From: Zanthoxylum bungeanum
Taxonomy: Eukaryota > Streptophyta > Magnoliopsida > Sapindales > Rutaceae
NCBI GenBank assembly: GCA_019454045.1
Contig: SKCR01017982.1
Span: 1 to 64,000 of the forward strand
Direction: 5' to 3'
Length of the DNA stretch: 64,000 nucleotides
A model generated the notes under the pieces. That model searched no databases. It was not told where the DNA came from and was given only the letters and a program-made list of their open reading frames with translations. The translations under genes were made by a program, and so were the position numbers. Positions within the stretch are counted from its first letter, which is position 1, and every line of letters starts with the position of its first letter. This document shows positions 1 to 64,000 of this stretch, piece by piece.

Positions 1-24
1 GGCTTCCCAAGAAGGACGACCTGA

Positions 25-195
25 TATTCCAGCCTCCGCGAGGACTGCCTTGAGATCCCTCCTCCCGTCCCTGAAGTAGAGGTCTCCCATGCCGCCGAGG
101 ATGAAGTAGCTGTTCCTCCTCCTGAGATCGAGCCAGTCCCCCCGCCATCTGAGCCAATTGAGGAAGAAATTCCTGCCCATGTGCGGGCTGAATGA
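25..195 (+). pseudogene. C-terminal remnant of a Pro/Glu-rich ORF
   Basis: An open frame with no start in the window runs from just after a TGA at 22-24 to a TGA at 193-195. It encodes about 56 residues rich in Pro, Glu and Val (for example PPPEIEPVPPPSEPIEEEIP). No family is recognised. It lies beside the tandem-repeat block of a minus-strand Tat-like element, so it reads antisense to that element. Tat-lineage elements are known to carry extra, sometimes antisense, ORFs near the 3' end, and this could be the tail of one. It could equally be a chance frame or a piece of another element beyond the left edge. Confidence 0.3.
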
Positions 196-359
196 GAAAG
201 GGTGACCCGACCGGGGCCCTGTGTACACTTTATTTTTTTGTAATAACATTAAGCTGTATATGCACATCTATATATATATTTTTTTATGTGTCATTCTTAT
301 CTCTTCTCTCTTTTTCTTTATGCTTCCTGTTATCCGAACTCTTTGAGACCCTTCAGGGG

Positions 360-865
360 TCAATATGAGCCGGAGGGGCATATCCTGACCCCGAGCTGAG
401 TGAGGCATTTGGACCCGGGGAATGTTACCTCCTCCCCAGTCCAAAGAAACCGACTCGGTGGGACGTAACCCGACCCCGAGCTGAGTGAGATATTTGGCTC
501 TGGGGGAATGCTACCTCCCCAGTCCAAAGAAGACTGACTCGGTGGGACATAACCCGACCCCGAGCTGAGTGAGATATTTGGCTCTGGGGGAATGTTACCT
601 CCCCAGTCCAAAGATGACTGACTCGGGGGACATAACCCGACCCCGAGCTGAGTGAGATATTTGGCTCTTGGGGAATGTTACCTCCCCCCAGTCCAAAGAA
701 GACTGACTCGGTGGGACATAACCCGACCCCGAGCTGAGTGAGATATTTGGCTCTGGGGGAATGTTACCTCCCCAGTCCAAAGAAACCGACTCGGTGGGAC
801 ATAACCCGACCCCGAGCTGAGTGAGCAAGTAGTCTCGGCGGAACGAAATCCAGCCCCGAGCCGAC
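360..865. repeat. Tandem repeat, ~80-90 bp units (3' region of Tat-like element)
   Basis: About six imperfect head-to-tail units share the core gactcggtgggacataaccc followed by gaccccgagctgagtgag, then a tggctctgggggaatgttacctcccc segment. The block ends with one unit of a second motif (ctcggcggaacgaaatccag, about 833-853) that is the main repeat of the element at 49058-52931. The frames open across these units are by-products of the repeat and are not annotated as genes. Tandem arrays near the 3' LTR are a known habit of Tat/Ogre Ty3 elements. Confidence 0.9.
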
Positions 866-1133
866 TACCCCCTGGGGTTTTATTCAGAAGGGAAGTGAAT
901 CAACCTTTTGAAACCCTACCGGATCTTGCATGGGCGTCCCTCCGCCAGATCGATGAAAAACAAAAACAAGATTCTGAAAATGAAATTAAAAGGTGGGGGT
1001 GGCATAGCACCTATCCCAAAAAATGTTTTTACAGGCATAAACAACAACATGGATGCCTCAAAACAGCGTCCCGTCTGAGGTCTCCAAAACATAATTCTGA
1101 ATCTTTCAATTCAGTGTCCCGGCGAACTAGGAT

Positions 1134-1560
1134 TCGGATCAAAAGAGCGTTTGATTGGTAAGGGCACATCCTCTACACGTCGGTTCACTGGGGAGCCTGT
1201 GTATTGTATGAGGGCTCCTCCTTACCACGCTGGAGTAGGCACACGCTACAGGGGCACAACGCATCCCCGTGCTGCGTCTCTCGCGGATCCGGATGATGAA
1301 TGGATCAAAGAGTGTCCGGGATACTAAGGGCACATTCCTCCTTAGGTCCGGCATCACTGGAGCTAGCAATCGTCACGGGGGCATCACCATCCCCCGTGCT
1401 ATGCTTTCCCACGGATCCATTACATCGGGTAAGTGAGGATCAAAGAGTGTTCGATACATTAAGGGCATATTCCTCCTTATGTTCGGTAACACTGGAGCAA
1501 GCAATCGCCACATGGGTATCATCCATCCCCGTGCTATGATTCTCACGGATCCTATGCATC
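1134..1560. repeat. Three tandem ~130-150 bp units
   Basis: Three diverged copies start near 1134, 1296 and 1437. Each runs from ggatcaaagagtgt-like sequence through a cctcctta motif and ccccgtgctatg to cacggatcc. Unit length varies (about 160, 125 and 140 bp). The array sits between two blocks of the ~80-bp repeat, so at least two repeat families alternate in this part of the element. The stretch 866-1133 before it has no gene or repeat that I recognise. Confidence 0.8.
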
Positions 1561-2110
1561 GAGTATGTCCCTGAGGACCCCGAGCTAAAGAGATGCTTGG
1601 TTCTGGGGGAATGTCTCGTCCTCAGTCCAATGAGCATGACTCGGTGGGACGTAACCCAACCCCGAGCTGAAAAAGGTACTTGGAACTGAGGGAATGTTAC
1701 GTCCCTAGTCCGAAGGGCTGACTCGGTGGGATGCACCCGACCCCGAGCTGAAAAAGGCACTTGGAACTGGAGGAATGTTACGTCCTCAGTCCGAAGGGCT
1801 GACTCGGTGGGATGTACCCGACCCCGAGCTTGAAAAAGGCACTTGGACCTGGGGGAATGTTACGTCCACAGTCCGAAGGGCTGACTCGGTGGGATGTACC
1901 CAACCCCGAGCTGAGAAAGGCACTTGGACCTGGTGGAATGTTACGTCCCCAGTCCGAAGGGCTGACTCGGTGGGATGTACCCGACCCCGAGCTGAAAAAG
2001 GTACTTGGACCTGGGGGAATGTTACGTCCCCAGTCCTGAAGGGCTTACTCGGTGGGACGTACCCGACCCCGAGTCAGATGACCTCGGCGGAATAGATCCA
2101 GCCCCGAGCT
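1561..2110. repeat. Tandem repeat, ~80 bp units, second block
   Basis: Six to seven units of about 80 bp share gggctgactcggtgggatgt, ccgaccccgagctgaaaaag and a ggaatgttacgtcc segment. They are clearly related to the block at 360-865 but carry gttacgtcc instead of gttacctcc, so the blocks form subfamilies. A single unit of the shorter motif closes the block at about 2070-2110. Open frames in both directions arise because the unit length is sometimes near a multiple of three. Confidence 0.9.
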
Positions 2111-2227
2111 GATGGTTGAAGCGGCCTTGGTGCCTAACTGTCTTATGTAGTGGGGGTCGAGTATGTCCCCTGTTTTTGTATATGGCTTTCAATTTTGTTT
2201 TAAGAAAGCGGATGAAAAATGTTCTAT

Positions 2228-2968
2228 TCATATTTGGGGACATACTGTCCTCCTTACAGTTCTTCTGCGTGATACTTCGAGAAAAAACTTTATATTTGGT
2301 TCATTTGTGGGCATTGTTTGATACCGACCGACCACATTGTAATCCCGGGGCCTGTTCCGTAAAGTTCTATCTCCTCGGTTTCCTCGGCTGCAGCGAGTCG
2401 AGCATTTTTTTTTGGCCAGACGCTTGGGCTTCTGTCTTCTTCTTCTTCTCCCTGGTTCCTTTGTCGTTTTCGGTTGTCTTCTGTGATGCAGAGAGTTTCT
2501 CGTGAGAGAGTTGCGAAGCAGCTGCGAGCTTTTCCTGGCTTCCCACACAATTCCAATCCCCTCCCGAGTGGGGAATTTCAGTTTCAGGTGGTAGCAGGAC
2601 ATCGCGGCTTTTGTTTTCATCATGAAGGGTCTCCCGACGATGGCCTGGTAACTGCTCATGCAGTCTACTACAGTGAAGTCTGTCATGATCGTCCGAGTCC
2701 GGGGATGTGTCCCGACAGTTATTGCCAACTGTATTCTTCCTAGCGGGATGACGGCTGATCCTCCGAAACCGTATAAGGGAGTGCTATCGTTGGTTAGGGT
2801 TGCATATTCTACCCCTAGGTCGTCTAGTGCTTCTCTGGAAATTATGTCAACCGCGCTCCCTGGGTCCACTAGGATTCTGTCTACCTCTGACCCACTGATG
2901 ATTGCCTTGATTATCAATGCATCGTCATGAGGGAAACTTACTCCTCGAGTATCCTCATCAGTGAACAT
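2228..2968 (-). pseudogene. Ty3/gypsy aspartic protease region (Tat-like element)
   Basis: The frame encodes a retroviral-type aspartic protease: ILVDPGSAVDI at residues 32-42 carries the catalytic Asp (DPGS in place of DTGS), and QAIVGRPFM at about 108-116 is the flap-distal ILGRP-like motif. From about residue 142 the reading is out of frame. The expected continuation (CGKPGKARSCFATL) is in another frame of the same strand, so there is a frameshift near 2550. Below 2228 the sequence passes into tandem repeats with no reverse transcriptase, RNase H or integrase, so pol beyond the protease has been lost. Its gag lies to the right (higher coordinates) on the same strand. Confidence 0.8.
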
Positions 2969-3088
2969 TATGGGTACCGCGACTGCTCCATGTAGCCCTG
3001 TGACCTGCTCTGTTTCTAAGACATCTGGTTCTCGGGTTCTGCTGTAATCTTTCCTTGACCGGTTAGAGTTTCCGGCCAGTGTTCTTCC

Positions 3089-4142
3089 TCATGCGATGAT
3101 ATTGATTTGGCGACCACGTGCTCTTTGTCTGGCTGTCATGACCTCGTGGTCAATGTATTTGTTTAGATACTCGTTTCGTGCTAGATCTTCCATTTGTTCT
3201 CGCAGATCTTTAACATCCGTCTGTTGCATGCCCTTTGGAGTTGTGGTGTACACAATAAGCCTTTTGGTTCCTTTTGTCCGGAGGGAATCCTCCTTTGGTC
3301 GGGTTCTACTAAGAGGCCTTTCCCCCTGGATCGCCATGACAATTTGCATTTGCCCTAGTGGTGTTCTTTAGGGAATGTATGCATCTTCCCCGACCCATGG
3401 TTTACTTGGGTCGCGCCATTCTCCTCTTGGTTGTCTCGTGAAGTGGTTTGAACTCCTTGTGCTTCGGGAGTGGTCTTCTGGATTCTCTTTCTGTTCGGCG
3501 GGCACCCGCCTTGCGGTTCTTTTCTCGGATGTGTTCCCTTTTTCGGGACACTTTTCTCTTCGTTTTCTACAAAACGAATTGTTTCGGGCGGGCCACCTCC
3601 AGGGCGGTGGCGAGTCCGGGGTGTACCTGGATCCTTAGGTGGGTCCATAGCCTCCCGATTTCAAGGCTCCTTTCAACTTTTCCAGGGCCTCGGTGGGTCA
3701 TACCCTCCGATTTCGAGTAGCATATAATGGTATCTTGCAATATTACCTTCAAAGTTCGTCGTCTCCTTGTTTCATAAGTCTTGGTCTTCCAATTATTTTT
3801 CTGGGGACACAAGCAGCCCCGTTGAGTGTCGTGAAATGATTTTCTCAGTTGGCGCTAAGCTGCTGAGTGCTTCTTGGGGCTAGGCGTCTATAACCATAGA
3901 ATGGCCGTTCCTGCTAGAGTTAAGGGGAACACTTTGCAGATGGTCGTCCACTGTTACCACCTTTGCAACCTCAATTAGTAGGAAAAAACCTTCAATGTGT
4001 TTTTGGATCGGTATGCCCGTTGTATGGTGTCATAGTCCCGGCATGCTGAATCTTTTTGGTGAATTCCTCTGATTTGTTCTTCTGTGAATGGGGACCTCAT
4101 CTTTTCCGCCGTCCTGACAATCCCCCTCCTGTTTGCTTATAG
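3089..4142 (-). pseudogene. Ty3/gypsy gag, C-terminal part (Tat-like element)
   Basis: Minus-strand gag remnant in several frames. Near 4100 it starts with MRSPFTEEQIRGIHQ-like sequence. At about 3240-3200 the frame reads CVHHNSKGHATDGC, a CCHC-type knuckle (C-x3-H-x4-H-x4-C) found at the gag-protease junction of such elements. It is followed after a frameshift by KDLREQMEDLARNEYLNKYI. The same block occurs in the element at 49058-52931 (CIYHNVRGHASNGC, then RDLREQVEDLVKKGYL), so both belong to one family. The reading continues on the far side of the Athila-like insertion (13926-14460). No continuous ORF survives. Confidence 0.75.
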
Positions 4143-4147
4143 GGTAT

Positions 4148-6226
4148 TGATGAGCGGAAAATATATCAATATTTACCGCCCCTTTTACTTAATATTTTGT
4201 TTAGTTTCTCGGGTTTGATGAACGTTTTGATGTGTTTTAGTTTTTTGCAGATAAAATAATATCGGGTCTTAATGAAATCATTTAGGACGAAATGTGGATC
4301 AAATAAGGGCAATTATTGGACTTGATATATTAATTTTGAAGATTGGAAATTTGAAAGGGCGTTTTGTGACGAAGTGCAGTTTTGGAAATTCCAGTTTTGC
4401 GCATCTGTCGTATTTTGGGCATAACTTTTACTCTCAATATCGGATTGAGCTGATTCAAGTTCCAGATTAAAGAAGACTCAAAGATCTACAACTTTGAAAG
4501 AGAAAATATTTTCGAATTCTGATGATTTCATGACCGAAATTGATGAACCATCCAGAAGTGTGTGGAGTGTAATTATTAAAAGTCATTATCAATCATTTTC
4601 AAAGCAAAATATTAATTAATTAATAATTAATAAAAATTATCAAATCAACACCAAACAAGATAAGAAATTAGTGGAGCAATTATGGATTTGGTGGAGTAAT
4701 TAGTGGAGAAATTAATAATGGAATTGGTGGAGAATTTGATTGATGATTTGATGGTGGCAAAATTTTGCCTATAAATACCAAGCCATTTCATTTGTAAAAT
4801 TCATACTTTCTTCTTTGAAATTCTTAATGAATAAATAAGAAGATTGTATCTAGTTTGTTTATTTTTAGTTTTCAGTAATTAATTTTCAGTTTCGCACTTT
4901 CTTTTTTTTTACTTTTCAGTTTTTACTTTCCGCAATTTACTTTTACTCACAATACTTTTCTTTCTTTAATTTTTCAGTTTTTACTTTTCAGTAATGAGGA
5001 GGTAATTTCCCAAGCTAGGGTGAAAGGTAATTCTTTTACTATTACTATTTAGATTAATCTCCCTTAAAAATAATATATTCACTATTTAAAATACTGATTA
5101 ATAAAGGATACCGCTATATTGGTCGGTTGGCAATTCAATTTAATCTGGTTTAAACCTGACTAATCAAGGATACCGCCAGATTGGTCGGTTGGTAAATTTA
5201 TTTTGGTACCGCCTTTATGGCTGGATTATGGACAAATATTACCGCCTATATGGCTGGTTGGACTTAATTTGACTTAATCAGGATACCGCCAGATTGGTCG
5301 GTTGGTAAAATAATATCACAAGTTTATATATTATTTTATGGGAGATATCTAAATTAGTAGTAGTAAAAGTAATTCCTTTTACCTTAGCATTTTATTTTAT
5401 TGTAATTTACTTTTCAGCTTTTACTTTACCGCAATTACTTTCAAGCATTTTCATTTTATGTCTTTTACTTTTAAGTTTTTATTAGCCCTAGTTATGTGTG
5501 GTAACTAAATTAGTTATCTGGGGTTGTGATGAAATCCAATATCACCGTTTTATAAGGGTTAGATTATAGCTTGGGTAATATAAAGATTTATTTATTGTGT
5601 CTTAAACTTAATGCTTTTTCATTAACTGGCCATTAATAAAATTGATCTGGTAAATCTAAAATGAACTAGACATAGGGATTTTAGGTTTCAGCCTTAGACT
5701 CAATAGCCCACGATCTTCCTTGAGGATAGATAACCCTTTAATAGATTTCCTTACAGGATAGGAATATACCTGTTGGGCGGGGGTAGCCATAATTGGAACT
5801 TAAACTTAATGAATCCAGATAATTTGGTTGACATAGACATATGGTTCAATTGGGTTAAACTGGGTATTTGTGTCTGACCATCGACAGAGGCTTACACATA
5901 ATTTAGTGTTCCAGGTTAATAAATCAATATATTACCCAACTTTAAGATAACCACTTCATCTTTAAAATGATATTGGAAGAAATCACAACCCTAGATAGTT
6001 TTTAATATTGAATTTTCTTAAAACCTATTTTCGACAATTTTATTTACTTGCTTTTAAATTTAGAATCGTCACCATTTCAAATCAATCAATCAACTTGTTA
6101 GATATTAGTAATCATTTGACCTCATAAAATTAATAGTTTAGATATTAAGTCCTCGTGGGATCGATATTTTTATACTACTTGAACGATACGTGCGCTTGCG
6201 TTATACGTGTGTGTTTACGCCGGTCA
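4148..6226 (+). repeat. 5' LTR of Athila-like element
   Basis: 2079-bp LTR starting tgatgagcgg and ending acgccggtca. A TATA-like box TATAAATA is at 4770-4777, followed by AATAAATAAG near 4828, consistent with promoter and polyadenylation signals. At about 5100-5310 the LTR holds several short repeats of taccgcc plus a gattggtcggttgg-type motif. It differs from the 3' LTR by a handful of short indels and substitutions visible by eye, for example in the first 300 bp. Confidence 0.95.
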
Positions 6227-6232
6227 AGTTTT

Positions 6233-6250
6233 TGGCGCCGTTGCCGGGGA
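6233..6250 (+). other. Primer-binding site (tRNA-Asp type)
   Basis: The sequence tggcgccgttgccgggga begins 6 nt after the LTR end. It is complementary to the 3' end of plant tRNA-Asp, the usual primer of Athila elements. Confidence 0.9.
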
Positions 6251-6357
6251 CTTATTTATCTTTCACTATTAATTTAGGGGTTAGATACGTTACTTGTATC
6301 TAATTTCTTTTTACTTATTGTTTTTGTTTTCTTGTGTTTCAGGTTCTCAGAAACTAC

Positions 6358-6970
6358 ATGAGACGAACCAGAAGCTTTGAACTCCGATCGCTTGACCCAG
6401 AAATTGAAAGAACCATCAGACAGTTGAGAAGGGAAAGGCGAGAAGGCCAAGAAGCTTTAGTCAACATGGAACCTGAACCTTTGAACGTTGCACCACCCAA
6501 TTCCCATTCGAGACAGAACCATTCCGGTGATTGACAGACTCATTTCTTGCATTGTACTTCCTCCCTTACCAGCAAATGCATGTGACATCAAAACATGCAT
6601 TCAGATGATTCAGCACTCAGTTCAGTTTGGGGGGAATGCAACTGAAGATCCGAATTCCCACATCAGCAACTTCCTGGAAGTTTGCGGCACTTTTAATTAC
6701 AACCGAGAAGCGGAAGAAGCAATGAGACTGCGAGTTTTTCCATACTCCTTGAAGGACAGAGCTAAAGCTGCTTGGCTACATTCACTACCACCAGGTTCTA
6801 TCACAACTTGGAACACTTTAGCCACCAAATTTCTTGCAAAGTACTTTCCACCAGCCAGAACCGGAAAGCTGAGGAATGACATCACATCCTTTGTACAACA
6901 AGATTCAGAATCCCTCTGCGAAGCTTGGGAAAGGTACAAAGATTTGCTCTCGGAAATGTCCTCACCATGA
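6358..6970 (+). pseudogene. Athila-like gag, N-terminal part (frameshifted)
   Basis: The gag structural protein would start at the ATG at 6358 (MRRTRSFELRSLDPEIERTI) and stops in this frame at 6532-6534. Homologous sequence continues in frame +2 from about 6500 to 6970 (HISNFLEVCGTFNYN, then a retrotransposon-gag core with LRVFPYSLKDRAKAAWLHSL and FLAKYFPPARTGKLRNDI). It then moves into the third frame near 6955, where KCPHHEIPKWLQVQTFYNGL continues. Two small indels therefore break an otherwise recognisable gag. Alternatively the protein is only made from the downstream frame. The leader 6251-6357 holds no gene. Confidence 0.8.
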
Positions 6971-9029
6971 GATTCCAAAATGGCTTCAAGTTCAAACATT
7001 CTATAATGGACTTTCTGGAATAATGAGAACCACAATCGATGCTGCTGCTGGAGGAGCCTTGATGGCAAAAGGAGAAGATCAAGCCTGGGACCTAATCGAA
7101 GAAATGGCCAACAACAATTCCTTGTGGCCAACAGAAAGGAGCATGATCCAAAGAATTGCAGGAATTTATGAAGTTGGAGCAAACACAGCAGTGAATACCA
7201 GGCTGGATCAGATATGCAAATGTCTAGAAACACTTAGCACGCAAGTTGTGAACATCACTGGATCCACAAGTTCACCATATGGAGGAGCACCAGAACCTAA
7301 ACAACATGAAGAAACGGTGAATTATGTCAACAATTTCAACAGACAGGGGAACAATCCATATTCCAACACCTACAACCCAGGGTGGAGGAATCATCCTAAT
7401 TTATCATGGAGTAACAATTCAGGCCAACAGCAGAACTATCCACCACCTGAATTTCAGCAACAGAACAAAGGCCAGGAGCATGAAAAAGAACCAGAAATGA
7501 AAGAATGGTTTGCAGAGATGTTCAAAAAGCAAGAAGCAAAATATGCTATGTTTCAATCCCAAGCAACATTAATTCAAAGTCAATATGCTTCTATTAAAGC
7601 ACTGGAGAATCAAATGGGACAACTGGCAAATGCTCAGAGTTACAGACCGCCAGGTACCCTTCCTAGCAACACAGAGCCAAATCCAAGGAACATGGGGAAG
7701 GAGCAATGTCATGCCATCATGTTAAAGAGCGGTACTGAAATCAACAAAGATGTTGGAGTCAATTCAACTGCTGAGGAAGTTCCAAAAGAAACAAAGCAAC
7801 AAATGGAGGAAAAAGAAGCAAAGGAAAAAGAACAGATCACTCCACCTCCACCTTTTCCTCAACGTCTTCAGAAGAACAAATTGGACAAGCAATTTTCCCG
7901 GTTCCTGGAAATATTCAAAAAGCTGCATATCAACATTCCATTTGCAGAAGCGTTGGAACAAATGCCCACCTATGCCAAATTCATGAAAGATATTCTTTCA
8001 CGAAAGCGGAGATTGGGGGATTACGAGACAGTAGCATTAACAGAAGAATGCAGTGCTATCATTCAGAGGAAACTTCCCCCAAAGTTGAAAGATCCTGGCA
8101 GTTTCACTGTTCCTTGCGTCATAGGAGAACATAACTTTGGTAAGGCTTTATGTGATTTAGGTGCTAGTGTTAACTTGATGCCTTTTTCTATTTTCAGGAA
8201 ATTACAGATTGGAGAAACAATGCCAACTTCAGTCTCACTGCAACTTGCTGATAGAACGCTCGTATTTCCAAGAGGTGTAGTTGAGGATGTGCTGGTCAAG
8301 GTTGACAAATTCATTTTCCCAGCAGATTTTATTGTCCTTGATATGGAGGAAGACGCAGACGTGCCAATCATCCTTGGGAGACCATTCTTGGCTACAGGTC
8401 GAACCATTATTGATGTACAAAAAGGAGAACTAACCATGAGGGTACAGGACCAAGAAGTAACATTCAATGTTTTCAAGGCCATGAATTTCCCAGATGATGA
8501 AAAGAAGGAGGAATGTTTCAAACTCGATGTGATACACAGTACCATTCAGAACTCTGATGAAAGACAAAGTTCTACTGACAAACTTAAAACATGTCAATTG
8601 CCTGTGGAGCCTAAAGATAAAACATCTTTTGCACTGAAAGAGCCAATTCTTGCTCTACAAGCAACAGAAGAGAAAAAGTTCCACCAGCTCAACGAATTGG
8701 AGGAATTTCACAATCAGCCTTTTGAAGATGCCAAATTGTACAAAGAAAAAGGCAAGAAAAGACATGATGAGAAGTTAGTGCGCATACAACTGGAACCAGG
8801 GCAGAAGGTACTGTTAAACAAATCAAGGGTGAAATTCTTCCCATGGAAGCCAAAATCACGGTGGTCAGGTCCATTTGTGATCACCAAAGTTTTACCAAAT
8901 AGAGCCGTTGAGATACATGATCCTGACGCTAACAAAACTTTCAAGGTTAAAAACAAGCGTGTCAAGCACTACTGGGGAGAATCATTTGAGCGACAAAAAG
9001 AAAGTGTTACACTTTCAGATCCAGCTTAA
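6958..9029 (+). pseudogene. Athila-like gag C-terminus, protease and integrase tail, RT/RH/IN core deleted
   Basis: One long frame (open from 6876, homologous from about 6958) carries the gag C-terminal half with TIDAAAGGALMAKGED, a Gln/Asn-rich spacer, an aspartic protease with CDLGASVNLMPFSIFRKL (Asp at about 8154) and IILGRPFLATGRTIID (about 8365), and a Lys/Glu-rich linker. After about 8650 it jumps to NELEEFHNQPFEDAKLYKEK and WKPKSRWSGPFVITKVLP, the C-terminal end of Athila integrase. The reverse transcriptase, RNase H and integrase catalytic core, normally about 1000 residues, are absent. The frame is kept across the join, so a gag-protease-integrase-tail fusion could be made, but it cannot reverse-transcribe or integrate. 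The stop is at 9027-9029. Confidence 0.9.
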
Positions 9030-9164
9030 CGTTCGAGAAGCCAAGTCTGGCTGACGACTTTAAACTTAGCGCTAGCAGGGAGGCAACCCATGCAATTTGT
9101 GTATTTTGTGTTGGTGTGATTTAATTTTTGTGTTTAATTTTGCATGCAGGTTAGTCATTTCAAA

Positions 9165-9704
9165 ATGGAAGAAGCTCTCGCAAATCTTCGCAAGCAATTT
9201 CCTTCTCTCCCTCAAAAATCTCTGATGAAAGTTTACAAAGCTCGCTTGGAACGGATGAGGTTACTGACAATTCACGGTGTTCCTAATGATATTCGTTGGG
9301 TAATTGAAGCACGAGTCCGATTGGCAGGTGAGTCTTCTGACTCTTTTATTTCACATCTGCCTGGTTTTGGAAGAAGCACCTATTCAAAGAAACGTAGAGC
9401 TAAGCAAATGGGTGTTTGTTACAAATGTGCACGATTTAATTGCAACACTCGTTGTCGTTCTTTAGGAATGGTGTCTGATAATCGCGAAGACAAAATTAAA
9501 TTCATTAGGGATGGCTTGAGAAAGGAGTCTTTAGATGATCTATCTTCGACTCTTGAGACGCATCCCAGTGGATATGTTAATAGCCATTCACAAATTACAT
9601 ACACAATTCCAAAAGGAAAGACAACTGTTAAGTCTCGGGAATCTGACTCAAAAAGACCCTGTTTGCCAATTTATAAGAAAATTGGATGGGAAGCTTGTCC
9701 CTGA
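9165..9704 (+). CDS. Cysteine-rich basic protein resembling viral nucleic-acid-binding CRPs
   Basis: 179-codon ORF from the ATG at 9165 (an in-frame ATG at 9144 lies upstream of a splice-acceptor-like AG at 9148-9149, so 9165 is preferred). Seen: an N-terminal half without Cys (MEEALANLRKQFPSLPQ), then GFGRSTYSKKRRAKQMG (residues 67-83) directly before Cys85, Cys88, Cys93 and Cys97 (CYKCARFNCNTRC), then DNREDKIKFIRDGL and a polar tail. A basic stretch abutting CxxC, two further Cys and an FIRxG-like segment is the layout of carla/allexivirus nucleic-acid-binding proteins (Viral_NABP family), some of which suppress RNA silencing. The spacing of the second Cys pair is shorter than in the viral proteins as I recall them. 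No Gag, Pol or Env feature is present. The family assignment is by eye. Confidence 0.6.
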   Translation: MEEALANLRKQFPSLPQKSLMKVYKARLERMRLLTIHGVPNDIRWVIEARVRLAGESSDSFISHLPGFGRSTYSKKRRAKQMGVCYKCARFNCNTRCRSLGMVSDNREDKIKFIRDGLRKESLDDLSSTLETHPSGYVNSHSQITYTIPKGKTTVKSRESDSKRPCLPIYKKIGWEACP

Positions 9705-9968
9705 CGCATAGACGTCAATCAAACCGTTACTTTTCTTGTAAATATTATATCTCTTTGTCTTTTCTAATAATTGATTTGTTTTGTTGTTTTCTTTTAATTT
9801 TTCTCCGACAGGATCCAGACCTTTTTTGACTATCACGATATTAATTCGTTACTAATCGTCCTCTGGAAGATATTTGTGCTGTTATTACTCACCCTTTTCA
9901 GGTACTATAAATTCAGCCCGTCATTGCACTTTTGAAGGCATCCGAGTTGAAAAAGAAATACATAAAAA
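9705..9968 (+). promoter_or_regulatory. Spacer with splice-like and TATA-like signals between the two extra ORFs
   Basis: Non-coding 264 bp. It contains a donor-like cttgtaaat (GT 9738-9739), a T-rich tract and an acceptor-like ctccgacag (AG 9810-9811), then a second acceptor-like acccttttcag (AG 9900-9901). TATAAATT follows at 9906-9913. From 9902 the first ATG reached is the LOG start at 9969, in good context (aaaaaATGG). The LOG ORF could therefore be expressed from a spliced RNA or from its own short promoter. This is pattern reading only. Confidence 0.4.
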
Positions 9969-10621
9969 ATGGAAGCCACTTCAAGAAGACGAGTTGAAAA
10001 CATCTGCGTGTTTTGCGGTAGTAGTGTTGGTACTAAGCCACAATACATAGAAGCAGCACAGAATTGGGTCGAGTCTTAGCTGCAAGGAATATGCACTTAA
10101 TATATGGCGGAGGCAATCTCGGACTTATGGGGATCGTTTCAAAGGCTGTACAGGAAGGAGGCAGTCATGTTTTGGGAATCATCCCAAAACCCTTGGCAGA
10201 GGCAAATCTTATTGGATCATCAAACGGAGAGGAACTGATCGTGCCAGGTATGTCTGAACGACTGGTAGAAATGATTAACCGTGCTGATGCTTTTATCGCT
10301 TTGCCAGGTGGCTTGGGTACATTGGAGGAAATTTTTATAGTTCTATCTTGGGCGAACCTGAACATACACCAGAAACCGCTTGGACTGCTCAACGTTGATG
10401 GATTTTATGATTTTCTTTGTGTGTTTCTTGATGATGCTCGGAGAAATGGGTTCGTGTCAAAACCTATGAAAGAACTCCTCTTCACTGCCAGAACTGCCCC
10501 GGATCTAATTGACCAACTCATAGCCTATGAACCACAAGTTGACCCTATCCTTTCAAAGATAAATTGGTTCGAAGACAATCGTGGTAAGAGGCGTCGAATT
10601 AATCTGGATCTTAACCTTTAA
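9969..10621 (+). CDS. LOG: LOG-like cytokinin riboside 5'-monophosphate phosphoribohydrolase, intronless, inside a retrotransposon
   Basis: LOG enzymes release free cytokinin bases from cytokinin nucleotides in the cytosol. From the ATG at 9969 the frame reads RRRVENICVFCGSSVGTKP, the family N-terminus. An apparent 1-nt deletion near 10058-10062 shifts it, and the rest (ELGRVLAARNMHLIYGGGNL on) is open to the stop at 10621. Seen: YGGGNLGLMG, PKPLAEANLIG, MSERLVEM (family MxxRK, here with Leu for Lys), PGGLGTLEE (10304-10330) and KPLGLLNVDGFY. The C-terminus ends RGKRRRINLDLNL, a basic cluster plus an LxLxL EAR-type motif that ordinary LOGs lack as far as I know. Plant LOG genes usually have several introns; this has none, suggesting capture of a spliced mRNA. 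A protein starting at ATG 10092 would lack the nucleotide-binding N-terminus, so activity is uncertain. Confidence 0.88.
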
Positions 10622-11847
10622 TTTCCTGTAGATTTTCAGCTAACCAGGTACGACCTTCTTAACTCTCCTTATTACTGTTCAAGACATTGGGGACAATGTC
10701 TCATTTAGGTTTGGGGGAAGGAATTAGTTGATTAGTACCTTGTTTTTAGTTTGTGTGTTGTTTTTATTTTTAGTCCAAAATTTTTCGAAAAATACAAAAA
10801 AATTGAAAATTTTCAAAAATTACAAAAATATTTTGCATTTTTGTGTTTTTATTTTGACTAAAAAAGTGAAATTGGTAAGAGATAGCCGAGTAAGGAGTTT
10901 CCACTCCTGAGACGTATCTCAAACCTATTTCGAAACAAGTTAATTTTTGTTTATTTCATTTTGAATTATTTAATTTGTGAATTCTCCTTAAAACTGACTA
11001 AAAAGGAATCTTCATATGTTTAGTTAGCAGATATTATCAACATGCATAGTAACATACGGACATGAGCTGTAATTGAAAAGTTTGTAATATTCAGTGCTCT
11101 AGTTTAATTGGAGGAAGCATCTCAAAAAGTGATGGATAAAAAAAAAAAAAAAAAATTTCTCTTCTGATGTAAAAAAACCAAGGTAGTCTAAGACTCCGGG
11201 TTATTAAGTCTGTCAGGGTGTTTTTAACACCTGGTGCCCTAAAGCCAACTGGTTTGGGAGCCACCGACCCAAAGCTCGCTACATAGGCAGAAGATATTGT
11301 ATATAAATAAAAATAAAAAAAAAAATCAGAAAAATCAAAAAAAAAAAAAAAAAAATTTACTCCATTACTATAAAAGGTGTGAAATCTAATAGAACTTAGG
11401 ACAAAAATATTATCTCTTATCAATTGCACTTGTGACTGTTGTGGGAAAAAATGAGTTGATTAATATTTTGTTAGCTGTGTATATGGAGAATGGTAAAAAT
11501 AATCGGAGAATTTACTTATTCGGTAATTTAGAATAAAACAAAACAACTAGTAACTTGGAGTAGAAGTTTCACCTGATTAGTCACTAACATCTTTATTCTC
11601 TTTTCGCTTGTCTTTTTGCTTTTGTGTGCATTAGTTTTACTACCTTTTTACTTTGTAAAATGTTTGTGGGTATCATTGCTGTAAACCCTCACGAGACTAC
11701 AACTCGTCCACTAGGGACACCTAGGGGTTTAAAGGCTTGTTGCATATGCTAAATGCAACCGTGATCCCTACGAAAGTGGCTTAGTTTAATTTTAATTTTA
11801 TTTTGTTGTTTTGCTCGAGGACTAGCAAAATGTTAGGTTTGGGGGTG
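10622..11847 (+). other. 3' non-coding region and polypurine tract of the Athila-like element
   Basis: AT-rich region without a credible gene. It has attggggacaatgtctca followed by ttaggtttgggggaag near 10686-10722, a motif pair common just inside Athila 3' ends, and long A-runs near 11138-11156 and 11338-11355. The polypurine tract ttaggtttgggggtg (11833-11847) abuts the 3' LTR. Confidence 0.75.
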
Positions 11848-13920
11848 TGATGAGCGGAAAATATATCAATATTTACCGCCCCTTTTACTTAATATTTTGT
11901 TTAGTTTCTCGGGTTTGATGAACGTTTTGATGTGTTTTAGTTTATTTTGCAGATAAAATAATATCGGGTCTTAATGAAATCATTTAGGACGAAATGTGGA
12001 TCAAATAAGGGCAATTATTGGACTTGATATATTAATTTTGAAGATTGGAAATTTGAAAGGGCGTTTTGACGAAGTGCAGTTTTGGAAATCCAGTTTTGCG
12101 CATCTGTCGTATTTTGGGCATAACTTTTTACTCAGATATCGGATTGAGCTGATTCAAGTTCCAGATTAAAGAAGACTCAAAGATCTACAACTTTGAAAGA
12201 GAAAATATTTTCGAATTCTGATGATTTCATGACCGAAATTGATGAACCATCCAGAAGTGTGTGGAGTGTAATTATTAAAAGTCATTATCAATCATTTTCA
12301 AAGCAAAATATTAATTAATTAATAATTAATAAAAATTAAAATCAACACCAAACAAGATAAGCAATTAGTGGAGCAATTATGGATTTGGTGGAGTAATTAG
12401 TGGAGAAATTAATAATGGATTGGTGGAGAAATTGATGGATGATTTGATGGTGGCAAAATTTTGCCTATAAATACCAAGCCATTTCATTTGTAAAATTCAT
12501 ACTTTCTTCTTTGAAATTCTTAATGAATAAATAAGAAGATTGTATCTAGTTTGTTTATTTTTAGTTTTCAGTAATTAATTTTCAGTTTCGCACTTTCTTT
12601 TTTTACTTTTCAGTTTTTACTTTCCGCAATTTACTTTTACTCACAATACTTTTCTTTCTTTAATTTTTCAGTTTTTACTTTTCAGTAATGAGGAGGTAAT
12701 TTCCCAAGCTAGGGTGAAAGGTAATTCTTTTACTATTACTATTTAGATTAATCTCCCTTAAAAATAATATATTCACTATTTAAAATACTGATTAATAAAG
12801 GATACCGCTATATTGGTCGGTTGGCAATTCAATTTAATCTGGTTTAAACCTGACTAATCAAGGATACCGCCAGATTGGTCGGTTGGTAAATTTATTTTGG
12901 TACCGCCTTTATGGCTGGATTATGGACAAATATTACCGCCTATATGGCTGGTTGGACTTAATTTGACTTAATCAGGATACCGCCAGATTGGTCGGTTGGT
13001 AAAATAATATCACAAGTTTATATATTATTTTATGGGAGATATCTAAATTAGTAGTAGTAAAAGTAATTCCTTTTACCTTAGCATTTTATTTTATTGTAAT
13101 TTACTTTTCAGCTTTTACTTTACCGCAATTACTTTCAAGCATTTTCATTTTATGTCTTTTACTTTTAAGTTTTTATTAGCCCTAGTTATGTGTGGTAACT
13201 AAATTAGTTATCTGGGGTTGTGATGAAATCCAATATCACCGTTTTATAAGGGTTAGATTATAGCTTGGGTAATATAAAGATTTATTTATTGTGTCTTAAA
13301 CTTAATGCTTTTTCATTAACTGGCCATTAATAAAATTGATCTGGTAAATCTAAAATGAACTAGACATAGGGATTTTAGGTTTCAGCCTTAGACTCAATAG
13401 CCCACGATCTTCCTTGAGGATAGATAACCCTTTAATAGATTTCCTTACAGGATAGGAATATACCTGTTGGGCGGGGGTAGCCATAATTGGAACTTAAACT
13501 TAATGAATCCAGATAATTTGGTTGACATAGACATATGGTTCAATTGGGTTAAACTGGGTATTTGTGTCTGACCATCGACAGAGGCTTACACATAATTTAG
13601 TGTTCCAGGTTAATAAATCAATATATTACCCAACTTTAAGATAACCACTTCATCTTTAAAATGATATTGGAAGAAATCACAACCCTAGATAGTTTTTAAT
13701 ATTGAATTTTCTTAAAACCTATTTTCGACAATTTTATTTACTTGCTTTTAAATTTAGAATCGTCACCATTTCAAATCAATCAATCAACTTGTTAGATATT
13801 AGTAATCATTTGACCTCATAAAATTAATAGTTTAGATATTAAGTCCTCGTGGGATCGATATTTTTATACTACTTGAACGATACGTGCGCTTGCGTTATAC
13901 GTGTGTGTTTACGCCGGTCA
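11848..13920 (+). repeat. 3' LTR of Athila-like element
   Basis: 2073 bp, starts tgatgagcgg, ends acgccggtca, with the TATA-like box at 12466-12473. It is almost identical to the 5' LTR. The flanking ggtat at 13921-13925 matches 4143-4147. Confidence 0.95.
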
Positions 13921-13925
13921 GGTAT

Positions 13926-14460
13926 ACTCCCATTTGACCAACTCCTCTCGCAGCCAGATTTCATGCTGATTATCTTTGTTGCCATTCCGACTCACGCGGT
14001 CTCCTTTCCTTTCTGTTATCCCGGGGAGGTGCTTCTCCGGGCGGTGCTTCTCGGACTTCTGCGTCATATCTTTCTCCTTGCGTTCGCCGGGTGTTTGGCG
14101 AAGGCTATCATAGGAGGGGTCTGGTGACGATTTGTCACTCTCTTCCTCCCATGTGTCCTCGGTCTGGGGAATCTCCCTGAACCACGACAGATCTTACCCT
14201 GTAAGGATCCTCCTCCGGGGTCTGTCGTCCGCACTTATTATCGACATTCTCTTTCCTTCTGCAGGTAATTCCTTCGTCGGCTAGTCCCGCCATCGAATTT
14301 TCCATTGTGTGCCTCCTTCTATCTTTCCACCGGTCTACTATGGTTTTTAGCAGAGTTTGGCTTTCACTTTCCCTCCTTTCTTTCCTGAGGTTCTCCTTCA
14401 ATCTTCTCCATCCAATCTGCGCCGAGCTCCCTGATGGTTGTGGCTTCCGTCTTCCGCCAT
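13926..14460 (-). pseudogene. Ty3/gypsy gag, N-terminal part (Tat-like element), split by the Athila insertion
   Basis: On the minus strand, shortly after the primer-binding site, an ATG at 14460 opens MAEDGSHNHQGARRR and is stopped after about 20 codons. The paralogous element at 52085 starts MAEDGNHRSSGTS, which supports this start. The remainder reads in other frames as Arg/Glu-rich sequence (LRKERRESESQTLL). The coding continues beyond the insertion at 4142 and below. Several indels make it non-functional. Confidence 0.6.
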
Positions 14461-14492
14461 TGTCTCACTACGCGAGTTGCTTTTTGTTGAGT

Positions 14493-14511
14493 TCCCCACA
14501 GCGGCGCCAAC
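14493..14511 (-). other. Primer-binding site of the Tat-like element
   Basis: The minus strand reads gttggcgccgctgtgggga immediately inside the LTR. The element at 49058-52931 has gttggcgccgtctgtgggga at the same place. The first bases match the tRNA-Asp-type PBS; the rest diverges. It fixes the element orientation as minus. Confidence 0.7.
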
Positions 14512-15238
14512 TGTTGACGGTTGATTTTGGTCTCAGGGCAATTGGGAATATCACTCCCGAGGAAATCCTCATTCAATAGTGAATTTGTTTGGTTATGGGG
14601 GACAAAAGGCAAATTTAGCGAAAAAACATAACACACCAATCAAAAAGGAGATTTAACGTGGTTCGGTGGATTTGGATCCGACCTACGTCCACGGACACAA
14701 AAAAGATGGTACTTTTATTACTTTAACACTCTTCTCTTCGGGTCTCTACAAGTCAGAGCTTGAAGATTCAGATCACTAATTTTTTGATGATGCCTTTTAC
14801 ACATACCTGTCCTCCTATTTTATAATAGTATAGAAATCAGACTCCTATTTGAATAAGAATCCTATTGAATTTAGTCTATTCTCCTTGCAAGGATTCCTAC
14901 CTAGCCTGATTTCCCTTCTCTTTTCTTATTCCTTTTCGGATTCTGACTTCATTTCCTTGTGAGAGTAGGATAACTCGTTTATCTTATCCGCAAGAATAGA
15001 GTGTCGTCATTTTGAACGCGTCTCGCCGTCTGGTCGGTTTTCATGAGGTCGGTCATGACAGTCTTTTATGCTGAGAGTGTTTTCTGCCGACCTTAAAGTG
15101 CTCGGTCACCCGAACCAAAGTGGTCGGTCTTTACATGTTGTGGTCGGGTCGGTTTTGATGATCTCAACCAGTAAGGGAATTACCCTTTGTCCTCGTCGTG
15201 CTGTCTTAATGTTATATGCGTGAAAACCACCATCAACA
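14512..15238 (-). repeat. 5' LTR of the minus-strand Tat-like element
   Basis: About 727 bp, plus-strand ends tgttgacggt and accatcaaca. It is homologous to the LTRs at 49058-49886 and 52138-52931. It is the 5' LTR because the PBS and gag lie to its left on the minus strand. The partner 3' LTR would be left of the window, so no TSD can be tested. Confidence 0.9.
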
Positions 15239-17095
15239 AACAATAATCAACCCCTAACTTTTAAGGATTAATTCTATGCTCATGATAATTTATTTGGGTG
15301 ACCTTTGGTGAGATATAGGCTTGATTTTGAAAAACAAAATTAATTCTTTTCTCATGTTCTTTCGGCAAGCAGAGAGCAAAAGCAAGGAAATGAAATTGCT
15401 TTCTTTTCGGCAGAGAGAGAAGAAGAAAAAAAGCCCTTAGACTTTGTTGTTCTCATTTTCTTTTATATTACTTTTGTTGGTCAACTGCAGTAATGGAGTG
15501 AAAAGAGAAAAGCATTTTATTTTCTTTTTATTCCTTGATTTTTAATAATAAAATAAAAGAAAAAACTAAACCCAAGCCCTATAATATAACCATGGTTTAA
15601 GGAATCTTTTATCTACACCACTTGTTCAAAAAACAACTCAACCATAGTTAAATTATCTCACCAACCAAGGTAACTAAATTGCAATTAAAAGATTTTAGTT
15701 ACTTTAACTAAAACATTCAATTACATTAACTTAAGTTACTTAATTAATTAAAACATTTATTTGTATAAACCAAGTAACTAATTTTATATATTAATTTAAC
15801 AATTAAATTAATTTCACAAAATAATTACTAATTTAATGTAAATCAAATTTACATTTATTATACAATAAAAAATTATATCAACTCTTGATATAAAATTAAT
15901 TAATTCAATTTCATCTCATGAATTATCGGATTAAACAATTTAATCCTAAAAACCCAAAAATACTTTGTCAATATTTGACGAAAGGTCGCCCTAGTGCTCA
16001 ACGAGTAAACTCAATATAATGGAACTCTTAGGCTCACGTTTGGTTGTTATTTATATATATATACATACATATCTCATATACATGTATACATATTTCATGA
16101 AGGCCTGTCCACCTACAAATCACGACTAAACAACACGACACGTCGAACCATACAAGTCGAGATTAAAACGCTAATGTATAATCCCTTCGTCATTTCTGTT
16201 TCCAATTGAGTAAGGTTATAGTTATACTGTCAAAACCTTATCTACTCAATATATGAAATTTTTCATCCTTATATTCCATTAATAAATAATATAGCAAAAC
16301 TCTTTTTTGAATATTATTTATAATGTCAAAGAAATAATTTCTTCAACGAACTTTCGGCCAAAAGATTTCCGGAATATATTCTAAAAATTTCTGGAAACAA
16401 AATCAAACCATATGGACTGACGAATCCTCATATTAACACACACCGATCTTCGTGAGCATCGGTCTATACCTAACAGTCATCCAGAGGCCAGACCATGAAA
16501 GGTCTCTGACATGCATGGTATCAGGCACAGAGGATCACTCACAAGACCACCGTGGTGTCTCAAGTCAAAGGACCACAATAACTACTCAACTCGAAAAGAT
16601 AACTATTGACAATTTTATGGAATATCTATTAGTCATCTTTTATGAGTTAATTCAACATTCATTCAACTAATGAATATCTGCATTTCTATACGAACTTCCG
16701 CTAAGCTCACAGTCTGTTGAGACAAACCATATGTCCATTACATATATAGACAATGCACTAGTCTTACCAATATAATGACCGACCCATGTCAATATATCTA
16801 GACTAGGAATAATTTATATTCGAGAGAATGCGTGATATTTCTCAACACCATTTGCAACTCTTGCAACTATATCACCATATGTAGTAACTCTCGGGTCTTT
16901 ACTAAATTCATATAAGGTTCTGAGTGTAACTCGAAATCTCTAACTCTTAGAGTAATCTAACAATTAGATTTACATTATATAAATAAAGTAAGTTTTTACC
17001 ATATTAATAAATAAATAACCATGATAAAATAAATATTATATTGCATAAATATCAAATATTTCTACAAAAAGTGAATGGTGCTCGATCACCATTTT

Positions 17096-17100
<5 letters not shown>
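15239..17100. other. AT-rich stretch with no recognised gene
   Basis: No credible ORF or RNA gene. The sequence is AT-rich with short microsatellite-like (ta)n and (cata)n tracts near 16052-16090. The segment from about 16000 to 17100 ends gatcaccattttcaaca directly before a (ta)n array and could be part of an old LTR, but I find no partner copy in the window. Confidence 0.5.
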
Positions 17101-17137
<37 letters not shown>

Positions 17138-17503
17138 TTATTTTGTTGGTGAGGTCATGTTGAGAGTATGAGTGCATTACTTGCTGAGCTTTTTAAGCTC
17201 ACTCCTCTTTTCCCCCAAATTTTCCAGGTAGTTCTCGAGCAAAATAGAAGCAGTACCAGATTTGGATCCACGTGCCACAGTTATTTTTTTTCAGGTTTTT
17301 CCAGACATTTGAGTCGTCATTTGCATATCTTTAAGACTTGTGTTGTAAACCATACAAATTGTGTATAATTCATGTATTTGTAACATATGATGTATTAATA
17401 GTGCATATTTGTTTGGTTGGTTTGACATATAGAATGCTCGAGCTAAAGAAGTTTGTGATCCTCTTTCTAGGGTTGGGCCCACTCTAGGGAGGGGGTCGTG
17501 ACA
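17101..17503 (+). repeat. Truncated 5' LTR of a Ty3/gypsy chromovirus-like element
   Basis: A (ta)n tract at 17101-17135 leads into the 3'-most ~370 bp of the LTR seen complete at 18383-20280 (ccttattttgttggtgaggt on to gggtcgtgaca). The 5' ~1.5 kb of this LTR is missing and the break falls in the TA microsatellite. Confidence 0.8.
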
Positions 17504-18199
17504 GAAGACTTCTCATTTTCGGCAGAGTTTCTAGAAGACTATGGGATCAAAGATTTCTACGAGCACCCCATTCCACCCTCAGACCGACGGTCGGTCAGAG
17601 CAGACTATTCAGGCGATAGAGGATTTGTTGAGATCGTGTGTTTTGACATTCACTGGGATTTGGGGTGAACATTTACATTTGATCAAGTTTGTCTACAACC
17701 ATAGTTTTCAGGCTAGTATCGGCATGACTCCATATAAGGCTTGCGTGAGAGGAGTTGTAAGGCTTCCATTTGTTGGGGCGAGGTTGGAAATAGACAGATT
17801 CATGACTCAGACTTGGTGAATATGATATCTGAGAGGATCAGGTTGATTCAAGCGAGACTATTAAATGAGCAGAGTCGACGAAAGAGTTTTGTCAAAAGTG
17901 GGGGGTATAACCTTGAGTACCAAATTGGGGTTACAGTATTCTTGAAACTTTATTTTTGGGAAGGAGTACTAAAGTTTGGCTGGAAGAGAAAGTTTTCGCC
18001 GAGCTGTATTGGTCCTTTTGAGATTTTGGAGAGAGTGGGAAAAGTGGCATATCATTTGGCATTACTATCGGAATTAGAAAGGATTTATAAAGTATTTAGT
18101 ATATTAGTTCTAAAGAAGTTTATACCAGACCCTTCTCAGATATTAGAGAGTCAATCAATGGAGTTGAGCGGGAACTTGACTTATAAGGAAAGCCTGTGA
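17504..18199 (+). pseudogene. Ty3/gypsy integrase C-terminal fragment
   Basis: Integrase remnant: FHPQTDGRSEQTIQAIEDLL and FVYNHSFQASIGMTPYKA (17541-17780), then after a frameshift near 17740-17760 ICWGEVGNRQIHDSDLVNMI, and IGPFEILERVGKVAYHLALL near the end. This is the end of the catalytic core (last Glu in the SEQT position) plus the C-terminal domain of chromovirus-type integrases. Gag, protease, RT and RNase H are absent, so internal sequence between the 5' LTR and this point is deleted. 18200-18382 is non-coding up to the 3' LTR. Confidence 0.85.
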
Positions 18200-18382
18200 A
18201 GATCGTAGATTGAAATGTTCAAGAATTGAGATCAAGATGTAATCCTTTTGTGAAGATCATGAAGTTTAATCATCACATTCAGGAGGCGACTCAGGAAGTG
18301 AAACAGGTTATGAGGGAGAAATACTCAAAGCTGATGAAGGATTGAGAAATTTCGAGGATGAAATTTTGTAAGGTGGGTAGAT

Positions 18383-20280
18383 TGTAATACCTCATTTTTT
18401 TTTTCTTTTTCTTTATCTTATCAAATTATTATTATTTTTATCAATCAAACCTAACCAAACCCCACCATTACATTATCATTACCAAAATCATTTTCTTTTG
18501 TCCCCTAATTATCAAAACAAAACAAGACACATCACCTCACCTTTAATCTAATCAAAATAATCACTATTATCATTCATATTAATTAAGCATATCATTCGTT
18601 TGAGGAGCAGCTGGAAGAGAGAGGGAGGGAGTTGTAAGCTTTGTATGTGTTGGCTTGGGTGTAATATTTTTAATGGCCAATATATGAGTTGTGAGCTTGA
18701 GGAGTGTGTTGAAGACAATTCCAGAAGAGTTTGAAAGTGATTCCTGAGATTTTTAAGAGTAATTTCAAGGAGTTTTAGAGAGAGAAACTGAGAGGATGAG
18801 AGGGAATTATCCAATAGATAGAGAAAATACATGGACAGAGAAAGAAATGGAGTTTTCGACGTCGTCTGATCTCAATTTCTGGCAAGTGGCCACATCTGGA
18901 GCATCCCCTCGATGAGACGAATCCACTGCCACCGGACCACCGCCGATCAACCGCCGGACACGCCCTCACGCGCCGACGACCTGCGCTCCACGCACCGCCG
19001 CGCATGTATGACACCTCACAGACCGGATTTTTCCCTCGTCGAGATACGCGAGTTAGACACTTCGTTTGCCCAAATCGGACCTTCGGTTGTTGAGAAACGA
19101 GCAAAATATGATTGTTATCGGTGTTTGACCAATCGTCGATAACCGCTGTGTTTCAGCCCCTACCACTATTGTCGATGTGATCCTTGAGATGTTTGCTGAC
19201 CAGTGGTTCTTTCGTTGTGAGATTTGGAGGTCGTTGGAGCTCGGTATGTGATGATTACCATTTTTGGGGGTGTAAATGATAGAATTTGAAAGTTTTGGAC
19301 TTAATTGTATATTTGGATAATTTGAGGGACCTGATCATAATTTTATATTTTCAGATTTTTAGCGAGGATATAGACTTATTCGGAGCTTTTGCATGGATAG
19401 AGGTAAGTACAGTGCATGATGATTCTTTTAACATAATTGTTTGCTGATTGATGATTGTTGTGAAAGTCCATATATATATTGGTATAATCAAAAATATACA
19501 TATATATTTACATATTTGTGGAGATGTGATATTGAGATATTGAAAGCATGATAAATATGAATTCATGATTAATGAGATGGGATTGATGGATTGGATGCGA
19601 GATATGATTGTATTGGATGATGAGTGTTGTATGTTATGCTGCCGGGTTTCGTATAATAGTGGTCGGATATGAGATATTTTGCGGGTTAATATCTCCATAT
19701 ATTGCGGGATGATTGAGATATTTTTTGCGGGATAATATCTCTTCATATTTTGCGGGATGATATGGTGGGAAACCTTGGGAGTTGTGATGAGGTACTCTCT
19801 CATTGGTTTCAATCCTCTGTTATACTGGACCCGGATTAGCAACCATGTTTGATGGATGTTTGTATCATTGTGGGATGTTTGCTTGAGTTGTTATTATAAT
19901 ATAATTTATTTTCATATACACTTATATATATCCTTATTTTGTTGGTGAGGTCATGTTGAGAGTATGAGTGCATTACTTGCTGAGCTTTTTAAGCTCACTC
20001 CCCTTTTCCCCCAAACTTTCCAGGTAGTTCTCGAGCAAAGTAGAAGCAGTGCCACAGTTGTTTTTTTTCGGGTTTGTCCAGACATTTGAGTCGTCATTTG
20101 CATATCTTTAAAACTTGTGTTGTAAACCATACCAATTGTGTATAATTCATGTATTTGTAACATATGATGTATTAATAGTGCATATTTGTTTGGTTGGTTT
20201 GACATATAGAATGCTCGAGCTAAAGAAGTTTGCGAACCTCTTTCTAGGGTTGGGCCCGCTCTAGAGAGGGGGTCGTGACA
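18383..20280 (+). repeat. 3' LTR of the Ty3/gypsy chromovirus-like element
   Basis: 1898 bp, from tgtaatacctc (after the purine-rich taaggtgggtaga) to gggtcgtgaca. A solo LTR of the same family lies in reverse at 32009-33851. The frames within it are not coding. The region 20281-20917 that follows has no recognised feature. Confidence 0.85.
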
Positions 20281-20917
20281 ATCAAAATGTGGTGATTTCC
20301 TTTTTAATAATGGTGATAATAATTTTTGAAATGCTACAATAGGGGAGGGAGCCTTTTGTAAATAGTTAGTTTAATTTTCTGAAGTGATACAGCTTAGAGC
20401 ATCTCAGGCTCCCAGCAATGCTTAAAGCTCTTTTGCGATTCAATAGTGCTTCATAGGACAGCGCCTAGGCGTCTCATTAATATATGAATAATGTATTAGT
20501 TATTACCTTTTGCAATTTCGCTTTTGACTAGGATTTTAATATTTATTATCTCCAAAAAGACTCAAGCCGTACATCCTCATATGATAAGAATTAGCCACTG
20601 AGACTCAAGTTGTTACAATCTCTTCACTCGTTATCGAGAATGAGTTCCGAGTGTAAGTTTTCAGGGAATTGAATTTGCATAATGCAATTTTCCAACAATA
20701 AGGCAGCTGCTAGACTAGACTGAGCAAGCACAAGCAGGATGTCAGCAAACTTTGATTTTTAAAAAAACGAATCTATTTTTCAAGTCTATTACAAAGTTTT
20801 TTTTTTTTTTTTTGAAAGGCTATTACAAAGTTAATTCTGAAGCATTGTATCGATTAATATTAAAATGAAAGCCACAAATACAAGCATTAACTTTCAACAC
20901 CTCAAAAGTCAAGAAGA

Positions 20918-23900
20918 TCATGAAGCTCTCCATTGCAGCTCAATTTGAATCTGACCATTCTTTGAATCAATAAGATGGTACTTCTCGTTTATTCTTTTGT
21001 TGTTTACAACGTCGGATAAGTTTATAACCACGTAACCCAATGTTTCCTAATTAAAAAATACATGCAAAAATAAAATTTAGATATTTGTGTAAGTATAATT
21101 TGGTGGGCTAACAAAGTAAATACTTATAAGATAATTTACAGTCTCAATCAATACTCTATACCAAATAATGCATTGGTCTATGTGTGCGTGGATAAAATAT
21201 GAATGTACAAGTGAAATTATGAGTGCAACTGAAATAAAAATGTAAGTTGAATTTGCTTAATAATAAGTACCTTGGGATGCAGCAATCCCATTCTTGAGGT
21301 GGTACTAATAACTTCTACATGAAGTTTATCATCCGTTGGCGGTTCCTCTAGAGTAAATTGAAATTCTTCTTCCCATCTTGGATCTCTTGATTTCTTTATA
21401 CGCTGTGTGAATGCGGAAAATGAATATCAATTGTTAGACGACTAAAGAATTATAATAAATCAAATCCGAGACAGACATGCAAGAATTATTACCTTAGTTT
21501 TTTTCTCTTCCCCTTTGAAAAGTACACGAGCAGAAGGGTTTGTATGGTACTTCCCTTCAACATCTTGAGCTTCGTGTATAATAACTACAAGCAAACCACC
21601 ACCTTCAGGAGTTCCTTCAGGAGCCTTTTCAACTGAATTAGGATCATCTATATCAGGTGATATATCATCCTTAAAAGGCTTGTATAAAACTTCCACCACA
21701 ACTTGACCACGGGATTTATCATTTCGTGTATCATTTGGGTCCATATTTTTTAGCAGCTCAAGAGTCAATTCTTTTGGCTCTTCGGGTATAATATCTTTCA
21801 AAGGAATAACATTCATGCCCATTTTTTCATGATTGCCAACCTAAATAAACGTAAAAAAATTAAGAATGCCTCACAATTCTAAGAAGTAATTAATTAACCT
21901 AAAAATGGATCAAAAGAATTGTACCTGTTCCCAATCAAAGACTTGCAGTTCCAAGGCTTGAGATTCTGGATCTTTAACTACCAAACTGAATTCTTCATGC
22001 CACTCGGGGTTTAAGTTTCGATGTTTGACAGTAGTTTTTTTAGAAGGGAGCTTGTCATCTGTTAGTTTCAGTTCAACATAAGGATCTGATGCCCCTATAA
22101 GATCTTTCTTTCTAAGTTTTGATGCTCTCAAAACCTTTACATTAAGAATTCCAACAGGTTTATGCATGGCTCTGTCAATCAAGGACAAATTAGCAACCCA
22201 TTTCCAAAATCTTGTTGTAGTGATCAAAAACAAAGAGAAATAACATGCGTACTTGGCAGGGTCCATAATTTGTACTTCTAAGGCTTTAGGCCATAGATAC
22301 ATATTTGCCACTTGATCTTTAATTAGCTCCTGAATAACCCCCAGTACCACCCCCACAAATAAAACGAAAAAGAAATTTTATTATATATAAAGAAATGTAA
22401 ATTGTGGGGAAATTGTAGAATGTAATTTAAATCGATGAGGAGAGAATGTTACCTGGACAAATGTATATAGGCCAGGAATGGCCATAGCATCTATCCCGAA
22501 CAGTTTTAGTCCGAAATCAACATGTGGCTGCGAAATAAAAATGGAATAACCAGAAGGAGAAGGCAGGAAGAGACAAAAAAATAAAAAGATTGATATCCCA
22601 TAATCGATCCTTAATTAATAGCAATTCTAGGGGTTGTGTTATTAGACATACAATCACAAATTAAATCTTTTGCAATCAGAAAACACAGAACCGTGTCTGG
22701 AAATACTTCCAGAAACAACCTTTGCGAAGTTTTAATCAGAGTCAGTATCAGTAACCAATACTTAACATGTTTGATATGGATCTATTAATACTAAAGCCAT
22801 GACCTTGACAACCAACCAAACACTTCTTGTGCACAGCCATCAATTAACTGAGTAGAGTGTTAGCCATTTCATATACCTTCTCCATTAGGGACACGTATAT
22901 GTTGGCAAAACAAGGAAAGGTGGGAACCAATGGCTTCAAGGTGATACGAGGAAATGCAAATACTTGAAAATCAACCACCTGAAATATTCTGAAAGGAATC
23001 AATGCATTTATACACATCATTGCAAAACTCCAACCAGCTGGTTACAAAATAGATATTCAACATCAAGTAGCTAGCTTAGAAATACAATAATTTCTGCTTC
23101 GTCAATGGCGTACAAGAAACTACCTGAACTGTGGCTTTCAACCCAAATGCACTAGCTGCAATAAGGACATTAGGATTCCCAGCCCATTTCATTAATGGTT
23201 CCATAATCAGTTCCTTGTCATCGGTAACATACACTTTCATTCCTAGCATAAAATGGACCAAGAATGAGCTGTGTCTCAAGAAGCATGTACTTCAGTAAAA
23301 AAACGGATAATTCATCGAAGCAAATTGATCGAGAAGGAAGTCGATTGCTGTAATACGAGAATAAAAACCAATGAACATGCTGATGATCTTTATATTTTAT
23401 AACCCCATTTTCAGAGAATATATGTGTTGTGATGAACCACACACAATAGAGGAGATGTGAGAGAAAACTCTTCTTTATTATCACACAAACAAAGAATTAC
23501 AAAGCTTACAACCCTAAGCTTTACAAAACTATCACCCTCTTTACTCTCTAATCTTACAATTTGGGATTTTATGATGATTTTCACAAAACTATGGTGCTCC
23601 TTTTATAGTTGCCAAAACGTGTTGCCAGCTTCTTCAACACGTTTTACTTTTGCCAGTTTCTTCAACAAGTTTTACTATTGCCAGCTTCTTCAACAAGTTA
23701 CTTTTGCTTGCTGACTCCAACAAATCTCCCCCTCGGTGAATATTTGCCCTAAAATCTGAGTCGACCATCAATCATCCAAACCGGATCCTCAAAGGATCCA
23801 CCCCTGGCTGCATCTGTATGACTGCCTACGTACCCTGAGTTGGGATCAAGCATTCGTAGTTCTCTGAATCTCCCCACTCTGATTATGTGGAGAGTTTTGT

Positions 23901-26900
23901 CATCCCGGCTATGGCACGACAGATTTCAAGCTTCTCCTTCTGTAAAACCTGGTGAACATATCGGCACCGTTGTCGTCGGTGTGAATTTTCCTGAGTTCTA
24001 ACAGCTTTAAGCTCAGGACGTCCCGTATCCAGTGATACCTCATATCGATATATTTTGACCTCGAGTGAAATGTGGAGTTTTTACCAAGGTAGATAGCACT
24101 CTGGCTATCGCAGTACGAAATGTACTTCTCCTACTTGAAACCAAATTCTTGGACGAATGACTTCATCCACAGCAATTCCTTGCAAGCCTCTGTCACTGCA
24201 ATGAATTCTGTCTCTGTTGTAGAAAGTGCAACACATCTCTGCAACCTAGACTGCCATGCCACAGCTCCTCCTGAGAGAGTAATCAGATACCCCGAAATAG
24301 ACTTTCGGGTATCCACATCTCCTGCCATATCTGAATCGGTGTAACCCATCAACACTGGTTCGCTGCTCCAAAACATAGCCTCATTTTGGATGTGCCTCGA
24401 AGATACCGTATGATCCATTTGATCGCATTCCAGTGTTCTTTTCCTTGGTTTGAGATAAACCGGCTGACCATTCCAACTGCGTATGCTAAGTCTGGCCTCG
24501 TGCACACCATGGCATACATAAGACTTCCCACTGCTGAGGTGTATGGAACCTATTTCATTTCCTCCTTCTCTGTCTCAGTAGAGGGACTCTGTTGTGTACT
24601 CAATCTAAAGTGGGTAGCAAGAGGAGTGCTAACCGCTTTAGCCTAGTCCATCTGGAATCGCTGAAGTACCTTCTCGATGTACTCCTCCTGTGACAAGTAT
24701 AATCTTCTGGCTTTCCGATCACGGCCGATCCTGATGCCAAGAATCTGTTAAGCTGGCCCCAAGTCTTTCATCTCAAAAGACTTACTCAGTTGCTGCTTCA
24801 AATTATCACTCATCATCGATTGATTCCGGCCCACTATTAACATATCATCTACATACAGCATTAAGATGATAAATCAATCATCGCAGAACCTTCTCGATGT
24901 ACTCCCTCTGTGACAAGTATAATCTTCTGGCTTTCCGATCACGCTGATCCTGATGCCAAAATCTGTTTAGATGGCCCCAGCCTTTCATCTCAAAAGACTT
25001 ACTCAGTTGCTGCTTCAAATTATCAATCATCGTTGATTCCGGCCAACTATTAACATATCATCTACTACAGCAGTAAGATGATAAAATCATCGTCAGAAAA
25101 TTTCTGAACGAAGACACAATGGTCTGAAGTAGTCTTCTTGTATCCATGCTCCCCCCATAACTGACTCAAACTTCACGTACCACTGTCTCAGTGGTTGTTT
25201 CAAACCGTAGAGGCTTTTCCTGAGTCTGCACACATAGTCCTCTTTTCCTCTGACTCTGAAGCCTTCTGGTTGCTCCATGTAAATTTCTTCTTCCAGATCC
25301 TCATGAAGAAATGCGGTCTTGACATCCATCTGCTCAACTTCCAGGTCGAGGCTTGCTGCTAGGCTGAGTACCACTCTGATGGATGACATCTTCACAACTG
25401 TAGAGAAGATTTCATCGAAGTCAATGCATTTCCTCTGATTGAATCCTTTGACGACTAATCTGGCTTTGTATCGGGGTTGTGAAGTGTGCTTCTGTTGCTT
25501 CACCCTGTACACCTATTTGTTATTCAAAGCCCTTTTGCCTCTTGGAAATTTCACCAACTCAAAAGTGTGATTGTCATGCAAAGATTTCATCTCATCTTGC
25601 ATGACTTCCTCCCACTTTTCTCTGTCTTCTGTTTCCATAGCCTCCTGGTAGCTCTCGGGTTCTCCCCCGTCAGTAAGCAGCACATACTCATGTACAGAGT
25701 ATTTCGTTGAAGGTCGCTTTTCTCTGTCAGACCTTCTCTGTGGAACTGTTGGTGTAGCTTCTGGTACTGGTGGTTGATCATGATCATCATCTTTGGGAGC
25801 TTCATCACCTGTACCCTCGTGTCTGGGAACCTCATCTTCAACTTGTACTGGCACCGGTGTATGAGGTTCTGGATTCACATCTCTGTATTACTGGGGCATT
25901 GTCTTCATCTCCTTTCCGATATCTTCTATGGTCTGATCTTCGACGAACACAACATCTGACTTCTGACAATTTCTTTTCAACAGGATCATAGAGTTTGTCG
26001 CCGAAATCATCCTGACCATAGATAAAAGACACACTGTCGCGTCTTTGCATCAAGCTTGGATCTCTCGTCCTTTAGGATGTGTACAAAAGCTTTGCACCCA
26101 AAGACATGCAAGTGTTCATAAGACACTTTTTTACATGTCCAGGCTTGGTTATGAACATTACCTTTCAGTGCGACCACTGGGGACATGTTCAAAACATGTA
26201 CTTCTGTGTTGAGTGCCTCCCCCCAAAATGTCTTCGGTAGCTTGACTTGTGAAAGCAAGCTTCTGACCCTTTCGCACAATATTTTGTTCATCCTCTCAGC
26301 TAGGCCATTCAGCTGAGGTGTCTTCGGAGGTGTCGTTTGATGTCGGATTCCTTGCGACTTGCAGTACTGATCAAACGGACCTCTATATTCTCCACCATTG
26401 TCTGTTCTGATGCATTTGAGTTTCTTGCCGGTTTCTCTCTCCACCAGGGCGTGAAACTCCTTGAACACTCTCAGCACTTGATCTTTTCTCTTCAAGGTGT
26501 ATGCCCAGATCCTCCTTGAATGATCATCTATGAATGTCACAAAGTAAAGTGACCCACCAAGTGTTCGTGTCTGCATCGGACCACATACATCTGAATGTAT
26601 GAGATCAAGTACCTCTGGTTTCCGCTGAGGCGGGGAGCTCTGGAAGGACACTCTATTCTGCTTTCCAGCCATGTAGTGTTCACACTTCCGTAAGTGTGAG
26701 TTCTTCAATTCTGGAAGAAAATTCCGCCTGCGTAGTATTTCCATCCCCGTTTGACTCATGTGACCGAGCTTTTTATGCCATAACTCGGCTGCCTCATTAC
26801 TGTTGACTGTATTTATGCTGTTATTGGAAATCTTAGCATGCATCAAATACATAGTTGAATCTTTCTTACCTCGTGCCACCACCATTGATCCTTTAGTGAG

Positions 26901-29900
26901 CTTCCAGGTGCCGTCACTAAAGGTGCTGCAGAAACCTTCATCATTCAGCTTGCCTGTTGAGATCAGGTTTAACCGGATGTATGGGATGTGCTTGACTTCC
27001 TTCAACACTAGCCTTGTCCCGTTGTCTGTTTCAAGGCAGATGTCTCCAATACCGACGGCTTTGGAATGGCCGTCATTCTCCATCCTTACAGCACCGTAGT
27101 CTCCTGGTGTGTAAGATGAAAAGAAGTCTCTGCGAGATGTGGCGTGTATGGAGGCGCCACTATCTATCACCCAACTGGTCTCGTAGCTGGCAAGATTCAC
27201 AACATCTTCGTATATAATGAAGAACTGTTTGGAGGTATTGTCGGTGGTAGTAGCAACTCTTTCTTGATTAGAGTCACCATCTTTCCTGGACTGCTCGTTC
27301 TTCAATTTGTAGCAATCCATCTTCATATGGCCTTTCTTTTTGCAGTGGTAGCACTCAATTTCCCTAATTCTTGATTTACCTCGGTTCTTGTCTGGTCTAC
27401 CTGGGCCTCGGCTTTTACTCATCCCCCTTCTGTTGTTCTTTTCTATCACTAGAGCTTCTGAGGTTGAGGCTGATGCTGACTCCTGCATTCTCATCATCTT
27501 TTCTTCCTCGAAGATCCTGGTCTTTGCCATCTCCATAGTGACTTTCCCATCTGCGGCTGAATTTATCACCGTAGATCTGAACGTTTACCAAGATTCTGAT
27601 AACGTATTAAGGAGTATTAAGCTGTTTACCTCATCACCGAAGTCTATGCCCAATCCCGACAATTCTTTCATGGTGCCGAGGAAATCGTTGATATGGTCCG
27701 CCACAGCTGTACCTTCCTGGTATTTCAAAACCCATCATCTTCTTGATGTAGTACAGCTTGTTGTTGTCAGTCTTTGCACGGAAAAGCTCCTTCAACTTTC
27801 TCCATAAGACACGTGCATTTGTTTCTTCACTGACATGGTTGACGATACTATCGTCGATCCACTGACGAATAGTACTGCATATTTTCTGGTGAAGATTAGC
27901 CTACTTCTCATCGTACATTCCTTCTGGTTTCTGCTCCAGAAATACTGATCCATCATAGTCTTTCACATACAGAAGGTCTTTCATCCTTCCTCTCCATGTG
28001 AAATAGTTTGTATTGGTTAACAAAACCATTTTTCCGTTGCCCCCATCCATCATAAAAATTCTAAGCAGAATTTCAAAAAACAGAGCTCACCATTGCGTCC
28101 GAATGGTCAAAAATGGCGGAAATGACATTTCGTTTGTCAAAATCCGACACAATGACCAAATTGCAAATTTCAGAAATTACATGGGTCAAAGTGCAATTTC
28201 CAAAAGTTCAGGGGCCAAAGTGAAATTACGGAAAAATTTAGGGACTAAAGTGTAATTTTGAAAAAGTACATGGGTTAAAATATAATTTCACGAAAGTTCA
28301 TGGACCTTTCTGAAATTTACCATGTTATGCTGACGTGGCAGGTTGCTGACGTGGCGGACACGTGGCGCTGACGTGACGATGACGTGTCGGATTACGTGGC
28401 AGCTGACGGGCTACTGACTGTGCGCTAACGTGGTGCTGACTGGGTGATGATTGGGCGACACGTGGCGGCTGACGTGTATCGTCTTCTTCCTTTGGCAGCG
28501 CGTGAAGCGCGTGACGCGACTGGGCGCGCGTGAGACAGTTACTACTCGGCGCGTGAGAGAGCTCTGGACCTCCGTTTGATCGCCGGAAAATACCACCGTG
28601 CTCGTCTCGCCGTGAAAAGTCCGATGGTATGCTCAAAATCGATTTTTGACAACTTTCGTCGGAACCGACTTTCCGAATCGAAGCTCTGTTTCCGAGTTTC
28701 GGGATCCCTACGAGTAACCTTAGCTACTGATACCACTTGTTGTGAAGATTCATACACAATAGAGAAGATGTGAGAGAAAACTCTTCTTTATTATCACACA
28801 TACAAAGAATTACAAAGCTTACAACCCTAAGCTTTACAAAAAACTCTCAACCCTATTTACTCTCTATTCTTACAAATTTTGGATTCTATGATGATTTTCA
28901 CAAAACTATGGTGCTCCTTTTATAGTTGCCAAAACGTGTTGTCAGCTTATTCAACACGTTTTGCTTTTGCCAGCTTCTTCAACAAATTTTACGTTTGCCA
29001 GACAAGTTACTTTTGCTTGCTGACTCCAACAATATGTCATTGCTTTCAGTATTGATCCATATAGTTTTAATTAGATATTTCCAGTAAATTTGAGAAGCTA
29101 AAAAGAAAATCCCATTGTTCACTGAAATTATCTTTAAAGATTATATAAAGACCAATTAGTTGTAATAAGGTAACCTGAAAATCTACACACATAATTCTAG
29201 CTTAAAAAATGTTTAGTTTCACTATAACACTCCTGTTTAAATATAATTTGCAAATATCATTTATAAACATTTCTCAACTTGAACAGGAAAAAAAAAAAAA
29301 CACAGAAAACTAATGAGACCATGGATGTGTGTGAGATAGATAGAACAAACTGAACCTTGAAAAGTTGGAGGTAAAGAACCCAAGGTAAGTGCTTCAAATT
29401 CAACAGAGTCAATTTTGTAGTGAGGAATTTGCTCGGCAATAATAGGCTTTACTATCTCCTTCACAGTTTTGCAAATTGCCTGCAAGAAATTGAAGCATCA
29501 AATCAATACTCAACACATGACATGACGATAAAGATATAATGTAATTCACCACCAAAAGCAGCAGAAGCCAGAGAGCAAAACCCAAAAATCACTGTGGAGA
29601 CACTGTACTGTACACATACCTTGTCTAGGAAGGGCCACATAGTTTCAATAAATTTGTTAAGCCAGTCAACCTTCAGGAAAACACAACCATGAGAATCCCA
29701 ATTGTAAAAACTAAGTAATGCATTGAATTAACATAAAAATGCAAAAGTAACATACGCGATCGTAATCTGGATATTTTACCCACACGGGTATTTCTGGAAG
29801 CACCAGTTCCACAGTTTCAGAGTCTTGCTCAGCCAAAGGTTGAATTTCAGGATCCTGCAAGAGTCAACTAGTAAAACAACCGCAAATTACTCCAATCGAA

Positions 29901-30569
29901 TCAATCACAACTTTCAAAAGAATTTAGAATCCTCCTACTTTCCTATCCAATCTATAATTTATTTCATGCTATGTTTTAGTTAAATACTTTTACTATATGT
30001 TGTGAAGACACACAAATACCTCATATATGCAAAGCAATCATTAAAAGTTTTCAATCACTTCCTAAAGCACCAACATGTATTGATAATGTGGAAGCATACC
30101 AAATTTCATCATTCTAAATTCTTTGCCAAATTTTATTATCATGAACCGAAAATAGTATGGAGCTTAATAACAATGATTTCGAATGGCGTCAAAGATTCAT
30201 ATAGCCGATCCTACCTGGTGAGGAAATACTGTGTTTAGTTTGTAACCGAAAATAATATGTAGTTTCTATTTTCTAAAATCTCTTAATACGTATATACTAC
30301 ATAGCTTACATAAAAATTACATGTAGGGGTCAAAATCGAAACATGCAAACAACAATTCTACAAAAATATCTATGAACAATGAGAAAATGCAATCAACAAC
30401 ATAAAATGATTGAAAATATGAAAAAAAAAAAAAATAGAAATGCATAAAAACTGATCACCTTGACATCAGAGGGCTGATGATAAATGAAAAGAAAATAACC
30501 AGCCACAAGACCAGCAAAAGTTCCAAATCCAAAACCAAAGAAACCCAATATTGTACCAAAAAAACCCAT
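20918..30569 (-). CDS. SYT2: Synaptotagmin (SYT2-type), 12 exons
   Basis: Plant synaptotagmins tether ER or Golgi-derived membranes to the plasma membrane through an N-terminal anchor, a lipid-transfer SMP domain and two C2 domains. Exons in coding order (minus): 30569-30459, 29854-29756, 29670-29620, 29479-29356, 23242-23124, 22978-22877, 22527-22453, 22329-22253, 22171-21925, 21840-21493, 21402-21271, 21046-20918. All junctions are GT-AG. The sum is 1614 nt, 537 residues plus stop, close to the ~540 of the family. Seen: membrane anchor MGFFGTILGFFGFGFGTFAG; SMP domain from DYDRVDWLNKF to about VANMYLWP; C2A with GASDPYVELKL and VFDWEQVG; C2B with EGTPEGGGLLVVIIHEAQDV, where the loop has TNPS instead of an Asp-rich motif. 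The end HLIDSKNGQIQIELQWRAS and IIAEQIPHYKIDSVEF are closer to SYT2 than SYT1 from memory. Intron 4 is 6.1 kb because of a Copia insertion. Confidence 0.93.
23425..23722 (-). repeat. 3' LTR of the intronic Copia element
   Basis: 298 bp, plus-strand ends tgttgtgatg and gactccaaca. Nearly identical to the right LTR apart from an extra ~20-bp agcttcttcaacaag-type repeat and scattered changes. Confidence 0.93.
24131..28053 (-). pseudogene. Copia gag-pol of the intronic element
   Basis: Gag starts at 28053 (MMDGGNGKMVLLTNTNYFTW) and is interrupted near 27900 and 27580. The best piece, 27569-26007, is open for 520 codons: knuckle CYHCKKKGHMKMDC, protease WVIDSGASIHATS, GAG-pre-integrase LWHKKLGHMSQTGME, and an integrase core with its acidic residues in HSDVCGPM, RTDNGGEY and GLAERMN. 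RT follows at 25512-25093 (EQMDVKTAFLHEDLEEEIYM, YGLKQPLRQWY). RNase H is at 24531-24131 (TRPDLAYAVGMVSRF, GYTDSDMAGDVDTRKS, STTETEFIAVTEA). The YVDD segment lies in the damaged, partly duplicated stretch 24669-25107. Multiple frameshifts make it inactive. Confidence 0.9.
24669..25107. repeat. ~220-bp tandem duplication inside the Copia RT region
   Basis: Two adjacent copies (about 24669-24888 and 24889-25107) both begin accttctcgatgtactcc and include gacaagtataatcttctggc and gacttactcagttgctgctt. They cover the RT YVDD/RNase H side and differ by several small deletions, mostly in copy 2. Other elements in the window lack this duplication. Confidence 0.85.
28738..29031 (-). repeat. 5' LTR of the intronic Copia element
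   Basis: 294 bp, plus-strand ends tgttgtgaag and gactccaaca, followed by TSD atatg. On the plus strand it is preceded by taccac, the complement of the PBS start. Confidence 0.93.
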
Positions 30570-30903
30570 TTCCAAACTATGCCCCGATCACATGAAATAA
30601 TAAAGATTAAGCAAAACACATTGTCTGTTTCTTGTTTAGTAATCTCAAAACTCCTAAGCATTCATTGGCACGATCATAAACATGGAAACCAAAGAGTCGT
30701 AATATGACATGTTCTTGACATTAAGTTACAATTAATAAAACATTCAATTCTTGTGGCCACTCTTTACGTTGAAGGATCCATTGGATTTACAAGGAAATTT
30801 TCAAACGCTTGATATTTGGAAGAGTGTCGGTAACGGCCAAGTTGTTGAGTTTTCCACGTTCTGTTTCGTTTATTTTTTTTCTTTAGGAATTTTCTGTTTA
30901 GTG

Positions 30904-31411
30904 ATGGTCCTAATGGAGACGAACCAAGCTCCCGTTACTGCTACAACAGTGTTACGCCGGATATATAATTTAGAGAATGCCTTGCGTGTTGAAACCTCAC
31001 TTATTTATTACTGTTTATTGGCCTTACCATCATTTTTTATACACATATAATAATGCTGTTAATTCAAATATTTTTAATTTTTATTATGCAGTTTGATTTT
31101 GGAGAAAAAAATGCTATTTTAAAATTGACTAATCATTTAGCAGAGGTATAAGAGTACGTATTATTTTAGTGTGGTCATCATTGAAGTGAACATCATTTTC
31201 AGTAAGCAGAAACGTTGTTTTTTTTTTTAAGCTTCAAAGCCGCAGAGGAGGCACCCTATTTATTGATCAACGACGAACAGAAGTTCCAGTCATGTACGAA
31301 TACGATGTCATGAATAAGGAGGAAGAGGAAAATATTATGGTGACGAGATTAGACGACAAGTCGTTGCATAACACGATACAAATGATATCATATCTTGAAG
31401 ACGAGGCTTAG
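30904..31411 (+). CDS. Small multi-exon host gene (or remnant) of unknown function, divergent to SYT2
   Basis: Not recognised. A plus-strand reading fits three exons. Exon 1 starts at ATG 30904 or 30913 (METNQAPVTATTVLRRIYNL); its donor is uncertain, near 30988. Exon 2 is 31092-31145, after ttattatgcag and before gtataag (FDFGEKNAILKLTNHLAE). Exon 3 is 31232-31411, after a T-run ending aag (LQSRRGGTLFIDQRRTEVPV, ending IQMISYLEDEA). Exons 2 and 3 join in phase, giving about 105 residues. No signal peptide, membrane segment or known motif is seen; exon 3 has an acidic MNKEEEEN stretch. It starts about 340 bp from the SYT2 ATG in the opposite direction, so a shared promoter region is possible. 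The last exon is duplicated at 40232-40604. Confidence 0.4.
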
Positions 31412-31510
31412 ATATTGGGCCAATTTCCCGAATTGTGGTCATAATTTTCTCGCAATTGTAAACTCAAATTGTTGTAAATTCTCTAATTATTGAGTTTTGG
31501 ATGGAGGAGG
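31135..31510. repeat. Left copy of a ~375-bp direct repeat abutting a Copia element
   Basis: Runs from atttagcagaggtataag (end of exon 2 of the small gene) through exon 3, the TSD and first ~44 bp of another Copia LTR (homologous to 40564 on), and stops exactly at the LTR start at 31511. It matches 40232-40604 with about a dozen differences, roughly 97% by eye. The exon-3 reading frame is open in this copy. Confidence 0.9.
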
Positions 31511-31735
31511 TGTGAGAATTTGTGAAGAAAATGTCTATAAACATTTACTTGATTAAAACTTACAAATGAGAGGCCTTTATATAGGCATTTATACAACTAA
31601 CATAATAAATACACAACTACTATATTAAACGCAACTACCAACTATACAATTACTTGCACAACACACAACTACTACCAACTATACAATTACTAACACAACA
31701 CACAACTACTAACAACACACAACTAATATCTAACA
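31511..31735 (-). repeat. 3' LTR of nested-host Copia element
   Basis: 225 bp with internal caactactaacaacacac-type short repeats. Same length as the LTR at 40007-40231, with only scattered substitutions. The stretch 31736-32008 next to it encodes, on the minus strand, the RNase H C-terminal end (YCDNKSAIEIAHNAVFHERT-like). Confidence 0.9.
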
Positions 31736-32008
31736 TCCCCCCTCAAACTCAATGTGGTTTAGACGAAACTAAATTGAGTTTGGAAACAAGTGTAGTGTAA
31801 CGTCCCGGAAGAAAGGATTTGGTGAATACATCAGCTAGCTGATCGGTGGATTTGAGATACTTCAAGGAAATAGTGCCACAAGCAACGTGTTGGCGAATGA
31901 AATGACAATCGATCTCAATGTGTTTGGTGCGCTCATGAAAAACAGCATTATGTGCTATTTCAATAGCACTTTTGTTGTCGCAGTAAAGAGTGAGAGATGA
32001 TGGTTGAG

Positions 32009-32861
32009 TGTCACGACCCCCTCCCTAGAGCGGGCCCAACCCTAGAAAGAGGTTCGCAGACTTTTTTAGCTCGAGCATTCTATATGTCACACCAACCATA
32101 TAAATGTGCACAAAAATTACATCATAGATTACAAATCCCAAAATTATACATCAATTATATGATTTACAACACAAGTATTAATAATATGTAAATGACGACT
32201 CAAATGTCTGGACCAACCCGAAAATACAACTGTGGCACGTGGATCCAATTCTGATACTGCTTCCGCTATGCTCACGAACTACCTGGAATGTTTGGGGGAA
32301 GAGGGGAGTGAGCTTAAAGAGCTCAGCAAATAAGCACTCATACTCTCAACATAACCTCACCAACAAAATAAGGATATATATATATAAGTATATATATATA
32401 ATATAATATATGAAAATAACATATACTATAATATCATCTCATGCAATCATACCACAACAATACAAACATCCATCAAACATGGTTGCTAATCCGGGTCCAG
32501 TATAATAGTGGATTGAAACCAATGGGAGAGTACCGCATCACAACTCGCAAGGTTTCCCACCATATCATAACCAATGGGAGAGTACCTCATCACAACTCCC
32601 AAGGTTTTCCATCATATCAAAACCAATGGGAGAGTACCTCATCACAACTCCCAAGGTTTTCCATCATATCAGATCATGTAATGTATCATCATACCTCATC
32701 TCATCCCCAACCACTATCATACAAAACTCGGCTGCATAACTTAACAACACACATCATCCAATACAATCACATCCCACATCCAATCCATCAATCTCATCTC
32801 AACAATCATGAATTCATATTTATCATGCTTTCGATTAATAAATATTTATTTCTCAACAATC

Positions 32862-32896
<35 letters not shown>

Positions 32897-33851
32897 AATA
32901 ATTATAATTATAATTATCCTAATATATTTGTATATAGACTTCCACAACAACCATCAATCATCAAACAATTATGTTAAGAGAATCATCATGCAGTGTACTT
33001 ACCTCTATACACGCAAAAGTCCTTATCCTCGCTAAGAATCAATCGGACTCTCAAAATGCAAAGTCGATAACAACAATCCACTCGATATATCCAAACGACT
33101 ATGTTGAGTAGTAAAACCAGCGACGAACTGCTCCGGAACTTGCTGATACGCTTAACGAGACAAGCGGGCCCCACAACAAAAATCGGGTCCCACAATCAGA
33201 TACTTTCAACGGTGGATATTTATACCAAAATGCTCGTATAATCGAGAGCAATAATCTAATACGTTCGGATCGCCGATCCAACGGTCGGATCTCAAATTCC
33301 AGTAATATTCCCGAATTACCGATAATTATAAAACAGAAAACAACCCAAACGATGTCGGATCAGAATGTGACCACTAGCGTTGGAAAGATTTCGGCCTGAA
33401 AAATACCCAGTCGCCGGAGGTGGCCGTCAAAAGTGATCGGAGATGGCCGGAAAATGTAGAAAAGTGGCCGACGAGTCGTCCCCTTCCGGCGGCGCGTCCA
33501 GAGTCCGATCGGCTCGATCTCGACGGATCTGGAAAGCTGACGTCGGCAGCTATCTGGTGGACCGGCGTGTGGTGGCGGATGACCGGAAGACGAGCGGCGG
33601 CGGCGGTTTAAAGATTTGGCAGAGAGAGAGTGTGTGATTGAGAGAGAATAATAGAGAGAGAAAGAAAACTGAGAATAATAATAATGCTTCCCCTTTCGTT
33701 TTTTTTTATAGCCTTTGCCTTTTTTGTTTCTCTTTTGCTTCTTTTTTTCTGTGTACTTATCTCCCTCTCTCTTATAATCTTCTATTAATAAACTGTCAAA
33801 ATTAAATTATTATTTTTTTAAATAATGGAGATAATAGAAAGAGGTATTATA
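32009..33851 (-). mobile_element. Solo LTR of the chromovirus-like Ty3 family
   Basis: 1843 bp, plus-strand ends tgtcacgaccc and gaggtattata, the reverse of the LTR at 18383-20280. Exact TSD ttgag at 32004-32008 and 33852-33856. It interrupts the RNase H region of the surrounding Copia element. There is no internal region, so it formed by LTR-LTR recombination after insertion. It contains gggagagtacctcatcacaa repeats (32523-32660) and no genes. Confidence 0.95.
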
Positions 33852-33856
33852 TTGAG

Positions 33857-35754
33857 GGACTCTCATATCTTCTAGAAGCCAACGTAACCATAGAAGTTCA
33901 GTTGTAGTAGCAGCAACAGCTCTATATTCAGTCTCAGTACTCGAGCGGGCAACCAATGTCTGTTTTTTGCTGCGCCAACAAATAAGTGAGTCACCAAGAA
34001 AAATACAGTAACTCGTAGTTGATCGACGATCAGTAGGGTCTCATGCCCAGTCAGAATCAAAATAGGCTCGAAGAACCAATGATGAAGTAGTAGAAAAATG
34101 GAGACTAGTAAAGAGAATTCCTTTAACATAACGAAGAATGCGAAGCACTGCAGCATAATGAGTAGAACGGGGAGTGGTCATGAACTGGCTGACAATGTGA
34201 ACTGCATAAGCAATGTCTGGTCGAGTGACTGTAAGATAAATGAGGCTTCCAACCAATTGTCTGTTGAGAGTATGATCATCAAGGAGAGTGATATCTTCAT
34301 CTATAGGTGTAAGACGAATATTATACTCAATTGGAGTTGGAACTGTCTTGCTATCTGTAAGGCCAGCCTGAGAAAGAAGATCGGAGGCATACTTGGCATG
34401 CGAAAGATGATAACCATCATCAGAAAAAATAACCTCAAGGCCTAAAAAATAACTCAAGTGACCAAGATCTTTCATTTCAAATTGTTGACTAAGAGCCTGC
34501 TTGAGATCTGATATGCTTGAAATATCATCTCCAGTAATAATCATATCATCAACATAAAGAAGTAATATCACAATACCCTTTTCGGATTTTCGAAGAAATA
34601 AGGCCGAATCATGTGGACTGGAGGTGAATCCAATCTGCCAGACAGCGGTACTAAATTTGGCAAACCATGCACGAAGAGCTTGCTTCAAACCATATAAGGA
34701 ACGTCGTAGGCGACATACTGTATTTGGTGGATGATCAAGACCTGGAGGATGCTTCATATAAACTTCTTCAGTGAGATCACCATTGAGAAAAGCATTATTG
34801 ACATCCATCTGAAACAGACTCCAATTCCGAGCAGCAGCAATAGCAAATAGACTGCGAATTGAGGTAAGACGAGCAACAGGTGCAAAGGTCTCCTCATAAT
34901 CAATCTCATACTCTTGAGCGAATCCTTTAGCAACAATACGTGCTTTATAACGCTCAATAGATACATCTGAATGTGTTTTGATTTTATAAACCCATTTGCA
35001 TCCCACTGGATTTTTGCCAGGAGGAAGATCAACCAAGTCCCAAGTACCAGTCTTTGTCAATGCCTGTAATTCATCTTGCATAGCTTGCTGCCAATGAGGA
35101 TTAGAAGAAGCCTCCCTATAGGAATGAGGTTCATGCAAAGAGACAATAGCAGTGAAACAATGATAATCTCGAAGGTAAGGGGGAGGATTTCTTACTCGGG
35201 TGGGATATGGTGGAGATGAGTCACCAATGGTCTTTGGTGCAGTATCTGGAGGAGGGGCATCATCAGGAATAGGCGGTGATGGAGGTTGGACATATGTATG
35301 CTCACTATGACTACCTGTATCAGGTGGAAACAACTCGATAGATGGATTAGTGAAAAGTGGAGGTGGATCTGAAGGTGACACTGTGAACTTAGAAAGAGAA
35401 GAGAACATAACATGTTCCCATAAAATAACATGACGAGAGATGCGAAGTTTATTTGACACATGATCCCAACAACGATACCATTTATGTTGAATACCATATC
35501 ATAAGAAACAACAAAGTCTGGCACGGGATTCTAACTTGTGATGCTCTGTGGGAGGAAGAAGAACAAAGCAAATACTCCCAAAAACCTTGAGAAGATCATA
35601 AAGAGGGGAAACACCATAAAGACACTCATAAGGAGACAAATTGTGTTTGGTGACTGAAGAAGGAATATGATTAATAACATAAACAGTCGTAAAGGCAGCT
35701 TCACCCCAAAAGCGTTCAGGACAAGATGATGAAATGAGCATAGATCGAGTGGAA
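33857..35754 (-). pseudogene. Copia integrase end, reverse transcriptase and RNase H
   Basis: The frame 35459-34041 encodes RT: YKARIVAKGFAQEYEIDYEE, FQMDVNNAFLNGDLTEEVYM, YGLKQALRAWF and the catalytic LLLYVDDMIITGDD, all intact, then RNase H with SLIYLTVTRPDIAYAVHIVS. It ends in YFDSDWA followed by a TGA where the family has Trp, and the rest of RNase H (SSTETEYRAVAAA-type) reads on to 33857. The part right of 35499 is the integrase C-terminal side (SSCPERFWGEAAFTTVYVIN). Frameshifts near 35460-35500 separate the pieces. Confidence 0.88.
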
Positions 35755-35759
35755 TCTAA

Positions 35760-37831
35760 TGTTGGACAGTTATGGCCCATAGCATCACTATTTGTACAGA
35801 TCATGGTGTTGTTGTACAAATTAACTATGTGACAAAGGAAATTGCTCTTTTATCATTTGTGATTAGATCACCAAGATGTATAAATGATAGAAGGTCCATA
35901 TGATTAGTTCCGGATTGAGATGATATGAGACAGTATCAATCCACGAAGGTTTAATCATTAAATATCCCTAGTCGTAGCATTATCGAGATTGGACATCGAT
36001 AATGCGGAATAGACTAGTATTACACTTGTGCGCGTTGTGGGAGCATAACGGCATAGTTCTCATATATTTGGGTATAGGATACTCATGCAAGTTTAGTAGG
36101 AGGTTGTGTTTTACCGATGGTACGGAAAACAGCTTCGCTCTTGATAGACCCCTCGGAATTCCATTGGTAGTATGACTATGTGTCTATGGAAGTCCGAATC
36201 AGGGTAGGTGTATTTGGTCTTAACTTGAGACTTGCACCGCTAATACTTGCGGCAATCAATATACTTTGGTTTTGGTCGTCCAGGGCTTTAACAGGTTCTG
36301 TGTACGCCTTTTCTGGGTATATTGAGAATCGTAGTGTATTGGGTGTGATGTCGAGATGGAAGTATCACTTTAGTCATAGTGGAGATGATGATCACGTAGG
36401 ATACGGAACTGGCTCTCTTATATGCTGCAGCTATCGGGATATTATGACTAGGTCATCTTTATCTGATTATAGAGACTACTTACCAGAGATTTGATATGTG
36501 CTTCGTACGGGGCAGACACATTTCCAGCCCCAGGCCTTGCACGTGACATCTGATACTGGATCGTAATACGCAATACTACGTATACTACGCCTGATATAGA
36601 TCACATATTCCAGTAAGAATATTTCTGAAGAATTGGGTAGACATGATGCTTTGCTAGAAGCCAACCATGTCTTGTGAATCGGTAAAAACGTAGTACTAGG
36701 TAAATACGTGTTCGGATAGTCCGACGACCGGATTTACTTCCAACATATCCGGGGATCTCATGGGTCGCTTCCCGAAGATTCACCGATGACGTATGACTCG
36801 CACTTTATTAATCTGGGATTAATTAGATGAGAGAGAAAATTAATCTGGGATTAATTACGGAGATATTTTATCTTGGATAAAATATCATTTAAAGAGAGAG
36901 AACGATTAATTTGGAATTAATCGATAAAAATAATATATTCGATATATTATACGAAATTGGATTTCGACGCGGAATTAAAATTAGATTTTAATTCGGGCGA
37001 ACGAGTTAATTTAGAATTAATTCGTTAGGGACGTGAATAGTAATTTTTCTAGGCATAATTATTTAATTACGTTGTAACGGAAGATTCGTTAATTTGGAAT
37101 TAGTGAACCCGAGCCCGAGAGTGTTTACGGGCGCACTCGCATTTCGAATTCAAGTGCGGCCCACAAGTCACATCTAGCTTCAAATCACTAGTCAATCAAG
37201 TGATGGAAGTCACATCACTTTGAGTGAAGTGATGTTTGTCATCATTGATTGATGTGAATAGTGATATGAGTGGTTGATAGCATTTAATGTCATTTTGGAG
37301 CCAAATTTTGTTGACCTTTTTGAAAGGCTTTTTACAAAATTTTGGTATATGTTTTTAATTGATTTTAGAAATTAATCAAGTGTATTAGATACACAATTCT
37401 CAACCAACACACACTAACTCTCTCTCTCTCTCTCTCCTAGAATCGGCCAAGGGCCTTCTTCATCTTCCTCTCCCAAATTCTTCCATGGCCGAAAGTCAAG
37501 GAAAGAAATAGGTAATTTTTGTAGCAAAAATTACGAGCTAGTACTCTAAAGGGTCATCCTAAGGTGATAGAGAACTAATTTCATGAGCATGGAATCACCA
37601 TATAAAGCTTGAAGCTTGGAGCATCAATGGAGGACATCCATGGAGGTTGGCCGAATTTCTTGGAGCTAAAAAACAGTCCACTGCCGTGAACACTATGGAG
37701 GGGAGAAAAGATTTTTTATTCCTCGCATCGCAATCCGATCAATGTAAGTATGATTCCACCATTCTTCGTTGAGTATTCACATGTTGTTTCTTTGCTTGAT
37801 TTGATCCCGGTTAGACCGTAGAAACCCAACA
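35760..37831. mobile_element. Solo LTR, 2072 bp, unassigned LTR-retrotransposon family
   Basis: Starts tgttggacag and ends aacccaaca, with exact TSD tctaa at 35755-35759 and 37832-37836. Removing it restores the Copia integrase frame across RHILDSTRSMLI. The size, TG...CA ends and lack of coding capacity indicate a solo LTR. It contains a (ct)n tract near 37418-37435 and no gene. No second copy is in the window. Confidence 0.92.
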
Positions 37832-37836
37832 TCTAA

Positions 37837-39990
37837 AATATGACGATGTTTTCTTTCTGCTCGTCCATTTTGTTGAGAGGTATATGGGCAATATCGTTGT
37901 GAAATGGTTCCTTGGGCTTTTAAAAATTATTGAATTTTCGAGTCAAGATACTCCTTGGCATTATCGGTCCTCAAAATTTTGATAATTTTAGAAAATTGTG
38001 TTTTAATCATGTTTGCAAAGTCAATATAAATTTGAGGCAGTTTAGAATGTTGTTTCATAAGAAAGATCCATGTGAATCGATAATAGTCATCAATAAACAA
38101 GACAAAATATTTAGATCCTCCCTTAGTGGCTGTAGGTGAAGGTCCCCATACATCAGAGTGGACCAAATCAAATGGGGCAACAAAATTATGTTCATTATGT
38201 TGAAATGATAAAGCTGGTTGTTTTCCAAGTTGACAAGAGACACAATGGAAAGAATGGTCTTTAACAGAACCTAGTGAACCATTAGAAACTAAATGACGAA
38301 GTTTATTTATTGAGGCATGACCAAAACGCATATGCCAAAAGTGAAGAGAAGATGGAGTAGATACAACACATAGTTGGGAAAAATGATTTGAAGGAAGATG
38401 TAGAGAGGTGAGTTCAAACAGACGTCCAATTTTACGGCCTGTCCCAAGAATCTGTCCCGTCTGCGGATCTTGCACAAGACAACCATTAGTGGAGAATATC
38501 AATTCTAATCCAAGTTCACATTGTTGACCAACATAAATAAGGTTGAATGTAAGTTTGGGAATAAGAAATGTATTTGGTAATGTGAGTGTGGATGTTGATA
38601 TGTGGCCAGACTGACTTACAAGCATTTGTGAGCTATCTGCAGTGAAAATTGGAGAAATATTTGTGGTGGGAGAGGTGGAAGAAAATAACGGGGATTGAGA
38701 AGTCATATGATTAAAACAACCAGAGTCAAAATACTAAGGAGAATTACCTGAATTGACAGATAAGGCAGTAGAAGTACTGGGATGAGTGGAGAGTATTTGT
38801 CTAAGGAGTGTTTCTAAGTTACCAGTGGATGTAGGAGAGGCAGTGAGCTCAGAGGTAGCAGCAGCAATTGGAATTGCTATCTTGGAGGGCTGGTCAGCTC
38901 TTAGTGGACGAGTGGGGCATTGCTCAATGGAATTGCCAGACAGCTTGCAGTAGCGACAACCCACCTTAGTGGGACAGTGAGAGGCAATATGGCCTCTTTT
39001 CTTACATTTGTGATATTCAGTAAGACTACATTCAATCAGAGTATGACCAGATTTGTTGTAAGTACGACAAAATTTACCTCCATATTTTGAGAAATGTTTA
39101 CCCGCGGCGACAAGCATAGCCTCATCGTGAGATGGCTTAAGTAAGCCAAGACGAGTTTCGTCAGAAAATAACCAAGAGACAGCAGCTTCTAATGTAGGCA
39201 ATGGAGATTGATGTAACAATGAAGCTCGACAATATTCAAAGTCATCAGTAAGGGCCATAAGGAATTGAATTAGCCGCATACGGTCACGATGTGCAGTATA
39301 ATTAGTTGCATCAACGGTGCAACTCATTGATGGTTCTGACAGAGCAAGTTGATCCCAAATATTCTTCATTTATGCAAGAAATTCTGTAATAGACTGACCT
39401 TTTTCTTTTTTCAAATTATGCAACTTTTCCCACAATTGATACTGACTAGAGAGATCAGAATATGTGTACCTTAATGCAAGAAGATCCCAAACTTCTTTGG
39501 CAGTTTCATAGCGGCTAAATTGATGATGAATGGCTGGAACCGAAGTATTCCGGAACCATGTCAGAATTTGATGATTCTTACTGTCTCAATCCTCGAGACG
39601 ATCAGCCAGTTGTCCTTCAGTTTCATCAGTGAGATAGTTTCCTACCATTGAGAAAACTACGCATTCCCTGAACCTAAAGACGGTAGTTTGAACCGTGGGG
39701 ACGGTAGGGTTGGGTTGCATAGCATCTGACTTTTCCATTTGTCAAATAGTATAAGATCGGGATTGATTTTGACGATTCCGATTATGTTGACGTGGCAAAT
39801 GACTATGTGCTGATGTGGCAGATGACTATGTGCTGACATGGTCATCTTCAACCTCTAGAAAATACCACCATGCTTGTCTCGACGTGAACAAGCTGATGGT
39901 ATGCTCAAAATTAATTTTTAACAACTTTCCCGAAACCCGAATTTTCAGAACAAAGTTCCGTTTGATGTGTTCTTCACCTCTGGAAAGAAC
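37837..39990 (-). pseudogene. Copia gag, protease and integrase core
   Basis: Gag: after degraded sequence near 39950-39370, the frame 39369-38734 is open (MKNIWDQLALSEPSMSC) and includes CCHC-like repeats (CKKRGHIASHC, CRYCKLSGNSIEQC). The protease-to-integrase frame is 38706-37927: PNTFLIPKLTFNLIYVGQQC, GAG-pre-integrase LHFWHMRFGHASINKLRHLV, integrase DLVHSDVWGPSPT, FIDDYYRFTWIFLM and LRTDNAKEY. The third catalytic Glu lies beyond the stop, in NGRAERKHRH at about 37850. Stops at 38704 and 37925 and the loss of the protease start leave it inactive. Confidence 0.85.
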
Positions 39991-40006
39991 CTAAGCTCTG
40001 ATACCA

Positions 40007-40231
40007 TGTGATAATTTGTGAAGAAAATGTCTATAAATATTTGCTTGATTAGAACTTACAAATGAGAGGCCTTTATATAGGCATTTATACAACTAACATA
40101 ATAAATACACAACTACTATATTAAATACAACTACCAACTATACAATTACTAGCACAACACATAACTACTACTAACTACACAATTACTAACACAACACACA
40201 ACTACTAACAACACACAAATGATATCTAACA
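40007..40231 (-). repeat. 5' LTR of nested-host Copia element
   Basis: 225 bp, plus-strand start tgtgataattt directly after gctctgatacca, the complement of the initiator-Met PBS. Confidence 0.9.
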
Positions 40232-40604
40232 ATTTAGAAGAGGTATAAGAGTACGTATTATTTTAGTGTGGTCATCATTGAAGTGAACATCATTTTCAGT
40301 AAGTAGAAACGTTGTTTTTTTTAAGCTTCAAAGCCGCAAATGAGGCACCATATTTATTGATCAACGACGAACAGAAGTTCCAGTCATGTACGAATACGAT
40401 ATCATGAATAAGGAGGAAGAGGAAAATATTATCGTGACGAGATTAAATGACAAGTCGTTGCATAACACGATACAAATGATATCATATCTTGAAGACGAGG
40501 CTTAGATATTGGGCCGATTTCCCGAATTGTGGTCATAATTTTCTCGCAATTGTAAACTCAAATTATTGTAAATTCTCTAATTATTGAGTTTTGGATGAAG
40601 GAGG
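40232..40604. repeat. Right copy of the ~375-bp direct repeat
   Basis: Begins exactly after the LTR end at 40231 with atttagaagaggtataag and continues into the Copia element at 40564-47036. In this copy the exon-3 frame has a TGA after LQSRK (near 40338-40355), so it is a dead exon. Confidence 0.9.
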
Positions 40605-41137
40605 GACATGTCCTTTGGTTGGTACACCATGGGACATGTCCTCCAATTTATAAGAATACTCAAAACTCCAAATGGTGGATGGAATGGGTATAACCCTTAG
40701 GAGGGTTGCACCCCAAATCAAATGGTGCCCTTAAGGCACACTTCCATGTCTATTTAAAGGAGTTTGTAGTTCATTCTTGGTATCCAGATTAAGAAAAAGT
40801 CTTGTGTCTCACTATTTTTATTTTGAGTAAAGAGAGAGTTCCCTCCATTTCCAAGTTCGAGATCTTGTTAAGGAGTGTCCCTTGAACAAGAGAAATTCGG
40901 GTTATCCTGAGAGAACATTAGCCACAAAACCCATAGAGCATCGAGACGGGGCTGATAAGTTCTTAAGGACAGAGATATTTCTCGACCTGGACCACTGTAT
41001 TCGTCATTTCTACCAGGTTTTCTTCATTATCAAAGTATTAGGGTTCTTACATGTAAAAGTAAATCTGAAATTTGAGTTCTGATTTTGATTGTTATTTGCA
41101 TGTTAATTTTCTATTTAATGACACTAAACCACCAACA
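40564..41137 (+). repeat. 5' LTR of the plus-strand Copia element
   Basis: 574 bp ending taaaccaccaaca. It contains a tatttaaagg TATA-like box near 40752 and direct repeats of gggacatgtcct near its start. The first ~44 bp are also found in the direct repeat at 31135-31510. Confidence 0.93.
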
Positions 41138-42000
41138 ATATTAAGAACTTATCAATTAGTGTTGTTAGCTAGTAATTCGCATGCTAAGATAAGAAAATTT
41201 TCTGGAAAATATAGTCTGTGCATGAAAAATACGTAAGGGCGTTCGAACGCCCGACGAACGCAAAGGAAAAAATCTGAATTTTTGTAAGAACATTCGAACG
41301 TGTCTTCAAACGCAAGCCTTCTGCCTAAGAACGTTCGAACGTGTATTCTAATGTAGATACGAACGCGACACTATCAAAATTAGTCCTGGAAGTGTTTCTA
41401 AACTGAAATAGACTTAGATTAATCTAATTATTCGTAATATCAACTTAGTAAGATCATATAATGTATCACAATAATCTTGGTAGTATAGATTTAAGTTAAT
41501 ATTAGGTTTTTCAATTATCACAAGCATACACATAGTGATAAAGTTGAAAATTAATTGTGTGTTGCATACTTGGTTGAGAATTTAAAGTGTAATTATACAC
41601 AAGTAATTTCATCCAATCTTGATTGACACATACACATATATCTACACATATTGAATATTGTATTGTAACATTTAAAATGAAATACTGAGTATTGAATTGC
41701 TAAGCGATTCTATTGAGGAAGTATTTAAAGGATATTCTGTCAAAAAGGCGATAAGAGCCTAAGTAGTCACGGATTCAAGTGGTTACTCCGGACCCCCTCG
41801 TCCTCTGGGAATATTCATTTATTTACTTATCATAAGAAACCTTAGTCGGAAATTCAAGGACTTGTATTTATTGGTACTATTTTCCAATAGAACAACGAGT
41901 GGATACTTGGTATATCATTTGAACAAGATCATTTGTTTATCGTTGTACAATTTATCTTTTGTAGACTTATTGACCCATGTTGATTTTTTCCAGTTACACA
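41138..42000 (+). other. Leader of the plus-strand Copia element with a palindrome cluster
   Basis: Non-coding 860 bp. At 41237-41252 gggcgttcgaacgccc is a perfect 16-bp palindrome. Related cattcgaacgtg and cgttcgaacgtg motifs follow at about 41292 and 41332, with several isolated aacgc motifs. No gene is seen. Confidence 0.6.
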
Positions 42001-45000
42001 TGGCTAGCGGAAACATCACAGTACCGGTCTCTCATGGAGAAAAACTGGAAAAGTTTGGTGGGGCAAACTTTAAATTGTGGCAGAGCAAAATGTTGTTCTA
42101 CCTGACAACTCTGCAGTTGGCTAAGTACCTCAAAGATCCTCCGGATCCTGTGGCGGGTGAATCGGAAATAGCCAAGCAACTGCGAGAAGAGACATGGTTG
42201 TCTGGCGACTTCTTGTGCAAGAAATACCTTTTAGGTGGACTTGACAATATCATGTACAATGTGTACCAAGGCATGACTTCTGCGAAGATTCTCTGGGAAT
42301 CTCTCGAGAAGAAATACAAAACAGAGGATGTCGGTCAAAAGAAATTTATCGTTGGTAGGTTCATGGACTACAAGATGGTAGATTCAAGAACAGTAATGTC
42401 TCAGTTGGGTGAACTGCAATTGATCATTCATGAAATACTGGATGAAGGAATGAAACTCTGAGAGGCGTTTCAAGTTGCCACCATAATTGAAAAGTTGCCT
42501 CCATCATGGAATGACTTCAGGAGCTATCTGAAACAAAAGAAGAATCAGATGAGCCTTGAAGACCTTGGAGTTTGACTGAGGATCGAATAGGACAACGGGA
42601 AGTCCGAGAAGGCCAGCTACAAAACTATGGAGTCTAAGGCCAACATCGTCGAGGGTGTAAAGGGTAGCAAGAAGAGAAAGAACAGTGAAGCTCATTCTGG
42701 AAGGCTAACAAGAAGTTCAATGGGAAGTGCTACAACTGTGGAAAGAACGGTCATATAGCAAAGGACTACAGAAACAAGAAGTCCCAGGACAATGGCAAGA
42801 AAAAGAAAAATGAGGCCCATATCACTGAAGAGATCTCAGATATGAACCTTTCAGCAGTGGTAACTAAAGCCAACTTGGTCGGGAATTCGAGAAAATGGTG
42901 GGTAGACACTGGGGCTACTCGTCATATATGTGCAGATAGCAAGATGTTTTCCTTGTATTAGAAGGTCGATGGCGGCGATCATCTGACAATGGGAAACTCG
43001 TCTACCTCTGGAGTGGTCCTGAAGATGACATCCGGAAAGGAGCTTACATTGAAGAATGTATTGCATGTTCCAGATATTCGGAAGAATTTGGTCTCGGGCT
43101 CTCTCCTTAGCAAGGCTGGTTTTAAGCTTGTATTTGTTTCTGATAAATTTATATTGACTAAAAATGATGTGTATGTAGGAAAATGATACCTCACTGAGGG
43201 CCTTTTCAAATTTAATGTAATGACTGTCAATCGACACAGTGATATTAATAAAGCTATAATTTCTGCTTATATTATTGAGTCACAAAATGTATGGCATGGG
43301 AAGTTATGACATGTTAATTATGATACAATGCGTAAATTAATTAACATGGACCTTATACCTAAATTTGCAATTGATAGCCAACATAAGTGTGAGGCATGTG
43401 TTGAAGTAAAAATGCATAGAACATCATTTCATTCCATAGAACGAAGTTCTGAACCCTTAGAACTTGTACACACTGATGTGTGTGATATGAATATTGTGCA
43501 AACAAGAGGCGGTAAAAAGTACTTTGTCACTTTTATCGATGATAGCATAAGATTCTGTTATGTGTATTTGATGGGGAGCAAAGATGAAGCTATTAAGAGC
43601 TTTGCACACTATAAGAATGAAGTTGAAAATCAACTTGGCAAGAAAATCAAGATAATCAGGAGTGATAGAGGTGGTAAATATGTGTCACCATTCGGTGAAT
43701 ATTATTCCGTTCATGAAATTATTCACGAAACCATTACTCATTATTTGCCTCAATAAAACGGGATTGCTGAGTGCAAAAACCGAACGTTGAAGGAAATGAT
43801 GAACGACATGTTGACAAGTTCTGGTTTACCCCAGAACTTGTGGGGGGAAGCCTTGCTTTCCACGAACTACGTTCTAAATAAGCTTCCTCACAAGAGATTG
43901 GACAATACATCATATGAGTTGTGGAAAGATTACGTACCTTCCTACAAATACCTAAAAGTGTGTGGGTGTCTTGCCAAAGTAATGGTTTCTAAACCTAAGA
44001 AGGTTAGAATATGACCCAAAACCGTTGATTGTATATTCATTGGATATGCTCAAAACAGTAGTGCATATCGATTCTTGGTACACAAGTCTGAGATTCCTGA
44101 CATCAATCCGAATATGATAATTGAGTCAAGGAATGCGACATTTTTTGAAGAGTCGTTTCCTTGTAAGGAAAGACAAAGAAAAAAGTCTCTCAAAAGAACG
44201 ATTGATACTGTCAAAGACAGTGATCAGGTTGACCAAGAGTCAGATCAACGCGCAAACGTTGAGACAATCGAACCTAGACGTAGCAAAAGAGCTAGAACGT
44301 CTAAGTCGTTTGGTCCCGATTTTCTGACATATTTGTTAGAAAATGAGCCTTAAAGCTATAAAGAAACAATGTCTTCGCCGGAGGTACCTTTGTGGAAAGA
44401 GGCTATCAACAGTGAGATTGATTCCATCCTACAGAACCATACTTGGGAGTTGGTTGATCTTCCTTCAGGTTGTAAGCCATTGGGCTACAAATGAATATTC
44501 AAACGGAAGATGAAACCGGATGGATCAATAGATAAATACAAGGCAAGGCTTGTCATAAAAGGTTATAGACAAAAAAAAAGGTATTGATTACTTTGACACT
44601 TATTCACCAGTGACTCGTATCACATCGATAAGAATGCTCATAGCCATAACAGCTATATTTAGTCTTGAAATACATCAAATGGATGTAAAGACGACATTCT
44701 TGAATGGTGAATTGGATGAAGAGATCTACATGGAACAACCAGAATGTTTCAATATTCCTGGACAAGAACAGAAAGTGTGTAAACTTGTAAAATCATTGTA
44801 CGGATTAAAACAAGCACATAAACAATGGCATGAGAAATTTGACAAAGAGATGTTGTCAAGTGGGTTCAAAACCAATGAGTGTGATAAGTGTGTGTACACC
44901 AAGTCAACTCAAAAAGGATATGTCATTGTGTGTCTTTATGTAGACGATATGTTGATAATTGGTAGTAATCATGAAATGATTATGTCTACCAATAGAGTGT

Positions 45001-45889
45001 TATCCAGCAGATTTGATATGAAAGATTTAGGAGTAGCTGATGTTACCCTAGGAATTAAGATTTCTATAACATCAAATGGATATATATATTATCTCATACT
45101 CATTATATTGAGAAGATACTTGAGAAATATAACAAAGGGGATTTAAATGTAGCTAGAACCCTTGTGAACCTAACTCTTCATCTATCAAAGAATATTGGCT
45201 CAAGCGTATCGCAATTAGAGTATTCGAGAATCATCGGAAGTCTGATGTATCTCACGAATTGCACACGACCTGATATCTCTTAAGCTGTGAACAAGCTTAG
45301 CAGATATACGAGCAATCCATGACATAACCACCGGAAAGCCATAGTAAGAGTTTTGAGGTATCTGAGAGAAACTTCAAAATATGGGCTACATTATGAGAGA
45401 TATTCTGCTGTTCTAGAGGGATACATCGATGTTAACTGGATATCTGATACAATGGATTCCAAATCTACGAGTGGATTTATTTTCACACTTGGTAATGCAG
45501 CCGTGTCATGGAAATCCTCGAGGCAAACATGCATTGCCCGGTCTACTATGGAATTAGAGTTCATAGCATTAGACAAAACAGCGGAAGAAGCGGAATGGCT
45601 TCGAAATTTCCTGGAGGATATTCCTAGTTGGCCCAAACCAGTGCCAGCGATAAGCATACATTGTGATAGCCAATCGACTATTGGGAGAGCCCAAAATACA
45701 ATGTATAATGGTAAGTCTCGACACATACGTCGGAGACATAATACCATACGTCAACTGCTCTCAAGTGGCATAATATCGATCATTTATGTTAAGTCTAAGG
45801 AAAACCTAGTGGATCCACTTACTAAAGGTTTACCTAAAGAGCAAGTTGAGAAGTCATCGAGGGGAATGGGCTTGAAGCCTATAAACTAA
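42001..45889 (+). pseudogene. Copia gag-pol, broken by many stops and frameshifts
   Basis: Gag starts at ATG 42001 (MASGNITVPVSHGEKLEKFG) and is stopped at 42459-42461. Knuckle CYNCGKNGHIAKDYRNK near 42732 has Tyr in place of the last Cys. Protease WWVDTGATRHIC near 42900. Integrase pieces LVHTDVCDMN, VTFIDDSIRFCYVYL, IRSDRGGKYVSPF and NGIAECKNRTL near 43465-43780 (last catalytic Glu retained). RT: HQMDVKTTFLNGELDEEIYM and CLYVDDMLIIGSN (44680-44960). RNase [21 protein letters not shown] and [20 protein letters not shown], ending at 45889. At least eight in-frame stops or shifts are visible, so it is inactive. Confidence 0.9.
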
Positions 45890-46462
45890 GAATTGTCACT
45901 GTGGAAACCCAACCTAACTGACTGGAGATCCCAATATATAGGTTCAAAAGGGACAACTGAAACTTTGTGCAATTCAAAACAAGCATTGAAGAGTTTTGTA
46001 CTCTTTCCCATTCCGATAATGACGCCGAGTGCTGTCTGTCAAGGTTAGGATAAGCTGAGGCTTTTAATGATCACTATATTAGGAGATGAGTCCTAATGGG
46101 GGTAAAGGCAGATTACCTCTTCATAGTAGATCACCTATTTCAAGTAAGAAGTGAGTCCGCTTCCATGGGATTTTACAGGCTGATTTCCTAAAGTGCTTGA
46201 TGAATCCAGGACCGCTGTTCAAGGCCGAAATGAAAATAACCGTAGAACGGGAAATGATCGAAGTAAACCTGTGTGTTGGTAATTGTCTTGGTTTACACCA
46301 ACGGCAGAACAGTTCAAGACTATGGTTCACTGGTTTGCCAAGTAAATCCGATTGTCACTCACTAGGAAAGATTCAAGGCGAAAGCTACCTATTTCGATGC
46401 AGTTTTAGTTCACGGAAACTCTCTCTAATGTCTGCATTAATATTTAGAGAATTGTGGGGAAT

Positions 46463-47036
46463 TGTTGTAAATTCTCTAATTATTGAGTTTTGGATGGAGG
46501 AGGGACATGTCCTTTGGTTGGTACCCCATGGGACATGTCCTCCAATTTATAAGAATACTCAAAACTCCAAATGGTGGATGGAAGGGGTATAACCCTTAGG
46601 AGAGTTGCACCTCAAACCAAAGGGTGCCCTTAAGGCACCCTTCCATGTCTATTTAAAGGAGTTTGTAGTTCATTCTTGGTATCCAGATTAAGAAAAAGTC
46701 TTGTGTCTCACTATTTTCGTTTTGAGTAAAGAGAGAGTTCCCTCCATTTCCAAGTTCGAGATCTTGTTAAGGAGTGCCCCTTGAATAAGAGGAATCCGGG
46801 TTATCCTGAGAGAATATTAGCCACAAAACCAGTATAGCACCGAGATGGGGCTGATAAGTTCTTACGGACATAGATATTTCTCGACCTGGACCACTGTATT
46901 CGTCATTTCTACCAGGTTTTCTTCATTCTCAAAGTATTAGGGTTCTTGCATGTAAAAATAGATCTGAAATTTGAATTCTGATTTTGATTGTTATTTGCAT
47001 GTTAATTTTCTATTTAATGACACTAAACCACCAACA
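46463..47036 (+). repeat. 3' LTR of the plus-strand Copia element
   Basis: 574 bp, tgttgtaaattc to taaaccaccaaca, colinear with the 5' LTR and followed by the TSD caaat. It differs from the 5' LTR by scattered substitutions. Confidence 0.93.
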
Positions 47037-47041
47037 CAAAT

Positions 47042-49052
47042 TGCATTCAAACTGGTTTTATAGACAGCACTAAACAACTTAGAAATATGGTTTTTGCAAT
47101 GAGTATTATTATTTCTTTTTTTTAATTTATGATTTCTATTTTTTTTATCCAAATTTAAAAGTCTCAACTGGCCGTGGGTTGTGCTCAAAACCACTGACTA
47201 TAGGGTTCGGGACAAATATCAAGAGTCATCCTCTTCAATACTCTGGATCTCTCTTATAACGATTTCACAAGCAGTATTCAAATTGGGGTCAGTTTTAACA
47301 AACCTAATTCGCAGAAATCCTGATCATTGTTTTCCTCGTAATGTCACTTGCCTGTAATAGTCATACATCACCTTTTTTAGGCACAGTTATGGCGCTAGCC
47401 GCTGCAATCACAATGTATATTAAAGGCATCATTTGGTATAGAGTTTTATGATAATATAAGTTAAACGTTTAAACGCTATACTAAATACATAGTTAACATT
47501 AGTTTATACTTTCATAACATGAGATTATTTTTCAACGCTAACTTATATTCTAATTTTTATTCCACAATTTATAAAGTAGTTTATACTTTGAGTGCAACAC
47601 TCTCTACCAAACTCAACTTAAACATTGAGCTAGAGCAAAATTAAGATTGAGGAAGCTCGCTAGTCGCTACAATCACATCTATTAATAAATTGTTATTATG
47701 TTATCAGCCATTTGACATGTTGTTCATGTTTGGACTAAATAGTGAGGCTTCTTATTGGGCCCAGTATTGATCGAAAGGAAATGAGCCCAGGACCCATTTA
47801 CCAGTTTTGGGCACTAATTTAGTGCGTTTGATTGTTCCACGTTCACACTTCTTGAAGGCTTATTTCTTTTGGGGAAAAAAAAAAAGATATGGGTACAAGG
47901 GCATTCGTGCGCACTAACTTGTTGGATAACTAAAAATGGAAATTGTTTGAAGGAATATAATGACTTGGATCTGATTCAGGGAGTAGTGAAAAAAAACTTT
48001 TATCATCATTTAATGATTCTTTTAATGTACCGACCTTTTACTTTTTTATTGGGCCACTTGATACCTATTTATGTCATGCATGGGAAATAAATTTTACTTT
48101 ATTCAAACATCTTGCCTTTTTCTTGACTTTCTTGCGATGTTACCCAAGAAAAATTTTAAGCTTAAGAAAGTTCAGCTGACAATGTCCTTGATAATAACTA
48201 ATTGGAGCCAGCCAACAAAAATTGACGACTATCAATTGAAAATGACCTATAAGTAGTCTAAAGGTTGGCAATATATATAAAATTAGCACAAATGTATTTG
48301 AAATATCATGCATCTAGGCCTTTAAATACGTGCTGTATTATTTGATTTGCCTTTTCTATTTCATTAAAGTAGCGAGAGATTTCTTTAATTGATCACATCA
48401 ATTAATGTATATTTGATATTTCCAAGGCCAATGGATATGCATAAAGAATGAGACCTCTATCAAATGGTCGGTGCTGCACACATGTGACTGGTTGTTAATC
48501 ACGTCACCCCCCACAAGATATATGTAATTGGTGGTGTATTTTATTCCGTGACCACAATTTAAGTTAATGTCAACTGATCACTTGATTTATTTAAGAGAGA
48601 AAACGCTATATATATTTCTATAAAAATATTTGTAAATTTTTATAAAACCCAAAATACGCCAATTAAGCTATTGCATTAATTAGCAAATGATTTTTATAAT
48701 ACGAAACAGGCATGAGAATAAATCAATGCAAGGAATATGGGGTGTCTAGATAATTAAACCTCTTTTAAGGGATGATTTAACTTCTTCATAAAAGGTTGGG
48801 ATAAATTTCGCATTTAACGGATTTCAATTGTTCGCTTTGAATTTGATATAATGGAGCCTAATTTCTCATACGTTTTTATCCTCTAAGAAAATCTCATCCT
48901 GACATGAATCACGACTCGAACTCTAATACTCTGAGCCATATGGATGTTAAGTGTGCATGCTTAATACTATCGGGCTTTAAATAGCCTTACAATAAATAAA
49001 TAAAAAGAGGGTGTATGCTATATGGTATCCCTGAGGGTGATAAATTTTTATA
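47042..49052. other. Intergenic AT-rich sequence, no recognised feature
   Basis: Only short, composition-driven frames occur here. No TE terminus, tRNA or conserved domain is recognised in these 2 kb. Confidence 0.5.
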
Positions 49053-49057
49053 AAAGG

Positions 49058-49886
49058 TGTTGACGGTGGATTTTGGTCTCAGGGCAATATGGGAATATCA
49101 CTCCCGAGACAATCCTCTATCAATAGTGAATTTGTTTGGTTATGGGGGACCAAAGGCAAATTTAGCAAAAGACAGATAAATGCACCAATCAACAAGGAGT
49201 TTTAACGTGGTTCGGCGGATCAGATCTCGCCTACGTCCACGGGCACAAAATAGATGATACTTTTATTACTGAGATATGCTTCTCTGATCTCTCTTTTGTT
49301 TACAAGTCTCACAATAATGATTCTGATATTCCTTCCCCCTCTACACTCACTCTACCCTCCTATTTATAATGGTGAAGAAATCATATTCCTATTTGTACAA
49401 GAATTTCCTAGTTGAAATAATTTCTTTTTCCCATAAGGATTCCTAGTCAAAACTATTCACTTTTCCCATAAGGATTCCTAGTCAAGACTATTCCCTTTTC
49501 CCATAAGGATTCCTAGTCAAAACTATTCCCTTTTCCCATAAGGATTCCTAATCAAAACTACCTTTACTTTCTTCATTCTACTAGGACACAGACTTATCAG
49601 TTTACCCCATGAAGGTAGGATAATTTATCATCTTATCCGAGAAAATATAATGCCTTATCTTCCTGAGCATGCCTCACCATGTGCTCGGTCTTCATGAGGT
49701 CGGTCATAGTGGTCCTTTGGACTGAGAATGATTCTGCCGATCTGATAATTGCTCGGTCATCCGAACTCAAGTGTTCGGCCATTTACTCATGTGGTCGGGT
49801 CGGTGATCCTGACAAAGAAGAGAATTTACTCTTTTACCCATGTCCTGATGCTTAAATATCATAGTGCTTAAAAAACACCAACAACA
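49058..49886 (-). repeat. 3' LTR of the short Tat-like element
   Basis: 829 bp. It holds four copies of a ~35-bp unit (ttcccataaggattcctag) at about 49427-49560; the partner LTR has three, which accounts for the length difference. Confidence 0.93.
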
Positions 49887-50099
49887 TCTATCCCCTAGTT
49901 TTCGGTAACAACGAGTTTGCGAGTTGATGCCAGGAACTATAAAAAAAGATGGTGTGCCGATGAGTCCGTCGGTGGTCACTCCAGGAATCGCAGAGAAAAA
50001 TGCCTTGGCTGCAAATCTGGTCATTCCTGCCACCTTCATGTGCTCAGCCAACGAGGATCCCGATATCTACCAGTGGAGAAAATATTTTGCCTTTATGCT

Positions 50100-50690
50100 G
50101 ATGACGATCGACTCGGTGGGACGTAACCCGACCCCGAGTTGAGAAGAATATTTGGTTCTGGGGGAATGTCACCTCCCCAGACCAATAAAGGGCCGACCAT
50201 GGGGGAGATGCTCCGATCTCATGCCGATGATAAGTCTCTCGGTGGGACGTAACCCGACCCCGAGCTAAAAGAAAGACTTGGCTATGGGGGAATGTTACAT
50301 CCCCAGTCCAAAGAAGCCGACTCGGTGGGACGTAACCCGACCCCGAGCTAAAAGAAAGACTTGGATCTGGGGGAATGTTACATCCCCAGTCCAAAGAAGC
50401 TGACTCGGTGGGACGTAACCCGACCCCGAGCTGAATAAAGACTTGGCTCTGGGGGAATATTACATCCCCAGTCCAAAAAAGCCGACTCGGTGGGACGTAA
50501 CCCGACCCCGAGCTGAATAAAGATTTGGCTCTGGGGGAATGTTACATCCCTAGTCCAAAGAAGCCGATTCGGTGGGACGTAACCGGACCCCGAGCTGAAA
50601 GAAAGACTTGGCTCTGGGGGAATGTTACATCCTCAGTCCAAAGAAGCCGACTCGGTGGGACATAACCCGACCCCGAGTTGAATAAACCAT
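50100..50690. repeat. ~80-bp tandem repeats (same family as 360-2110)
   Basis: Seven to eight units share gactcggtgggacgtaaccc and gaccccgagctgaataaaga with a gggggaatgttacatcccc segment. They are close to the units of the left-hand Tat-like element but with gttacatcc, a third subfamily. Confidence 0.9.
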
Positions 50691-51070
50691 AAGGCCTCGA
50701 CGGAACAAAATCCAGCCCCGAGCCGAATAACCAAGCGGCCTCGGAGGAATGAAATCCAGCCCCGAGCCGAATAAACAAGTGGCCTCGGCGGAATGAAATC
50801 CAGCCCCGAACCGAATAAACAAGTGACCTCGGCGGAACGAAATCCAGCCCCGAGCCGAATAAACAAGTGGCCTCGGCGGAACGAAGTCCAACCCCTAGCC
50901 GAATAAAAAGTGGCCTCGGCGGAACAAAGTCCAACCCCTAGCCGAATAAACAAGTGACCTCGGCGGAACGAAATCCAGGCCCAAGCCGAATAAACAAGTG
51001 GCCTCGGCGGAACGAAATCCAGCCCCGAGCCGAATAAACAAGTGGCCTCAACGGAACGAAATCCAGCCCC
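50691..51070. repeat. ~44-bp tandem repeats, type b
   Basis: About eight or nine units of aacaagtggcctcggcggaa plus cgaaatccagccccgagccg. A single related unit occurs at the edge of each repeat block of the left-hand element. Confidence 0.9.
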
Positions 51071-51620
51071 GAGCCGAAAAGAAACATCGGTCTCGACGGT
51101 ACAAGAGCAGACCCGAGCCGGAAAGAAACATCGGTCTCGGCGGTACAAGAGCAGACCCGAGCCGAAAAGAAACATCGGTCTCGGCGGTACAAGAGCAGAC
51201 CCGAGCCGGAAGGAAACATCGGTCTCGGCGGTACAAGAGCAGACCCGAGCCGAAAGGAAACATCGATCTCGGCGGTACAAGAGCAGACCCGAGCCGGAAG
51301 AGAAGAGACATCGGTCTCAGCGGTACAAGAGCAGACCCGAGCCGAAAAGAGACATCGGTCTCGGAGGTACAAGAGCAGACCCGAGCCGGAAAGAGACATC
51401 GGTCTCGGCGGTACAAGAGCAGACCCGAGCCGAAAAGAGACATCGGTCTCGGCGGTACAAGAGCAGACCCGAGCCGGAAGGAAACATCGGTCTCGGCGGT
51501 ACAAGAGCAGACCCGAGCCGGAAAGAGACATCGGTCTCGACGGTACAAGAGCAGACCCAAGCCGTAAAACATATATCAACAGAACGGACTCGGCGATACA
51601 AGAGCAGACCCGAGCCGTAA
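51071..51620. repeat. ~44-bp tandem repeats, type c
   Basis: About twelve units of gaaacatcggtctcggcggt plus acaagagcagacccgagccg. The type c unit is a variant of type b with the same cccgagccg end. The unit length and lack of stops make long frames on both strands (such as repeated SCTAETDVSFRLGSALVPPR), which are artefacts. Confidence 0.9.
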
Positions 51621-51784
51621 AACAAATATCAAAACCATTGTGTGGGCCATAACAAACAAGCATAATCAAATGTCAACCTAATATAGAAGAGGTCTTACTC
51701 ACCTTTTTGGGATCCGTTGTCTTTCTTGCAACTCTACAAGGGTCACTACAAGCAAGGCTCTTCTTAATACATCTTCTTTGCATC

Positions 51785-52085
51785 TCAGCATTCCACGCAT
51801 CTGACCGGATGACTTCCGCTATCAACTTGGTCGACCTCAAAAACCGATTGGTCTATGTACACACTGAGATAGCCTTTTTTCACCAAGTCTTCCACCTGCT
51901 CCCGCAGGTCTCTGCACCCATTCGAGGCATGTCCCCTTACGTTATGGTAGATACAGTATGCCCTACTATTTCCCTCCTCAATCGGGAACCTCCTCAAATT
52001 AGGCTCGACCAACAGACCTTTACCCTGGATTTCCCGAACTATCTGGTGAAGTCCCTGACGATCGGTGATTTCCATCTTCTGCCAT
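51785..52085 (-). pseudogene. Residual gag fragment of the short Tat-like element
   Basis: The minus-strand ATG at 52085 opens MAEDGNHRSSGTSPDSSGNP, homologous to the start at 14460. A frame beginning at 52075 encodes 96 residues: LRRFPIEEGNSRAYCIYHNV, the CCHC-type knuckle CIYHNVRGHASNGC, then RDLREQVEDLVKKGYLSVYI. Most of gag between the start and the knuckle is deleted. The protein ends at 51785 just before the tandem repeats begin. It cannot form a normal Gag. Confidence 0.75.
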
Positions 52086-52137
52086 CGTCTTACTACGCGA
52101 GCTGCTTTTTGTTGAGTTCCCCACAGACGGCGCCAAC

Positions 52138-52931
52138 TGTTGACGGTGGATTTTGGTCTCAGGGCAATATGGGAATATCACTCCCGAGACAATCCTCCCT
52201 CAATAGTGAATTTGTTTGGTTATGGGGGACCAAAGGCAAATTTAGCAAAAGACAGATAAATGCACCAATCAACAAGGAGTTTTAACGTGGTTCGGTGGAT
52301 CAGATCTCGCCTACGTCCACGGGCACAAAACAGATGATACTTTTATTACTGAGATATGCTTCTCTGATCTCTCTTTTGTTTACAAGTCTCACAATAATGA
52401 TTCTGATATTCCTTCCCCCTCTACACTCACTCTACCCTCCTATTTATAATGGTGAAGAAATCATATTCCTATTTGTACAAGAATTTCCTAGTTGAAATAA
52501 TTTCCTTTTCCCATAAGGATTCCTAGTCAAAACTATTCACTTTTCCCATAAGGATTCCTAGTCAAAACTATTCCCTTTTCCCATAAGGATTCCTAATCAA
52601 AACTACCTTTACTTTCTTCATTCTACTAGGACACAGACTTATCAGTTTACCCCATGAAGGTAGGATAACTTATCATCTTATCCGAGAAAATATGATGCCT
52701 TATCTTCATGAGCACGCCTCACCATGTGCTCGGTCTTCATGAGGTCGGTCATAGTGGTCCTTTGGACTGAGAATGATTCTGCCGATCTGATAATTGCTCG
52801 GTCATCCGAACTCAAGTGTTCGGCCATTTACTCATGTGGTCGGGTCGGTGATCCTGACAAAGAAGAGAATTTACTCTTTTACCCATGTCGTGATGCTTAA
52901 ATATCATAGTGCTTAAAAAACACCATCAACA
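52138..52931 (-). repeat. 5' LTR of the short Tat-like element
   Basis: 794 bp, plus-strand ends tgttgacggt and accatcaaca. It has three copies of the ~35-bp unit. It is otherwise very close to the other LTR, suggesting a young insertion. Confidence 0.93.
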
Positions 52932-53068
52932 AAAGGTGTTATAAATTCTCTATAAGAATGTCACTTTCAATTTATGCACCTTCATCTGTGTTTACTCTTG
53001 TTTAATTGACTAAGAAATAAACATGTACAGCAAAAAAAATAAAATAATAATAATAATAATAATAATAG

Positions 53069-53326
53069 GCCACTGGGCTCTTGGCCCAGTGGTGGACTTG
53101 TGCTCTCCCCAATGGGAGAGCACAAGTTCGACTCCCCGCAGTGGCAGGGAGTCAAAATAATTTCTCTCAATTTGAGAGTGGTAGAATTCTACCCATATTT
53201 GAGTGGGAGTTGATGTTTCGTCTCTAGTAGACGTAGAATTCTGAATGTACTTCAATGTTTGTATTCAATATTCCAGTAGATCTCAGATTATATATCTGTA
53301 GATTTGTATTGTAATAAAAAAAAAAA
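53069..53326 (+). mobile_element. tRNA-derived SINE
   Basis: The 5' part carries RNA polymerase III promoter boxes: box A tggcccagtggt (53082-53093) and box B gttcgactcc (53126-53135), spaced as in a tRNA, with an arm-like hairpin gtgctctcc/gggagagcac between them. A non-tRNA body follows, with tcaatttgagag and gtagaattctac motifs, and the element ends in an A-run (53316-53326). It sits just after an (aat)n tract. I could not identify a clear TSD. Confidence 0.75.
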
Positions 53327-54410
53327 GCGTATAAAAGGAGTACATAATTTATACTTTTATTTTTGATTGAGGATATTACGCGATAAAATCACATGATTCG
53401 TGGGTTTAAAACGGTGCATGTGAAATTATGCAATCCATTAATGGAGGACCATGGAAGCTCAAGCTTCAATTTCTTATCTAAGAAAACAAAACTCACTTTC
53501 GGTTATGGAGAAGAGACCTAAAATAGATCTCACTTTTCTCCATACAAAAATAAAATCACAAGTCATCATCAATTCTTTATTTCTTGCAACTCATAAACTT
53601 ACACATGAAACGCACACAGCCGTCAGATTTACCTGTTAGTCAGATGATCTAACGTTGTAATCATCAACCATGAAACGTCATTTATGCTTCTTTTTTTTTG
53701 GGGTCTTTGATAACCAACCCCATTAGCTTAAAATTCAGTAGAGCTAGTCCACTAAGTACTTCGGTGGACACCACTAAACCATATACATTTTCATTTTTAA
53801 TTTATATTCTAAATGATAGAAATATCATGCATTGGGAAAATAACACGCAGATCCCCATGTTTATTGTTATCTCAAACAATAACATAGTTTATTCATTTAA
53901 TATCAAATAGCTTTTTTTTTTAAATGCATTGTATAGATAAGGTCAATACCTATTTATATATCTTCATGGACAATAAAATTATAGGACCGAGATACAACTC
54001 GAAAATAACTTAAAACTTAAGCTTAGTTAAGATAAAACCTAATAATATAAGATGATAAATGTATTACGTATTTCCCGTAACTGTAGAAAAGTAAATTCAC
54101 ACCTAAAACATATTGTGGTACAAGAAAAATTACATAATCGGTCTGATCATCCATCTCTACTCAATGTTGTTGAATACAAATTTTATAACTAGAAGTGAAA
54201 CAATATATTACACAAGATCCACGTAAAAAAATTTGTATTAGTTTATATACCATATATTATATAAAAAATCGATAAATCAATTAAATTGTATAGATATTTG
54301 GGAAGAATCATAGAGCTCTCATAGCCTTCACTTCCAGTGTTAAATCTACCAATTTGACCCAATATTCTATAAACTGATGAAAAGAATCATTGTTCCTGAG
54401 AAAAGAAAAC
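53327..54410. other. AT-rich intergenic sequence, no recognised feature
   Basis: No conserved coding or RNA feature is recognised; only short composition-driven frames occur. Confidence 0.5.
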
Positions 54411-54413
54411 AAC

Positions 54414-54790
54414 CACTACAAAAATTATACCATTTAGCGTCGAAATAAATCGACGCCAAAAACCATATTTTCGACGCAAATATTATTAGCGCGAAATAAT
54501 CAGACGCAAAAAGTGGACGCTGAAATGTCGACGAGAATAACTTTTAGCGTCGAATTAAATAATTGCGACGCTAAAGATTGTATTTAGCGTCCAATTTTTT
54601 TCGACGCTAAATTAAATTTCTGACGTTATTAGGTTATATTTGGCGACGAAATAAGCCGACGCTAGAGTATATTAAAAAAGTAATATCTGTATACTTACTG
54701 CGGTGATTTTCTTGTAACTATTAGCGTCGAAACAATCGACGCCAAAAGTATCTTTTGGCGTCGACTGTTTCGACGCTAATAGTTAAAAAA
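54414..54790. repeat. Left terminal and subterminal repeats of the CACTA element
   Basis: Many copies of tagcgtcgaaa and its complement tttcgacgctaa in both orientations, spaced 20-50 bp. In En/Spm such subterminal motifs bind the second element-encoded protein (TNPA). Confidence 0.85.
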
Positions 54791-54975
54791 TTTATTATTT
54801 TACTATTTTTTAGTCTAAAATAATTGATTTAATATTTAATTTAATTGAAAAAATTTCTGATTAATAACAGAATTACGAAATATTATAATAATTATTATAT
54901 TCAATCTTTTTTAGAAAAAAAAATATTATATTAAAACTATTGTTCAAAATATTTATACAAAACCAAATATAAAAT

Positions 54976-56450
54976 TTATTGCTGCTGTGATGGGGGGACG
55001 CTCGAGCCCGATGCACCCTGACTGATTGAGGCCTCCAACATCTGACGGAAAACCATCATTTGCTGTTCGAGATGCTCCATCTTCTTCTTGTGGTCCACCT
55101 TGACCTGTTGTAGCTCGTCCTTAGTTTGCTTCAGCTCGTCTCGGGTGGTGGCTAACTCGTCTCGAAGAGAGGCATTTTCCGAATTAACAGTACTGCGTGC
55201 AGATGACGTCGGCTTCTTACGAGTGCCAAGGCCAACGTTGTAAGCTGTCTGATTCTTGAAAACCAATTGCGACAACTGCTCATCTTGTATCGGGTCGGAC
55301 CCTGTCTCCTGAGTTTGATGTTGGAGTTCCATCATTTCGTTCTGTTTCAAAAAATAAGTTAATATTAGAATTTGAGAAAAAAAATTAATATATATAATAT
55401 TAATTATTTTATTTTAAAAATCAAAACTTACATAGCAGCGTTTGGCTTCTTCATTTATCCATTTGTTTCTCTCATTGTAATGCGTCACACGGAAAAAATC
55501 TGGAAATGATTGCACCTCACCTGTGTTACTCTGTTATAAACAGAAAATAAATTCAATATTATTCCACATTAGTAAAACCAATGAATTGTTAAATTTTACG
55601 TTAAGATATATTTACCTCAGAATGTTCGGCACGATGTCGGATAAATGGCTTCGAACCTCCACGGTGGTTAAAACGCAAGTGACTTCGATTTTCCGCATTT
55701 GCGTGACATTTATCCTGCATTTACCAACAATGTAAGTACCGAAAACAAAGACAATTATAAATTTCCGTTTATTTCAAAATTTACCTCGTGTTTTTTGGTA
55801 GACCAAAGCTCATATAAGAATGTCCAGTCTTGCTCCTCTATAAAATCAGGCTTGTGTTGTGGAGCATCTGAAGGTCCATGTTCGTCGAATATTGGTTTCA
55901 GGACTTTTGTCCTATAATCTTTATAACTTTTCCTCATGTGGTAGTCAATATATTGTTGGACATTCACTTTGGTTAGATCGAAGTCGAACCACTCCTACAT
56001 GAAATGCAACCGAGTAAAAATAAGTATAAAATAAAAATGTTAACTAACAAACAATATCGAAAACTTACAAGTAGCGAAGAGAATAGCTGGTAGATTTTCG
56101 TCTCTCACGGTATCTTTCTCCAAGAAACGTAGTTTTGGGGAGCTTCATATCGAGCTACAGCTCATATGGATGTATTAAACGCTGAATTATGTTGTCTGAC
56201 TTGACTGTGTCCATCATCTGATATCTCAATTTGGATACGGCCGTGAGTCTTAACGTACTTAGACAACCCCAGGCCACGGGTGCGTCCTCGACCATTCGCT
56301 GTACTGGACTCACATGTGCTAGCAGAGACTCCACCAGAGACTCAAATTTTAGGCCTTACAGTTGTCTCAAACCATTTAGGAAATTCTTTTGTGTTGTGTT
56401 TCATCAACGTTATGGTCACCACCACATTGTAGCATTGTTAGATATTGCCT
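54976..56450 (-). pseudogene. CACTA second ORF (plant Transposase_24/TNPA-like), exons
   Basis: Minus-strand pieces from about 56450: KHNTKEFPKWFETTVRPKI, then RGRTRGLGLSKYVKTHGRIQ (56290-56220), then VQQYIDYHMRKSYKDYRTKV to FLYELWSTKKHEVNFEI (55967-55760), a NRSHLRFNHRGGSKPF stretch (about 55690-55630), and a 124-codon end 55350-54976 with a long heptad-like coiled coil (LRDELATTRDELKQTKDELQ). This order of a TRGLGLxK motif, an N-R-x10-GSKPF motif and a C-terminal coiled coil is typical of plant En/Spm second-gene products. Introns and at least one stop (near 56345) separate the parts. Confidence 0.75.
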
Positions 56451-56507
56451 AAAAAATGAGTTAGGTTAATGTATGGCAAAAATACTATGGTTATGCACCA
56501 GAAAAAC

Positions 56508-58860
56508 TTACTTTAAATACGGTTGCACTTCATCACAATTACTCAATATAAACCAATGCACACGTTGAACTTCCTGAAGGGTTAGTAATTTGACACATAC
56601 TGCTCCAAATTGTCTGCAATTTTGACGGAACACTGTGATATCTTGCGAATTACTTGCATCTCCATCATAGTTTCGTGGCCGACGATTAAAATGAGTTTCA
56701 ATATTCTGCATGTACATCGAACAAAATGTTATTGCTTCACTTATTACAACAGCTTCAGCTATTGACCCTTCCAGGCGAGCCTTGTTTTTCACATATTGTT
56801 TGTAATCTCCCAAAGCCATGCGGATATGACAACAAGTTTGCATTAAAACTAAATTCAATGCACAGTAAAAATTTAAGAATGCAATATTTAAAACTGTATA
56901 TATATAGTACCTCTCAATGGGATACATCCATCTGTAATGGACAAGACCTCCCTTTCTAGCTTCAGCCGGTAAATGCACGGCCAGATGTACCATCACATCA
57001 AAAAAAACTGGTGGCAAAATTCGCTCCAGCTTGCATAGGATTATCACGATTCCTCGCTCAAGTTCGTCAATAACAGTTGTGGTTAATGTCCTCTGACATA
57101 ATTGTTTAAACAAGCCACATAGATCAAGTACGACGTCGCATACATTCGGGGGGAGATAAGGTCGAATGCCAACAGGAAGGAGAATCTCGAGAAGCACATG
57201 ACAACTGTGACTCTTTAATCCCGTTATTGTATTATCTCTGACCCAACGCCCAATATTCGATGCATAATCATCAGGGAATTTAACCATTTTCAGCCAATCA
57301 CAAAATGATTTTCTCTCTGATTGAGTGAGCACATAACTAGCAGGTGGCTTAATAAGACCTCGAGAAGTGACTTGTAAATGCAATTCACTACGAATTCTAA
57401 GATCTTGTAGGTCCAATCTAGCATTTACAGTGTCTTTTGTCTTACCCAGAATATTGAATAGTGTGCCCACTAAACTCTCACAAATATTTTTTTCTATATG
57501 CATTACATCCAAATTATGTCGCAAACTCAGAGTCCCCCAATATTCTAACTCAAAAAAAAATACTATTTCCTGTCCAATTCAACTCTTCAGGTAAACGTTT
57601 TCGAATTTTTATCTCTATTATTAGGATGTTTACCTGGTGTGCTGTCTTTGAGATGTTGATGTTGGCAAAGTATGTCGAATCCAGACAATAGACTGTGCAT
57701 ACTCTGAGGTTCAAGTTGACCGTTAAATAATTTACTCCTCCGCCAAGGATGACTCAACTTAAGAAATCTCATGTGCCCTGTGTATCCTATTTTATTCCGT
57801 AATCGTTGCGAAGGTGTTTGACCCGCACAAACTGGACATGCCATGTATCCCTTAGTGCTCCATCCAGATAATGAACCATAAGCTGGAAAATCATTAATGG
57901 TCTATAATAATGCGGCATGCATCTGAAAATACTGCTCGGAAGCTGCATCATAGGTATACACACCCACATTCCATAATGTTTGTAACTCCTCGATCAATGG
58001 TCTCAAGTAAATATTCATATATTTACCATGGGAACGTAGACCAGGGATAAGGAATGACATAAACATGAACGGATCCTTCATACGTTTCCATGGAGGTAAG
58101 TTATATGGAAAAACAATAACGGGCCACATGCTATAAGAGTTGTACATATTCCCAAATGGGTTAAAACCATCAGAGGCAAGACCTAACCTGACATTACGGG
58201 GGTCCTCAGCGAAACGGGGGTACATGTCATCAAATTCCTTCCACTCGATTCCATCCGCAGGATGTCTAAGTATGCCATCTGCACCGATCCTCTTTTCATG
58301 ATGCCACATCATGTCAGTCGCTGTGTGTCGTGACATGAACAATCTCTGCAACTTGAGCGTTAAAGGGAAATATCGCAATATCTTTTGAGGCACTTTCTTC
58401 CCCGTACCACGGACTTTGTACCGACTTTCACCACATATCGGACAATATTCAAGTGATTCATACTCGGCACGAAATAATACACAATCATACTTACAAGCAT
58501 GAATGGATTCATACCCCATTCCCAGTTCACGCAACATTTTCTTTGCCTCGTAGTATGACTTAGGCAATTCGCTTCCAACCGGTAACATTTGGCCCATTAA
58601 CTCTAGCATCATATCAATACTTTTGTTGGTCATTCTGTTGATCACTTTAATGTGTAATAATTTCACAACGAAATTCAAGATCGACATTCCAGCACCTTCA
58701 AATGGATTTTTTTTTGCCTCATCAAGTAGTTCACTAAATAAATTTTGATCATTTCCACTTAACACTGGCATGTCACCACTGACACTATGACCAAGTTGTG
58801 GACCTTGTAAGTCATGCAAAGCATCAGTTATCTCATCGTTTACAGGTTGATTTTAACTAC
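56508..58860 (-). pseudogene. CACTA TNP2-type transposase (Transposase_21), main part
   Basis: Frame 58819-57902 (305 codons): MHDLQGPQLGHSVSGDMPVL, MTNKSIDMMLELMGQMLP, YCPICGESRYKV zinc-binding motif, LRYFPLTLKLQRLFMSRHTA, GLASDGFNPFGNMYNSYSMW (acidic catalytic region), then a TAG (57902-57904) in place of Trp. The same frame continues TINDFPAYGSLSGWSTKGYM and CPVCAGQ to 57587, and after a frameshift LDVMHIEKNICESLVGTLFN to 56508 (YRWMYPIERYYI). The transposase cuts and rejoins element ends. The nonsense codon, the frameshift near 57550 and the upstream insertion make this copy inactive. Confidence 0.9.
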
Positions 58861-58865
58861 TGCTC

Positions 58866-61383
58866 CCTGTAGACAACAGGAACTGGGCGACGCATGCTGT
58901 TCTAGGCTCGCGGCCTAGTTGGAAGTACGAAATAACATGGAGTCGCCACCCGGTGTGAACCGGGACAAAGATTTAAGGCCGCACTCACCCATCGCAAGGG
59001 AAGACCTCAAACCGTTGGGTTCAGAATGGTCCCTTACTTATGTCACTTGTGATGATATAATTTGTGCAATGAACTAACCAAGTCTACTCAATAATCATGC
59101 TCAAGGGTACTTAGATCTAACATGCTTTCATCCAAATAACTCCACGCAATGTAACACAACGAGCATATTGAACCATTAAACTGAAATAAATGAATAACTA
59201 ATTAAACATAAACATAAACTGAACAAAACATCATGCATAAAGAATAAAGAAACAACATGCCTAAATAACATAATCATGCTTCGAACATTAGATAATAAAC
59301 TAAATTAAATCATGCTTAAAATAATAAATAAACAACCTACGAACTATAACATGCTCAAATACAAATTTTGGATGAGACAAGATATATGTATCTTAAATGG
59401 TACGTGGCGTTGTATCCCGAGTGCAGATCATACTACCGTCCATTCGAAATCGGCTATGAAATTTATGTCCGGGTTTCCATCCGATATACCACAAAAGGGA
59501 ACATATATCCCGCTCATCCAACAATCACATCATGCCTAAAACGACTCTCATGCAATAATATTCTTAAAATAAATAAATTAAAACGAAAGATATTAGTGAA
59601 AATGTGCCCTCAGGTCTAACCTCTTTTGTCGTCTCAGGAAAGGGCGTTACACGTCCGTTGGAAGGGTGAATGATCCGCTACTCTTTTAGTTCACCAACTC
59701 AACGTCTTTCCTCGCTGTTTTGCTGTTCGGGCTGCTGTTTTTACTCCGTTTCGCTGCTGTTTCGCTGCACCGTTTCAGGTCACTGTTTTGGTCGTTTAGT
59801 GGACTGTTTTGAGTGATTTTGAAGGCTAATGGGGCTACGATTTTGAGGGGTTTTAGGGGGGACTTTGTGTAGTTTTTTGGTGCAGTTTTTTAGGTGTTTT
59901 CTGGACTATTTGGAGGGCTAAAGGTGCGGCAAAACTGATCAGGTCAGGGGCTGTAATGAGGCTTTGAGGGTAGCTGCGTGATGGTCTGGCAACGTGAGAG
60001 TTTAAGTGTGAGTGGCCAGTGATGGCCGTGTGTGTGTACGTGGCTTATGGCCTGTGTGAATTGTTGTTTGTTACGTGATGGCGTGGGTGTGTGGCATTAA
60101 GTGGCTGATCCAGTGTGTCAGTTATGAGGATGGCTTTTGGTGCTTGTGGTGCGGCTGTGAGGAGGCAGGTTTTGGCTTATTTGTGTGGCTGTGAGGAGGC
60201 AGGGACGTTGAAGGTTATTGGCGTGAAGTGTGTGCGTGAAGCTAGGCGTGATGGGCGTTGAATTGGTGAAGGGTTAGCGTGTGAAGCAGGCTTGTGGTGG
60301 CTTAGGCGTTTATGCGCTGAAGTTGAATGGGGCCAGGGCTTGTGTGTTGAGTGTTTTCGGCTAATGGTCAAAGGGCGTGACTAAGGCTGGTGGCTGTTAA
60401 GGGCTTGAAGACAGAGGTTTAATTGCTATGGATGATTGGCGTGAGTGGAGTCTAATGGGTAATCAGTGCGTGTGCCATTGGTCAGGCGTGACTGGGTCTT
60501 GGCCGTTTCTTGTCTTTGGATTATTTGGTTTGTGTTTGTTGTTGAATTGAGGGAGATAGGGACGTGAGAGGAGAGGAGGGGCAGTGAAGGTGTTGAGGTG
60601 TGTGTGGCGAGAGGCTAGGTTACGTGTGATTATGGGAAGGGGCAGAGAAGGTTCGGCTGCTTGAGGGTTTAACGTGATGAGGGTCGTATGTGAGCTGCTA
60701 TGAAGAAGGCAGAGGCTTATGGCATGGGTGTATGACAATGTACGTGAGAGATGCTGGTCGCGTTTAGGGTTTTGTTGTGAGAGATGAAGATTAGGGTTGT
60801 CGACAATAGAGGTTCAGAGAGAAAGGAAGCTTTTTAGGGTTTGCTTTTTGTTTGTTTGAGGTTTGTCTTATTTTTGGTTGAAGTGCAGTGTGAGAGAGAG
60901 AGGCCAGAGAGGAGAAGATGTTTAGGGTTGGTTGTTGTTTATATAGTGAGAGGGTAGGGTTAGGGTTTCTGCATGGGTTTATTAGGAAACAAAATCAATT
61001 AATATATGTGTATTTAGTTTGATTATAATTTAATTTAATTAGATTTTAATTTAATTTAATTATTTAAGGCAATGAATTATTTAATTTTGGTGAGTGATTT
61101 ATTTTAATTTTGGATTTTACTTTAATTTAATTTGTGAATTTAATTTAATTGGTTATAATTGGTTTTAATTTAAATTAATTAATTCAATTTAATTTAATTT
61201 AATTTAATTTGTGACATGTATTTTAAATGTTTTAATTATTTAATTTGTGAGATGTAATTTAATGGGTTTGGTGTGTTTTAAAATAAAGGTCCAACAAGCG
61301 AACCCGAAGCGAAACAAGTGAGTTAAATCCGACCAAATGCTAATTTCCAACTTTGCCCTTCCGACGTCCGTTTCCCGCGACTT
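58866..61383. mobile_element. Unclassified ~2.5-kb insertion in the CACTA transposase gene
   Basis: It separates the N-terminal from the main part of TNP2. Contents: a gcgacgcatgctgttctagg start region; ggagtcgccacccggtgtga (58931-58950), whose complement tggcgactcc resembles a PBS-type motif of Tat-like elements; a G/T-rich low-complexity stretch (about 59990-60960); and an AT-rich ttaatttaatt stretch (61010-61210). There are no coding domains. The boundaries are approximate and no clean TSD was found. It may be an LTR or a large retrotransposon derivative. Confidence 0.5.
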
Positions 61384-61726
61384 CCGCGACTTAAAAGGTA
61401 GTGCCTCCAAATGAGACTCATCATCGGATTTCACATGCAAAAATGCAATGCCTACACTCCCTTCACCGGAATCAATAAACCGTGACTGAGAATGATACTG
61501 CTCACCGTGATAAATCCACGTACGGTAAGTTGGTGATATTCCTGGCATGTATAAATGATTATGAACTTCATCTAACCGTTTCCTTTTCCTATTCAAACAA
61601 TTTGCACATGGACACCGAACATGACCTTCTGCATCAATGTGTTGCTTTGCGACTTCCATAAACTCATACACTCAATTACGATATTCAACACTCAATCTAT
61701 CCAGCGAGCTCATCCAATTTCTATCC
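61384..61726 (-). pseudogene. CACTA TNP2 N-terminal transposase-associated domain
   Basis: From the minus-strand ATG at 61726: MDRNWMSSLDRLSVEYRN, a TGA, then VYEFMEVAKQHIDAEGHVRC, CPCANCLNRKRK and YRTWIYHGEQYH to DDESHLEAL at the insertion boundary. The DRxWM start, RCPCxxC and WIYHGE motifs define the transposase-associated domain at the N-terminus of plant TNP2. The downstream part of the gene is at 58860 and below. Confidence 0.85.
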
Positions 61727-62129
61727 ATTTAAGCGAAATACCTAAATATAATAATATAATTATTAAATATCATATTACACTCATCAACATTACTAATTCA
61801 TTAATTATTTATTTAAGCATATACATATATATTAGTTGATAAAGTAAATAGTTTACAGAAAAATTCTATTTAGTTAATTAATTAACTTAATCTACATATA
61901 TGAACATAAACCACTAACAAAAAGTATATAATAAACATAATCATAAAAATTGAAAAATAATAAAGAAATATAAAAGAAGACTTACCTTATGGAAAATTGA
62001 TTACAATTTTATTGAAATTTTGTAGGAGAGTTGTGAGGTTGCAGAGGACAGATTCTGAGATTTCAGAGGATGAAAATGAAGAGAATGAGAGAAAAAACAG
62101 AGGGGGAGAAGGGTTGGTGGCATTCTGCA

Positions 62130-62604
62130 TTTTAATCTATATTTAGCGTCGAATTTATTGTTTCGACGCTAATTGTTGTAATTTTTAGCGTCGAATAAAC
62201 TATTTCGACGCTAAATGTCCGATTTTTAGCGTTGACATAAATTTAGACGCTAAAGATTAAAGGATTGTCGGTGGAATCTTCATAAACTTTTAGCGACGCC
62301 ACTTAGTCGACGCTAAATGTCTTGTTTTTGGCGTCGACTAGTAGTTTTGGCGCTAAATGTATAACATTTAGCGCCAAAAATTATTGGAATAGTAAAATAA
62401 TTTAGCATCGAATATTTTTCGACGCTATAAGTGTACTTTTAGCGTCGATAAAAGTTTTCGACGACAAAAGTTGAATATTTGGCGTCGAAAATTATTTTCG
62501 TCGCTAAAATCCTGATATTTGGCGTCGAATTTTAATTACGACGCTAAAAGTGATTTTTAGCGTCAAAATTTATTTCGACGCTAAAAGCCATAATTCTTGT
62601 AATG
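62130..62604. repeat. Right terminal and subterminal repeats of the CACTA element
   Basis: At least a dozen tagcgtcgaa / ttcgacgctaa motifs in both orientations, denser than on the left, ending in the imperfect TIR ttcttgtaatg. Confidence 0.85.
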
Positions 62605-62607
62605 AAC

Positions 62608-63350
62608 ACACCCAACACTTGATTGGAAATTTACCACCACTTGTGAGAATCCATAACAATATAAACCCAACAAAAGACCAAGAAATAAAGACTTTCAATA
62701 AGCTCATCGGAGAAAAGAGATATCATTTTCCGGTGAGCTCTAACCAGAGAAAATGTTTGGAATGATAATCTTATAATGTTGATGTTTGACCAACAAAATA
62801 CATAAAATCAACAAAAATTAATTAATTAATTAAGGACATATTTAATGCAAATGGATTTATTATATTCTTACTTATAAAGAAATCATAAATACTTAGGAAC
62901 GTGAATGTAATCTTATCATCTTGATAAAGAAAAATACAAATAAAAATATTATAAACTCTATCCAAAATATCTCAAAATTTCACTATTATGTGACCTTCCA
63001 ACTCCCCTAATCATGTTCAATAAAACAACTTCCCTAATTTAATCACATCACATGCATTGGATTGGACCCACTAATCATGCCAAAGAAAATCTGAACAGGG
63101 CAAGTAAGGAATGGCTGATATATTGCCACGTGTACGATGACAAGATTTCTTGCATTTTATTATTGTGGGACTACATTTCTTTATCATGCCAAACATCTTT
63201 AATTATTTTGTGTTGCCCTCACTCATTCCTTCCGCATGAGGTAATGAAGACTAAAACAATACCTAAAATTGTGCGGCCCACAATGTTTGAAAACGTGTAT
63301 GGCTGGGATTTCTTCTATCCTTATTTGACCCGATTAGCTCCGAGGGGATA
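62608..63350. other. AT-rich intergenic sequence upstream of a gene promoter
   Basis: No conserved coding feature; only short, composition-driven frames are present. Confidence 0.45.
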
Positions 63351-63351
63351 T

Positions 63352-63575
63352 ATCAACGGCCAATATCAACCCAACGGCTATAAGAAAATAGTAAATCCAA
63401 CGGTCAAGATCAAATTGGCGGTTGCCGCCCTACAGTGTTCCCGGTCTCGGGACTTTGGGGTAGCCGACCGCAACGGTTGTCGGTAAAATAGGAGTAATTG
63501 AGACATTTTAATTAAAAATGAAAATACAAAATGTAAAAAATTAAGACAAATAATAAAATAAAAGTAGCCGTTGGA
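63352..63575. promoter_or_regulatory. Cluster of MSA (mitosis-specific activator) elements
   Basis: Three exact matches to the MSA consensus YCYAACGGYYA: cccaacggcta (63370-63380), tccaacggtca (63396-63406) and, on the minus strand, tccaacggcta (63565-63575). Near matches are atcaacggcca (63352-63362) and cgcaacggttg (63469-63479). Three-repeat MYB proteins bind such elements and drive G2/M-phase transcription. Confidence 0.75.
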
Positions 63576-63586
63576 GGCTTCTGTTC

Positions 63587-63594
63587 TATAAAAA
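63587..63594 (+). promoter_or_regulatory. TATA box
   Basis: TATAAAAA in ttctataaaaagatg, just after the last MSA element and about 320 bp before the ATG at 63916. Transcription would start near 63620. Confidence 0.7.
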
Positions 63595-63915
63595 GATGTA
63601 TTGATTCATTAAAGCTTGGCACTGAATAGTTATTACATATAGCAATACAATTCCCTTGATAGGGTATTTTAGATCCACTTTGGATCCCAAAAAAAAATTC
63701 TATATTGATCAAGAGATATAGCTTTCTTATGATCATTCTTACATATATTTCAAGAAAATTCTGTAAATTTTTGTTAGATTTCAGTAGTAGCTTTGTTTAA
63801 TTAGAAATAAGATTCAGGCGATTGATCGTGCTATTTTTTTTTTTTAAGATCAAAGCCTTGCTTTTTTATTTGTAAGTTTCAAAAAAGTTTTATATCTCTG
63901 ATTTGTGTTCTTGCT

Positions 63916-64000
63916 ATGGAGACTGTTTTGAGACAATCCTCAGCTGATCAATCATTTTCTCGATATAAGCAGATGAAAAATCAAAAGAAAAACACTCGTG
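63916..64000 (+). CDS. Start of a host gene, cut by the window edge; probable G2/M-phase gene
   Basis: ATG at 63916 opens a frame that stays open to the edge (METVLRQSSADQSFSRYKQM then KNQKKNTR). The 28 residues are polar and basic with no recognised domain, so the product is not identified. The TATA box, ~300-nt leader and MSA cluster upstream argue for a real, cell-cycle-regulated gene. The leader includes a tttcag at about 63779-63784 that might end a 5'UTR intron. Confidence 0.55.
   Translation, partial: METVLRQSSADQSFSRYKQMKNQKKNTR

Follow-up and report, generated by a model that had tools for sequence, protein, structure and literature searches.

LTR retrotransposons of a very abundant family in the genome of Zanthoxylum bungeanum carry a module of two accessory genes that lies after pol and ahead of the 3' LTR. 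One gene encodes a carlavirus-type nucleic-acid-binding protein (NABP) with a zinc finger, the other a protein derived from the plant enzyme LONELY GUY (LOG). Both genes are under purifying selection, and the data suggest that the host enzyme has been given a new role in the element. We define "the window" as the whole 64,000-nucleotide stretch analyzed here (contig SKCR01017982.1 of assembly GCA_019454045.1, positions 1 to 64,000), and "retro-LOGs" as the LOG-derived proteins of such elements. Coordinates refer to the window, and features lie on its forward strand unless stated otherwise.

The LTR retrotransposon in the window is 9.8 kb long, runs from LTR to LTR at 4148-13920 and, as the original prediction had it, is flanked by an exact target-site duplication (GGTAT at 4143-4147 and again at 13921-13925). 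Comparison of the 5' LTR (4148-6226, 2079 bp) with the 3' LTR (11848-13920, 2073 bp) gave 3 mismatches and 14 gap columns. At usual plant substitution rates, 3 substitutions in about 2.07 kb of LTR correspond to well under a million years. The surplus of gap columns over substitutions may reflect indel errors in the assembly, so some of the frame breaks described below could be artefacts. The primer binding site (TGGCGCCGTTGCCGGGGA, 6233-6250), which begins six bases past the 5' LTR, is one we take to be of the tRNA-Asp type and presumably links the element to Athila; a polypurine tract-like stretch (11834-11847) lies ahead of the 3' LTR. A gag ORF piece, delimited from stop to stop (6485-6970), matches Pfam Retrotrans_gag at 1.1e-15. 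It is followed by a single open frame (6873-9029) that holds the remainder of gag and two parts which resemble ORFs of the related sequence L107 and were named by eye: a protease region (about 7848-8360; 47% over 171 aa) and a C-terminal piece of integrase (about 8685-9023; 43% over 113 aa). This frame matched no Pfam family at all, nor did it match the next ORF of L107, which itself has no Pfam name. Since only about 325 bases separate the protease region from the integrase piece, there is no room for reverse transcriptase (RT), RNase H and the integrase core, and the copy is presumably non-autonomous. Beyond these lie the NABP ORF (9165-9704) and the LOG-derived ORF (9969-10621). The original prediction had passed over the NABP ORF, the LxLxL tail of the LOG and the absence of RT, RNase H and integrase core. 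The window element is a young, internally deleted member of its family. It had been called Athila-like, and judged by structure (primer binding site, 5-bp target-site duplication, extra ORFs 3' of the position of pol) it is probably of Athila type. A Pfam scan of its ORFs gave no match to Athila ORF-1 (PF03078), a domain present in 16% of Athila elements according to the sections of a survey available to us (PMC6317226).

Two other features of the window were named by eye. A retropepsin-like ORF at 2228-3088 on the reverse strand comes from another gypsy-type element, and a repeated peptide occurs at 1440-2095 in ORFs on both strands.

A more complete layout is preserved in L107, which is the 7 kb of sequence upstream of a LOG copy from a second subfamily (group B; the window copy belongs to group A). 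Its order is PBS-like site, protease region, RT end, RNase H, integrase, integrase C-terminal piece, NABP and LOG. RNase H (5.6e-33), the integrase zinc-binding domain (1.5e-12) and the integrase core (9.7e-09) were named by Pfam; the RT end reached 18.2 bits with RVT_1, below the cut-off of 29.6, the pol frames are broken, and gag was not named. Because NABP and LOG follow the integrase in L107, the module is placed 3' of pol. In L106, which lies upstream of a further group A copy, the distance from PBS to LOG is the same as in the window.

Some loci are built differently. L089 and L090 have, in place of NABP, an upstream ORF with a zinc-knuckle-like motif (CVICDGNHPSDQC); these two and L108 share the zinc-knuckle-like ORF together with a LOG in which Arg99 is replaced by Gln, and L108 has a PBS-like site about 1.8 kb ahead of LOG. 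The three appear to represent a different, pol-less carrier of LOG. A scan of viral contigs with a LOG pattern returned 5 pattern matches, none of which is a relative.

The prediction of a sense-strand, intronless plant LOG ORF inside the element was borne out. The ORF matches Pfam PF03641 at 1.2e-35 and NCBIfam TIGR00730 at 132.5 bits (cut-off 96.35), and the nearest solved structure by sequence is 2a33, Arabidopsis At2g37210. A structure model of the 217-aa LOG of one copy (pLDDT 84.5, tail 202-217 disordered) has 2a33 as its best fold match as a monomer (TMt 0.95), so that the window LOG has both the PF03641/TIGR00730 match and the LOG fold that mark a type I LOG. Against the NCBIfam equivalog CtkRMPhLog (NF058542) it scored below the cut-off, 100.1 versus 300 bits; the query began after residue 31, and the model may suit some members of the family and not others.

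The predicted frame break near position 10060 is present in this assembly: residues 1-31 are read at 9969-10061 and residues 29-217, in another frame, at 10052-10618. When 84 other loci were compared, the same break was found only in L021, L002, L022 and L026. L021 is the window itself, and the other three are all on contig C35371. This is a duplicate contig, with 100% identity to the window over the three intervals examined (3017-4267, 8917-11117 and 13867-15117). The break was therefore rejected as a family trait. Redundant contigs also account for L019/L020, L062/L063 and L066/L067, and this redundancy inflates copy counts.

The NABP ORF scored 27.5 bits with Viral_NABP (3.7e-06; gathering cut-off 23) and 26.0 bits with Carla_C4 (8.9e-06; cut-off 20.9) when the query started at its second codon, and the match is limited to roughly residues 36-119. 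In this copy the end of the protein typical of the family (9583-9708) is encoded in a different frame. A search for relatives returned 188 at E <= 0.001; the largest cluster among the 120 listed has 566 members, and the sources named among them are Xanthoceras, Populus, Citrus, Acer, Rhamnella and Orobanche. Forty retro-NABPs scanned with Pfam matched Viral_NABP in 36 cases and Carla_C4 in 34. In one Orobanche gene model (P0229) a protease-like region, recognized by eye, is joined to NABP. A search against PDB sequences gave nothing at E <= 1, and the structure model reached a pLDDT of 55.

The two accessory genes travel together in most loci. Every one of 60 loci fetched by NABP (58 distinct, one being L026 on the window's duplicate contig) has a LOG match downstream. 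Conversely, NABP lies upstream in 16 of 20 loci fetched by LOG, and within 1.6 kb upstream in 2 of 6 loci of P0012 type, whose LOGs belong to more distant subfamilies; it was not found in 4 of each set, so the pair is not obligatory. Beyond the Zanthoxylum genome, NABP and LOG are neighbouring locus tags in Xanthoceras (ACOSQ2_032186 and ACOSQ2_032187; P0247, P0139), two Citrus gene models (P0208, P0234) hold NABP and part of LOG, and the pair occurs on contigs of 8723 bases (P0291, P0147) and 4511 bases (P0110, P0142), matched by size and source only.

The LOG-bearing copies number at least hundreds in this genome and fall into several subfamilies. These counts are lower bounds, since only the best 150 of 62,792-68,670 first-look candidates (a loose count) were scored per query. 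With the window LOG as query, the best 150 hits were 96-99% identical and 148 of them had no internal stop. The P0012 protein retrieved another 150 scored hits at 71-76% identity to itself, revealing further subfamilies, and with P0058 as query 140 of 150 hits of full or nearly full length were free of stops. The original prediction had proposed a search for further copies without the frameshift and a comparison of substitution rates among copies, either of which might have exposed a one-off fragment; the hundreds of scored copies, together with the selection described below, rule that out.

Because the hits to the window LOG are biased toward good copies, the selection estimates for LOG were made on loci that had been fetched by NABP. 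These 60 loci were taken from 150 scored NABP hits (those at ranks 2-21, together with 20 each from the bottom and the middle of the list; NABP is free of stops in 12 of the bottom loci and all 20 of the middle ones) and yield 58 distinct LOG rows, L026 included. LOG is full-length in 59 of the 60. In these 59 copies the ratio of non-synonymous to synonymous rates (dN/dS), binned by rising divergence, was 0.157, 0.203, 0.248, 0.309 and 0.254, whereas reading the two wrong frames gave 0.54-0.84 and 1.6-4.0, so that neutral decay does not describe the set as a whole. Variants present in at least three of the 59 copies were distributed over codon positions 1:2:3 as 33:14:64 for transitions and 13:4:22 for transversions; the third-position excess extends to transversions, so methylation-driven transitions alone cannot explain the pattern. 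The ratio was lowest in the active-site stretch (0.151). Between subfamilies the mean LOG dN/dS was 0.108-0.298, with mean dS between group A and the other groups (1.3-1.66) near saturation. Within groups it was 0.21 (A), 0.33 (B), 0.17 (C), 0.17 (D) and 0.66 (E), where groups B-E derive from 20 loci out of the 150 P0012 hits and their selection by similarity to P0012 lowers within-group dN; L088, which has an internal stop, was placed in no group. NABP gave 0.305, versus 1.05 and 1.43 in the wrong frames, in the 16 of 20 LOG-fetched loci that have it (the 20 are 18 distinct rows, window and duplicate included).

These data bear on the explanation that LOG is a functionless host fragment carried along as a passenger. 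Both accessory ORFs of the window copy have frame breaks, group E is decaying, and only 13 of the 59 NABP-chosen LOG copies have neither indel nor stop, so single copies do decay. Against this, shared variants and comparisons among subfamilies both show purifying selection, and the length of about 217 aa is kept across several plant families. We regard the passenger explanation as highly improbable.

The sampled retro-LOGs group apart from host LOG7. In a 54-row tree, built by a quick search from 15 of 31 host LOG7-like proteins, 33 of 162 other proteins and 6 loci of the Zanthoxylum genome, the 39 retro-LOGs split from the 15 host proteins with an SH-aLRT of 100. They come from Xanthoceras, Acer, Populus, Reevesia, Diplodiscus, Paulownia and Zanthoxylum itself, among other sources, and the Xanthoceras and Acer types lie near the base of the clade. 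The closest named host relatives are LOG7; the host side of the tree consists of LOG7-like proteins, and a single capture is to be understood relative to that set. A recent one-off capture is not supported, since the sampled retro-LOGs of rosids and Paulownia form one clade.

The Populus trichocarpa protein P0048, annotated "LOGL10", falls inside the retro-LOG clade, and the Populus "LOGL10" proteins P0048, P0050 and P0084 all end in LDLSLSL. They are probably transposon genes annotated as host genes.

The available part of a study of CgLOG (PMC4979012) proposes Arg99 and Glu122 as catalytic residues and Met96, His97, Lys100, Glu125 and Trp129 as binding the prenyl group. All nine active-site positions are kept in the host LOG7-like proteins (31/31 each). 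The window LOG has PGGxGTxxE, Arg99 and Glu122, as most retro-LOGs do, and carries Ser, Leu and Ile at His97, Lys100 and Glu125 (CgLOG numbers). The original prediction had listed Leu in place of the Lys of MxxRK as a caveat. The replacement is real, but as a sign of decay in this copy it was rejected: outside a Sapindaceae-type set, Lys100 is found in 1/140 retro-LOGs and Glu125 in 1/142, with His97 in 30/140, Trp129 in 138/142, Arg99 in 128/140 and Glu122 in 137/142. The Sapindaceae-type set (n = 20; members from Xanthoceras and Acer, with four further proteins at 79-81% identity to P0094), which was assembled after many of its members were seen to keep Lys100, has His97, Lys100, Trp129 and Glu122 in 20/20 and Glu125, Met96 and Arg99 in 18/20. 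P0058 is the sole protein outside this set with Lys100 and the sole one with Glu125, and the two residues thus seem to change together. At the Zanthoxylum loci Arg99 is kept in 14 of the 20 that have a residue there and is Gln in six (four of four in group C, two in group D); Thr119 is kept in 12/20 and replaced in 8/20.

The original prediction held that the element's LOG makes active cytokinin, which would favour cell division or meristem identity where the element replicates. The relationship to LOG7, the modelled fold match to 2a33, the general retention of Arg99 and Glu122, and the 20 Sapindaceae-type proteins, which keep the prenyl-site residues in 18-20 cases and Arg99 in 18, are consistent with it. 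Outside the Sapindaceae type, however, almost every lineage sampled, including that of the window, has lost Lys100 and Glu125 to other residues, and in CgLOG the alanine mutants of AMP-binding or catalytic residues, S19 excepted, lost their activity almost completely, as the portion of PMC4979012 at hand reports without itemising individual mutants. Judged by these residues, cytokinin activation is plausible for the Sapindaceae-type branch and doubtful for the window's lineage, and as an account of the retro-LOGs we consider it distinctly unlikely. Predicting activity from residues has limits, since plant LOGs that share the known residues for substrate binding and catalysis yield different products, iP or iPR (PMC11593424, in part).

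Alternatively, retro-LOG could be a phosphoribohydrolase or phosphohydrolase acting on another nucleotide and altering a nucleotide pool or signal, with the tail serving nuclear placement only. The catalytic residues are largely kept while the prenyl pocket has changed, the lowest dN/dS falls in the active-site stretch, and the variable products of plant LOGs (in the excerpted PMC11593424) agree with this. The Arg99 to Gln replacement in 6 of the 20 Zanthoxylum loci (groups C and D) should however kill such an enzyme, and these groups are still at a dN/dS of 0.17, a value from few pairs in loci whose choice by similarity lowers dN. We rate this possibility as rather unlikely. For the window's lineage, re-use outside cytokinin activation, either as a nuclear repressor or on another nucleotide substrate, is more likely than cytokinin activation.

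The C-terminus would fit the first of these two uses. The window LOG ends in a basic stretch followed by LDLNL, which fits the LxLxL given as the EAR consensus in the consulted part of PMC9956375. An exact LxLxL end was found in 116/162 non-host proteins, the rest including fragments and Sapindaceae types, and in 0/31 host proteins; because the host proteins were chosen by name and by the extent of their alignment, the absence of the tail from them is partly built in, which is not true of the nine active-site residues. In the 59 group A copies several positions of the tail, a region disordered in the model, are nearly invariant (K207 59/59, N212 59/59, L213 58/59, D214 59/59, L215 58/59, L217 56/56), and dN/dS over the whole tail is 0.30, no lower than in most of the protein. 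The basic stretch, read by eye, may contain a nuclear signal. Elsewhere in the genome, exact LxLxL ends occur in 5/7 group B and 4/4 group E copies and in 0/8 of groups C and D, most of which end in LDIDLNR. Given these ends, the Arg99 to Gln changes and the Thr119 replacements, one mechanism may not fit all loci. An EAR motif is insufficient to mediate interaction with TPL, according to the part of PMC7446885 available.

The scenario that we tentatively prefer, and place a little short of probable, is that retro-LOG is now a nuclear nucleotide-binding protein that recruits corepressors beside NABP and does not make cytokinin. A spliced host mRNA of LOG7 type would have been captured once, long ago, in core eudicots. 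The captured gene would then have gained the basic and LxLxL tail, and the cytokinin-prenyl pocket would have been lost in all sampled lineages except the Sapindaceae-type one and P0058. The resulting protein, presumably dimeric like LOGs, would enter the nucleus, where its EAR-like tail would draw host corepressors of the TOPLESS type, and it would act beside NABP to damp host control of the element. A broader version, in which NABP and the rebuilt LOG form a two-protein "effector" module of a core-eudicot LTR lineage, the LOG being a nuclear EAR-type repressor and the pair manipulating host transcription or silencing in a manner comparable to viral and pathogen effectors, is speculative and somewhat unlikely.

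What most extra genes do for the retrotransposons of plants is obscure; in this case a very abundant family has kept a host hormone enzyme under selection and pairs it with a type of protein otherwise known from plant RNA viruses. Retro-LOG, altered precisely where cytokinin is proposed to bind, offers a directly testable example of how a host enzyme may be recast by a transposon. The Populus "LOGL10" proteins are also a warning that some annotated genes of that name are probably transposon genes.

LOG in LTR elements has been reported before, contrary to the original prediction. Steinbauerova et al. are said to have described, in 2011, two Athila-like elements with LOGL4-like ORFs. The accessible text of a 2022 paper (PMC9289625), which cites Steinbauerova 2011 for LOG in such elements, reports that Gypsy-type consensuses from two Citrus species contain a YgdH domain, which it connects with the LONELY GUY family; when its filter is not applied, the domain is also reported for Populus trichocarpa. 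The term "LOG" was not found in PMC7264820. Extra ORFs were counted only from 250 codons up in PMC6317226, as far as the part seen indicates, and the NABP and LOG ORFs would escape that survey. In the literature searched, mostly open-access titles and abstracts, we recognized no precedent for the NABP pairing, the selection on LOG, the pocket change or the tail.

The Ty3/gypsy elements of Citrus and Populus with a LOG (YgdH/LOGL4) extra ORF thus have the LOG domain in common with the window element, and the parts of those accounts consulted do not mention an NABP partner, selection, pocket change or LxLxL tail. Orchid gypsy elements with an AlkB-type 2-ODD domain, in the same partly available source (PMC9289625), likewise keep a host-derived enzyme domain in a gypsy lineage; theirs is another enzyme with demonstrated activity, whereas retro-LOG is known from sequence. 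The pathogen effector HaRxL21 (PMC7446885, in part) resembles retro-LOG in being a foreign protein with a C-terminal EAR-type motif, which in retro-LOG is a sequence motif alone. The cysteine-rich proteins of carlaviruses (Viral_NABP, PF01623; Carla_C4, PF05515) share a basic motif and a cysteine cluster with the retro-NABPs, and are genes of RNA viruses, whereas the window NABP is encoded by an LTR element. Host LOG7/LONELY GUY has the fold, PGGxGTxEE and the catalytic Arg and Glu in common with retro-LOG; unlike it, retro-LOG is intronless, has its prenyl-pocket residues replaced, ends in a basic and LxLxL tail, and is borne by a retrotransposon.
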